Of a stretch of 64,000 nt of DNA, positions 1-64,000 are shown piece by piece; the stretch's first letter is position 1; each line of letters begins with the position of its first letter. The DNA is taken from assembly GCA_026214975.1 (NCBI GenBank), contig CM047817.1, forward strand, positions 60,978,407-61,042,406, in the 5' to 3' direction. Source of the stretch: Gentiana macrophylla. Lineage: Eukaryota > Streptophyta > Magnoliopsida > Gentianales > Gentianaceae. The position numbers were made by a program, and so were the translations under genes. The notes under the pieces are model-generated. The model made no database searches and had not been told where the DNA came from. It worked only from the letters and a program-made list of their open reading frames with translations.

Positions 1-35
1 CTCAACGGCTCGTGATTATACTTAAATCACCAACA
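1..35 (-). repeat. End of the 3' LTR of the copia element (mostly outside the window)
   Basis: Bases 2-35 repeat those at 5264-5297. Both copies end in CAACA on the plus strand, that is TGTTGG on the minus strand, the usual TG start of an LTR. It is followed at 37-52 by a run that reads on the minus strand as an A/G-rich polypurine tract. The rest of this LTR lies left of the window, so its length and target duplication cannot be read. Confidence 0.8.
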
Positions 36-36
36 T

Positions 37-52
37 TCCTCCCCCATTTAAG
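37..52 (-). promoter_or_regulatory. Polypurine tract of the copia element
   Basis: On the minus strand this reads CTTAAATGGGGGAGGA directly before the LTR start. Position and composition fit the primer for plus-strand DNA synthesis. Confidence 0.7.
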
Positions 53-574
53 TGTAATCCTTGGTTTAGTAAAACAAAACAGTCATAAAACAAACCAACT
101 CATGATTCAATGAAAATGTCATGAAGATTGAATTTCCATCTAGTATTATTACACGCAAATATTCGAGTATTGGGGTGTGACTAAGCATTGAACCCCTTTA
201 CACATTTTGAATACATGTACATAACAATACACATGAATTGAAACTACTTCAAAGTATTATACTTGACACCATTTCTTGGAAAAACTGGCCTTGTGTCCAT
301 ATCCATTCTTGAGCATTTAGAAAGCCAACCCAACTTTCCTTGAAGCGGCCATACTTCATACTCATATAGGTGAATCTTTAGTTTACCGTGCACCTGCATT
401 AGCACTTTATATGATTCATTAAGAAGATAACACTTCAACCTAATCTCACAGGTAAACAGCACATACCTTCGGGATTAATACATGTGCTCAAGTTTCCAAA
501 TAACAGGCTTACCACATTGAATTTAGCCTAAGGCATTATACCAAAGGGAAATTGGGCATCCCATATTTAGAAAC

Positions 575-1495
575 TTATACAGGTTGTAGTCCCATCCCGA
601 CTACCGACTTTTGTAACAAGTCCTTAGCCAATCCTTTCGTCAAATGATCAGCCAAATTTCTTTGAGATCTCACATACACGACCGATATCACCCCGTGAGA
701 GATCATCTCACGTACCGCGCTATGTCTAACGCCTAAGTGTCGTGACTTACCATTATACACATGATTATATGCTTTAGACAGTGTAGATGAGCTATCACAA
801 TGGATAGATATTGGTGATATTGGTTTAGGCCATAAAGGAATTTCATGAATCAAATTCCTAAGCCATTCTGCCTCTTTACCGGCTGCTGCCAAGGCAATAA
901 ACTCCGACTCCATAGTCGAGTTAGATATACATGTCTGTTTCTTAGAAGCCCAAGAAATGGCGCCTCCACCTAAAACAAACACCCATCCACTAGTAGAAGA
1001 ATGATCTTCTACATTAGATATCCAACTAGCATCCGAATATCCTTCAATCACCGAAGGATATGCAACATAAGTCAAACCAAAATCTTTGGTAGACTTTAGA
1101 TATCTCAATACATGAACAACCGCTCTCCAATGACAGTTACCTGGGTTACTAGTATATCTACTTGGTTTCCCAACTGCATAAGCAATATCCGGTCGTGTAC
1201 TAGTCATTGCATACATCAAACAACCAATGACTCGTGAATATTCAAGTTGATTCACTGTTTCACCTTTATTAGGTCCAAGTTTCTCATGAGGCTCCATGAG
1301 AGAATTCGCCGGAGTACAATTTTCACAATTAAACTTTTTCAACACTTTCTCAATATAATGAGACTGTGTTAGAGAAAAGACTCCCTGATTTCTCTTGATT
1401 TTAATACCAAGAATAACATCTACCTCTCCTATGTCTTTCATAGAGAATCTAGAAGATAAGAGTTCTTTACACTTATCAACCTGATTTTGGTTCAT
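575..1495 (-). pseudogene. pol: copia pol, C-terminal part: end of RT and RNase H
   Basis: This frame of 306 codons carries the second half of copia reverse transcriptase ([20 protein letters not shown] context; [10 protein letters not shown]) and then the copia RNase H. Candidate RNase H acidic residues are the Asp of GYSDASW, the Glu of TMESEFIAL, the Asp of HCDSS and the Asp of NLADHLTKG near the end. It ends with a normal stop about 540 bp before the polypurine tract. The frame opens at an internal Met just downstream of the YVDDM catalytic box, which sits at 1496-1516 in another frame, so a small indel separates them. The real start is upstream; this is not a separate gene. Confidence 0.92.
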
Positions 1496-1777
1496 ACCAA
1501 CATGTCATCGACATATAGACAGATTATCACACCGTTACCGGTTTCATCAAATCTACTATAAATACACTTGTCCGACTGATTGAGTTTAAACAACCTCATC
1601 AAACTTTTGATGCCATTGTTTAGGAGCTTGTTTAAGTCCATACAATGATTTTACAAGTTTACACACCTTATGCTCGTTACCGGGCATAATAAATCCTTCC
1701 GTTGCTTCATATATATTTCCTCATCCAAATCTCCATTTAGAAATGCTGTTTTAACATCCATTTGATGGATCACCAAG
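1496..1777 (-). pseudogene. pol: copia RT centre with catalytic YVDDM, frameshifted
   Basis: On the minus strand 1496-1516 encodes L-Y-V-D-D-M-L-V, the catalytic box of copia reverse transcriptase, and then meets TGA. The continuation lies in the neighbouring frame at 1495. The stretch back to 1777 carries fragments of the RT fingers and palm in mixed frames, consistent with one or two further indels before the upstream frame ends at 1778. Confidence 0.8.
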
Positions 1778-3376
1778 TTATGAATTGCGGCTAAGGCAAT
1801 CAATCAATAACTGATTGAGAGAGATTCTAGCAACGGGAGCATAAGTATCGAAGTAATCGATACCTTCCTTTTGCCTAAAGCCTTGTATAACTAACCGGGC
1901 TTTATATCGATCAACAGTACCATCGACTCTCATTTTCCTTTTGAAAATCCATTTGCAACCTAATGGTTTGCAACCACGTGGTAAATCCGTAAGAATCCAC
2001 GTATTATTACCCATTATGGAATCCATCTCGTCATTGATGGCTTCTTTCCAAAATGATACATCCTGAGATCCCATCGCCTCAGAAAATGTTCTTGGATCAT
2101 CCTCAATATTGTAGCAATATGAGTATTGATATCCAACTTCATTTCTCGAACCTTCCACCAAGTAAGCAATAAAATCTGGTGGAAATGTTTTAGCTATTCT
2201 AGCCCTCTTACTTCTTCGAAGTTCAGAAGACTCAACTTGAGAATCATTATTCTCCACATTCTCCACTCCAACTATCGTAGGAGCAATAGCCTTTGGTCTA
2301 GGAATAGATGTAAATCTATTCTCATCAAAGATAGCATCTCGTGATTCTATAACCGAATGTGCAGCCACGGAATCACTAGGTTCGATAACATAAAACCTAT
2401 AAGCCTTTGAATTGCTTGCATATCCAATGAAAATGCAATCGATGCCTCTTTCTCCTAAAGTTTTAATTTTAGGATCGGGAAGTCTAACAACCGCCCTGCA
2501 GCCCCAAACTTTTAAGTAATTCAAGTTTGGTTTCCTTTTGAACCAAAGGTCATACGGGGTAGCAGAATTCCTTTTATTAGGAATTCTGTTTAGTAGATAA
2601 CAGGCCGTTAACATGGCCTCACCCCAAAATCCACTGCTCAATCCCGAGTAGGATAACATGGAATTTACCATCTCTTTTAGAGTACGGTTCTTCCTTTCCG
2701 CAATGCCATTTTGTTGTGGCGTATACGGTGCAGTAACCTCGTGTATAATACCAAACGACCCGAAGTAGGTTGGATCATAGTATTCTCCACCTCTATTGGT
2801 ACGAAAACGTTTGATACTTGAATTTAATTGCAATTCAACTTCACTTTTATAAACTTTAAACTTATCAAGTGCTTCGTCTTTTGTATTAAGTAAATATACA
2901 TAACAAAAGCGAGTATGATCATCTATAACAGTAACAACATATTTCTTATTTCCCAAAGAAGGTGTGGCATAAAGATCACACAAATCACTATGGATAAGTT
3001 TCAAAATTGTAGACGACCTTTCAACACCATGAAATGGTTGTCTTACAATCTTAGTAAGCATACAAGTAGTACACTTATCCATATTGATATCAAAAGGGGG
3101 AATCAAAGCATTCTTACACATAACATGCATACGTTTGTAATGTACGTGTCCTAATCGTGCATGCCACAACTTTGAAATATTAACATCAGAAATATGCATA
3201 ACTTGATTAACTTTATTATTAACAACATTAAGCATAAACATGTCATTACACAAATAGCCAAAACCAACAAAGATACTATGTTTAGACAAAATAAACCTAT
3301 CGGACTCATAAACTTGTTTGTAGCCCGATTTACACAACAAAGCACCCGAAACAAGGTTTTTCCGAATGCATGGCAC
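1778..3376 (-). pseudogene. pol: copia pol: GAG-pre-integrase, integrase and N-terminal RT
   Basis: A frame of 532 codons. Near residues 65-110 is a GAG-pre-integrase segment (LWHARLGHVHYKRMHVM, with CTTC downstream). The integrase core follows: first Asp in LIHSDLCDL; the second site reads RTNRGGEY where copia integrases have Asp before RGGEY, so this catalytic Asp is Asn here; Glu in QQNGIAERKNRTL. After the integrase tail (LKVWGCRA, IFIGYASNSKAYRFY) comes the start of RT (CKWIFKRKMRVDGTVDRYKARLV, FDTYAPVARI). The frame leaves homology at its last few residues. Family assignment is firm; the Asn makes integration activity unlikely even without the frameshifts. Confidence 0.93.
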
Positions 3377-3386
3377 AAATAAAACA

Positions 3387-3716
3387 TTAAATAGTTTTCT
3401 GATTTCCCGAACTAAAATTTAAAGTAATTGTTCCAAAGCCACAAATTACAGCCTTCGACTCGTTTCCCATCTTTAAGATAGATCCATCGTTCACTGGTTC
3501 AAAGTCTTCAAACCAGCGTCGATCTTTGCATACATGTCTTGTTGCTCCCGAGTCGATCCACCATGTAACATCATCATCCTGCATATAAAAATCTTCAGAA
3601 ATAAATGGCACATAATTCATAACCGAATTAACACCATAATTAACATTCTGACCTTGATGATGTGGTGGTCCTTGGTCTTTTGACCCTTGCTCTGGACCCT
3701 TGCCTTTACCATTCTT
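3387..3716 (-). pseudogene. pol: copia protease segment
   Basis: Contains WWIDSGATRHVC, the copia aspartic-protease active site (D-S-G-A), followed by LKMGNESKAVICGFGTI. It is in the same frame as the zinc-knuckle segment upstream, separated only by a TGA at 3717-3719. It stops at 3387, and homology resumes in another frame at 3376 with part of the protease-integrase linker missing. Confidence 0.88.
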
Positions 3717-4521
3717 TCAAACTCGGCAATCAGCCTTGTAGTGTCCTGTCTTACCACAAATCCAACATGCCCCTTTTGGCCTTTTTCCGGATTCTTTGTC
3801 ATTTGACTTTTTCTTTTTCTTGCCATGGTATTTCCCTTTGTTAGTTTTAGAACTCTCCCCAGCCTCCATCACATGAATGGAAGTGGATTCATCAATTTCC
3901 TTGCCCTTGGTTTTAACCCCCTCCGCGCGCTCTGAGGATTCCTCAATGCTGCAGATGGCTACCAAGTTCAACCAAGGAGAGTTCTTCCTTTTTGTGCTTT
4001 AACAAATGCTTAAAATCTTTCCATGATGGTGGTAACTTATCAATGATACTAGACACTGAAATGGCCTCATCCATTTCCATCTTATGCAGTGCAAATTGTC
4101 TTAGTATGCGTAGAAGTTCGTTAAATTGTTCCATTACAGACCGTGTGTCTACCATCATGTACTGCATGAAATTACCGACTAGAAACTTTTTAGCAGATGC
4201 ATCTTCATTCAAATACTTGGTTTCTAGTGCATTCCAAAGTTCTTTCGCGGATGCAAGATGTTGATAAATATCAAGCGAATCACACATACCATTCAAGATA
4301 TGACCACGACATATGTAGTCATCGTTTTCCCACTTGTTTCTCCTTCGTAATTCCTCCAAAGGTGCATCATCATCGACTTCTGGTATCTCTGCGCTGAGAA
4401 CATACACCACTTTCAATGTTGTGAGAAGGAAATGCATCTTCCTTTGCCACCTCCGGAAATCAACTCCTTCGAACTTGTCAAGTTTCCCGAAATTCATCAT
4501 CATGTCCTTTGCATTCACCAT
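3717..4521 (-). pseudogene. gag: copia gag with CCHC zinc knuckle, one frameshift
   Basis: The best start is the Met at 4521 (MVNAKDMMMNFGKLDKFEG); the longer open frame upstream has no gag character. The first part has the gag capsid-like pattern FRRWQRKMHFLL, LWNALETKYL, MEQFNELLRILRQ. It leaves frame near 3965 and continues in the overlapping frame 3717-3971 with a Lys-rich stretch and a CCHC knuckle (CWICGKTGHYKADC). Gag forms the virus-like particle and the knuckle binds RNA. The stop after the knuckle could be a CGA to TGA change. Confidence 0.88.
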
Positions 4522-4649
4522 TGTGATCAGAACAATAAATTTAAGAAGATTGTTGTGGTTATGAGGGTCTTGATTGATCACCAATGCTTTGAAAAAACCT
4601 GCAAATTTTATGAAGAACGGATCCTCATGATCACGCGCGTATATCATTT

Positions 4650-5297
4650 GTCCTTCTTAAATTTATTCGACCCCTAACTTGTCCGGATATCACGAATAAC
4701 TTAAGTGAGATACAGACTGAGAGCCTTGCCTTTTGTCTAGGACAAAATAGATCAAAAGATTACTTTGAAGTGTTTAGATGTTTAAGACTTTATCAAGGAT
4801 GCATACATTTGTTATTTTTTGTTTAACAATGTAAAAGAGCCTTTTATGGTACTTGGATTGCAGAGAGAAATAAGTTACAAGTTAAGTAATTTAAGGTTGC
4901 AACCTAAGTGAAAAGGTATCACTTGGTTATAACCACTTAAAAGGACCAAGAGGTACTAAAAATCGCTGGCCACAGCAGGGGCGCTGTGGCCAGCCTGTGA
5001 TTATCAGAAAACCGCCAAACTCTCTGTTCAACATTTAGGCATGCTGAAACCCCAAAGGCGGGCGCCCGTCACTCTGTTTCACCAAAACCTGATTTTTGGT
5101 CCTTTAACTGGTTTTCCGGTCCTTTTAATGGTTTTCTCGAACTATACTTGCTTATTTTCCATCCGTATACTCATATACACTTATATAAGTGTGCACTCCG
5201 CGCCTCCAAACTTATTATTAAGTGTTACGAGTATATCCATCCTTGTACTAAACCCCGATTACATCAACGGCTCGTGATTATACTTAAATCACCAACA
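4650..5297 (-). repeat. 5' LTR of the copia element, inner border uncertain
   Basis: The outer end is fixed at 5297 by the repeat of 2-35. I could not recognise a primer-binding site, so the inner limit is given only as lying upstream of gag; the LTR may be shorter than shown. No coding potential. Confidence 0.5.
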
Positions 5298-5574
5298 TAT
5301 ACTAGTTATGAAAACTCAAACAGTGCAAAATAATATGGCTTTACAATGAAAAACGGATGAGAACACATCTGATACATATGGCTTAAGATTCCTTCAAGTG
5401 ACAAAGAGTAGTAATGTGATACATATGACATGCATAAATTTTCTTCCAATTCTATAGAGATCTAAGAGGAAACAACTAGTACAAAATAGAAAAGGGATTT
5501 TTATTTATTTGCAGAAAAGGGAATCAAAAAGCGGAAAATACCTATTAAGATCCATACAAAATGATATGCCATGA

Positions 5575-5715
5575 TCAACGATTGTTCCGTAATCGAAAAG
5601 TCGTGCAAACTCTGTATAACCAGAGTATACTCCGCAAATCATCCTTTGCGATAAATCCAATGTACTCAACCTTCCCCTTTAGTATTTGTTTGTGCATGTA
5701 TTTATTCTCCACGAT
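5575..5715 (-). CDS. Putative last exon of an unidentified host gene
   Basis: On the minus strand a T-rich tract ending TTTTGCAG precedes 46 codons and a TGA. The encoded segment starts IVENKYMHKQ and ends FRLRNNR. The exon begins in phase 0, which fits the phase-0 donor of the exon at 6877-6951. I do not recognise the family. It is the right size for a terminal exon; the 1.16-kb gap to the previous exon could hide a further exon or be a transposon-expanded intron. Confidence 0.45.
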   Translation of the reverse strand: MVENKYMHKQILKGKVEYIGFIAKDDLRSILWLYRVCTTFRLRNNR

Positions 5716-6876
5716 CTGCAAAAGCAAGCACAAAATAACAAATTTGAAATAGTGACATAAGCAGGAGCGTCTAAGTTTATTTTTTATTACCAAAATTGGA
5801 TGATAGAAACAAACATACAATACAATTCAAAAATAAGGTTAAAGGTTGTGAAAAACAGTTTTAATCTAAAATGGTTGAGAAAGACAAACATGTAGTAACT
5901 GTCTTTCTCAACCATTTTAGATTAAAACCTGTCATTCACAACTTTACCCCTTAAAAATAAAAATAATAAAACCAAAAAACAAACAAACACAGAACTACAG
6001 GTGAGAGCAGTTACTTGTCCGATTTTGGTTTTTTTTTTTTTTAATATGAAAGATGTTTATTGAAAGCAATCAAATGTGTGGTACTGAGAACAGAGAAAAG
6101 GAACCAAAGCATAAAGCACATCTAATGGAGGGGTAACAATCTAAGAATCAGTATTTATACTCTTGAGCGACACTTGTGCCGGCGACTGTACAATTAGGGT
6201 TTCTTAGAAGAGTGATTATTTGCCAAAGAGGGGATGGTGTGTATGCCAATATCATGTTTCAGTTGTTGCAAGTACAAATCTGGGAACAACATGAAAAATC
6301 TTACAACTTTTGATGCTTTGAGTTCAATATTTTATACATATTATTTACGAAAAGATCATAAGAAACTGTGAAGCAACGGTACGAATCTTTTTACTTAGAA
6401 AAAACAAACCCAGAAAATATCACCAACTTACTCTTCAATACTAAATTACTAATCCTCTTTTTCTCACAATCAAAATGAAACAATGACCAATGCTAGCAGT
6501 TAAATCCAAGAAATAAATGACAGAAAGTGAAGTAACAGAGAAGCAAGAAGCTCAACTGCACAAAAAAGAAAAAAGAAAAAAAAACATGACATTGATACTC
6601 ATTACTTGGTTTGACATAATAAACACATATGGGGATAACAACAAAGAGAGAGTGCAGCAGGTGACTGCCAAGTGCCAGCTGATGAAGTTCCAGTTTCATC
6701 ACATTGAGTGCATCTCAAAAGCAAACATTCCTTTTCTACATTGGAGAAAACCTTCATTAGAAGAAAAACAAACAACCCTTTTTGCACACATTCGAGGAAC
6801 CACAGGCATAGCTAAAAATCCAAGATATAGAATAAGTATGTTGTCTAGTAATAAGGACATCAGATCTTGTACTTAC
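5716..6876 (-). other. Presumed intron of the host gene, no supported gene
   Basis: AT-rich, with T and A runs. It holds the 126-bp inverted repeat described separately. A minus-strand stretch around 6602-6787 encodes a Cys-rich string (CTQCDETG...) but has no convincing splice sites. Nothing else is supported. Confidence 0.4.
5830..5955. repeat. Near-perfect inverted repeat (MITE-like or miRNA-like hairpin)
   Basis: The arm around 5850-5887 (…TTTTAATCTAAAATGGTTGA…) is the reverse complement of 5899-5936, with about 38 nearly perfect core pairs, weaker pairing out to about 5830 and 5955, and a short loop at 5888-5898. No ORF. It could be a small foldback transposon or a precursor of small RNAs. 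No clear flanking duplication was found. Confidence 0.8.
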
Positions 6877-6951
6877 CCGAAACTTGTCTTCTTCTTGACT
6901 GTCTATGTAAGCAAGTAGTTCCTTCTGCCTCATAAGAGCTTCATGCAGAGC
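6877..6951 (-). CDS. Putative internal exon of the host gene
   Basis: On the minus strand TTTTATTAG precedes the exon and GTAAG follows it, both canonical. The 75 nt are 25 codons in phase 0 (ALHEALMRQKELLAYIDSQE followed by EDKFR), a charged, helical-looking segment. It joins without a phase break to the exons at 7397-7499 and 5575-5715. This is the best-supported exon of the set; the family is not recognised. Confidence 0.6.
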
Positions 6952-6988
6952 CTAATAAAAAAAATTAAAAAATTAACAGGCACATTGG

Positions 6989-7325
6989 GGCAAAATTAGG
7001 ATTTTAGTCCTCTAACTTGGCCTATTTTGGATTTTAGTCCTGCTCCTGCTCCGGTGAGGAAAGTGGTCCTCTAAGTTTGCTTTTTTTTTTTTGGATTTTA
7101 GTCATATCTGCTGGAAATAGCTGATTGGGCACCGGAATTTTTAAAAATAGTCCTCTAACTAGGCTGACGTAGCGCTTTTTTAAAGATTCGGTGCCCAATC
7201 GCCTAAGCGGATAGACTAAAATCCAAAAAAAGCCCAACTTAGAGGACCATTTTTCTCACCGGAACATGGGAGGACTAAAAATCCAAAATAAAGCCAGAGA
7301 GGATGACTAAAATCTAATTTTTGGC
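6989..7325. mobile_element. Mutator-like MITE with long terminal inverted repeats
   Basis: The left end begins GGCAAAATTAGGATTTTAGTCC and the right end is the reverse complement of a very similar sequence; pairing runs for more than 100 bp (the blocks CTCCGGTGAG and GTCCTCTAAGT also recur inverted). It is flanked by CACATTGG at 6981-6988 and 7327-7334, an 8-9-bp target duplication as expected for Mutator-like elements. It has no coding capacity and lies in the intron between two host exons. Confidence 0.85.
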
Positions 7326-7396
7326 ACACATTGGACATAAGGGAAAAAATTGCCCATGTGTGATTCATGGATTTATAACTTTTTGGTAGCAATCAC

Positions 7397-7499
7397 CTCA
7401 GCTTCTAGGACTTGAACACGACAAACTGCGGCATTTAGCAATTCCTCTTTCTTGTATGGCATTTCAGAAGGCTTTGCTTGAATAATGCAACATGAATCT
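7397..7499 (-). CDS. Putative internal exon of the host gene
   Basis: On the minus strand the acceptor is GGCAG and the donor GAG|GTGATT. One base completes a split codon, then 34 codons follow ([20 protein letters not shown] and on, ending VQVLEAE). The donor is phase 0 and joins the 6877-6951 exon. The other two frames contain stops. Helical, possibly coiled-coil character continues into the next exon. Function unknown. Confidence 0.58.
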
Positions 7500-7625
7500 C
7501 TGCCAAAACAAATACACATTACTTGGCATCATTAATAAGTGAAATTCAGTGGAAAAAAACTAAAAATTGTAAAAATGAGAACCCCAATAAAAGGTTTGAT
7601 AAAAAAAACACACAAAATACATGAC

Positions 7626-7707
7626 CTGTAAGATTAATGCTCGATTTTAAAATAAAAGGCGGAGCAACCTCCTCCGCAGCCACTACCTGAAGAAACAGCC
7701 CCACCAT
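7626..7707 (-). pseudogene. Putative host exon with an in-frame stop
   Basis: On the minus strand acceptor TTTCATAG and donor ACAG|GTCATG frame 82 nt whose phases match the exons on both sides. The frame encodes a Gly/Ser/Cys-rich run (GGAVSSGSGCGGGCSAFYF) and then meets TAA seven codons before the donor. Either the gene is decayed here, or this base is a sequencing error, or the donor used is different. Confidence 0.42.
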
Positions 7708-7763
7708 CTATGAAAGACAAAATAATACCATATGAATCCAACAAACAAACCACAAGTCTCACG

Positions 7764-7829
7764 CCTGCATCATGCCATTCTTGCTACCAGTTGCTTTCGC
7801 ACTTGGAAGCGAATTAGAAAACAGGAAGC
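7764..7829 (-). CDS. Putative host exon with a non-canonical donor
   Basis: On the minus strand TTTTTCAG precedes 66 nt encoding FLFSNSLPSAKATGSKNGMM then Q. The phases fit the next exon only if one G is taken after CAG; the donor then reads CGTGAG instead of GTGAG, so either a GC-type donor or a local error is involved. Upstream exons were not found. Confidence 0.38.
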
Positions 7830-8788
7830 CTGAAAAATGGGAGGCAAGAATATATTATTAAACATTGTCCAAGAAAACAATACTTTTGAATATTACCAAG
7901 AATTTTGCCTCGTCACTATACAGAAGATTAAATATGATACATCTTAGCAAATAGCATTCTTGGTACACATGCTGTCAAAAATGACAATTTAAAGCATCCA
8001 AAATTCTTATCGAACTTCAAAGTGCCAATGTACTTCTCTGGATGCAAACAGATTAAAAGATCACAAAATTGTTTAAGCATTAGTTATATTTAGGAAAATT
8101 ATTACCGCTCACAATTCTTGTAGAAACTGCTTTATTGAATTTGAGGGGAAAATGTAGCCTTCGATTAAAATTTATCCTTCGAAGCTGGATCATACTTTTG
8201 TGATGTCACTGTTATTGGTTCCATTTATGATATAAAAAAATTACTATAGTTTTTGCCCATGCCAACTGTAACTCTCTTATAGCTAGCTGCCTCCACTCCA
8301 AATCAAGTAACAATCCTAAATGACCCCATTGGCTTGAAAGCGCAACTTAGAAGCCCATACGACTCCATACTTAATTTGAGAATCACATTGCAAAATCTTA
8401 AATTAGAAGAAGGCTTCAATTTTGCAATTATTCTCGATTTTGCATCAGTGCAAAGGTTAAATTTTCTGAAATAGAAAGTAAAATCAGCAAATTTAGATTG
8501 AAATACTGTTCTTACCCGAGTTCTTATTGTATCCTTATGCCGGGATAAAACCACCAGTTGTGTTTATCAACCGGCAATCGTGATTTCTATCAGCCCAGCT
8601 CATATACCGGTTAGCATCAAAATTGGTCCAACAATGAAGGGAAAAAGGTTTTGATTATCATGTGAAACATACGGAAATTGAAATTCATCGGCTGTGTTTA
8701 TATTTTGAAGTTTGTGTTTGTGGTTGAAGTTGATCGGCTGGTAATTTTCCAGATGTACTTAGAGCTGAATTACAGAGGGTTTCATTTC
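7830..8788. other. Non-coding, nothing recognised
   Basis: AT-rich single-copy-looking DNA. An 83-codon open frame at 8303-8554 (minus) has no recognisable domain or splice context. It may hold further 5' exons or introns of the host gene, but I cannot support any. Confidence 0.4.
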
Positions 8789-9120
8789 TCACATGGGAAA
8801 TTGATATATCCGCCATAATGCCTCTGGAGCCGATATCCATTTACTAGACTGGTATTGATCAATCTCATTTATTTCTTGTGTTGTACCTGGGCTGCCAACG
8901 TTGAACGCCATTTTATCATTTCCTTTGCATATGTACTTATAGATGTACTTCACAGCTTTTACTGTGGAGCACACCTCGACATTAACATGGCAGTCGAACT
9001 TAGCTAATAAACATGGCACAACCCATCTGTTATCCAACCATGAACATTTTACCTTTACACGATTTCCGTCATCTCGAGGCCTATACAATGGATATGCATC
9101 TGTCGTGACAGTAGTTTCAG
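8789..9120 (-). pseudogene. Helitron Rep/helicase fragment (Helitron-like N domain)
   Basis: From about 9115 down to 8789 the minus strand encodes YPLYRPRDDGNRVKVKCSWL, then DNRWVVP, CHVNVEVCSTVKAVKYIYKY and WISAPEALWRIYQF. These are the conserved blocks of the Helitron Rep region (the KxxKYxxKY-like motif includes the replication-initiator tyrosines). A full protein exceeds 1300 residues; only about 110 remain. The upstream side is cut by the CACTA end at 9133. The first part of the open frame, beyond 9133, is transposon terminus translated by chance. Confidence 0.88.
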
Positions 9121-9132
9121 AACAGAAATCTT

Positions 9133-9530
9133 CACTACTAGAATTTCCGGAAATTCCTACGGGAGAATTCATCGGTATTTCGTCGGAAATACGTATTTCC
9201 GACCAATTTCCGACGAAATATGGGTTGTTGGAAAAAAGCCCGTTGGAAGCGTGTTGCGACGAAATTTCCGACGAGTATAGCGACAAAATTTGCTACTTAA
9301 TGGTTCCGACAAAATTAGCTATTTAATTTCTTACGAAATGATTCCAACGAACCCGACAATTTATTCCTACAAATTTCCGATTTAAAATTTGATTAATTAT
9401 TCGACTACATTCCGACAAATTTTGTCACTGATTTGTCTGTAATTTTCATAACATATTATTAAAAGAAAAAACCATTCCGACAACATTCCGACGAATTTCG
9501 TCACTACTCCGTCGGAAAAATTAGATTTTT
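9133..9530. repeat. CACTA subterminal repeat array
   Basis: About ten degenerate copies of TTCCGACGAAAT or its complement in both orientations. Subterminal arrays of this kind are where CACTA transposases bind. Confidence 0.7.
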
Positions 9531-9768
9531 TCATTTTCATTTACTCGTAAATTCTCATTCCACCTGTCCAAATAAATCACAATTTCACAATTCATGAAAA
9601 ACTAACACAATATTTAACTAATGCATCAGCTAAATCAAGTCAATAAAGGCTCCATATAGCTAATTAGTAAGTTACAAAAGCTTATGTTGTTCCACTTAGG
9701 ATTCCCAAAACAAAATAAAGTGACAACACAATACATAGCAAAATATGAACAATCCATAATCCTCACTA

Positions 9769-10160
9769 TCAAGCACCACCTGGAGTATGGAGGAATCCTT
9801 GGACTAGCTGCGCAATCCTTGCTATCTCCGCCTGCATTGCAGATTGTGCGGCCGTTGCTCTCTCTCTCTCCTCGGCCAAACTTTCACGTACAGCAGAAAG
9901 GTCTTCACGCAACCTAGAATTTTCTTCTGAAAGCTGTGATACCTGCTGCGTCAAAACCTCATTTGGCATCGTATGAGAAACCGATCCACTCGTGTATTCT
10001 GAAGATAAATTACCCAAGCCTTTAATACGTCCATTCTTTACACCGCCGGCGCATTCCAGAAACACCTCATCGGCTTCACGTAACAACTCATCTGGAATTG
10101 GATCTTTCTTGCCAAAATATTCAAATATGTTCGGCATTCTCTCTCTGAAAAGCTCCTGTG
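9769..10160 (-). pseudogene. Plant En/Spm (Ptta)-type transposon protein, C-terminal part
   Basis: Reads DEVFLECAGGVKNGRIKGLG near the middle, a block typical of plant Ptta/En/Spm transposon proteins (Transposase_24 type), and then a coiled coil (LTQQVSQLSEENSRLREDLS and on) up to a stop at 9769. The frame can be extended to 10197, but a TCACAG acceptor near 10155 suggests the exon starts there. Upstream exons were not identified. It sits inside the CACTA element with its 3' end near the known terminus. Confidence 0.75.
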
Positions 10161-10197
10161 AGGATTTAGAAAAAGGTGTTTCACAAATACTATACAT

Positions 10198-11630
10198 CCG
10201 GTCCCAAAAGAATCACAAGTAAAATACATCATCTATCTAAATGAACAAATATATGACAAACATGGCATCACAAATGAGGAAGACATAATGTCAAACAAAG
10301 CATTTGTAGTAAATAGTGCCATTGGTCCTAAAGTAAACCTTATGTTTTGCTTCTAGACAAAGACTTTTAAATCATGTACATCCAAGCTAAATAATTAACG
10401 CAAATGTAGGGAATATTATGGGACGGAGGTCGTATGTAATATTGAGAATCAGATTTGATACTCTTTATTTAAGGAAACTACATTTTCAGTGATTTACTGA
10501 AAGTCTGCATAGATTCCAGCAAAGGCTTTCAGAAAAAATCAACCATCAATAGTAGACTAGGGATATAAAGGAGCGAAACCGTTAGGTCTCGTACATAGGT
10601 AAATATATATACACAACTGACAACTATAAATAGATAGATGGGTTGACTTATAGGTGGGCTATAATGACTGCCCCATGGCATTTTACGGTATGTAGATTAT
10701 AAGCAAAACGTCCAAAAATGAAAAATGAAAAAAGAAAAAGAAAAAGAAAAGAAATTCCCAAGGCTAATAGAACATAAAATGTTTGAAGTGCTATTCATTT
10801 AAGCCAACGAAATGTTTGTAGGAGCTTATAGCAATAAGACACAACTTAAAAATATAACTGGGCCAACTTATATGAATGATGACATTCGACATTTATGTGA
10901 TCAAACAATTTTTCAATTTTATTCTTTTGATTAGTGATCAAAGTTTACTTTTATATTTTTTAGATTAGTGATCAAACAATTCAGTGGATCTACAGGCAAA
11001 AGATTCTAGCACAAGGAATTCAATTGGTCAGCACAGAGTGTAGTTACAGGCAAAAGATTCTAACACCCACAATATTTAAGGACGCAAAACTAAACAAAAA
11101 ATAGTGAAAACCCGACAGATATATAATGCATACATAATGCACATATAACATAAAAGACATGCAAAGTAGTGAGAATGACATAACATAAACAAATGACATC
11201 TTACAATACATTGTCTCGTCAATAAGTTCCAATTCACTCATTAAAGTTTAGACAACTATTGAGAAAGAATGATAGTCTAAGAAAAGTCAAAATGTCAATT
11301 ACGTGGGTATAAGACAACAGAATACACTAAAATATATACTAAAAGATTGTCCTCACATCGGAATGATTTACAAAATCATTATATGACAACAAAACACACT
11401 AAAATATACGTTTACCAAACGATTGTCCTCACATCGGTATGATTTGCAAAATCATTTTACAAGAATGATGACTAAAAGAAACCCAACTAAATTGAAGAAA
11501 AAGTGCATACTATGGCAACCAAACTCCATTATTATTTAAAACCTTGACAAATGCGTCAAAAAAAATGAAGGGAAGCAAATCATTGAAGACATTAAAGCAA
11601 CCTGAAAAAAGTAAAACAATTTTGTTACCT
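10198..11630. other. Interior of the CACTA remnant, no supported gene
   Basis: AT-rich DNA. Contains an imperfect tandem duplication of about 72 bp (11313-11384 and 11385-11457, sharing GATTGTCCTCACATCGG) and a short repeat of GGCAAAAGATTCTA (10996, 11050). No ORF with recognisable content. Confidence 0.45.
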
Positions 11631-13401
11631 TGATGGGAGTCAACTTTACGTGACTCCGGTTCATTAATCACCCCCGTTTACCACACTTTCAGCACAATTG
11701 TGGGTAAATTAGACCATTTTCGGGGTGATATCGTGAGCTTATGGCACGGGGAACGAATCCGTTACTTCGATGAATTCATACCCCTTTTTTGTTGATATTA
11801 ATCCCATTCCCGAGCACTTTTACCCTCCGGAATTGTTTGGATGTTGTGGTTGTTTATGATATTGAAGGGTATTAGTGTCTTGAGGACCCGGAAGGTGACG
11901 ATTTGTGGTGAAAAAGCATGATCGAGGCAAGACGAGGCCAAAAAAGGAAGAAAAGTGAAGCTGGGAAACATGGGTTCAAACGCGCGTTTGAACCCTCCAA
12001 ACGCACGCTCCATACATCAAACGCGCGTTTGAATCCCCAAACGCGCGTTCCAGAAGTTCAGATTTGATTCAGAGTTGAAGCCCTCTAAACGCACGTTTGG
12101 GAACCAGGCCAAACGCGCGTTCCAAGATCCTAAACGCGCATTTGAACCTTCCTAAACGCGCGTTCCAGATGAAGAACAGTCAAGTCCCTGCCCAGAATTT
12201 ATGTGTAACGCACGTTTCAGCCAAGCGAAATGCACGTTTGAAGATCCCAACGCGCGTTCGACCCTTTAAACGCGTTTGGACCGATTTTGCAGCAGATTTT
12301 CCCTTCACCTATAAATACCCCCCTTAGACATTTTCTTGGATATCAAGCTTTTCTTAGCAAAACTCTACCCATTTATTGCTCGAATTTTGTAATAGCTTAG
12401 AATACTCTCTCTTAGTGTAAATCAACAACATCTTAGCTTAATCTTTCCATTTCTTAGCTTAGATTTTCATTCCAAACATTAAGAGACCACCTTTTAATTA
12501 CTTTATTTTGTACTTTTGGATCTCAACTCAATTTCGCAATTTAATGGTATATTTCTCTTCTCTTTTTTACTTGTTATGGCTCTTATATCTTGTTTAATGC
12601 ATGTTTTGATTAGTATAATGAGTAGCTAAAACATCTACATAGTCGAATCATGTGAAATTTGGTGAAATCACACTTTGGGTGATGAAATTGGGAGTGGGTA
12701 GTGCTTTTTATTGTTTTATCTTGCTTGTTTCATGTCTTAGAACTTGTTATAACGGATTTGGGCTAGATTGATCACCTAGGTCAAAAATCACACACATCAC
12801 TCTTGAGAGTTGTTCAGAGAGAGGGGTGTGGGAAAAGGGTTCTAGGTTCGCATTCTAGTGCGAGGTTACTTGTTTTCAACGTTTAAACGGCTCTCGTTTA
12901 TAATTTGTCGTGTGAATGAATCCTTCTTAGGGAAGGTTAGTTGACTAGGCATAAGGTGTTGGGGAAGAGTTGTTCAGAACCTAGCACCGGGATTAGGAGT
13001 TTGTACCCGTGAAACTGAATGTAAGAGTTCGTCGTTATTGCACACTCCCGGTTTCGTCTTTCCTTTGGGTGGATCTAGCTATTTTGATCATGGTTCGGCT
13101 ATGTCCCTTAATTTATCGTTAAAACCTAGTAGTTTAATCTTCTCTCTTTCTTGTCTTTAGACTCGTTAAGTAGAATCACTTAGTGTCGTTGTAGTAAACA
13201 AGCACTTTAAAAAGATTGATCACCTAGACTAAGCATTACGTTCACTTTGGTACTTGCAAGCACGATTCCTTTGGGTTCGGCCTCGTACTCCTGTAGCTAT
13301 TCTGGCAATCGACCCGGTACACTGCCGGTTAGAGAGTTAGTTTACCCACGGTTTCGAGTCTTTACAAATTGTTTTTGAAGGGGTGGATTTTAGCTCAATC
13401 A
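11631..13401 (+). repeat. 5' LTR of Athila-1
   Basis: Inferred between a TG at 11631 (TGATGGGAGTC) and CA just before the PBS at 13404. The left border is uncertain because no second LTR copy is available. It contains an array of AAACGCGCGTTT-type boxes (11976-12279), a TATA box (12310) and the block GACCCGGTACACTGCCGG near its end, which is shared with family E. Confidence 0.65.
11976..12317 (+). promoter_or_regulatory. U3 palindrome array and TATA box of Athila-1
   Basis: At least ten copies of AAACGCGCGTTT and variants (AAACGCACGTTT, AACGCGCGTTC) lie between 11976 and 12279, followed 31 bp later by TATAAATA at 12310-12317. Reiterated boxes just upstream of a TATA box are typical of LTR enhancers. 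Which protein binds is unknown. Confidence 0.7.
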
Positions 13402-13403
13402 AA

Positions 13404-13421
13404 ATGGCGCCGTTGCCGGGG
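13404..13421 (+). promoter_or_regulatory. Primer-binding site (tRNA-Asp) of Athila-1
   Basis: TGGCGCCGTTGCCGGGGA is the exact complement expected for the 3' end of plant tRNA-Asp with its CCA. It lies two bases after the inferred LTR end. Confidence 0.92.
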
Positions 13422-13516
13422 AATTGTGTGCTATTTGTGATATCTTGTAAGTGAACCGAAGGCTTGGGCCTAGGTTTTATTTTACTGTTTTCGTGTTGTT
13501 TGCCTTTTTGTAGTGC

Positions 13517-15632
13517 ATGACCCGGAGATCTCAAACACCACTCGAACCTTACATAGAGCGGGATTGAAGCTTACGCAAGGCGTAAAGCTTGATCAAAAGA
13601 CGAAGAAGTCGTCAAGTAGAGAGTCGATTCGGTCTTAGAAGAGGATAGTTTGGGTGAGTTGGGAGAAGGATCCAACATGGCTCAAAACGGTGGACAAGGT
13701 TTGGAAGGAAATTTGGGGAATAATAATGGAGTCCCAGTTCCAAACCCGCCTCTTGTCAACAACAATGCACAAGGAGGTGGGAATGGACAAGGAAACAATG
13801 CGGTGAATGCGAATGGGCCTATTCCTCAGAATGTTCAACATGAGGCCCTAGGGAATCAAATGGATCCCGTTGTGATGCAACAGTTCAATGCATGGATGTT
13901 GAATTAGTTTCAACAAAATCAAAATCAAGCTCACAATCAAGGTGCAAATGCGATGCCAAATTGGTTCAACGGTCAACAAGAGCAAACCCAAGGTGGTTTG
14001 ACTTGTAGAGATTTTGTGCTAGCTCCTACGGCAAACATGGGGCATAGTCCAATCCGAATGCCACCGGTGGCCGCCAACAACTTGGAATTGAATAGAAACA
14101 TCATACATTTGTTGGGAGACAACGCTATATTCAAGGGAACAGCTCTAGAAAATCCTCACTTATTCATTGATCACTTTCTCCAAATAGTGAACTCGACAAA
14201 GATCAATGGAGTGAGTGATGAGGCACTCAAACTTATGCTTTTCCCGTTCGCCTTGAAAGAGCAAGCTAAGAGGTGGTATGATTCGTTGCCTAATGACTCT
14301 TTACACACATGGGAAGAAGTGGTTAAGACTTTTCTACTCAAATATTACCCCCCATCAAAGACCATGGATATGAAAGAAGCTATCATGTCATTCAATGCTT
14401 ATGAAGGAGAAGAACTACATGAGTCATGGGATCGGTTTAAGGCTTTGTTGAGGGAGTGCCCGGGGCACGGATTGAGATCATACGAGGTAGTTCATGCTTT
14501 CTTCCGGGGTTTAGACCAAGTTCATCAAAGTACCTTGCATGCTTCATGCAATGGAGATATTATGAGTATGGTACCCGAAGTGGCTATGAACCAAATTGAG
14601 AAGATTTCTGAAACTTCGAGGCAATACATATCATCGAGTAGAAAGGGGACAAGAAGCAAGAAGCCCGGTTTGGTTGAAGTTAAAGAAGTAGAGGCAAGTG
14701 ATCAATATCATGCTCAAGTACAAGCGATGGAGCAATAGTTGCGGAGATTGCAAAAGGAGAATGAGAGTGCTAAGCTTTGCCAAATTTGTAGTGGATCACA
14801 TTCGGCAAAGGATTGTAGGATGACGACCAAAGCTCAAAATATGGCTTATCCTCAATCCTCGACTCAAGGGCAACCTAGTACCCCATCTCAAGATAGCATG
14901 AATGAGTTGGCTAAGCGGATGATGAGTATTTGTTCTATGGAGCAATGGAATACGGGGCCCCAATATCAAGGTCAAATGCAAAGCCCCTATCAAGGCCAAT
15001 ATATGGGGGAGCAACAAGGTGGGCAACCGTATGAAGAATCCCAAGATGTGAACTATGTGGGACAAGGTCAATGAGGGAATTATGGAAATCAAGGTGATGG
15101 TTCTTGGAGGAATAACAACAATCAAGGTTGGAACCGAAATCAAAACCAAGGCCAAAACCAAGGTTATAGACAAGGCCAAAATCAAAACCAATCTCCACAA
15201 GGGCAAGTCTATCAACCTCCACACCAAAGGCAACAAGGAGGGTATAATCAACAAGGCTCTAACAATCATCAAAACCCTCCTCCTTTGGCTCCTATACCTC
15301 AAAAGAGTTCAACCGATGTCATCTTGGAACAAATGAACAAAAACTTTGCGGAGATCAAGAAAGACATGGTTGAGATGAACTACAAACATGGGTCCGCCAC
15401 CAAAAATCTTGAGACACAATTTGGTCAAGTGGTGGAACATGTACAGTTCAAGGGCGGTTTACCGAGTAACACCGAAAAGAATCCAAGAAGTGTAAACGCC
15501 ATCTTAACTCGAAGTGGTAAGGTGTTGAGAACTAGTGGAGAAAAGAAAGTCCTATGGGAGGACAAGGCTAGAAAAGCACCTATCGAGACGGAAGCGGGAG
15601 CTATGGATGGTGATATAGATGGGATTGAAGAT
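13517..15632 (+). pseudogene. gag: Athila-1 gag, interrupted by stops and by the nested insertion
   Basis: Gag probably starts at ATG 13517 (MTRRSQTPLEPYIERD); this opening piece has stops and shifts frame near 13640. From 13650 to 15632 a single frame is open except for TAG 13905, TAG 14736 and TGA 15072. The retrotransposon gag domain lies at about 14090-14590 (NPHLFIDHFLQI, LKLMLFPFALKEQAKRWYDS, YEGEELHESWDRFKALLREC), then a Cys/His knuckle (CQICSGSHSAKDC) and a Gln/Asn/Gly-rich stretch. Near 15490 is the NAILTRSGK block found at the gag-pol boundary of Athila-type polyproteins. The frame runs into the insertion at 15633 and resumes in phase at 51272 once one TSD copy is discounted. Confidence 0.93.
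15628..15632. repeat. Target-site duplication AAGAT, left copy
   Basis: AAGAT here and at 51267-51271 flank the composite insertion exactly; five bases is the usual duplication for Ty3/gypsy integration. Confidence 0.9.
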
Positions 15633-17228
15633 TGTTAAGGGTGAAAGTCTATGTTTTATTATGATATATTTTAGGGTATTTTCCCTCTTAATTGGATTAA
15701 TTGCATAATAAATGGCCCTTATATGCAAATATTGAGCATACTAGGTTTTTAAGGACTTAATCGCAATATTGAATAAATTATGTGTTTTCATCGCGAATTA
15801 TAATTAATTGGACTTTATTACAGTTTGCGATGTTTTCCATGTGTTATAGGTATGTTTATTGTGCTCAAATGATGATCAAAAGGGTTAAAATTCGAGCTAT
15901 AAAGATTTAAGAAGAGATAATGATCGAATGGAGTGGACAGGAAAAGAGATAGAGATGATTTAATCAAGTTTTATTCCGGCTAAAATCGGCGTCCAAGTCC
16001 CGTCCGAGAGTGGGACGGGCGCCTCGACAATCCAAACGGGCGTCTCAGAGGAAGAATTCAATCATCGAGGCATCATGAACTTACCGAGCGAACGTCCGAG
16101 AAAAAGCGACGCAGCGCCCAAGGTTCAAAAGAAGATCGAGAGAGTTTGGGACGCTATCCGCATTTAACGTCTACATTGGAGTTCGAACACTTGGACGAGC
16201 GTCCACTTAACCGGACGAGCGTCCGGATTGCCGACTTAGTAAAACCGACTCAAATCTCTATAAATACTTGCCTATTATTACACATTGAGATACCAATTTT
16301 ACAATTCTCGAACCCTAAACCCTAGGGGCGGCTATAGGCTGCGTTTTTACTCAGTTTTTTCCCAGTTTTATGTTCTTAAATTCCTAGATTAAATTAGTTT
16401 AGTTTATGCAATTTACTTCAACAATTCAAGCTATTCAAGGATGCTAAGAGGCTAGGCTCCAATCAAACGAGCATTGTGAAGCCATCCAACTTTCATTGAT
16501 TTTAATTCTTCGACTATATTGTAAGTTTTAATCAAGTTGTTTCCTTTATCATGTCTTATGTTGGTTAATTGCATTTATATTGAAAGATGTGCATGTACGA
16601 TGTTTTATATTTGATGAAAGTCTTTATAAACATTAGATCACCATGATTTAGGAATAGATCTTTAGTCTATGTCAAACGAAAGTTGATAGGTTGAAAATCT
16701 AGGTTAAAACGTTAAAGTTTACATCTTTGTTTATGTTATGACGCGTTAATTTCCGTAAATCGAAAGATAGAAATTAATAGGCGAATCATCTACGAAAGTA
16801 GGATTCATACCTTTGATAAGATGAACCACAACTTGGTAGAAACTGCAATATAATCGGGATGAGAGATTAGTGTTTGTTGGATAGGTGGATCAATACTCGT
16901 TTGCCCATATTAAATTTGATTTAACCCTTGAGACTTGAACTGTTTAGTTAGTTTATCTTCTATTGCACTTTTTAGAGTAATTTGTTCGCAACCAAACCTC
17001 CCTAGCTTTGGATTCGTCCTCTGTCTAGTTTATATTCAGCATATATGTTCAGTTTAGTTTTGTTTAATCGCTGTTTAGTTTAGTTTTCCGTGACATAGCT
17101 TAGTTAGACAAAAACTAGGAACCACAATCGTCTAGTTCCCCGTAAGATCAACCCGGCATTAACCACTAGTACTACGATCCTTATACTTGGGGTTAACCGG
17201 ATTATAAATTTATTACTTGTTTGTTTTG
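15633..17228 (+). repeat. LTR A1 (family A, plus orientation)
   Basis: 1.6 kb, colinear with the reverse complements of A2-A5. Contains the GGACGAGCGTCC-type array at 15985-16235 and TATAAATA at 16259. Its U5 side ends ATTACTTGTTTGTTTT, where homology to the other copies stops. Confidence 0.9.
15985..16266 (+). promoter_or_regulatory. U3 palindrome array and TATA box in LTR A1
   Basis: Several copies of GGACGAGCGTCC and GGACGGGCGTCC variants end about 35 bp before TATAAATA (16259-16266). The same layout is present inverted in A2-A5 and, with variants, in B and D. Confidence 0.65.
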
Positions 17229-17236
17229 CATAGATA

Positions 17237-18698
17237 AATGCCGGGTCGATCTTACGGGGAACTAGACTGTTGTGAACCCTAGCTTTTGTTTTTAACTAAC
17301 TATTGTCACGAAAACTAACCTAAACAGGGAACTAAAACTGGACAAACATACTGAAAATAAACTAGACAGAGGATGAAATCCAAAGCTAGGAAAGATTGAA
17401 AGCGATAAACTAAACTAAACTAAAGTGCAGAAAAAGTTGACTAATCTAACAATTCAAGTTCAAAGGATTAAAATCAAATTATAACGAACGAACGAACAAG
17501 CAATTGATCCACCTATCCTATCAACATTCAATTCTAATTCGGATTAATTCGTGATCTCTACTCAAGTCGTGATTCACCTAATCGAAGGCATAAACTCCTA
17601 CTCGTAGACAAGTTCGTTTCTAATCTTTTATCTTTCGATGTTAAAGATTACGTCTTTCTAACCTAGGCGTGAAATCTTTCAATTTCTAATCTAGAAAATC
17701 AATCTAATAACTCTTGTTTTAGTTAGATCGAAGATCTATTCTTTTATCACGGTGATCTATCGTTAACATGATTTTCATCAAATAAACAATCATCAAAGCA
17801 AGCATCTTTCGATTAAACATGCAAAGACATACAAAACATGATAAAAGAAACGAACTTGAAATAGATACTCACAGATTAATCACGAATCAAAACTGAATTG
17901 TTGAAGGAAGGCTTCACAACGCTTGTTCAAGAGGGTTTTAGCCTCTTAACATCCTTGTTGCAACTCGAATTGATGAAATAAAAGACATGAATCTATCTAA
18001 TCTAATCTAGGAATTAAATTGCATAAACTGGAAGAAAATAGAGTAAAAACACAGCCTGAGCCGCCCCTATGAAATTAGGGTTCGAATTGTGTGTCTAGGG
18101 TTTGAGAAATTGCGCCTATTTATAGATTTTTAGGTCGGTTTAGGCTAAGGCGGTGCTTGGACGCCCGTCCACTATCTTGGACGCTCGTCCAAAGCAGCCT
18201 TCAGACGGAGGTGAACGCCGATCCGCTTCGGCGCCCAAACTCTCTCAGTATTAAATTTTTCATACGGGCGCCCGTTTAAGGTCTTCAAACGCCTCGTCCG
18301 GGGTTGATGCAAGGTGGACGCTTCGTTTGCACGATCGGGACGCCATCCATCTTCGATCAAAAACGGATTTCTTCAACTCTATCTCTTTTCCTTCTCAATC
18401 CAACTCACCATTATCTCTCTATCTTGATTTAGCTCGAGTTTTATCAACATTTGATCATCAATTCAGCCTCAAACAAGTACCTACATGACATCAAAAAACA
18501 CGCAAAGCGTAACATAATTCCAATAAACATAAAATCATAATTAAAACATATAAATTCACAAACTTTGCGATTAACTCATTAAAAATATTATTTGCTCAAT
18601 AATTCATTTAAACGCTTAATTCCCATGCAATTAATACGAATATGGGGGAAAACATTATAAAATATAACGTTATAAATCATATAATTTCACCCTTAACA
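17237..18698 (-). repeat. 3' LTR of element B (outer end truncated)
   Basis: Nearly identical to 27530-28963. Its inner end is TGTTAAGGGTGAAATTATATG on the minus strand, next to the polypurine tract. The outer end begins inside the block AATGCCGGGTCGATCTTACGG, which family A LTRs share; A1 carries the same block inverted about 90 bp away. Confidence 0.88.
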
Positions 18699-18736
18699 AC
18701 TCCCCCACACTTAAACTTTGCTCGTCCCGAGCAAAG
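18699..18736 (-). promoter_or_regulatory. LTR-proximal polypurine tract of B with GGGAC-loop hairpin
   Basis: On the minus strand a hairpin CTTTGCTC-GGGAC-GAGCAAAG (18716-18736) stands directly before TTTAAGTGTGGGGGAGT and the LTR start. The stem has 8 pairs. Confidence 0.75.
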
Positions 18737-20443
18737 CAAAACAAAAGAAAGGCTCGGAAAGAATATAGACACCTCAACACATATACCACATAGTCAATAA
18801 ATTAGAAGTTCACCATCGTGTGTGTGCATAGCCATAGAAAATTTCCACTAAATCCAAACTTGAATATTTCAAGCAAAACTAGCTAATACCCCCTTCAAAC
18901 TAGTAATAAAAGATACTTATAAGATGCACCCTACAAAACGGAACATATCCCGGAAAAGATGATAGAACACATTTAAGACCTTTCCGACATACTTAGAGGA
19001 TAATCCATACAGCATATCCATCGGTTTATACTGGGGATAATATTAACGATAACTAAGTCTCTTTTCATTCTTTTCATACCAATTCTTAAGTTGATTCAAT
19101 TGATTTCACATTTAAACACACATCAGAATAAGCTATTGCTCATCATAGCAGAATAGGACATACGTGGTATACCCTACCTTACTCAAATCATAAAGCGACT
19201 TCTTTCGATCGTCGTGAGCTTTTGGTCATCATAGTGGAATAAAACATTTCGAGATAATGCCTTACCGCACTCAAATCATCGACCAGCTTCCGACACACAC
19301 TATTGATTTCATTATTAACTCAACTTTTTCAAATGACATTAGCTACGTATTACTTATCACATTCAAACTTCTAGATATTCACAGTACATCGTACTTGGAA
19401 CTAAATACAAACTATCATAAGTCTCGCGATATGAACATTAGCACTAAGCACATGACTTATAAGGAATCAAAACATCACTAATCAAAAGGGGTATAACTTT
19501 ATAATATAGCTCATCATTCACTATGGCTCGTGGAAAATAATATCGGGTGAAACAACTAACTTACGGAACATACGGCATACATCATCAATGAATATAACAA
19601 ACCGAACAAAAAACATGCATTGCTCACTCGAGACAAAACAATTTTTTTTTAAAATTTAGCTCATTTTTGCATAAAAATAAAATCATGTAAGCAAATGTAT
19701 AGATACATATCGACTTATCCCCTCCCCCACACTTAACCTACAACATGTCCTCATGTTGTGCAAAAATAAAAAGAAATAGAAAACTTAGATGATTCGTTGT
19801 TCGAAAGGGAGATATGCTGGAAGTGGGTCGACCTCACCCAGAAATGCTCAACGAATCCAGTAGACTGTGGACCATCCACCGGAAAACTGAAATCGTCTAA
19901 AGCTCACAATCGCTATCGAAAATATCTTGCACACTTGAAAAACAAAGAAATACCTCGGGGGATACAAGGGATTAAACCATATCGCGTAAAAGTGATAGAG
20001 ATAAAGATAAGAGGAAATCGTAAGCAAAACAACACTTCGACCCTGTATAAGATTAGGACGGCTGACTGACAAAAACAACACAATCCTAATAAGATTAAAA
20101 CAACTAGAACAAGGAAAAATAACTAAAGAAAGAAACTAATATAATAAGGGATATCTAGGATGCCTCCTAGTAGCGCTAATGGTTATTGTCGTTAGCTCGA
20201 CACATTTGAAGCTCAGCCTGGATCAGGCCATTTAACCTTTTCGCGACCACTACCTCGTTTAAGCTCCGGTCCGTCTTGTGGTTGCGAAACAGCATCTAAC
20301 ACATGGGGTAAAATCTTTTATAGCCTTCCAAACTCGTTTAATCTTCCCCATGGCTGATTTCTTTCTTCTCTGATTCCTCTGATGACGTTTAAGCTTTTGC
20401 TCTCTTTCATACTCCTCCATATCCCAACTACACCGCTAGAACT
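18737..20443 (-). other. 3' untranslated region of element B
   Basis: No supported ORF. Holds an internal polypurine tract (19721-19735) with a GAGGAC-loop hairpin (19740-19759), a diverged duplicated block of about 67 bp (19131-19198, 19214-19279), and the twin post-pol hairpins at 20155-20202. The part from 18699 to about 19790 is homologous to the spacers of the A array. Confidence 0.8.
20155..20202 (-). promoter_or_regulatory. Twin post-pol hairpins of element B
   Basis: Minus strand: TGTCG-AGCTAA-CGACA (20202-20187), 16 nt, then GCGCT and CTAGG-AGGCAT-CCTAG (20170-20155). The same pair at the same spacing follows pol in D and Athila-1. Confidence 0.7.
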
Positions 20444-21922
20444 TCACGACGAACCAATACCGTCATTCTCGGAGAATAAATCGGATGAAAACTCATCAAA
20501 TTCATTGACCTCTGTAACACCACATCCGAGAATATCGAGAAATTTAACAATCAAAGGTTTTTCTTTAGGTTCACCAATGTAGTGCTTGCACCTTTGACCA
20601 TTAACTCGAAACGGTTGGTCTGGATAACCGCGTAGTTCTAGAACACCTCCAGGAATGATTTGGAGAATCTCAAAAGGACCGGACCAACGTGTTCTCAACT
20701 TCCCAGGAAACAAATGTAACCTAGAATTGTATAAGAGAACTTGCTCGCCGACCTGGAATTCTCTCTTCTTTATCTTGGCGTCATGGAGTAGTTTCATCTT
20801 CTCTTTACTAATCCTGGCGCTTTCATAAGCCTGGAGTCTAAATTCATCCAGCTCATGCAACTGCTGCAATCGATGTTTCCCACAGGATTGGGAATCGAAG
20901 TTCAAAAACTTCGTAGCCCAATACGCCCTGTGCTCTAACTCGACTGGCAGATGGCATGGCTTACCGTAAACCATTTGATATGGCGATGTACCCATAGGGG
21001 TCTTATAGGCAGTCCTATATGCCCAAAGTACATCGTCCAACTTCAGACTCCAGTCTTTTCTATGACTATTCACCGTCTTCTCCAGGATTTTCTTCAGACT
21101 CTGGTTGCTTCGCTCAACCTGACCACTAGTCATCGGATGATATGGTGTGCCGATTTTATGGCGAACACCATACTTCTCGAGGACTTTTTCCAAAGGTCGT
21201 TGCAAAAAAGTGTGTCCTTCATCACCGATCAAGGCACGTGGACATCCAAACCTCACAAAGATGTTCTTCTTCAGAAATTTTATGACCGTTTTATGATCAT
21301 TGTGAGGAGTGGCAATTGCCTCCACCCATTTCGAAACATAGTCAACGCAGACTAAGATGTATTTGTTGCCACAAGATGATGGGAATGGTCCCATAAAATC
21401 GATGCCCCAAACATCAAAGACTTCGCATTCAAGGATGGATTTCAACGGCATGTCAAACCGCCTTGTTAGAGTACCGGTTCTTTGGCACCTATCGCAAGCT
21501 TTACAGAAAGCTTCCGTGTCCTTAAAGATCGTGGGCCAATAGAAACCGGACTGGAAGATCTTCGCAACCGTTTTCCGTGGACCAAAGTGACCACCTGTGG
21601 GTCCACTATGGCATTGCTCGATTATATCGCGTTGCTCAGATTCAGGAACACACCTCCTTAGCAAACCATCTTTACAGATCTTGAAAAGATAAGGTTCATC
21701 CCAAACGAAATATTTCAAATCAGAGAAGAACTTTTTCTTCTCCTGATAAGACATTTCGGGATCGAGATAACGGGCATGAAGGTAGTTCACAATGGAAGAA
21801 TACCATGGAACATCGGGAGGACAACCGTCTATCAACATAATGTTTTCTAGAGGAAAGTAAAGATCTATATCATCAGGTTCATCCTTTTCCTCATTTAACA
21901 TTCTAGAAACGTGATCCGCCAC
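20444..21922 (-). CDS. pol: Element B integrase and end of RNase H linker
   Basis: 492 codons. Opens with the ADHVSR tail of RNase H, then the HHCC zinc domain (H and H in [16 protein letters not shown]), then the catalytic core: Asp in WGIDFMGPF, Asp in LIGDEG and Glu in SGQVERSN, all three present. The C-terminal part has [11 protein letters not shown] and VNGQRCKHY. The text after the second Asp (HTFLQRP) departs from the usual pattern, which suggests a small pair of compensating indels. Translation in life would be as part of Gag-Pol; the Met here is only the first in this frame, since a 1-nt shift near 21940 separates it from the RNase H frame. Confidence 0.93.
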
Positions 21923-21959
21923 TACATTTTCACTGCCCTTTTGTCCTTAATTTTGAACG

Positions 21960-24590
21960 TCAAACTCTTGTAGGTCGGTATCCACGCAGATGGCGCGGTT
22001 TAGCCTCTTTCTTAGTCATCAGATAACGCAAAGCAGCGTGATCAGTCCACACAATCACTTGAGCTCCTAACAAGTAACTACGAAACTTGTCCATAGCAAA
22101 AACTACGGCCAAAAGCTCCTTTTCAGTAGTGGTATAGTTAACTTGAGAGGGGTTCAATGTGTGACTGGCGTAATAGATAGGCTGGAACTTCCCCTTGATC
22201 TTTTGCCCTAGAACAGCACCAACAACATAGTTTGATGCATCGCACATAAGCTCAAAGGGTAGGTTCCAGTCCGGAGATATAAGTATTGGAGCAGAGATCA
22301 GACGATTTTTGAGCTCCTCAAACGCATGCCTGCAGCTATCATCAAAGGCGAACTCAACGTCTTCCTTAAGTAAGGTAGACAGGGGCTTGGCGATCTTTGA
22401 AAAGTCCTGAATGAATCTCCTATAAAAGCCGACATGTCCGAGAAAACTTCTGACTTCGCGAACATTCTTAGGATAACTCATCTTCTCGATAGCTTCCACC
22501 TTAGCCCTATCTACCTCAATACCTTTGGCGGACACTTTGTGGCCAAGAACTATGCCTTCATCTACCATGAAATGGCATTTTTCCCAATTAAGCACTAAGT
22601 CCTTTTCCACACATTTAGACAACACCTGATTAAGATTATCGAGGCAATCATCGAAGGATTGACCAAAGACCGAGAAATCATCCATAAAAATCTCCATGCA
22701 CTTTTCAACTAGCCCGTCAAAGATTACCATCATACACCATTGAAAGGTGGCTGGGGTATTACAGAGACCAAATGGCATCCGCCTGTAGGCGAATGTCCCA
22801 TAAGGACAGGTGAAAGTGGTCTTCTCTTGGTCAACAGGATCGATGGGTATCTGGAAGTATCCTGGAATATCCATCGAGGAAACATAAGAAGGCATGTCCC
22901 GCCAGACGCTCAAGCATCGGGTCAATAAAGGGAAGGGGAAATGATCTTTCAGTGTGACCTCATTGAGCTTTCGATAATCGATACATACTCTGTATCCAGT
23001 AACGAGCCTCAATGCTATCTCTTCTCCCTTCTCATTCTTATCAATAGTAATTCCACCTTTCTTGGGAACTACTTGAGTTGGGGATACCCACTCACTGTCT
23101 GCAATGGCGTAAATGATACCCATATCTAGAAGCTTTATAATTTCCTTCTTGACTACCTCTTGCATGTGAGGGTTTAGCCTCCTTTGGGGTTGCCTTACAC
23201 ATTTGGCTCCCTCACTAGTCTTGATCTTGTGCATACAGATGTCGGGAGACATCCTTCGGATATCTCCCACCTGCCATCCAAAGGCTTTCTCATTTTTGCG
23301 CAAAACGTTTAACAGTTTAAGCTCTTCTATTCGAGATAGCTTGGCAGAGATGATCAAAGGAAGCTTGTCACCTTCTCTCAGAAATACATACTTAAGATGT
23401 TTAGGCAACGGCTTCAGAATCAAGTCTACAGGGGGTTCCTCTAGACTTGTTTTAAGATCTCCACTCCTCAACTCAACATCGTTGAGCTTACTTAGTGGCC
23501 CTACTGCCAAAGCTTCTTCTCTTAGCTCATCCTCGAATTCAGCTGCTAAATGATCTAGATTGACCACACCATGATTGTTCAGATTATCGATCAATCGCTC
23601 ATATTCTGCTTCTACAGCCAAGACTTGCTTATCCATGAAGTCATTGAAGTCATCAGACGTCTCCTCAATGGAACAGCCGGTTGGAGAACCGGAGGGTACT
23701 TGAATAGATTTAGAAACACTATAGCTCACCTCTTGGTCACCAACTCGGATAGTTACTTTCCCACCATCACAATCGATGAGGGCTCTAGCTGTAGAAAGGA
23801 AAGGTCTTCCAAGAATCAGAGGGACATTTTCATTTTTCTCCATATCTAAGACATACCAGTCAACGGGAAAGGTAAACCTACCAACTTGAACCAATACGTC
23901 CTTCAGGATCCCTGAGGCTTTCTTTGAAGATCTATCAGTGAACTGCAAGTTCATGGTAGTGGGTTCTAGAAGACTTTGTAAACCCAGCTGCTTGCAAATA
24001 GATAATGGCATCAAGCTTATGGATGCACCCAGGTCACATAAAGAATTTGGAAAGACTAGGCCTCCCATCTGCAATGTGAGCACGAATTTTCCGGGGTCAC
24101 CTCTTTTGATTGGTAAGTCTGGATAATTGATCATTGAACAATCATCACCAATTGCCTGATCCATTTCTGCTAACTTCTTCTTCGAAGAAACAACATCCTT
24201 TATGAATTTGGTGTACTTAGGCATCTCTACCAAGACATCTGACAATGGAAGATTAACCTGAGTATTTTTCAACAAATTAAGCACCTTTTCATACTTCTTA
24301 TCTTCGCTCAATGGGATGTTGCTCTTTCTAGGTGGAAAGGGAAGCTTTTTCAAATCCTCCTCGGAAAATACTTTCTTCGAGGGCGAACTAACGGCCTTGT
24401 CTTCCAAATCTTTCCATCGAACCGTCTTTTCATTCTTTTTGTTAGTCAGGGGATCAACCACCTGACTATCATTTAACTTATCATTCCTCAGGGGATCAGC
24501 CACCTGAGGATCCTCAAATGTTTCACTTCTCAGGGGAACAGCCACCTGAGGACTTCCAATTGATTCTTTATTCCTCAAGGGATCAGCCAC
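21960..24590 (-). CDS. pol: Element B protease, reverse transcriptase and RNase H
   Basis: 876 codons. The N-terminal 60 residues hold repeats of a short PQVADPLRN-like phrase. The aspartic protease follows with SLCDLGASISLMP and VPLILGRPFL. RT has RVCIDYRKLNEVTLKDHFPF, YGTFAYRRMPFGLCNTPATF and the catalytic FMDDFSVFG. RNase H has [38 protein letters not shown] and [11 protein letters not shown]. Between DHFPF and GYFQI the wording departs from the family, which suggests two nearby indels that cancel. The frame ends at 21960 through a shift shortly after RHLR. Close in sequence to D and Athila-1. Confidence 0.94.
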   Translation of the reverse strand: MADPLRNKESIGSPQVAVPLRSETFEDPQVADPLRNDKLNDSQVVDPLTNKKNEKTVRWKDLEDKAVSSPSKKVFSEEDLKKLPFPPRKSNIPLSEDKKYEKVLNLLKNTQVNLPLSDVLVEMPKYTKFIKDVVSSKKKLAEMDQAIGDDCSMINYPDLPIKRGDPGKFVLTLQMGGLVFPNSLCDLGASISLMPLSICKQLGLQSLLEPTTMNLQFTDRSSKKASGILKDVLVQVGRFTFPVDWYVLDMEKNENVPLILGRPFLSTARALIDCDGGKVTIRVGDQEVSYSVSKSIQVPSGSPTGCSIEETSDDFNDFMDKQVLAVEAEYERLIDNLNNHGVVNLDHLAAEFEDELREEALAVGPLSKLNDVELRSGDLKTSLEEPPVDLILKPLPKHLKYVFLREGDKLPLIISAKLSRIEELKLLNVLRKNEKAFGWQVGDIRRMSPDICMHKIKTSEGAKCVRQPQRRLNPHMQEVVKKEIIKLLDMGIIYAIADSEWVSPTQVVPKKGGITIDKNEKGEEIALRLVTGYRVCIDYRKLNEVTLKDHFPFPLLTRCLSVWRDMPSYVSSMDIPGYFQIPIDPVDQEKTTFTCPYGTFAYRRMPFGLCNTPATFQWCMMVIFDGLVEKCMEIFMDDFSVFGQSFDDCLDNLNQVLSKCVEKDLVLNWEKCHFMVDEGIVLGHKVSAKGIEVDRAKVEAIEKMSYPKNVREVRSFLGHVGFYRRFIQDFSKIAKPLSTLLKEDVEFAFDDSCRHAFEELKNRLISAPILISPDWNLPFELMCDASNYVVGAVLGQKIKGKFQPIYYASHTLNPSQVNYTTTEKELLAVVFAMDKFRSYLLGAQVIVWTDHAALRYLMTKKEAKPRHLRGYRPTRV

Positions 24591-26428
24591 TTGAGGAATC
24601 TCAACTCTTTCTTCTATCGGGATCGGCCACCGATTTTCCTTCGCAGACCAAGGGATGATGGGTGCTCAACTCTCCCTCCCGCCTTACCAATGGCAGGAGG
24701 GCTAGTGGTTTCCCTGGAAGCCAGGGGACCACCAACTTGAGAACCACTTCTCAAATTCATTGCACCTGGCCTCTTCTACCGTGACGGAGGTGAAGGTACC
24801 AGTCGGTGCATTGATCGCCGCTTAAATCGGCCTGGCGACTTGACCGCCTCTTGGATTCTTTTCCGTGAAGTCGAGCAACCGCCTCGACGGTCAGAGAGGC
24901 TAAGCGCTCACCAATTGCCCGATTTGCCTCTCAAGACTTTTCATCGCCCCGCTTTGCTCCTCCCGAAATGAATTCCATTCGGCTTTTATATAAATCCTGG
25001 TGGGAGGTGCCTTGAGAGTTTTGAAAGTTCTGGGAAATGGTGGCTTGGCCGACTTTGGAATGAGAATTAGAATTGGCGGGCCAATTTCGATTGAACCTTT
25101 CTTTGTGGATTGGAAGAATTATAGCTTGGGTTACGATTATAACCAGGGTTTCTATTGAAGTTCGAATTAAGATTAAATCAAGACCGATTAAACCCTTGGT
25201 TTTGGAAGCTGCTACGGCCGAGAATTGGTTATTGAATCTCTCGATTTGTCCGCCAGAGAAAGCATTGACTTCCGCGATTTCGCCCAATCATGGGACGAGG
25301 CGAGCCGTGTGCCTATGCTATCACATACTTGGCATGTGATTGGATTATGTCGTCCATAGTCATGAGCGGCATTGACTTCTTTGGTAGAGGGAAGAAAATT
25401 GACATTGGCCACCATATGGCGGTCGGCCTGACAAGCTTCACAAGATGTGGAACTTGAGAGTTCTGTGAAGGTGAAGGAGCCTGATAACTCGGATTTGGAA
25501 AGTTTTGAGAAGTTGTCATTTGAGAGGTTGCCATTTGCTTCTGCAACATGGCAACGAGATTTTGCATCGTCACCTCTTCGACCTTGGGAGGCGGAGGAGG
25601 TGCTTGAATGGCTTGATAAGAGGGGGCATAATTGTACTTGGCAATGTCTTCGAACAATGCCCAACCCTCCTCAGGTGTTTTCTTCAGAAATGCCCCACCA
25701 GAGGAACTATTGACCATGCCCTTGGTGAGCTCGGTCAATCCACTGAAGAAAGTATGGACTTGCCTTTGCTTTGGCAAGCCATGATGGGGACACTTGCGCA
25801 GGAGAGACTTAAACCTTTTCCACGCATCAAAGAATGACTCATTTTCCAAATTGACGAATGTGACGATTTCGTTGAGACAATGGGTCTGCTTTTGAAGGAG
25901 GAAAGTATTGACTTAGAAATTCCTTCTCGAGCTCAAATTTTACGTAGTGATGGATTCAGAGGGGAGAGAGTGATACCACTCGAGTGCCTCCCCCCGTAAG
26001 GAAAATGGAAATAGTTTAAGCTTGATGGCATCCTCACTTACACCTTGGATACGGGTAGTACCGCATATTTGCAAGAATGTGTGTAAGTGAGTGTGGGGGT
26101 TTTCAGATTAGAAACCATGGAAAATTGATGCATGCTGCATCATCTGAATAAGTCCGGGTTTAAGCTCGAAGTTTGGAGCAGTAATGGTAGGCATGACGAT
26201 AGCCGGGTTTATGGTGACTGTACCGGGCATGGCATAGTCGGCCAACGTCCGTCTATCTTCCGCTGCCATTAATACTATTCTTTCGAGATCTCCTGAAAGA
26301 TATTGCTCAAATTCTTGATCCAGAGCGTTTCCTTCGTCGAAACGAAGTCTCCGCCTATTGGGTCGGACTATGGTCCGCTCGGGGTCAGGGGAATAGATTA
26401 GTGGTCCCTTATGACTACGAGTTTGCAT
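24591..26428 (-). pseudogene. gag: Element B gag, frameshifted
   Basis: Starts at 26428 with MQTRSHKGPLIYSPDPERTI, the same MQTRS opening as D. The first block runs to 26108; the second (25313-25849) has the gag domain (ESFFDAWKRFKSLLRKCPHH, then a helical part and Pro-rich PPPPPK); the third (24931-25287) is the Asn/Gln-rich end. Each break is a small shift. Between 24591 and 24930 the frames are scrambled, and short GGATCAGCCACCTGAGG-type repeats continue from the pol N-terminus. Confidence 0.85.
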
Positions 26429-27427
26429 AAACCGAACACCAACTCAAGGTGTTGAGCAAGAAAGGATAGAAAGTGATGAATGGACAGATCAGACGAGCGT
26501 CCAGATTCCTGGATGGGCGTCTGTCTGGATTTTGAAGCGAACGCAGGCGTCAGAAACCGGACGTTCGTCCAACTGACAAAAACACGAACAGAAACGAAGA
26601 AAAATTTAAGGCAGACGGGCGTCCACTAGTTTAGACGCCCGTTTGAAAGAATAAAAACAAGAACAGAGACGGATAAAACAGCAGAAGAACGGGGGAAAAA
26701 GAGACAGAGGGAAAGGATAACTAAACCTAGAGGAATCAAAAACTACGAAACTTAACTACGAAAAATTTAAAAACAGAAAAAAAAAACAGGAAACACTAAA
26801 AACGTGTTGAAATCTTCTGAGCCCAAAATGGAAGGGAAAACAGTGGATTTTGACCTCGAAAACGGTGTCGGACGGCCTTTGGCCGTCTGCCACGCGTCGT
26901 CGGCGTCGAACGAGCTTTCGAATTGGGGTCCTGCGCGCCAAACGGACACTCGAGCCCAAAGTTATGGCCAAAATACTATCAAGTGCTAAACGGACCCTTT
27001 TATCCTAAAATTTGATCGTGAAAGGTGTGAGTCGATGATTCAACCTAAGAAACCTACCTACGACACTTACCTACGAAAAAACAGAAAACCTAATTGAAAT
27101 AAAAATAAAAACTAATGGCAGCACAGATGCACGGGCGCCCAATTAATCGGACGGGCGCCCTCCTGAGGAAGAAGCTGGACGGGCGTCAGATGACCAGGCG
27201 CTCGTCCAACCGAACAGATTCGAACAGAGAGCGAAAAAGAAACGATAATAGTAAAACATGGATGACTAAAACTCAAAAGCAAAAGTCTATACTACAACTA
27301 ACAAGAACAAATATTAATTAACGAAAAAACAAATAAGTAAAAACAACTAAATCACCAACTAAAAGCAGAAATAAAAACAAAAACCTAACCTAAATTACTA
27401 ATGAAAAACAAAAACTAGACAACCGTC
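26429..27427 (-). other. Leader of element B between PBS and gag
   Basis: Non-coding. Contains GGACG-type boxes (26480-26640, 27130-27215) and a block at 26800-26965 highly similar to the leader of D (36340-36510), including the GACGGCC-AAA-GGCCGTC hairpin at 26871-26887. Confidence 0.75.
26871..26887 (-). promoter_or_regulatory. Leader hairpin of element B
   Basis: A 7-bp stem GACGGCC/GGCCGTC with an AAA loop (minus strand). The D copy has AACGGCC/GGCCGTT, so one pair changes from G-C to A-T on both sides. Confidence 0.6.
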
Positions 27428-27445
27428 CGGTTCGCAACGGCGCCA
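27428..27445 (-). promoter_or_regulatory. Primer-binding site of element B
   Basis: Minus strand TGGCGCCGTTGC then diverging from the tRNA-Asp complement (GAACCG instead of CGGGGA). It lies six bases (AGTTTT) after the LTR end, as in D. Divergence beyond 12 nt may be mutation or read error. Confidence 0.8.
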
Positions 27446-27451
27446 AAAACT

Positions 27452-28965
27452 TGTCCCGGATTTTATCAATATAAAACAACAAGTAATAAACCGTTAACCT
27501 CAAGTGCAAGGATTGTAGTATGGAGGCTAATGCCGGGTCGATCTTACGGGAACTAGATCATTGTGAACCCTAGCTTTTGTTTTTAACTAACTATTGTCAC
27601 GAAAACTAACCTAAACAGGGAACTAAAACTGGACAAACATGCTGAAAATAAACTAGACAGAGGATGAAATCCAAAGCTAGGAAAGATTGAAAGCGATAAA
27701 CTAAACTAAACTAAAGTGCAGAAAAAGTAGACTAATCTAACAATTCAAGTTCAAAGGATTAAAATCAAATTATAACGAACGAACAAGCAATTGATCCACC
27801 TATCCTATCAACATTCAATTCTAATTCGGATTAATTCGTGATCTCTACTCAAGTCGTGATTCACCTAATCGAAGGCATAAACTCCTACTCTCGTAGACAA
27901 GTTCGTTTCCTAATCTTTTATCTTTCGATGTTAAAGATTACGTCTTTCTAACCTAGGCGTGAAATCTTTCAATTTCTAATCTAGAAAATCAATCTAATAA
28001 CTCGCTTTAGTTAGATCGAAGATCTATTCTTTTATCACGGTGATCTATCGTTAACATGATTTTCATCAAATAAACAATCATCAAAGCAAGCATCTTTCGA
28101 TTATACATGCAAAGACATACAAAACATGATAAAAGAAACGAACTTCAAATAGATACTCACAGATTAATCACGAATCAAAACTGAATTGTTGAAGGAAGGC
28201 TTCACAACGCTTGTTCAAGAGGGTTTTAGCCTCTTAACATCCTTGTTGCAACTCGAATTGATGAAATAAAAGACATGAATCTATCTAATCTAATCTAGGA
28301 ATTAAATTGCATAAACTGGAAGAAAATAGAGTAAAAATGCAGCCTGAGCCGCCCCTATGAAATTAGGGTTCGAATTGTGTGTCAAGGGTTTGAGAAATTG
28401 CGCCTATTTATAGATTTTTAGGTCGGTTTAGGCTAAGGCGGTGCTTGACGCCCGTCCACTATCTTTGGACGCCGTCAAAGAAAGCTTTCGACGGAGGTGA
28501 ACGCTGACCGCTTCGGGCGTCCAAACTCTCTCAGATTAAATTTTCCTTACGGACGCCCGTTTAAGGTCTTCAAACGCCCGTCCAGGGTTGATGCAAGGTG
28601 GACGCTGCTCGTTACTTTGATTCGACGCCATCCATCTTCGATCAAAAACGGACTTCTTCAACTCTATCTCTTTTCCTTCTCAATCCAACTCACCATTATC
28701 TCCTCTATCTTGATTTAGCTCGAGTTTTATCAACATTTGATCATCAATTCAGCCTCAAACAAGTACCTACATGACATCAAAAACACCGCAAAGTGTAACA
28801 TAATTCCAATAAACATAAAATCATAATTAAAACATATAAATTCACCAACTTTGCGATTAACTCATTAAAAATATTATTTGCTCAATAATTCATTTAAACG
28901 CTTAATTCCCATGCAATTAATACGAATATGGGGGAAAACATTATAAAATATAACGTTATAAATAT
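27452..28965 (-). repeat. 5' LTR of element B (outer end truncated)
   Basis: Matches 17237-18676. The outer 20-25 bp carrying TGTTAAGGGTGAAA are missing, and at about 28964 the sequence passes straight into the U5 side of LTR A2 (AACCCCAAGTATAAGG). Confidence 0.88.
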
Positions 28966-30519
28966 AACCCCAAGTATAAGGATCATAGTACTAGTGGTTA
29001 ATGCCGGGTCGATCTTACGGGGAACTAGACGATTGTGGTTCCTAGTTTTTGTCTAACTAAGCTATGTCACGGAAAACTAAACTAAACAGCGATTAAACAA
29101 AACTAAACTGAACATATATGCTGAATATAAACTAGACAGAGGACGAATCCAAAGCTAGGGAGGTTTGGTTGCGAACAAATTACTCTAAAAAGTGCAATAG
29201 AAGATAAACTAACTAAACAGTTTAAGTCTCAAGGGTTAAATCAAATTTAATATGGGCAAACGAGTATTGATCCACCTATCCAACAAACACTAATCTCTCA
29301 TCCCGATTATATTTCAGTTTCTACCAAGTTGTGGTTCATCTTATCAAAGGTATGAATCCTACTTTCGTAGATGATTCGCCTATTAATTTCTATCTTTCGA
29401 TTTACGGAAATTAACGCGTCATAACATAAACAAAGATGTAAACTTTAACGTTTTAACCTAGATTTCAACCTATCAACTTTCGTTTGACATAGACTAAAGA
29501 TCTATTCCTAAATCATGGTGATCTAATGTTTATAAAGACTTTCATCAAATATAAAACATCGTACATGCACATCTTTCGATATAAATGCAATTAACCAACA
29601 TAAGACATGATAAAGGAAACAACTTGATTAAAACTTACAATATAGTCGAAGAATCAAAATCAATGAAAGTTGGATGGCTTCACAATGCTCGTTTGATTGG
29701 AGCCTAGCCTCTTAGCATCCTTGAATAGCTTGAATTGTTGAAGTAAATTGCATAAACTAAACTAATTTAATCTAGGAATTTAAGAGCATAAAACTGGGAA
29801 AAAAACTGAGTAAAAACGCAGCCTATAGCCGCCCCTAGGGTTTAGGGTTCGAGAATTGTAAAATTGGTATCTCAATGTGTAAAAATAGGCAAGTATTTAT
29901 AGAGATTTGAGGCGGTTTTACTAAGTCGGCAATCCGGACGCTCGTCCGGTTAAGTGGACGCTCGTCCAAGTGTTCTGAACTCCAATGTAGACGTTCTTCT
30001 GGATAGCGCCCAAACTCTCTCGATCTTCTTTTTGCACCTTGACGCCGCTCGCTTTTCCGGACGTTCGCTCAAGAAGTTCATGATGCCTCAAGATTGAATT
30101 CTTCCTCTGACGCCCGCTTGGATTTGTCGACGCCCGCCCACTCCTCGGACGGAACTTGGACGCCGCTTTAGCTGGAATAAAACTTGATTAAATCATCTCT
30201 ATCTCTTTTCCTCGCCCACTCCATTCGATCATTATCTCTTCTTAAATCTTTATAGCTCGAATTTTAACCCTTTTGATCATCATTTGAGCACAATAAACAT
30301 TCCTATAACACATGGAAAACATCGCAAACTGTAATAAAGTCCAATTAATTATAATTCACGATGAAAACACATAATTTATTCAATATTGCGATTAAGTCCT
30401 TAAAAACCTAGTATGCTCAATATTTCCATATAAGGGCCATTTATTATGCAATTAATCCAATTAAGAGTGAAAATACCCTAAAATATATCATAATAAAACA
30501 TAGACTTTCACCCTTAACA
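28966..30519 (-). repeat. LTR A2
   Basis: Minus-oriented family A LTR; the U5 end is clipped by about 35 bp at the junction with B, and the U3 end CCCTTAACA is at 30511-30519. Confidence 0.9.
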
Positions 30520-32003
30520 ACTCCCCCACACTTAGCTTTTGCTCGTCCTGAGCAAAACAAAACGAAAAATTAGGCTCGAGAAAGGAAAACAGGCATCTAA
30601 ACAAGTATAACATATATTCAATAACTTAGGTGTTCACCATCGTGTAAGTGCATAGCCATAGGAAACTTCCACTAGAACCAAACTTGAATAACTCAAAGCA
30701 AAACTAGCTAATACCCCCTCGTAGAATAGTAATAAATGACACTCATAAGATGTACCCTACAAACGTGACATATCCCGAAAAGGATGATCGAATGAATCTA
30801 GGGCCTTTCTGAAATACTCAGAGGATAATCCCTACAAAGATATCTATCAGTTTATACTGGGGATAAGATTAACGAAAACTAAGCCTTATTCATTTCATAA
30901 CACATCTTAAGTTGATTGAATTCATTCACTTTAAACACACATTAGGGTGAGCTTTTGCCCTCATAGCAGAATAGGACATTTCGAGATAATCCCCTACCTT
31001 ACTCCAATCATAAGGCAGCTTTTCCTAACTGTCGTGAGCTCTTAGTCATCATAGTGGTATAGGACATACGTGGTATACCCTATCGCACTCAAATCATCGA
31101 CTAGCTTCCGACACACACATAGATTCATTTAAATTTTTCAACTTCTCATTTGACATTAGTTACGTGCTACTTATCACATTCAAACCTCTAGATATTCACA
31201 GTATCTCATACTTCGGATCTAAATACAAACTATCATAAATCTCAAGATATATACGTAGCACTAAGCACATGACTTATAAGAAAATCAAAAATTACTAATC
31301 CAAAACGGGGTATAACTTTATAAATTAGCTCATCATTCACTATGGCTCTCGTGAAAAATAGTGTCGTGAAACAACTAACTTATCAAATACATGAAATATC
31401 GCATAGATGACCATAAAAACAACGAACTTCAAATTGAATTGCCTACTCGGGACAAAACAAAAACAAAAGTGTCGGAAAATTTTGAAAAATTACGCCATTT
31501 CGCATAAAACAACAATCTAACGATTAAACAAACGTGTACGCATAGGTACAAATCGAACTATCCCTCCCCACACTTAAAAATGCAACATGTCCTCATGTTG
31601 TGCAAAGTAAAAGGATAAGAAACTTAGTCAGATGTATGCGCAGAGAAAATCGAGATGTTGGTCAGGCCGAGCATGAAAGAAACAACACTCGCAAAAGCGT
31701 CGAAACAACGTCCAAACCGAACTCAACCGAGAGCTCAACAAAACTAGATCTGTGCACTACTCGACAAAACAAATGAATCTCGGGGAAACGGGTACAATAA
31801 CGGAATAATGTGAAAGGAATGAATGAAAGAGATATAACAACAAGCGTCATCCAAAAATGATCATAATACCAACGAAATCGCAATCCAAGTACGTGGTGCT
31901 AGGATACTTACATGATTTAAGACAACATACGCCACGATAATCAACGATGAGCGAGAAAAATAGAAAGTACAGTAAATCATGGAAGCATCAAAAGGAAAGT
32001 AGT
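30520..32003 (-). other. Array spacer 1 (non-coding internal region)
   Basis: Begins with a polypurine tract and the TTTTGCTC-AGGAC-GAGCAAAA hairpin (30537-30557), carries the duplicated 3' UTR block (about 30955-31110) and a second tract with a CAACAT-loop-ATGTTG hairpin (31583-31600). No gag, pol or PBS. Homologous to the 3' UTR of element B for about 1.1 kb; the last 0.4 kb is specific to family A. Confidence 0.85.
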
Positions 32004-33592
32004 AAAACAAACAAGTAATAAATTTATAATCCGGTTAACCCCAAGTATAAGGTTCGTAGTAGTACTAGTGGTTAATGCCGGGTCGATCTTACTGGGAACT
32101 AGACGATTGTGGTTCCTAGTTTTTGTCTAACTAAGCTATGTCACAGAAAACTAAACTAAACAGCGATTAAACAAAACTAAACTGAACATATATGCTGAAT
32201 ATAAACTAGACAGAGGACGAATCCAAAGCTAGGGAGGTTTGGTTGCGAACAAATTACTCTAAAAAGTGCAATAGAAGATAAACTAACTAAACGATTCAAG
32301 TCTCAAGTGGTTAAATCAAATTTAATATGGGCAAACGAGTATTGATCCACCTATCCAACAAACACTAATCTCTCATCCCGATTATATTGCGTTTCTACCA
32401 AGTTGTGGTTCATCTTATCAAAGGTATGAATCCTACTTTGTAGATGATTCGCTTATTAATTTCTATCTTTCGATTTACGGAAATTAACGCGTCATAACAT
32501 AAACAAAGATGTAAACTTTAACGTTTTAACCTAGATTTTCAACCTATCAACTTTCGTTTGACATAGACTAAAGATCTATTCCTAAATCATGGTGATCTAA
32601 TGTTTATAAAGACTTTCATCAAATATAAAACATCGTACATGCACATCTTTCGATATAAATGCAATTAACCAACATAAGACATGATAAAGGAAACAACTTG
32701 ATTAAAACTTACAATATAGTCGAAGAATCAAAATCAATGAAAGTTGGATGGCTTCACAATGCTCGTTTGATTGGAGCCTAGCCTCTTAGCATCCTTGAAT
32801 AGCTTGAATTGTTGAAGTAAATTGCATAAACTAAACTAATTTAATCTAGGAATTTAAGAACATAAAACTGGGAAAAAAACTGAGTAAAACCGCAGCGTAT
32901 AGCCGCCCCTAGGGTTTAGGGTTCGAGAATTGTAAAATTGGTATCTCAATGTGTAAAAATAGGCAAGTATTTATAGAGATTTGAGTCGGTTTTACTAAGT
33001 CGGCAATCCGGACGCTCGTCCGGTTAAGTGGACGCTCGTCCAAGTGTTCTGAACTCCAATGTAGACGTTCGTCTGGATAGCGTCCAAACTCTCTGATCTT
33101 CTTTTTGCACCTTGACGCTGCTCGCTTCTTCGGACATTCGCTCAAGTAAGTTCATGATGCCTCAGTATTGAATTCTTCCTCTAGACGCCCGTTTGGATTG
33201 TCAGACGCCCGTCCACTCCTGGACGGGACTTGGACGCCAGTTTTAGCTGGAATAAAACTTGATTAAATCATCTCTATCTCTTTTCCTGTCCACTCCATTC
33301 GATCATTATCTCTTCTTAAATCTTTATAGCTCGAATTTTAACCCTTTTGATCATCATTTGAGCACAATAAACATACCTATAACACATGGAAAACATCGCA
33401 AACTGTAATAAAGTCCAATTAATTATAATTCACGATGAAAACACATAATTTATTCAATATTGCGATTAAGTCCTTAAAAACCTAGTATGCTCAATATTTC
33501 CATATAAGGGCCATTTATTATGCAATTAATCCAATTAAGAGGAAAATACCCTAAAATATATCATAATAAAACATAGACTTTCACCCTTAACA
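32004..33592 (-). repeat. LTR A3
   Basis: Complete family A LTR in minus orientation, with the U3 end at 33592 next to a polypurine tract. Confidence 0.92.
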
Positions 33593-34638
33593 ACTCCCCA
33601 CACTTAGCTTTTGCTCGTCGAGCAAAACAAAATGAAAAATTAGGCTCGAGAAAGGAAAACAGCATCTAAACAAGTATAACATATATTCAATAACTTAGGT
33701 GTTCACCATCGTGTAAGTGCATAGCCATAGGAAACTTCCACTAGAACCAAACTTGAATAACTCAAAGCAAAACTAGCTAATACCCCTCGTAGAATAGTAA
33801 TAAATGACACCATAAGATGTACCTACAAACGTGACATATCCCTAAAAGGATGATCGAATGAATCTAGGGCCTTTCGAAATACTCAGAGGATAATCCCTAC
33901 AAAGATATCTATCGGTTTATACTGGGGATAAGATTAAACTAAAATCGAGCCTTATTCATTTCATAACACATCTTAAGTTGATTGAATTCATTCACTTTAA
34001 ACACACATTAGGGTGAGCTTTTGCCCTCATAGCGAGAATAGGACATTTCGAGATAATCCCTACCTTACTCCAATCATAAGGCAATTTTTTCCTAATCGCC
34101 GTGAGCTCTTAGTCATCATAGTGGTATAGGACATACGTGGTATACCCTATCGCACTCAAATCATCGACTAGCTTCCGACACACACATAGATTCATTTAAA
34201 TTTTTCAACTTCTCATTTGACATTAGTTACGTGCTACTTATCACATTCAAACCTCTAGATATTCACAGTATCTCATACTTCGGATCTAAATACAAACTAT
34301 CATAAATCTCAAGATATATACGTAGCACTAAGCACATGACTTATAAGAAAATCAAAAATTACTAATCCAAAACGGGGTATAACTTTATAAATTAGCTCAT
34401 CATTCACTATGGCTCGTGAAAAATAGTGTCAGGTGAAACAACTAACTTATCAAATACATGAAATATCGCATAGATGACCATAAAAACAACGAACTTCAAA
34501 TTGAATTGCCTACTCGGGACAAAACAAAAACAAAAGTGTCGGAAAATTTTGAAAAATTACGCTCATTTCGCATAAAACAACAATCTAACGTACTAAACAA
34601 ACGTGTACGCATAGGTACAAATCGAACTATCCCCTCCC
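33593..34638 (-). other. Array spacer 2, left part, split by element D
   Basis: Same as spacer 1 up to the internal polypurine tract, where element D is inserted; the remainder is at 46158-46594. The hairpin loop before the first tract has lost two bases relative to the other copies (33605-33625). Confidence 0.85.
34634..34638. repeat. Target-site duplication CTCCC of element D, left copy
   Basis: CTCCC at 34634-34638 and 46153-46157 flank element D exactly. The target was the polypurine tract of the array spacer. Confidence 0.9.
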
Positions 34639-36234
34639 TGTTAAGGCCATATTTATATGATTATTAAGGGTGTATTTCATTATTATTTTCCCCACATTTG
34701 CATAATTTACATGAGAATTAAGGGTTTAAGTGTAATTATTTAATAAAGATGATTTTAAGAGGGTTGTATGCAAAATTGATGATTTTAAGTGTTAATTTAA
34801 TGGAATTATTATTATTTGGATTTTATTACATTTTTGCATTGTTTATTTATCATGTAGGTGTTGATTTTCGAGTGCTATAATGAGGATAAATGAAGCTCAA
34901 GTCGAATTATAAGAGATAGAGTTGGAATTGGCTTGAAGAAATTGGATAAAGATGAAGAAATCCGACCTCAAAGATCTTGGACGGCGTTAGTGCGGCGTCC
35001 ATTCCAGGCAGGCGTTTGATAAAGTGGACGAGCGTCGTCGAATTGTATTTTACATTCGAGAGTTTGGACGCAGCATGGACGGACGCTCAGAGCAAAGTCA
35101 AGATCCACCGGACGGGCGCCCACAAGACTGCACGCAGCGTCCGTTGCCGACTTAACCCTAACCGACTTGAAACTCTATATATAGCAGCAGCCTCTCAACC
35201 CTAATTGATACCACATAATTGAGATCGCAATTTTACACCAAAAAGCTGCGGCTACAAGCTTTTTTACACAGAGATGAACTTCTCCCAACCAACAATCATA
35301 TCCAACATGATTGTTGGCTAGAAACCTTGCAGTGAGTCGACGGAGGAAGCCCATCATCAACACAACCAACTAGAGAGTTCGATGCTTTATGTTAGTGAGT
35401 TTAATTTATAGTTTTTCATCACTTTGGATGCTGTTTTGTATTGATCATGTTTTGTTGGAATTAACGATTTGATGAAACGATTTATCTATATCTATATGCT
35501 TGGATCTATGTATGAAAATATATTGGTTTAAGTTTTATTTCGTTCAAGTGATGCAATTATTCGTGTTTTAAGAGATTATGCATGATTAGTTGAGTGAGAG
35601 TTTGGAAACAACCTCGTGATTCCGTGTTGATTGCATGTTTAGTTTATTTGAAAAGATAAACGAAACCTAGAATTTGATTGAAGATATTTAATTGGATTCG
35701 TGAATAAATCACTACTAAAAACTACATCTTAGATCACCATCTAGTTGGGGGTTGTTGGTTGATAGGTGGAATCTAGTCGCCTTGTCTTTGTGTTTTCCTT
35801 TAATTGTTTTAATCAAATCGTTTAGATTAAGTTTAGTTTAAGTTTTAGTTTTATAAACCCTAGTTTCTCTGCTGTTTTTCCGCAATTTTTTCGCTTGATT
35901 CATAATCACGCCGTCCGCAACAGCGCACGCCGTCCATTAGGTTTAGTTTTGACGCTCGCTCACTTTAGTGAACGCCGTCCGCTTTTTCTGCTTTTCTTAT
36001 TTTTCACTTGTTTTTATTCTTGTTCTGCTTTTAATTCTTAGGTTTAGGTTTTAGTTAGTTTTAAACCTTAGTTTAGTAGTTTAGATAGATAATTGTGACA
36101 TAATTGATATAGATTTATATTTGAATCCGATAAACATTCCACTCCCTTAGGACGATCCGTAAATACCCTATACTACGATCCTTATACTTGGGGTGTTTCG
36201 GTTTATAAATTATAAAACTAGTTTTTACCGAACA
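34639..36234 (+). repeat. 5' LTR of element D
   Basis: 1596 bp, TG...CA. GGACG-type boxes at 34978-35145 and 35905-35985, TATA (TATATATAG) at 35175. Matches 44553-46152. Confidence 0.95.
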
Positions 36235-36240
36235 AGTTTT

Positions 36241-36258
36241 TGGCGCCGTTGCCGGGGA
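36241..36258 (+). promoter_or_regulatory. Primer-binding site (tRNA-Asp) of element D
   Basis: TGGCGCCGTTGCCGGGGA, six bases after the LTR end. Confidence 0.93.
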
Positions 36259-36984
36259 GTCGGTAACGGTTGTCGGATTCTTCATAGGATAATTTTCTGA
36301 GTCAAAAAGGGTCGTTTTTAGCACGCAGTAGTATTTTGGCCGTAACTTTCGGCTCGAGTGTCCGTTTGGAACGCAGGACCCCAATTCGGAAAGCTCGTTC
36401 CGACGCCGACGACGTGGTGAACGGCCAAAGGCCGTTCAGTGCGTTTTCGAGGTCAAAATCCACTGTTTTCCCCTCCTTTTTGGCCCTAGAAGATTTCAAC
36501 ACGTTTTTTTTTTTTTTTTTTCGTCTTAGTGTTTTTCTTGTTTTTAAACTTACTGTTTTATTTTATTTGATTTTCTTTCAATTATTTTCCTTACTTTTTT
36601 TTATATAGCTTAGATCTGTTTCCGTACTTATAGATTTGTTTGATTTTATAAGTTTTTTTCTCGCTTTTATTTTTACCTCGCTTTTAATTTTCGTAACCTT
36701 AGTTTTTAGGTTTTCGTTTTGAACGAAGCGCTCAACAACTTGAACGCCCGCCCACCTCAATTTCATCCTCTCGAACGAACGTTCATTCAATCGAACGAAG
36801 CGTTCGATTCGAACGAACGCCCACTAACACTGGGACGCTTGATTCGATCTGCTCAATCATCACTTCTTTTCTTTCTTCTCTTTTCTTCTCTTTTCTTTTC
36901 TCCTCTAAACCATCTAATCTTTTCTAAACTCGTTTCTAATCAACCCCAAAGGGTTGATTTCTTCCTTTCCTTTCTTCTCGGTTT
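36259..36984 (+). other. Leader of element D with conserved hairpin
   Basis: Non-coding. The 36340-36510 block is shared with B and includes GAACGGCC-AAA-GGCCGTTC at 36419-36437. Further on, 36715-36835 holds a cluster of GAACGAACGTTC-like palindromes and then a T/C-rich stretch before the MQTRS start codon. Confidence 0.7.
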
Positions 36985-38280
36985 ATGCAAACGAGAAGTA
37001 AGAAGGACTTCGATCTTTGATCCCGAGCCCGAACGATCTATCCTTAGAAGAAGGCTTCTCCCGATTTGGACAAAATGGCGGATCAAGATCCACCAATTCC
37101 AAATCCCGACCCCCAAGCTCGCTTAAATTTACTCCTTCAACAAATGCAAGCTCTGCAAAGAATAACAGCAGAATCAAGAAGTCGGCATAAATCAACAACT
37201 TCAACAATTCCGCCTAAAACCGGCTTAATCGGTTGAACCAGACCCTACACTCCATATCTAAACCAAGATTTTCTCGAGGGGCATAGACCTATTCGCCCTC
37301 CTCGACATGGGAGGAGCGAACTTTGATCTAAAGAACGGAGTAGTTGCTCTAGTTCGAATAGCTCTTTCCATGGTAATCGCTCGGGAAGATCCACACGACT
37401 TCTTGTCCACATTCGCATAAATCTGTGAAGGTGCCATTATCCCTGGTGTTGATTCCGAGATCGTAAAGTTGAAGCTATTTCCTTTTGCTTTAAAGGGTGA
37501 AGCGAGTCGATGGTTTAAGTCATTAGCACATCATTCCTCCATACATGGAATGATGTCAAAAGAGCCTTCGCTTCTTAAGTGGGTTTCACTGTGCAAGATT
37601 ATGGAAATGAAACGGGAAATAGCTACGTTTGAGCTTGGTTGGAGGATGAAGCTGTTGGCAAAGCTTGGGAAAGATTGAATCTCTTGATGAGGAAATGCCC
37701 CAATCACGGATATGACAGTATATGAGTTGTTGGAACTGTTCTATAGAGGTGTCTCTCAACCTAATAGAGACTATCTTGACTCCACAAACTCATGGATCCT
37801 TCTGTGGGAGGTGATGAGATCGCCACAGAGTGGTCGAGACCATCGCCAAGAACAATATGTGGTCGACTCCCAAGAAGACCAATGTTGTTAAGAAAGAAGG
37901 TACCGCAAGCAATCACGATACACAACCGTTGGTTGCTCGGATGGAATTGATAAGCAAGCGACTAGCCAATCTTGACGCAAACCTTCCGATCCGGGAATGC
38001 GGTAGGAACCGAGATGACGGAAGAAGTAAATTTAATGGATAATCAAAACCAACCCTTCGAAACTTCAATCAAAGCCGAGAACTACTCAGGATTTCAAAGA
38101 CAAAACTTCAATCAAGCCAAGTTACCACTGGACCTTCAAATTCGAATTCTTTCAACTCGAACTATCAAAGGCCGATTCGAGAACTCCCAAAGGCCTCAAG
38201 GTGGGTGGAATCAAACTCGTAACAACAATCATACCACCTCATGTGTCCCTCAACACAAATTCGATGAGTGGTAGACATGG
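36985..38280 (+). pseudogene. gag: Element D gag, heavily frameshifted
   Basis: Opens at 36985 with MQTRSKKDFDL, then breaks. Recognisable gag pieces in shifting frames include PNPDPQARLNLLLQQMQAL near 37100, LKLFPFALKGEASRWFKSLA at 37469-37530 (gag domain core) and ARMELISKRLANLDANL near 37950. At least five shifts are needed, often at CG or CNG positions. The matching amino-acid blocks remain close to B and Athila-1. Confidence 0.82.
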
Positions 38281-41200
38281 TGAAGACTCTGTCTACTAGT
38301 GTTAAAGCAATTGAGAGACAAGTTGGTCGATGGCGGACCGGCAAGCAAGTTGACCTCACGGTAAACTTCCGAGTTATACCGAGAGAAACCAAAGTCGATG
38401 TGAATGTTTGCACCGCCATTACACCTCGGTGGGAGTATGGGCAAGAAGAGGAGTTGAACGAAGTAACTTTGAGAAGTGGTAAGAAGGTCGACCCGGCAAG
38501 ATGTCGGAAGCGAGTAGCCCCTCCCGACGCCATAAGTTCGGGAGGGAAATCAGAAATCAAATGCCGAAGAAAGCAAGCGATGAGGAGGAGCTTAGTGACA
38601 ATTCTTCGGAGGACAAAAATAATTCTGATGACGAGGAAAGAAAGGAAAGTCAAGGGGCGGTACCCCTGACTAAGAAAAAGGAAGAAAAGTTTGTGAGATG
38701 GAAGGATAAGGAGGATGAGGCGATAAGGAATCAGGCCACGAAGAATGATAAAGCCCTTCCTTATCCACGAAGAGCAAGGAGAGAGCCCTCGCCAAAGACA
38801 AGCAGTATGATGGGGTGAGGAGGATACTTAGGGACACTAAAGTGAGTATGCCCTTAGATGAGGTATTGTCTGAAATGCCTAAATGTACTAAGTATCTTAA
38901 AGAATTCTGTGGGAGCAAGAGAAAGCTTCAGGGGATGGTGAAGAAGTATTTGAGAAGATTTGCGATGGTTTCTGAAGAAAATTCTTTATTAAGCGAGGTG
39001 ATTTGGCAGCACCTTCAATATCTTGTAGATTGAAGGCCATTTGTTCGAAAATGTCTTATGCGACTCGGGGCCTCTATTAATGTGATGCCATTAAATGTAT
39101 GCAAGAAGCTCGGGCTAGACAAAAGAATGCGAGAACGCCCCATTTCTCTTCGGATGGTAGACAAATCTAGTAGATCGCAGCCGGCCATTTGTGTAGCTAA
39201 TGTTCTCCTTCAAATTGAACATTTAGTCTTCCCTACCGACCGGGTTATTCTAGACTATCCACGATAAGGAGATGCCTCTAATCCTAGGCCGAACCTTTTA
39301 GACACTTCTAACGCCTCATCGACTACACGCAAAGGACAAATTACTCTTAGAGTCGGTGACACATCTGTCACCTTCACACGAGGGACACATCCTGAAAGAG
39401 CCGTAATTGATGAAATATCGTTTGTCGAAGCCATATATGAGGACGGAGGAGATGCCTATTATGAAGATGCAATGGAGCTTACAGAGATAGGTGTTTTTGA
39501 AGTCATGGACATTGAGGATCCGGCTGACTGCGGGCCATCTTCTAATTCATTTCAAGCCGTAGGCATTGACGAGTCATCTTCACTCGCTCATCTGGGCTGT
39601 TATTGAGTTAGAAGCATGGAGAGGCCCAAAGAACAAACGATGATTTCAAAGAATCGAGTCGGGAAGACTTCATCCTGGTGAAGAAGAAGCTCGATGGGTA
39701 GTTGGGACGAGGTAGAGTTTTGAGAGAAGCTACTCATTGGGAAGTAGATGATTGGGAAGAGCTGGCGTAAGAGCTTAAAGATGAAGAGTTAAGAAAAATG
39801 ATCGATCACAAGAAAAGGAAGCAAGTGTTGACCGGAGGATTCCGATGGATGATTTGATCCAAGACCTTCTCAGGGGTTGAGCCTCGGGAAGATGAGGTGT
39901 TCTCATGTCAACCACTCCAAGCTCATAAAGAGAAAGGTGGCCCGTTAAAGTCTAGTATTGAGCAACCACCTACCGATTTAGAGCTTAAACCGCTTCCAAA
40001 ACACCTTAAGTATATCTTTCTTAAGGATGGAGATAAATTGCCTTTGATCATTTCTTGAAACTCGACCACGAGCAAGAAGCACGGTGATGAAGTGCTTAAG
40101 AAAAACATCCTCGCGTTCGGTTGGCAAGTGGGTGATATCCGAGGATCGGCCTGGACATATGCATGCATAAAATCCGAACGGAGGAGGGAGCTAAAAGGTT
40201 AGACAACCTCGAGAAGAAATCGAATCCGCATATGCAAGAGGTTGTCAAGAAGGAGGTTATAAAGTGGCTTGACATGGGAATCATCTACGCAATCGCCGAT
40301 AGCGAGTGGGTCAGCCCTACTCAAGTTGTGCCAAAGAAGGGTGGAATCACTGTAGAAAAGAATGAAAAAGGGGAGGAAGAGTTGCCCACGCCTCGTGGAT
40401 CGCTCTGAGTCTCAGATCGACTATCGTAGACTGAATGAAGTCACTGCAAAAGACCACTTTCCCTTACCCTTCATTGACCAACTAATTGAAAGACTGAGTG
40501 GTCACAAGTATTATTGTTTCCTTGATGGATACTCTGGTTACTTCCAGATAGCCATCGACCCCAATGACCAAGAGAAGACAACGTTTACGTGTCCATCTGG
40601 TACTTTTGCTTTTCGTAGAATGCCATTCGGTCTATGCAATGCACCCGCGACTTTTCAACGGTGCATGTTGGCCATTTTTGATGGACTTGTGGAGCAATGC
40701 ATGGAAGTCTTCATGGACGACTTCTCAGTCTACGGCGATAGTTTTGATGAAATTTTAGAAAACCTAGATATGGTACTCCAACGTTGCGTTGAGAAAAATC
40801 TGGTGCTCAACTGGGAGAAATGCCATTTTCTAGTAGACGAAGGTATCGTTTTGGGACATAAGGTGTCCAATGCTGGCATTCAAGTTGATAATGCTAAGGT
40901 TGAAGCCATTGAAAGGATGACGTACCCTAAGACAGTGAAGGAGGTACGAGGTTTTCTAGGTCATGTTGGCTTCTACAGGCGGTTTATTCGAGACTTTTCT
41001 ACGATTGCCAAGCCTTTATCAAATCTTTTGAAAGATGATGTAGATTTCTTGTTCGATGGCGAAGTGCAAAGAAGCTTTCAATTGTTTGAAAGATAAGCTT
41101 ATCGGTGCCCTATTTTAGTTGCACTGACCGACCAAGCCTTTCGAATTGATGTGTGATGCCTCTAATTATGCCGTAGGCGCAGCTTTTAGGTCAAAGAGTT

Positions 41201-43131
41201 GATAAAAGGTTCAGCCCATCTATTATGCGAGTCGTACCTTGAACCCGGCTCAATGCAATTATACTACGATCGAGAAGGAATTCTTAGCCGTCGCCTTTGC
41301 CATTGACAAGTTTAGAAGCTATCTCTCTCGGTCTCAAGTGATTGTATGGGACAGATCATGCGACTTTACGCTACCTTATGGATAAAGCGGATGCCAAACC
41401 AAGGTTACTTAGATGGATTTTAATTCTACAAGAGTTTGACCTTGTGATCAAAGATAAGAAAGGTAGTGAGAATATTGTGGTGATCATTTATCTCGCTTAG
41501 TAATGAGGGTGCGAGAAAATCACAATGATATAGGCATTGATTTCCGATCGAGCAATTGATGAAGCTTGAAACGGTTAGGCCGTGGTATGTCGACTACGTC
41601 AACTATTTAGCGAGTGGTCATTTAGAAGACATGACGATCGGGAGAAGAAAAAGTTCTTTTCTCGATCTTAAATATCTCTCGTATGGGAAGATCCTTATTT
41701 GTTCGAGTCCAGTAAAGACGGGTTGCTTCGACGGTGTGTTCTGAGCATGATCGGTGGGATATTCGGAACAATGCCATAGCGGTCCTACCGGAGGTCACTA
41801 TGGAACACCGAAGACGGTTGCAAAGATTCTTCAAGCTGGATTCTACCGCCGACTCTGTTTAAAGATGCTGAAGCCTTTTGTAAAGGTTGTGATAGGTGCC
41901 GAGAACCGGACGATGTGAGTAGTAGGATGGAAATGCCACTTAAGCCCATTCTTGAGTGTGAAGTTTTCGATGTATGGGGCATAGATTTTATGGGACCCTT
42001 TCCATCCTCTTGTGGTAATAAGTATATCCTCGTCTGTGTGGATTATGTTTCAAAGTGGGTCGAGGCCATAGCTACTCAAACTAATGATCACAAGGTTGTA
42101 AAGAAATTCTTGCAAAAGAATATCTTTACTAGATTCGGTCGTCCGAGAGCACTCATTAGTGATGAAGGTACTCACTTTTGCAATGCGCCGCTTGACAAGA
42201 TCCTTGAGAAGTATGGTGTCAAACATAAGATTGGTACACCATATCATCCTCAAACCAAAGTGGCCAAGTCGAGGTAAGCAACGAGCTTGAAAAGAATTTT
42301 GAGAAAACCGTGAACAATAATCGATCTAATTGGAGTCTTAAGTTGGATGACGATTGTGGGCCTATCAGATCGCATTCAAGACCCGATGGGCACGTCACCC
42401 TTCCAAATGGTCTATGGCAAAGCTTGTCATTTACCTGTCGAACTTGAACACAGAGCTTTCTGGGCAATTAAATTCTTAAATTTTGATAGCCAACTCTGTG
42501 GGGAGAAAAGATTGTTACAATTGAACGAGCTCGACGAATTCAGACTCAGAGCATACGAGAATGCTAAGCTTAGCAAGGAAAGAACTAAGGTACTCCATGA
42601 CGCTAAGATCAAGGACCGAGAATTCAAAGTTGGTGAAATGGCTTTACTCTATAATACTAGACTTCATTTGTTTCCTGGTAAGCTAAAGTCTAGATGGTCT
42701 GGTCCATTTGAGATTCTCGAGGTTAATCCAAGTGGAGTAATTACTTTGAATGGGTATGGTAATCAAGCTTTCAAAGTGAATGGTCATCGACTTAAGAAAT
42801 ATTTTGGGCAACCAAAGGAAAAGCCTGAGATTCTTTATTTCCAAAGCGAGAGATGAGAGTACTGGATGTCCCGATTTGTGAAGAGATTCCATCTTATTTC
42901 TTTGAGTCGGATGACGATGACGTTCCTATATCCACCCGTGAGGTACCTTCACGACACTTCGATCATACCACTATGTCTATGCCTATCGTGCATAAGAGCA
43001 GCAAGAAGAAGAGAGTCAGTGTAGTTTGGAGAGAGAAGTTTAATGAACTTATTGCGCACTTGACTTGTTGTTGTGGTGAAAATCATTTCCGCCCCAAAGG
43101 CTCTCGATTACGATCATCGAGGTGGCGGTAG
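38281..43131 (+). pseudogene. pol: Element D pol: protease, RT, RNase H, integrase, frameshifted
   Basis: The linker with LNEVTLRSGKKVDPA is near 38460. Protease is at 38815-39300; its active site is broken by one missing base, so the Asp is read out of frame next to GASINVMP. RT is at about 40160-41096 (FPLPFIDQLIERLSGHKYYC, FRRMPFGLCNAPATF, FMDDFSVYG), the longest good frame. RNase H (41100-41500) is in pieces. Integrase is at 41915-42277 ([18 protein letters not shown]) and 42347-42856; the catalytic Glu region falls in a shift near 42275. A last open frame 42853-43131 continues with an Asp-rich part and basic residues. Confidence 0.9.
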
Positions 43132-44552
43132 TCAAACCAAAGTGGCCCGATCCGGGTTGATCTTTTGAACTTTGTGTCAAGCTATTGACATTAAAAGAGC
43201 GCTCCTAGGAGGCAACCTAGTTTTCTTTGTTTGTTTTCTTTTCTTGTTTTGTTATATTGTTTTAGAAATAATACTTTAGTTGATTTTGTGTTGATGGTTA
43301 TTCCTCTTACGTTCATTGTGAGTGTTTTGTGTTATGTGTTGCTCATATACCCCGTGTACCCGAGATTATATGGTATGTCGAGTGTTGCGATACTTTTGAG
43401 TTGTGTTTTCGAGTTACTCTTGTCGGTGTTGTCTATTCGAGTTGTCGCGGTATATTCATGCTCCGGCTGACCTCCGCCAACTTTCATCCGACAACCACCG
43501 TTGAAACTAGCTAAGTTTTCTTTTCTTTTATATTGGCACATTCTGAGGACATAATGTGATTTAAGTGTGGGGGGGTGTTTGGGTATGTTTTTATGCTATA
43601 TCCTTTGAAATATGAGTGAAAGTTGAATTTTTTTTGCGAAATTTAAAATTTTTTTGTGAGTCTCGAGCGTATAATTGGAACTAGATGCTTGCCAGTTGTA
43701 GTTTTCTAACGATGATAGTATGTGACTTAGTGAGATAATTATAGCATGTTTTACTTTTATGGAGATAGTTTCGTTTTTCACTCACGAAAGCCTTTGATTT
43801 TGAAGCATGACTTTTGAATTATATCCCTTCATTATTTTTAGTGATTTATCTTAGGAAGGTCAGTATAGTAACACCTTAGTTAGACCGTGTGCTGTGAATA
43901 TCATAAAGTTTGAATGTGATAGGTGAGATGTAACTTATGACTTTGGGAAGTGAATAAATAAAGTGAGTGAGCAATTATTAATAAATACGTTTGTCGGAAG
44001 CTGGTTTATGATTTGGGTGCGGTAGGGTATACCTCGTATGTCCTATACCACTATGATGACCAATAGCTCACGATAGTCAGTTTATAGCTACCTTATGATT
44101 TGAGTAAGGTAGGGTGTTATCACGAAACATCCTATTCTACTATGATGGGTAAGAGCTTATTCTGATATGCGTCAAATTTGAAAATTTTGAAAAATGATGA
44201 GTAAAAATAAAGTAAAGTCTTTGTTATCATGGATCTTATACCCAGTAGAACCGCATGATATGCTGTAGGGATTATCCTACTGAGTGCGTGGGAAGGCCTT
44301 GAGTGGAGTCACATCTTATCTGTACTAGGATAGTCATTGGAATTTTTGAGAGGATATTTCTTTGAAAGGCTTGCTAGATTGAGAATGGCTTGTCACACTT
44401 ACACCGAATCTATCTCTGTGTTGGTATTATTTGCTATAGTTGTTGTATCTTTTGTTACGTGAGTTAGAGATCTATGTGGATTATTTATAAAGTTGAGCTA
44501 TAGTTTTGATTGTTTTGTCCGAGGACGTACAAAAAGCTAAGTGTGGGGGTGT
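43132..44552 (+). other. 3' UTR of element D
   Basis: Non-coding. Twin post-pol hairpins (43175-43220), first polypurine tract (43562-43574) with its GAGGAC hairpin (43537-43558), the duplicated block (44008-44073 and 44094-44159), then the second GGAC hairpin (44513-44534) and the LTR-proximal tract AAGTGTGGGGGTGT (44539-44552). Confidence 0.82.
43175..43220 (+). promoter_or_regulatory. Twin post-pol hairpins of element D
   Basis: TGTCA-AGCTAT-TGACA (43175-43190), 14 nt, then GCGCT-linked CTAGG-AGGCAA-CCTAG (43205-43220). Compared with Athila-1 the stems differ by paired changes while the loops keep AGCYAW and AGGCAW. Confidence 0.7.
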
Positions 44553-46152
44553 TGTTAAGGCCATATTTATATGATTATTAAGGGTGTATTTCATTATTAT
44601 TTTCCCCACATTTGCATAATTTACATGAGAATTAAGGGTTTAAGTGTAATTATTTAATAAAGATGATTTTAAGAGGGTTGTATGCAAAATTGATGATTTT
44701 AAGTGTTAATTTAATGGAATTATTATTATTTGGATTTTATTACATTTTTGCATTGTTTATTTATCATGTAGGTGTTGATTTTCGAGTGCTATAATGAGGA
44801 TAAATGAAGCTCAAGTCGAATTATAAGAGATAGAGTTGGAATTGGCTTGAAGAAATTGGATAAAGATGAAGAAATCCGACCCTCAGCATCTTGGACGAGC
44901 GTTCGTGCAGCGTCCATTCCAGACAGGCGTTTGATAAAGTGGACGAGCGTCCGGAATTGTATTTTACATTCAGAGAGTTTGGACGCAGCATGGACGGACG
45001 TCTAGAGCAAAGTCAAGATCCACCGGACGGGCGTCCACAAGACCAGACGAGCGTCCGTTGCCGACTTAACCCTAACCGACTTGAAACTCTATATATAGCA
45101 AAGCTGACCTCTCAACCCTAATTGATACCACATAATTGAGATCGCAATTTTACACCAAAAAGTGCGGCTACAAGCTTTTTTTACGAGAGATGAACTTCTC
45201 CCAACCAACAATCATATCCAACATGATTGTTGGCTAGAAAACTCTGCAGTGAGTCGACGGAGGAAGCCCATCATCAACACAACCAACTAGAGAGTTCGAT
45301 GCTTTATGTTAGTGAGTTTAATTTATAGTTTTTCATCACTTTGGATCTTTGTTTTGTATTGATCATGTTTTGTTGGAATTAACGATTTGATGAAACGATT
45401 TATCTATATCTATATGCTTGGATCTATGTATGAAAATATATTGGTTTAAGTTTTATTTCATTCAAGTGATGCAATTATTCGTGTTTTAAGAGATTATGCA
45501 TGATTAGTTGAGTGAGAGTTTGGAAACAACCTCGTGATTCCGTGTTGATTGCATGTTTAGTTTATTTGAAAAGATAAACGAAACCCTAGAATTTGATTGA
45601 AGATATTTAATTGGATTCGTGAATAAATCACTACTAAAAACTACATCTTAGATCACCATCTAGTTGGGGGTTGTTGGTTGATAGGTGGAATCTAGTCGCC
45701 TTGCTGTGTTTTCCTTTAATTGTTTTAATCAAATCGTTTAGATTAAGTTTAGTTTAAGTTTTAGTTTTATAAACCCTAGTTTCTCGCTTTTTTTCTCGCA
45801 ATTTTCGCTTGATTCATAATCGGACGCCGTCCATAATAGCGACGCCGTCCATTAGGTTAGTTTTTTGAGACCTTTCGTTCACTTTAGTGAACGCTCGTCC
45901 GTTTTTCTGTTTTCTTATTTTTCAGCTTGTTTTTATTCTTGTTCTGTTTTTAATTCTTAGGTTTAGGTTTTAGTTAGTTTCAGCCTTAGTTTAGTAGTTT
46001 AGATAGATAATTGTGACATAATTGATATAGATTTATATTTGAATCCGATAAACATTCCACTCCCTTAGGACGATCCGTAAATACCCTATACTACGATCCT
46101 TATACTTGGGGTGTTTCGGTTTATAAATTATAAAACTAGTTTTTACCGAACA
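44553..46152 (+). repeat. 3' LTR of element D
   Basis: 1600 bp, near-identical to the 5' LTR. Most differences are short indels or swaps at CG/CNG sites, for example around 44885-45060 against 34975-35150. Confidence 0.95.
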
Positions 46153-46157
46153 CTCCC

Positions 46158-46594
46158 CCACACTTAAAAATGCAACATGTCCTCATGTTGTGCAGAAAGT
46201 AAAAGGATAAGAAACTTAGCTGTATGCGCGTAGAAAATCGAGATGTTGGTCAGGCCGGAGCATGAAAGAAACAACACTCGCAAAAGCATCGGAAACAACG
46301 TCCAAACCGAACTCAACCGAGAGCTCAACAAAAACTGGATCTGTACTACTCGACAAAACAACAGAATCTCGGGGGAAAACGGGGTACAATAACGGAATAA
46401 TGTGAAAGGAATGAATGAAAGAGATATAACAACAAGCGTCATCCAAAAATGATCATAATACCAACGAAATCGCAATCCAAGTACGTGGTGCTAGACAGCT
46501 TACATGATTTAAGACAACATACGCCTACGATAATCAACAGTAGCGAGAAAAATAGAAAGTACAGAAATCATGGAAGCATCAAAAGGAAAGTAGT
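46158..46594 (-). other. Array spacer 2, right part
   Basis: Continuation of spacer 2 after element D: the rest of the polypurine tract, the CAACAT hairpin (46173-46190) and the family-A-specific 0.4 kb. It holds a roughly 76-codon open frame (46216-46446) also present at 49284-49514 but without recognisable domains. Confidence 0.85.
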
Positions 46595-48180
46595 AAAACA
46601 AACAAGTAATAAATTTATAATCCGGTTAACCCCAAGTATAAGGTTCGTAGTACTAGTGGTTAATGCCGGGTCGATCTTACGGGGAACTAGACGATTGTGG
46701 TTCCTAGTTTTTGTCTAACTAAGCTATGTCACGGAAAACTAAACTAAACAGCGATTAAACAAAACTAAATCGAACATATATGCTGAATATAAACTAGACA
46801 GAGGACGAATCCAAAGCTAGGGAGGTTTGGTTGCGAACAAATTACTCTAAAAAGTGCAATAGAAGATAAACTAACTAAAGCAGTTCAAGTCTCAATGGTT
46901 AAATCAAATTTAATATGGGCAAACGATTATTGATCCACCTATCCAACAAACACTAATCTCTCATCCCGATTATATTGCAGTTTCTACCAAGTTGTGGTTC
47001 ATCTTATCAAAGGTATGAATCCTACTTTCGTAGATGATTCGCCTATTAATTTCTATCTTTCGATTTAAGGAAATTAACGCGTCATAACATAAACAAAGAT
47101 GTAAACTTTAACGTTTTAACCTAGATTTTCAACCTATCAACTTTCGTTTGACATAGACTAAAGATCTATTCCTAAATCATGGTGATCTAATGTTTATAAA
47201 GACTTTCATCAAATATAAAACATCGTACATGCACATCTTTCGATATAAATGCAATTAACCAACATAAGACATGATAAAGGAAACAACTTGATTAAAACTT
47301 ACAATATAGTCGAAGAATCAAAATCAATGAAAGTTGGATGGCTTCACAATGCTCGCTTGATTGGAGCCTAGCCTCTTAGCATCCTTGAATAGCTTGAATT
47401 GTTGAAGTAAATTGCATAAACTAAACTAATTTAATCTAGAATTTAAGAACATAAAATCGGAAAAAATCGAGTAAAAACGCAGCGTATAGCCGCCCCAGGG
47501 GTTTAGGTTCGAGAATTGTAAAATTGGTATCTCAATGTGTAAAAATAGGCAAGTATTTATAGAGATTTGAGTCGGTTTTACTAAAGTCGGCAATCCGGAC
47601 GCCGTCGTCGGTTAAGTGGACGCTTCGCCCAAGTGTTCGAACTCCAATGTAGACGTTCGCCTGGATAGCGCCCAAACTCTCGATCGATCTTTTTTGCACC
47701 TTGACGCTGCGTCGCTTCTTACGGACGTTCGTTCAAGAAGTTCATGATGCCTCAAGATTGAATTCTTCCTCTAGACGCCCGCTTGATTGTCAGACGCCCG
47801 TCCACTCTGGACGGGACTTGGACGCCGATTTTATTTGGAATAAAACTTGATTAAATCATCTCTATCTCTTTTCCGCCCACTCCATTCGATCATTATCTCT
47901 TCTTAAATCTTTATAGCTCGAATTTTAACCCTTTTGATCATCATTTGAGCACAATAAACATACCTATAACACATGGAAAACATCGCAAACTGTAATAAAG
48001 TCCAATTAATTATAATTCACGATGAAAACACATAATTTATTCAATATTGCGATTAAGTCCTTAAAAACCTAGTATGCTCAATATTTCCATATAAGGGCCA
48101 TTTATTATGCAATTAATCCAATTAAGAGGGAAAATACCCTAAAATATATCATAATAAAACATAGACTTTCACCCTTAACA
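46595..48180 (-). repeat. LTR A4
   Basis: Complete family A LTR in minus orientation, with the U3 end at 48180. Confidence 0.92.
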
Positions 48181-49662
48181 ACTCCCCCACACTTAGCTTT
48201 TGCTCGTCCCGAGCAAAACAAAATGAAAAATTAGGCTCGAGAAAGGAAAACAGGCATCTAAACAAGTATAACATATATTCAATAACTTAGGTGTTCACCA
48301 TCGTGTAAGTGCATAGCCATAGGAAACTTCCACTAGAACCAAACTTGAATAACTCAAAGCAAAACTAGCTAATACCCCCTCGTAGAATAGTAATAAATGA
48401 CACTCATAAGATGTACCCTACAAACGTGACATATCCCGAAAAGGATGATCGAATGAATCTAGGGCCTTTCTGAAATACTCAGAGGATAATCCCTACAGCA
48501 TATCTATCAGTTTATACTGGGGATAAGATTAACGAAAACTAAGCCTTATTCATTTCATAACACATCTTAAGTTGATTGAATTCATTCACTTTAAACACAC
48601 ATTAGGGTGAGCTTTTGCCCTCATAGCAGAATAGGACATTTCGAGATAATCCCCTACCTTACTCCAATCATAAGGCAGCTTTTCCTAACTGTCGTGAGCT
48701 CTTAGTCATCATAGTGGTATAGGACATACGTGGTATACCCTATCGCACTCAAATCATCGACTAGCTTCCGACACACACATAGATTCATTTAAATTTTTCA
48801 ACTTCTCATTTGACATTAGTTACGTGCTACTTATCACATTCAAACCTCTAGATATTCACAGTATCTCATACTTCGGATCTAAATACAAACTATCATAAAT
48901 CTCAAGATATATACGTAGCACTAAGCACATGACTTATAAGAAAATCAAAAATTACTAATCCAAAACGGGGTATAACTTTATAAATTAGCTCATCATTCAC
49001 TATGGCTCGTGAAAAATAGTGTCAGGTGAAACAACTAACTTATCAAATACATGAAATATCGCATAGATGACCATAAAAACAACGAACTTCAAATTGAATT
49101 GCCTACTCGGGACAAAACAAAAACAAAAGTGTCGGAAAATTTTGAAAAATTACGCCATTTTCGCATAAAACAACAATCTAACGTATTAAACAAACGTATG
49201 ATAGGTACAAATCGAACTATCCTCCCCACACTTAAAAATGCAACATGTCCTCATGTTGTGCAGAAAGTAAAAGGATAAGAAACTTAGCTGTATGCGCGTA
49301 GAAAATCGAGATGTTGGTCAGGCCGGAGCATGAAAGAAACAACACTCGCAAAAGCGTCAGAAACAACGTCCAAACCGAACTCAACCGAGAGCTCAACAAA
49401 AACTAGATCTGTACTACTCGACAAAACAACAGAATCTCGGGGGAAAACGGGGTACAATAACGGAATAATGTGAAAGGAATGAATGAAAGAGATATAACAA
49501 CAAGCGTCATCCAAAAATGATCATAATACCAACGAAATCGCAATCCAAGTACGTGGTGCTAGACAGCTTACATGATTTAAGACAACATACGCCTACGATA
49601 ATCAACAGTAGCGAGAAAAATAGAAAGTACAGAAATCATGGAAGCATCAAAAGGAAAGTAGT
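48181..49662 (-). other. Array spacer 3 (non-coding internal region)
   Basis: Same composition as spacer 1: polypurine tract and GGGAC hairpin (48198-48218), duplicated block (about 48620-48760), second tract and hairpin (49241-49258). No coding domain. Confidence 0.87.
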
Positions 49663-51266
49663 AAAACAAACAAGTAATAAATTTATAATCCGGTTAACCC
49701 CAAGTATAAGGTTCGTAGTACTAGTGGTTAATGCCGGGTCGATCTTACGGGGAACTAGACGATTGTGGTTCCTAGTTTTTGTCTAACTAAGCTATGTCAC
49801 GGAAAACTAAACTAAACAGCGATTAAACAAAACTAAACTGAACATATATGCTGAATATAAACTAGACAGAGGACGAATCCAAAGCTAGGGAGGTTTGGTT
49901 GCGAACAAATTACTCTAAAAAGTGCAATAGAAGATAAACTAACAAAACAGTTCAAGTCTCAAGGGTTAAATCAAATTTAATATGGGCAAACGAGTATTGA
50001 TCCACCTATCCAACAAACACTAATCTCTCATCCCGATTATATTGCAGTTTCTACCAAGTTGTGGTTCATCTTATCAAAGGTATGAATCCTACTTTCGTAG
50101 ATGATTCGCCTATTAATTTCTATCTTTCGATTTACGGAAATTAACGCAGCGTCATAACATAAACAAAGATGTAAACTTTAACGCGTTTTAACCTAGATTT
50201 TCAACCTATCAACTTCCGTTTGACATAGACTAAAGATCTATTCCTAAATCATGGTGATCTAATGTTTATAAAGACTTTCATCAAATATAAAACATCGTAC
50301 ATGCACATCTTTCGATATATATGCAATTAACCAACATAAGACATGATAAAGGAAACAACTTGATTAAAACTTACAATATAGTCGAAGAATCAAAATCAAT
50401 GAAAGTTGGATGGCTTCACAATGCTCGTTTGATTGGAGCCTAGCCTCTTAGCATCCTTGAATAGCTTGAATTGTTGAAGTAAATTGCATAAACTAAACTA
50501 ATTTAATCTAGAATTTAAGAACATAAAACGGGAAAAAAATCGAGTAAAACGCAGCCTATAGCCGCCCCTAGGGTTTAGGTTCGAGAAATGTAAAATTGGT
50601 ATCTCAATGTGTAAAAATAGGCAAGTATTTATAGAGATTTGAGGCGGTTTTACTTGTCGGCAATCCGACGCTCGTCCGGTTAAGTGGATGCTCGCCCAAG
50701 TGTTCGAACTCCAATGTAGACGCGTTAAATCTGGATAGCGCCCAAACTCTCTCGATCTTCTTTTTGCACCTTTGACGCCGTCAAATGCTTCTTCCGGACG
50801 CTCGCTCGATAAGTTCATGATGCCTCGTGATTGAATTCCTCCTCTAGACGCCCGTTTTGATTGTCGACGCCCGCCCACTCCTAGACGGGACTTGGACGCC
50901 TTCGCTTTAGCTGGAATAAAACTTGATTAAATCATCTCTATCTCTTTTCCTGTCCACTCCATTCGATCATTATCTCTTCTTAAATCTTTATAGCTCGAAT
51001 TTTAACCCTTTTGATCATCATTTGAGCACAAATTGCACAATAAACATACCTATAACACATGGAAAACATCGCAAACTGTAATAAAGTCCAATTAATTATA
51101 ATTCACGATGAAAACACATAATTTATTCAATATTGCGATTAAGTCCTTAAAAACCTAGTATGCTCAATATTTCCATATAAGGGCCATTTATTATGCAATT
51201 AATCCAATTAAGAGGGAAAATACCCTAAAATATATCATAATAAAACATAGACTTTCACCCTTAACA
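49663..51266 (-). repeat. LTR A5, outer boundary of the composite insertion
   Basis: Family A LTR in minus orientation; its U3 end CCCTTAACA (51258-51266) abuts the right AAGAT duplication instead of a polypurine tract. Confidence 0.92.
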
Positions 51267-51271
51267 AAGAT
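51267..51271. repeat. Target-site duplication AAGAT, right copy
   Basis: Matches 15628-15632; Athila-1 coding sequence resumes immediately afterwards. Confidence 0.9.
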
Positions 51272-52330
51272 GATGAAGATCATGGGAAGTATGTCAAGAA
51301 GAAAGAAGTTGAAAGGAAAGAAGCTCAAGCTAGGGGAGATTATGTGGTTATCGATGTGAAAGAGGAGGAATCAACTCGAAGAGAAGGGAAAGAACCAATG
51401 AAGGAGCCGTCTTCCCCACGCACCAAAGGTAAGAAAGGTATGATCCCCCCCTCCTTCTAAAGATTTTGATTTGAGTACCCTCCCTTATCCCCCTAAGAAT
51501 CATAGACAAAGTTGCTTGAATAAGGCACAAACTCGATTCATTGAGATATTACGAAAAATTGATTTGAACATTCCTTTTCTTGAAGCACTTGCAAACATGC
51601 CCTCGTATTGTAAGTTTTTGAAAGAGTTTCTAACTAAAAAGGGTAAAATGCAAGAAGTTGTGTGTTTAAATGAAGAGTGTTCCGCTATTTTTGATGGAAA
51701 GTCTAGGATTCCCCCAAAAGTTAGAGACAAGGGTAGTTTCACTATCCCGGTTACTATTGGTACGACTCATTTTCCTAGTGTTCTATGTGATTTAGGGGCT
51801 AGTGTAAGCTTAATGCCCCGTGCTATATATGAGAGTCTTGACCTAGGAGAGTTGGAGCCAACGGGGATGACCCTTCAAATGGCGGATAGGTCTATTAGGG
51901 AGCCTATGGGAGTGATAGAGGATGTCATAGTGAAAGTGGATAAGTTCGCCTTCCCGGTAGATTTTGTGGTGCTAGACATGGAGATGGACTCCAAAACACC
52001 TCTGTTGTTAGGACGTCCCTTTTTAAATACCGGGAGGACTTTGATAGATGTTGCGAGCGGTGAGATAATATTGAGAGTTGGGGATGAAAAAGTCACGGTC
52101 AATGTCTATAAAGCCATGAAACATCCTAAGGAGAGCACCGAGGACTGTTTTTCTATTGATGCTATATATCCTTGCGTTTCGGAACATGTTGACATGCAGG
52201 AATATAAAGATAAATCCGAGGAATGCATGGAAGGAGTGAGTAACGGAACATGATGAAGAAGAGGAGTTGGAAGAGGAAGCAAAAGAGCTCAAGAGACGGC
52301 TTTGTGGGTGAAAGGTGGACCGAGAAGATT
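51272..52330 (+). pseudogene. pol: Athila-1 pol: linker and aspartic protease
   Basis: Resumes gag-pol in phase with the gag piece left of the insertion. The acidic and basic linker ends in a shift at a run of C near 51450. From 51471 to 52253 the frame holds protease: VLCDLGASVSLMPRAIYESL (D-L-G-A-S active site) and TPLLLGRPFLNTGRTLID (flap and second conserved block). The frame ends near 52253 through another shift within an acidic stretch. Confidence 0.92.
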
Positions 52331-53560
52331 GATCTTGGCTTGAAGGAGAGTTGGAGAAGCCATCAATTGAGGACCCACCAAAAGACTTGAAAATGAAGCC
52401 GCTCCCACCTCATTTGAAGTATGTTTTTCTTGAAAATGATGATTTACTTCCTTTGATTATTTCTTCTACACTAACGGCTTTGCAGGAAAATGAGTTAGTG
52501 AGGATGCTTAAGAAGCATAAGCGTGCTTTTGGGTGGAAGATGTGCGATCTTAAGGGTATTAGTCCCACCATTTGCCAACACAAGATTATTTTGGAAGATG
52601 GAGCGAAGCCGGTAAGGCAACCCCAAAGAAGGCTCAATCCACACCTCCAAGAGGTTGTGAGGAAGGATGTGGTCACGATGTTGAAGCTAGGAATCATCTA
52701 CGCCATCTCGGATAGCAAGTGGGTGAGTCCCACCCAAGTGGTGCCGAAGAAAGGAGGTATGACCGTGGAGATCAATGACAAAGGTGAGGAGGTGCCTAAG
52801 CGTTTGGTAAGTGGTCATAGAATTTGCATTGATTATCGTAAGCTAAATGACCAAACCCGTAAAGATCATTTCCCCTCCCTTTTATTGATCAAATGTTGGA
52901 GAGATTGAGTGGCCATGCCTTTTATTGTTTTCTTGATGGGTTTAGTGGGTATTACCAAATACATGTGGCTTTAGAGGACCAAGAAAAGACTACCTACACT
53001 TGCCCCTATGGTACCTTTGCCTTCCGTAGGATGCCTTTTGGGTTGTGTAATGCACCCGCGACATTCCAACGGTGCATGGTTGCCATATTTGCGGATATGA
53101 TAGAAAAGTTTTTAGAAGTCTTTATGGATGATTTTAGTGTATTTGGTGATTCCTTTGAGGAATGTCTAGATAATCTTGAGAAAGTGTTGAGTAGATGTGA
53201 GGAGACAAACTTGGTGCTAAATTGGGAGAAGTGTCATTTGATGGTTACGGAGGGGATAGTCTTAGGGCAAAGATATCTAGTAAGGGTATAGAGGTAGACA
53301 AGGCTAAGGTTGAAGCGATAGGTAAGCTTCCTATGCCCACCAACCTAAAGACTCTTAGGGGTTTTCTAGGCCATGTGGGGTTCTATCGTAGGTTCATTAA
53401 GTATTTCTCGAAAATAGCCCGTCCACTTACTCTTCTTCTTGGAAAAGACGTCCCGTTTGATTTCGACCAAGCTTGTGTTGAAGCATTCTTGATGCTCAAG
53501 AAATTGCTTGTATCCGCTCCTATCTTAATTTCCCGAAATGGGATCAAGAATTTGAGCTCA
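52331..53560 (+). pseudogene. pol: Athila-1 pol: reverse transcriptase, three frames
   Basis: 52351-52885 carries LRYVFL-like lead-in, KPVRQPQRRLNPHLQEVV and RICIDYRKLNDQTRKDHFP. After a shift, 52893-53270 has FYCFLDGFSGYYQIHV, YGTFAFRRMPFGLCNAPATF and the catalytic FMDDFSVFG. After a second shift, 53275-53530 has KAKVEAIGKLPMPTNLKTLR and GFLGHVGFYRRFIKYFSKIA, the RT connection region. Each break is a single small indel. Confidence 0.92.
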
Positions 53561-55365
53561 TGTGTGATGCGAGTGACACCGCGGTTGGTGCGGTCCTCGG
53601 TCAAAAAATCGACAAAATCTTCAAGCCTATTGCTTATTCTAGTCACACCTTGAATCCGGCCCAACAGAACTACACCACCACTGAAAAAGAACTTTTAGCA
53701 GTCGTCTTTGTGTTCGATAAGTTTAGGTCTCATCTCGTAGGTTCTCGAGTAGTTGTCCACACGGATCATGCCGCCTTGCGTTATCTCTTCGCCAAGCAAG
53801 ATGCCAAGCCCCGCCTTTTAAGGTGGATCTTGCTCTTGCAAGAGTTTGATTTAGAGATCCATGATAGGAAGGGTTGTGAGAATGTCGTAGCCGACCACTT
53901 AAGTCGTATGGAGCTTAGTGAGGAGTTGATTAAAGCACAAAGGGAGATAAATGATTCTTTTCCTCACGAGCAACTTTATGCACTCGACACCCTTCTTCCG
54001 GCTAAGAGAGGAAACTTTCTAAAAGTCGGTAAGGAAGGTAGTCCTTGGTTCGCTCCTTTTGTCAACTACCACGAGTGCGGTTTTGTAGATCCCGACCTTG
54101 ACTCGAACCAAAGGCGTAAATTCCTTAGTGAGGTGGGTAAGTATGTGTGGGAAGATCCTTGTTTATATAGGTTGTGTTCGGATGGCATTTTGAGGAGGTG
54201 CATCCCGGAGGGTGAAATTTTGAGTGCTCTTTCGTTTTGTCACGACAAAGAGGCCGGAGGCCATTTCTCGGGGCAAAGGACAGCTTTGAAAGTGTTGAAA
54301 AGTGGGCTATATTGGCCCACTCTATTTCGAGATGCACATGCTTATGTGAAATCTTGCGATGCTTGTCAAAGGTCCGGTCGTATATCTAGAAGGAGTGAGA
54401 TGCCTCAGAAGCCGATCATAGTGTGTGAGATTTTTGACGTGTGGGGCATTGATTTCATGGGCCCCTATCCCTCTTCGTGTGGTAACAAGTATATCCTAGT
54501 CGCTTGTGATTATGTGTCCAAATGGGTCGAAGTCTTAGCTTCACCCACCAATGATAGGAATGTTGTTATCCGGTTTCTTAGGAAGAACATCTTTTGTCGG
54601 TTTGGGGTGCCTCGTGCTATAATCAGTGATAATGGAAGTCATTTTGCCAACAAGCCGTTTGATAAACTTTTAGAGAAGTATGGAGTGAAACACAAGTTAG
54701 GTACCGCTTACCATCCCCAAACGAGTGGTCAAGTCGAAGTCACGAATAGGGGTATTAAGCGTATCTTAGAGAGGACGGTAGACACGAATGTCAAGAGTTG
54801 GTCTTTAAAGTTAGACGATGCTTTGTGGGCCCATAGGACAGCCTTTAAGACACCCCTAGGCATGTCACCTTACATGATAGTCTATGGTAAGTCTTGTCAC
54901 CTTCCCGTAGAGATCGAGCACAAGGCTTATTGGGCCATCAAAATGCTAAACCTCGATGATACCTTAATTGGTGAGAAACGTATGGCCCAATTGAATGAAC
55001 TAGTTGAGTTCCGCCTTTGTGCTTATGACCTTTCCACGAAGTATAAAGGAAAGACTAAGTTACTCCATGATAAGTTGATTAAACCTCGTGTTTTCAATGA
55101 GGGTGATGAAGTCTTGTTCTACAATACTCGTTTGCATCTTTTCCAAGGGAAGTTGAAGTCTAGGTGGTCCGGCCCCTATGTTGTGTCGAAAGTCTATCCG
55201 TCCGGTGTTATCGAAATCACCCATCCTAAGTTTGGCACGTTTACCACCAATGGCCTAAGGTTGAAAAGGTATGAGCGGTTGCCCTACGATAAAGCACTAG
55301 AAATAGTGCATCTTGAAGACCCCGTACCTTGTGATGAATCTTGTAAGTCTTGTCATGGACTTTAA
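53560..55365 (+). CDS. pol: Athila-1 pol: RNase H and integrase
   Basis: 601 codons intact. RNase [50 protein letters not shown]. Integrase: zinc domain (H and H in [18 protein letters not shown]), core with Asp in WGIDFMGPY, Asp in IISDNGSHF and Glu in [10 protein letters not shown], all present; then [13 protein letters not shown] and [12 protein letters not shown] at the end. The first Met is internal to the polyprotein; homology begins slightly upstream in another frame. The stop is followed within 110 bp by the twin hairpins. Confidence 0.95.
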
Positions 55366-56407
55366 ACCTTGACTCGTATAATTCTGAATCCATCCTTCCA
55401 TCTTTCTACCCTTTCTCGCCTTGTGCCAACGGTATAACTTTGAAAAAGTTGGCACCGTATAATCCATATTGTCGAGCCAACGACGTAAAACAAAGGCGCT
55501 TGGGGGAGGCAACCCACCATTTCGTAGTTTGTTGAGTTAGTTTGGTGTCTCTAGTGGTCTCGGGGCGGTTAGAATCAAGTGTGGGGTAGAAGTCTTGAGT
55601 TTTCCAAGTTTCTGGTCCAAACGCCCGTTTACCCCTTTCAAACGTGCGTTCTGATTTTTTCCTCTCAAACGCGCGTTTAGAATCATTTCAAGCGCGTTTG
55701 GAGCCTCAACTCTCTGAATGTGAATCCTCTCCCCAAACGCACGTTTCACACTTCAAACGCGCGTTTGATCTTGCGAAACGCGCGTTCCACCTCTTTCAAA
55801 CGTGTGTTTGGAACCATCTTCTTTAAATATCTGCACTTCAACCCGGCGTTTCAGAAATCGCGTTTTATTAACCTAACCGTCCCGCGACCGCCGCCACCTC
55901 CTTCCACTCAAATCCTTCATTTCTCAACCATTTTTGGCGATTCAAAGCCCAAACAACACCTCTCAACCTCCTCTTTTGATTTCAACAAGCCATTCCATCA
56001 ACAAATCATCCAAATCCTCGATTCGAACTTCACTTTTGACGGTTTTTCACCATTGTCGAATTTAGCCAATTTGGACGTTTCGAGGCTCGTTTTTCACTCC
56101 AAATCATTCTCATCATCTCTTTTAAGCATAAGACAGGTATATTTCGATTTTACGTTTAGGTTTCGGTTAGGGTTAGTTTTTGGCCTATTTTGGTTTAACG
56201 CCCTTTCTCGTTATTTATTGTTTATTGATGATTATATCCTGTTTTTGTTTGTTTTGTTGATCGATGGTGAATGGTGTGGCTTTTGTGGGGTGTTTCGTTG
56301 TGGATGGTTGGTTTGTTTGAAATCCCGGTTGGACGATAACCGGGTCGGTTTTGATTGTAATTTGGTTGTTTGGTGTTTGTTTGGTGTTGTTTGGTTGGTG
56401 TTCATAG
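55366..56407 (+). other. Athila-1 region between pol and the third ORF
   Basis: Twin hairpins (55470-55516), a polypurine-like AAGTGTGGGG at 55577, then eight AAACGCGCGTTT-type boxes (55618-55810) and TTTAAATA near 55822. 55830-56400 is C/T-rich and then T/G-rich, possibly a leader or an intron. An open frame at 55720-56412 runs through the boxes and looks fortuitous. Confidence 0.65.
55470..55516 (+). promoter_or_regulatory. Twin post-pol hairpins of Athila-1
   Basis: TGTCG-AGCCAA-CGACG (55470-55485; the outermost pair is a wobble), 15 nt with GCGCT, then TGGG-GGAGGCAA-CCCA (55501-55516). Confidence 0.65.
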
Positions 56408-58201
56408 AATGAGGGAAACTAAACGTAAGGAAACCGAGGGTAAAGGTAAGGGGAAGCAACCAATGACTAGGCAAGCCCCTAAAAATAGAAAACCTTAGTT
56501 TCTCCTCGGGTACCTACGGGTGGTATTCGAATTGGTGGTGCAGTTGAGAGTAGAAATCCTCGAGCCCTTAGGCCAGCGGGACAGTTGAGAGATGAGACGT
56601 CTGACGAAGATTTTGAGCCGGATACCGAGGGGAGGAATACGAGTAGTGATAGTGATGAGGCTACAGACTTTGAGAGCGATGTGCCATTGGCACATTTGCA
56701 ACCCAAAAATGCAAAGACTAGTGCTCCACCTCCTCCACAGAGTGCTCCCGAGCAAGACCCTCCTCTAGCTCCCTCTCCTGATGGTATTATCCCTTTTGAG
56801 CAGTGTTTTAACTCACAGGTTGCATTCTCAAACTATAATGAGTTTATCGTTGTGAAAAACATGTGTTATGAGAGGGGGCTAGACCTCAAAGTTGTGCCTA
56901 AGTCTTTTATCGATGATTTGAGGAAAAGGGGGTGGAATAATCTGATTTGCGAGCCGGATGGGAATCTCAATTTGTCATTAGTCCGGGAATGGTATGCAAA
57001 CTTTAGTGTGGCTAATCTTGATTCCGGTTTCATAAAGGTCAGAGAGGTCAATGTCCCGTGGTCGGTTAAGGCTATCAGTGATTATTATTGGATACCGGCT
57101 TTCGAGGGTCAGGACTACGTTAGTTGGTTCGCAGAGAGATCTCACTGGGGTAATACTGAGAATCCAGATCCGTTAGAGGAGATGAGGAAAGCAATCAACC
57201 CCGACTTACCGTGGATTTCAAAAGGTAGCAATTTGAGAAGTCAATTGGTGACGACGACCTGGCCGGATGTTTGGAAAGTGAAAGCTTAGTTTTCTCAGAA
57301 CCGTCTACTACCGAAGGACAACATTACGCACTTCCACATTAAGGATTTGCAATTGTTGTATGCTCTACACTATAATCTGAAGGTAGACGTCGGGAAAACC
57401 ATCTTTGAGGAATTTAGAGAAAATCAAAAGGTTAGGCGTCGGATGATTATGTGCCCCTACCTTATTCACGGCTTGTGCAAGAGAGCGTTGGTGAAAGAGT
57501 ATCCAGACGATCAGATTTTGAGGAAGAAGAACCTGCCTGTGGCACCAAGGCCGTTTAATGCTCGCTCCGCTTCCAGACCTCCTATGACCACCCCTCGACC
57601 CATTCACACCGTCCTCCGCCCTTCCACCTCCACCACCTCCACTACCTCCACCACCATCCCCATACCACCTCCTATCTTTTCCTCCACTACTACCACTACT
57701 ATACCCCCACCTCCTCCCTCTACTACTGGACCTTCCACCATCCCTACACCTCCACCTTCTACACCTACTACCGGGGGGCCGTGGCTTAGTGAGCGGCAGG
57801 GGCTTCTGATTGCGCATAAACAGAGAGACTGGATGGATAGTCTGAGGGTGACACTGAACGGCATCGTGGAGAATCAGCAGGTATTGGCTCAGGAGAGGCA
57901 GGTTGAGCTTCCTGAATTGAATCTAGATATTGCACCGTTTCAGTATACCCCGGAGATCGAGGCAGATTTGCAGAGAGTCATAGAGGAGTCATTTGTTGAG
58001 GAGCCGGACGAGGGGTTTGATGATATCGATTTGGATGATTTAGTGGGCACAGATAGGGCTGGGACAGATGCAGCTGGGACAGAGGCAGTGAGGACAGGTG
58101 ATGCAGGACTTACCCAGATCGAGAGTGCAGCTGCTGTGGTTGCACCAACATCAGGCACACCGGATTCCACTACTGACGTACAGGGACATGGAGCTGACTA
58201 G
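56408..58201 (+). pseudogene. Athila-1 third ORF: putative plant transposon protein
   Basis: A basic start at 56408 (MRETKRKETEGKGKGKQPMT) shifts frame near 56495. From 56585 to 58201 one frame is open except for TAG at 57287. The acidic Ser-rich start is followed at about 56800-57300 by the conserved part (GLDLKVVPKSFIDDLRKRGW, LVREWYANFS, WIPAFEGQDY), which I match from memory to the 'putative plant transposon protein' domain often found with Athila-type elements. Then come LHYNLKVDVGKTIF and a Pro/Thr-rich tract (57600-57770), and an acidic C-terminus. No transmembrane segment or signal peptide is visible, so an envelope role is not supported. Function unknown. Confidence 0.7.
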
Positions 58202-58947
58202 CATGCTTTTCATGCAATTTCTATTGTATTTACTCACTAGTCTGTCTCTTTTATACTTTGATGATTTCACTTACCTTTGACGTTCTTTCATCATACTTTG
58301 GATACATATCGCTTGTGCATGCACGTACACTTATTTTTGAGCCCCTGAGGCCTGCTTGACCGTGTATATTTTCCTTTTTTATTGACTGATACTGTGGGTT
58401 GACGAGGATGTTATTATTAGCTTATATTTAATGCATGGATGTTCTATCCTTTATTTTGATTCGATTGTATCCTTCCATTGCATATCCCGTACCCCCCTCA
58501 TTATGCTTTGATCTCGTCACTGTGGCTTAGACTCGTTATTTTATGCACCCGCTTACCCTATTGCTTGCTTTTTAGCACGCGGATTATGTCCGTGCATGCG
58601 CTGTTTTTTTGTTTCATTGATCTCGCTCTAGGTTACATGATGGATTTCACACGAGGTTATCACGAGTTTGAGTCACGGTTACGCCTTTCGCTGGTCTTTT
58701 GGTCAAACAACTAAGTCTTTTACGCTTATCTCTCACACACTGAGGACAGTGTTTCGTTTAAGTGTGGGGTGGGGGACTTAGCCGTTTTATTGTTTTTATT
58801 GTTGAATGTGCATTATGTGTGGTATACTTAGCCTATGATCGGGCTTGAGTCAATTTTTGGGTGATTTCAAAATTTTTCAAGGGTTCCCGACACTGTGTTG
58901 TTTGTGCTACGTCTTTATTCGAGTGGTGGCCACCTTAGTAGGGCCCC
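58202..58947 (+). other. 3' UTR of Athila-1 with polypurine tract
   Basis: Non-coding. ACACT-GAGGAC-AGTGT hairpin (58737-58752) directly precedes TTTAAGTGTGGGGTGGGGGA (58758-58775). About 170 bp later family E LTR sequence begins. Confidence 0.75.
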
Positions 58948-59344
58948 TGATGAGAGATAAATTTATGATCATTATTATGACATTTCGCCCCACTTCTGAT
59001 ACCATTTTGAGCATTTATGTATCAAATCAAGTCATAAATACTAAGTTTTATTCAAATGTATAAGTAGTAGTTATTATATAAATTATCGTATTTTTATTAG
59101 TTTTTGTATCGGTTTAGTAACCGGAGTGTCGTGTCGGATTTACGTTTGGTATTTTGGTGGTTCATTGCAGGATTATACATTGACCAAGATTCCACGTAAC
59201 GACATGTTTTGAGTCTAAAAGATGTGTTTAGAGGATTAGAAGAAGGTGCCACAAGTTTATAAGTTCAACGGAGCAAATTTTCTAAGTACTTAAATCGTTA
59301 CATATTTTCGACGGAGATTTGACCCAGCTTAGAGGCATTTTCAG

Positions 59345-59800
59345 GGGATGACTTCTTAATGAAAGTTGTAGATCTTCACATAAGCTTTCCAACGCACTTT
59401 GAATTACGTCAATTGGAGGTCTACAACTCAAGTTATGGTCAATTGACTAATCAATTCGGATTAGTGGAAATCCCGAAAACGACACGACATACGAATGGCT
59501 CATCAAAACGACATTTTCTGAAGAAGTTTCCTTAATAAAAGTTGTATATCTTCAAGAAATATTTCCAATGGATTTTGAATCAAGTCAATCGGACTTCTAC
59601 AACTCAAATGGTGGTCAAGTGGCTAATTGATTTGTACTAGAGAAAAATCCCGAAAACGTTCGGAGTATGAAATGACTCATCAAAAAGGCGTTTTCTGAAG
59701 AAGAGTCCTTCATGAAAGTTGAAGAATTTTCCGAGAGCTTAATTTTGACGTTTGAATCATAATTTTTGGAGGTCTACAACTCAAGATATGAATTTTATAA
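59345..59800 (+). repeat. Three tandem copies of a ~177-bp repeat in LTR E(+)
   Basis: The AAAGTTG-ATCTTC phrase starts at 59362, 59538 and 59715 (steps 176 and 177). Each unit also has TCTACAACTCAA and, in the first two, ATCCCGAAAACG and CTCATCAAAA. The minus-oriented E LTR has only one unit (about 62750-62880). Confidence 0.75.
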
Positions 59801-59828
59801 GTTTTAGAAGGATCTAGAATTATCACCA

Positions 59829-59888
59829 CCGGATCGATCCGGCCCTTTCCCGGATCGATCCGGCACTTCAATTTGGCTATATATACAG
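59829..59888 (+). promoter_or_regulatory. CCGGATCGATCCGG boxes and TATA of LTR E(+)
   Basis: Two perfect CCGGATCGATCCGG palindromes (59829-59842, 59850-59863) and then CTATATATACAG at 59877-59888. Confidence 0.65.
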
Positions 59889-60005
59889 AGCTTCATGGAA
59901 CAGAAGCCTGGCCCCTTCTTTCCCCTTTCTTTTCTCTGTTCTTCTCGTCCATCTTTCTTTCTTTTTATTTTTTTGTTTTGATGATCATATATATATATAC
60001 ATGTA

Positions 60006-60007
<2 letters not shown>

Positions 60008-60048
<41 letters not shown>
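60008..60048. repeat. (TA)n microsatellite
   Basis: About 20 TA units, inside a wider TA-rich stretch (59985-60130). Confidence 0.95.
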
Positions 60049-60051
<3 letters not shown>

Positions 60052-61305
60052 ACCCTTCATGTATATATATATATATTCTATATATGAATATATATGTGAT
60101 AGATCTATCTATATATATATAGATCTAGATCTAGATCTTTTCATCTCGTTTCTCTTTTAATTTTCTTTTTGGGGTGTATATACATATATATGTTCACGTA
60201 TGTATGTATATATGTTTTTCACATATATAAATAAAATGGTTATAGTATCGTTGTAATGGCGGAATAATTATCGAAGATTGTTGATTTTGAAGCTTTGGCA
60301 TGTTAGATCCGTGGAAACGATTCGATTCGATAGTCATAACATGTAATATATTCTAAAATTGTTATGTTTATTATTTCTATTTCTATTTATATATGATATT
60401 AAACTAAAAATATATCTAGTCAAGATATGAATCAATTAGTTAATCTTTTGGTAAAATGAATGATCGACTGGTAATAATGATTAAAATCAATTATAATGAA
60501 TCTCTTTCTTCTGCGCTTGATGAAACGTTAAAATTGAAAGACCGGAGGTAAAATTGGCGAGTGAAAACGTGACAATGAGAACCGATTTCTACCGGGCGCG
60601 ATTTGTCTTGGGAAAGATAAATTTTATTGACATTTGTACTCGCGATCGTAATAATGTTAAATCATCAGTTTAATTGAAACTTAAACCGGAAAGTTGAATC
60701 GTCCGGCCTTGACAACCGGAGCCTTTTAAATAAAATTGACCGTTTGACGAATGGAATGACTCCTTTTTATCTAAAGGTAGATTTGTACTCGGGACCTGTT
60801 CAGAAAAACCGTAACAGTTGTGGACCTTGGACTGATGCAATGGACATATGACAATTTCATACGCTTGTGTGAGGAGGAGTTGTCTAGTTTAGAGTACACC
60901 GATTCATATATAATTGACCTCCTTGCATCAAGGAAAAGATCATCTCATTTATTAACTAAAAGATATATTGATTGAAGAAAGTATTCTTGGCTAGATTCCA
61001 AAAATATATATATTATATTAGTATTTATTTACTTATTTTACTTTATGCACTACTAACAATCTAACTACTAACATAATCTAACCAGAAAATGATAAATCTG
61101 CGACTTAGATCGAGTTAATAATAGCTTTTGGTGTTTAACCCCACTTAAAAGAGTTACCATGTTTTCCGAGGGAACGACTCGACTCACCAGACTAGCACTA
61201 CAATTTGACCCGGTACATCGCCGGTTAGGATCTCAGATAGCCTAGGTAATGTCCGTCGACTTTTCGGCGCCGTTTCCAAGGTTAGGTTTAGTCTGTCAAA
61301 GATTT

Positions 61306-61320
61306 TGGCGCCGTTGCGGG
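61306..61320 (+). promoter_or_regulatory. Primer-binding site after LTR E(+)
   Basis: TGGCGCCGTTGCGGG matches the tRNA-Asp primer site for 12 bases. A degenerate copy, CGGCGCCGTTTCC, stands 41 bp upstream (61265). The internal region is gone almost at once. Confidence 0.75.
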
Positions 61321-61339
61321 AAAGGCGACGTGGCCTTTT

Positions 61340-63263
61340 CTAGTGCTAATACTAGTCCTTAACCGGCGTTGTATCGGGTCAAATCAGTAGTGCTAGTATG
61401 GTGAGTCGAGTATCGTATCCTCAGGAACTTTATAATTCTTCTAAGTGTGGTTAAACACCAAAGAAGCTGATTATTAACTCAATCTAAATCTCGATTTTAT
61501 AGCCTGAATAACTACTATTTTACTTAACATAAAATAAATGCGTAAATTAAAATTTATTCTAATATAATATATATAGATATATAAATATATATAGATGTGC
61601 ATAAGTTGCAAAGTATATATATAGATATAAATATATAGATGCCAAATATATTATTAGAGAACTAGCCAAAGTTTATATAATTGATTTATACGATCTTTTC
61701 AATGAATGGAATGTGCTCGATCTTTAGGTTCAATTGAGTAAATGAAGCGGTGCACTCTAAGGTTAACAATTTGTCCTCACATTAGTGTGTGAAATTGTCA
61801 TATGTCCATTGTCATCATCCAAAGTCCACAATCATTACGGTTTTTCCGAACAGTCCCGAGTACGATTCTACCTTTGAATAAAAGGAGTCATTCCGTTCAT
61901 CAAACGGTCAATTTTATTTAAAGGCTCCGGTTGTCAAGGCCGGGCGATTCAACTTTCCGGTTTAGGTTTCAATAAAATCGATGAATTTAACATTATTACG
62001 ATCTTGAGTACAAATTTTAATAAGATTCATCTTTTAGGACAAATCGCCTTCGGTAGAAACTGGTTCCGTTGTCACGTTTTCACTCGCCAATTTTACCCTC
62101 CGGTTTTTCTATTAACGAGTTCATAACTTAATTACGAGGTGTCAATTCATAATTAGATTATGAATTCTTTCAAGTCAAACTTTATCAATAGGAAAAGATT
62201 CAATTAACTCAATTTTATTCAATTTTAATTAGACAACATTCCTTTACCTAAAAGATCGAAATAAAACGATTACATAACTTTGGCTAGTTATTAGATTTAG
62301 CCTACTAACATTATACTAAAAGATAAGCAGACAAAACAAACATAAATACTTTAGGAATTTTACCCGATTACAACGATTGAATCGGAAAAGTCGTATTCTT
62401 CCGGATGCTACAACAACTTCAACAACATTGATCTTCTGATAATTTCTCGAGCATTATAACGATACTACTTTATTTATGGCATAAGGCCTATATATATACA
62501 TACTACTACTACTAAAAAGAGGTGAAGAAAATATATTTGGTACCCCATTTATGTGCTCGCAATCTTCGCTTTCTATTTATAGGCGATTTTTCCCAAACGG
62601 ATCGATCCGAGAAAGGGCGGATCGATCCGGGAATAAAAAATATTATCCAGGATATTCTCTGCAGGGCCACATGCTGGTCTAATCATGATGTTTCCTCGGA
62701 TCGATCCTAGGTAAATCCGGATCGATCCGGATAGATTTTTTCCAATCTTAATCGAAACTTGATAAAATCATAACTTGAGTTCGGATCTCCAAATGACATA
62801 ATTCAAGATGCGTTGGAAAGCTCTTGAGGAGATCTATAACTTCCATGAAGACTTCTTTTTCAGAAAATGCCTTTTTGCTGGGCCATTTGTTCGTCGAAAA
62901 TATAACTTGATACGGCGTCACGAACCATTGATCCACTTGAACTTTAAATCTCGTGGCACTTCCTTTATTCCTTCAAAAGATATGATTTTACTCCACAAAA
63001 TGTCATCACTGGGTCTTGGTTTACCTAAGGTCGTAAAATACCAAAAATACCCACGTGAATCGACCACGACACTCCGGTTATTAACCCGGTACAAAATTTA
63101 TAACTTTTTATCATTTTTACTAGATTTTTATAGTATTTAGATTTATTCATAGCTATTAATATTTTATAAGATTATCTCATTATAATTACTTATATTTTAT
63201 ATAAAAATAGTCGATAACGTATATAAAACATCGTAATTTTTATCATATAAATGTTACACATCA
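61340..63263 (-). repeat. LTR of family E, minus orientation
   Basis: U3 end CACATCA at 63257-63263 (TGATGTG on the minus strand), followed by a polypurine tract, so this is the 3' LTR of a minus-strand element extending right of the window. Four GGATCGATCC boxes (62598-62730) and a TATAAATA on the minus strand near 62575. It faces LTR E(+) tail to tail. Confidence 0.75.
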
Positions 63264-64000
63264 ACTACTCCCCACTTAGCTCTTTGATCGTCCTTGAGCA
63301 AAATAAGCGGTAATATATAAAAATTACGATAAAAATAATATAAGTGGTAGATAAAATTTTAAATTAGTAAAATATCATTTCAATATTATAAACATATTAA
63401 TTATATCTTTCTTAGAAATTAATAAGATAAAAAGTGTAGATAACTTTGATAAATTATTTATCAACTATTATTCAAATGAAATTTCACAAAATCTACTCAA
63501 TAAATATAATTAAAATTCTAGAATTATTTTCCTATCTAAACTTATATTAAATATTTGGAATCAAAGACTAAGTCAAGTAATTGACAAGATGGCTAAAACT
63601 TTTTAGGATAGGACATTGGTTAATCGAAAAGATAGAGAAAAAAAAAATCAAAAAGAGAAAGAGGCAAGTAAATGCGTCTTTTACACCTTCACGTTTGATC
63701 AAAAACAGTTTCGATTAATAATATCTCCTTTTCCAACTATTTTTCAGATTTTCTCTCTTCTTTTTTTTTTCAATATTAAGAACTAAAAGCGTGAATGTGT
63801 GTAGAAAATCAAATTTACAAGCATTGCTTCATCAAGATTGATCGGAGTAATACTCTTTCGATCTAAAATTACGAGTCCGGTTTCCTTAAACTCGTAATCA
63901 TTCTTGAGATCTTATGATTGGAATTTTTATCGGGAGCTTTATACCTCATAGTGATATAGGACGTTTTTAGATAACACCCTCGCACTCAAATCATTGGAAG
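63264..64000 (-). other. Start of the 3' UTR of a minus-strand family E element
   Basis: Polypurine tract (63266-63278, minus strand) with a TTTGCTC-AAGGAC-GATCAAA hairpin (63283-63302, one mismatch). The end of the window (about 63940-64000) shows the same 3' UTR block (CTCATAGTGATATAGGAC, CGCACTCAAATCAT) found in A, B and D, so E is also Athila-type. No ORF. Confidence 0.7.

Follow-up and report, generated by a model that had tools for sequence, protein, structure and literature searches.

Twin hairpins downstream of integrase in Gentiana macrophylla LTR retrotransposons, a possible cis-acting signal of full-length element RNA

Three LTR retrotransposons in a 64,000-nucleotide stretch of the Gentiana macrophylla genome (hereafter the window) carry two small adjacent hairpins downstream of integrase. 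A sequence-only reading of this DNA proposed that the hairpins are under selection as RNA structure and left their function open. Two questions follow: do the stems change in pairs when many copies are compared, and what might such a structure do for the element that carries it?

The three elements are called A1, B and D (Table 1). A1 has the pol order of Ty3/gypsy elements, with RNase H before integrase. The primer binding site of D fits the 3' end of tRNA-Asp over 18 nt and that of B over 12 nt. These are primers of the non-chromovirus type, which include tRNA-Ala, Arg, Asp, Lys and Trp according to excerpts of PMC6317226. The elements may be called Athila on the strength of the sequence-only reading, the primer type and the domain order, rather than of a tree with reference elements. 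The window also contains tandem arrays (28965-34638 and 46156-51267) in which an LTR-like unit of ~1.6 kb alternates with a stretch of ~1.5 kb at a period of ~3.07 kb. The arrays are divided by element D, are related to the 3' end of B and are without the module.

Table 1. Positions in the window of the twin-hairpin module, its parts and the associated features of elements A1, B and D.
Element	Feature	Position	Strand	Basis or remark
A1	RNase H-integrase frame	53482..55365	+	stop ~105 nt before hairpin 1
A1	hairpin 0, GTGCCAAC / GTTGGCAC stem, 17-nt loop	55423..55455	+	sequence
A1	module	55470-55516	+	letters read at this site
A1	hairpin 1, TGTCG-AGCCAA-CGACG	55470..55485	+	sequence; pattern; covariance model
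A1	A-rich linker	55486..55495	+	sequence; linker lengths of fetched copies
A1	GCGCT box	55496..55500	+	sequence; genome pattern
A1	hairpin 2, register GGG-AGGCAA-CCC	55504..55515	+	backed by covariation
A1	ORF3 region, two frames with PF20167 pieces	56489..58201	+	below curated cut-off
B	integrase frame	20444..21946	-	ORF list, domain match
B	hairpin 0, CCTG-ATC-CAGG	20217..20227	-	sequence; anchored copies
B	module	20202-20155	-	letters read at this site
B	hairpin 1, TGTCG-AGCTAA-CGACA	20187..20202	-	sequence; covariance model
B	GCGCT box	20172..20176	-	sequence
B	hairpin 2, CTAGG-AGGCAT-CCTAG	20155..20170	-	sequence; covariance model
D	primer binding site, 18 nt	36241..36258	+	complementary to tRNA-Asp 3' end
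D	hairpin 0, CCCG-ATC-CGGG	43146..43156	+	sequence; anchored copies
D	module	43175-43220	+	letters read at this site
D	hairpin 1, TGTCA-AGCTAT-TGACA	43175..43190	+	sequence; covariance model
D	GCGCT box	43199..43203	+	sequence
D	hairpin 2, CTAGG-AGGCAA-CCTAG	43205..43220	+	sequence; covariance model

We found that the module has a constant order of parts: hairpin 1 (GUC-N-AGCNAW-N'-GAC), an A-rich linker, GCGCU, and hairpin 2 with the loop AGGCAN. All three copies had the letters and the positions given in the sequence-only reading, and a covariance model found three modules in the whole window (A1 scored 73.1 bits, the A1 copy itself being among the model sequences). The linker was 9-12 nt long in 115 of the 118 fetched copies that fit the hairpin-1 pattern. 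The loops had been described as fixed at AGCYAW and AGGCAW. They are indeed conserved, but the letters allowed are wider, AGCNAW and AGGCAN; loop 2 was AGGCAN in 114 of 121 hairpin-1 matches (window included). Likewise, GCGCT precedes hairpin 2 in all three copies but is not obligatory, as 11 of 19 first modules found by pattern in B-type elements had GCGCC. Genome counts that demand GCGCT are therefore too low for the B type.

The alignment showed separate small terminal hairpins, as did two of the three short folds. The exception was A1. When its 67-nt stretch was folded alone, hairpin 2 took another pairing register, and in a longer context only hairpin 1 had a high pairing probability. In D, the first and last letters of loop 1 are able to pair, giving a longer stem. 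The A1 register that covaries is GGG-AGGCAA-CCC and not TGGG-GGAGGCAA-CCCA. The exchange of TGGG/CCCA for CTAGG/CCTAG that had been proposed is thus not like-for-like; the real exchanges in this hairpin are at pairs 3-5.

Counts in the window are weak evidence on their own, because shuffled windows reached them in 4 and 10 of 100 cases. The hairpin-1 pattern, with up to two mismatches, occurred at three places, all of them exact (shuffled mean 0.87; 4/100 reached 3). GGAGGCAWCC, with up to one mismatch, occurred six times, the three exact matches being the known modules (shuffled mean 3.08; 10/100 reached 6). We also searched one plant genome, the 1.79-Gb genome of the window's plant. The pattern GCGCTNNNNGGAGGCAACC matched 2751 times and its reversed form 0 times. 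Hairpin 1 followed by GCGCT, with any letters allowed at the closing pair, matched 11,221 times (4 reversed), and both hairpins with the middle left free matched 4087 times (control 0). These counts reject chance as the source of the motif. Of the 4087 matches about 100 were listed, of which 14 had no exact GCGCT; most of the 14 differed from it by one letter. A G-C-closed hairpin 1 followed by GCGCT and the loop AGGCAW, with stem 2 free, was found 2829 times, and the same pattern with a longer spacer 1777 times (control 0 for each). U-A-closed modules with a spacer of 3-6 and the loop AGGCAW were rare, with two in the genome; the three U-A modules that were fetched have longer spacers or other loops than this pattern.

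In IMG/VR, 52 contigs contained the hairpin-2 pattern and none of these, by eye, contained hairpin 1; the best covariance-model score there was 21.8 bits. One G-C-closed double pattern had no match in bacterial and archaeal genome contigs. Rfam 15 gave no match in the window at the curated gathering score, and the twin hairpins were unmatched in three fetched loci (L085, L092 and L108) at E up to 1. The nearest family was Bacillus-plasmid RNA, whose match at 2390-2431 of L092 ends at the edge of the module and scored 23.1 bits against a cut-off of 31 (E 0.21). Locus L092, a copy that is missing RT-integrase, separately contains an antisense match to snoR71 (RF00097; 580-685, minus strand; 48.1 bits, cut-off 40) in its gag-matching part.

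The covariance hits in the window and in 40 loci selected by hairpin 2 include model sequences, which match by construction. We therefore give separately two samples that were chosen by integrase. For the B type, 20 stretches of 0.9 kb downstream of integrase were drawn from the 86 integrase matches listed (86 scored of 70,702 first-look candidates). For the A1 type, 20 stretches of 300 nt were drawn from the 71 matches listed. The module was present in 20/20 B-type stretches (30 hits, with two modules in 10 of the 20) and in 20/20 A1-type stretches. The best hit per stretch scored 48.3-77.7 bits in the B type and 57.5-78.4 bits in the A1 type, and none of these sequences was in the model. In every A1-type stretch the pol stop was the first codon and the model match started 77-105 nt later. 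With 90-97% identity between the sampled copies and their query, the two samples represent two families rather than the lineage.

The module was better kept than what surrounds it. Non-majority letters made up 1-6% of the module, 5-14% of upstream and 13-24% of downstream sequence in the A1 type; in the B type the values were 5-12%, 9-25% and 24-40%. The 100-150 nt upstream, which hold a further hairpin (hairpin 0), were fairly well kept (5-14% in A1; 9-21% in B from 50 nt on). Most loop columns of the alignment had 1.7-2.0 bits, the exceptions being loop-1 positions 4 and 6 (0.35 and 1.05) and loop-2 position 6 (0.74), compared with 0.05-1.07 bits for flanking columns, with the caveat that the search patterns had fixed some loop letters.

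We found that the stems covary. The closing pair of hairpin 1 was G-C in 75 of 118 fetched modules, A-U in 36, U-A in 3, G-U in 2 and mismatched in 2. Among 97 modules found with the hairpin-2 pattern the numbers were G-C 60, A-U 27, G-U 2, U-A 2 and mismatched 6, some of these six being possibly misplaced windows. Over 120 distinct modules, 88.0% of cells were paired (79.9% shuffled), and both sides had changed in 147 cells, compared with 63.3 +- 7.7 after shuffling. Seven pairs showed a double change (5.1 shuffled; 14/500 shuffles reached 7), and the covariation score was 0.295; shuffling gave 0.163, and sliding the arms gave no more than 0.161.

To reduce the weight of related copies, 132 modules were collapsed into 32 clusters with less than 80% upstream identity between clusters. 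The closing pair was paired in 30/32 clusters (22.5 expected; 0/5000 shuffles equal), as G-C, A-U, U-A and one G.U. Hairpin-2 pairs 3, 4 and 5 also covaried (P 0.009, 0.003 and 0.006), by a control that consists of shuffling and clustering within one genome and is not phylogeny-aware across many plants. Covariation of the outer pair of hairpin 1 was not significant (P 0.29 with 32 clusters, and 0.13), and the letters of hairpin-1 pairs 1-3 and hairpin-2 pairs 1-2 barely vary. A looser clustering (6 clusters), with which the closing pair was not significant, was replaced by the stricter 32 and 48 clusters. RNAalifold alone gave three pairs, all within hairpin 2. Based on the covariation at the closing pair and at hairpin-2 pairs 3-5, which exceeds that in shuffles, and on loops that are better kept than flanks, the proposal of selection on RNA structure is supported, and the two-hairpin structure is well supported by comparison of copies.

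A palindromic DNA or a sequence motif without RNA function, spread by recent copying and altered by CpG decay, is the least probable of the explanations that we considered. Most stem letters are nearly invariant, and the change of the closing pair from G-C to A-U is two CpG transitions. On a tree of the integrase region (37 of 57 modules), the 12 A-U rows form one clade and count as one change. Off the tree, A-U copies without upstream integrase (L067, L080, L092, L093) and U-A copies (L101, L149, L160) suggest further changes. In contrast, neither the U-A closing pair nor the C-G/G-C/U-A exchanges in hairpin 2 are products of CpG decay, which disfavours this decay as the only source of covariation. 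Downstream flanks diverge and the module stays. Closings one step away are rare in the genome (G.U 253 and A.C 123, against 11,221, with slightly different gap ranges), and the excess of G.U over A.C is what folding of the sense RNA strand would give. Over all ten pairs of the alignment, G.U and A.C were about equal (43 and 40), which fits a motif without RNA function and shows no general wobble excess on the sense strand. The argument for pairing in RNA and not in DNA thus comes from the closing pair, in related copies.

Three features go beyond the sequence-only reading and are new here: hairpin 0 with its changing stems, modules that are doubled at many loci, and carriers that are missing RT-integrase or ORF3. 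Hairpin 0 lies 14-18 nt before hairpin 1 in the three window copies. In B- and D-type copies it is CCCG-ATC-CGGG or CCTG-ATC-CAGG, with the four positions paired in 42 of 47 copies caught with flanking anchors. A1-like copies have a longer hairpin 0, with 7 bp and changed letters in 9 of 14 anchor-caught copies and 2-6 bp in the other 5 (stems TGCCAAC/GTTGGCA, TGCCAAT/ATTGGCA, TGTCAAC/GTTGACA, TGCCGGT/ACCGGCA and one U.G variant). The numbers do not amount to a test, because the anchors are biased towards these forms.

The other two features come from the 40 loci, each of at least 5 kb, which were compared with the gag, pol and ORF3 of the window. Two modules on the same strand were present in 13/40. 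In such pairs the letters differ and the structure is alike (for example, 1886-1949 and 2472-2535 of L070). The spacing was ~580-620 nt in L069, L070, L073, L087 and L096, ~456-485 nt in a clade with a run of A after hairpin 2, 94-98 nt in L006, L007 and L102, and 1562 nt in L100. The second module of one clade kept its stems and had GCCCT for GCGCT, loop 2 GCGGTAA or ACGGTAA, and loop 1 AGCTCC (AGCTC in L068). In L084 (2402-2447) and L085 (2350-2395) there is an extra unit like hairpin 1 ~95 nt before a full module; that in L085 is GTCGATGCTAACGACG with an A-rich linker and GCACT. Hairpin 1 of L097 (2471-2534) has a GTCG/CGAC stem and the tetraloop GTGG in place of AGCNAW.

An integrase match lay upstream of the module in 23/40 loci (65 aa only in L097). 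Four loci (L072, L085, L092, L093) had gag and/or protease and no RT-integrase, one (L071) had ORF3 only, and 12 had no match to the gag, pol and ORF3 queries. ORF3 frames in L073 and L096 were above the PF20167 cut-off. The pol-less and ORF3-less carriers suggest that the module meets a need in cis and not one of coding.

The module is probably kept, in many families and thousands of copies, as a handle for recognising element RNA. Given its structure, its position, how widely it occurs and its presence without RT-integrase or ORF3, we infer that it may be a cis-acting structured signal of the full-length transcript that serves in the selection of genomic RNA, a reading to which we give a probability of about 0.4. 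The exposed loops AGCNAW and AGGCAN, spaced by the A-rich linker and GCGCY, would form a platform for a protein, most likely Gag or a host protein, and the bound module would mark unspliced genomic RNA for entry into particles. Copies that use proteins in trans would have to retain the module, and several families carry two. We rank selection mediated by Gag first for two reasons: pol-less copies, which would be served in trans, keep the module, and known signals of this kind include hairpin pairs.

Several points count against this role. Most known packaging signals are near the 5' end. The retention of the module in pol-less copies may be passive, since a deletion of RT-integrase need not take what follows it, and the loci without query matches may be truncated or nested copies. 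In Diaspora, a related element of soybean, 128 bp separate the pol stop from the polypurine tract that follows it (PMC1142308, excerpt). The tandem arrays of the window are without the module, which would matter if they move by reverse transcription.

The GACG double-hairpin motif has GACG loops and is in the 5' untranslated region. The module, which comes after pol and for which a packaging role is only inferred, has no GACG, its loops being mostly the hexaloops AGCNAW and AGGCAN. It resembles that motif, an encapsidation signal of murine-leukemia-related viruses and spleen necrosis virus (titles cited in PMC5086612), in consisting of two small adjacent hairpins with like loops. The foamy-virus CasII or Pol encapsidation region is likewise a cis-acting RNA at the 3' end of pol, but, according to excerpts of PMC6669543, it is ~2 kb within 3' pol with purine-rich elements. 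The module is ~50 nt with two hairpins and is outside pol, after the stop in A1 and its 20 sampled kin and after the integrase frame in B. The constitutive transport element of MPMV is also a cis-acting RNA structure with a doubled recognition feature. It is one stem-loop of 150-175 nt that has two internal loops and recruits NXF1 (PMC7551171, in part), whereas the module has terminal loops on separate hairpins. Sireviruses, also a group of plant LTR retrotransposons but of the Ty1/copia type, have conserved non-coding motifs (PMC2829016), a likeness taken from the title and abstract.

It is less likely, though second in rank after selection by Gag, that the module controls nuclear export or splicing, by retaining or exporting unspliced gag-pol RNA and tempering a 3' splice site of ORF3. 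The module sits in the interval from pol to ORF3. What follows hairpin 2 is rich in U (T makes up 56% of a 15-nt segment that begins 30 nt past the start of GCGCT) and, by eye, has AG steps in many families. Loop 1 can read CUAAC or CUAAU; it can also read CCAAC, CAAAC or CUAUU. Barley Bagy2 is spliced, according to part of a review (PMC7264820), and in foamy virus the env splice acceptor is held in check by a purine element of 3' pol (PMC6669543, excerpt). However, no 3' splice site that is constant across families was seen by eye, what comes after hairpin 2 is a run of A in L065, L068, L079, L091, L095 and L098 and AAT repeats in other families, and the module is present in elements without ORF3. 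No sense frame longer than 95 aa lies between module and 3' LTR in B and D, so these have no ORF3-sized frame, which disfavours a role specific to ORF3.

We regard as improbable an element of translation or of the 3' end of a gag-pol message, one that would shield or terminate a shorter transcript, or bring in ribosomes. The module lies no more than a few hundred nucleotides past the last long frame in those types where a frame was seen, and one clade has the run of A after hairpin 2. But the A-run rows are a single clade of the 37-row tree, and the ORF3 frame of A1 opens ~1 kb downstream. The run of A in the L065 clade and the AAT repeats in L077, L106 and L170 are possibly traces of polyadenylated ends or growth of simple repeats.

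In the bipartite primer binding site reported for Ty3, complementarity to the primer tRNA extends to a stretch remote from the 5' primer site. A similar contact, in which tRNA-Asp, once annealed by its 3' end to the primer binding site, pairs through its freed 5' strand (GUCGUUG) with CAACGAC of hairpin 1 and circularises the RNA, is more doubtful still. Besides the fit of the primer sites of D and B, tRNA-Asp genes of this genome start with GTCGTTG (21 matches), and at least six consecutive pairs with the 5' end of the tRNA, wobbles included, can form in 90 of the 120 distinct modules. But the match was spotted post hoc, and the duplex energy with tRNA nt 1-12 (mean -9.06) was little better than shuffled (-7.31, sd 2.03). 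In contrast to the site reported for Ty3, D and the U-A families keep the hairpin with little of the complementarity left: D, although primed by tRNA-Asp, has a hairpin-1 type with four pairs, and the U-A families have three. Stem changes follow each other and not the tRNA.

Cis-acting RNA structures of retroelements are a known kind, and the twin-hairpin module was unmatched in Rfam and the literature searched. Searches of open-licence articles in PMC gave no description of it; older papers on Athila4/Calypso and BAGY-2, outside that set, may mention it. The word hairpin does not occur in the main text of PMC1142308 or PMC2410132.

The module shows that selection on structure acts in the stretch from pol to ORF3, which resembles spacer. 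How these plant LTR retrotransposons choose their genomic RNA has no answer in the literature that we found, and a module of ~50 nt with defined loops and stems makes RNA recognition directly testable. In addition, pol-less copies can be annotated by means of it. More tentatively than for the signal itself, it is possible that a plant retrovirus-like lineage and its pol-less dependants share one tandem-hairpin code, placed where gag-pol ends and often doubled, by which genomic RNA is sorted from other transcripts, and that non-autonomous copies persist through keeping the module.
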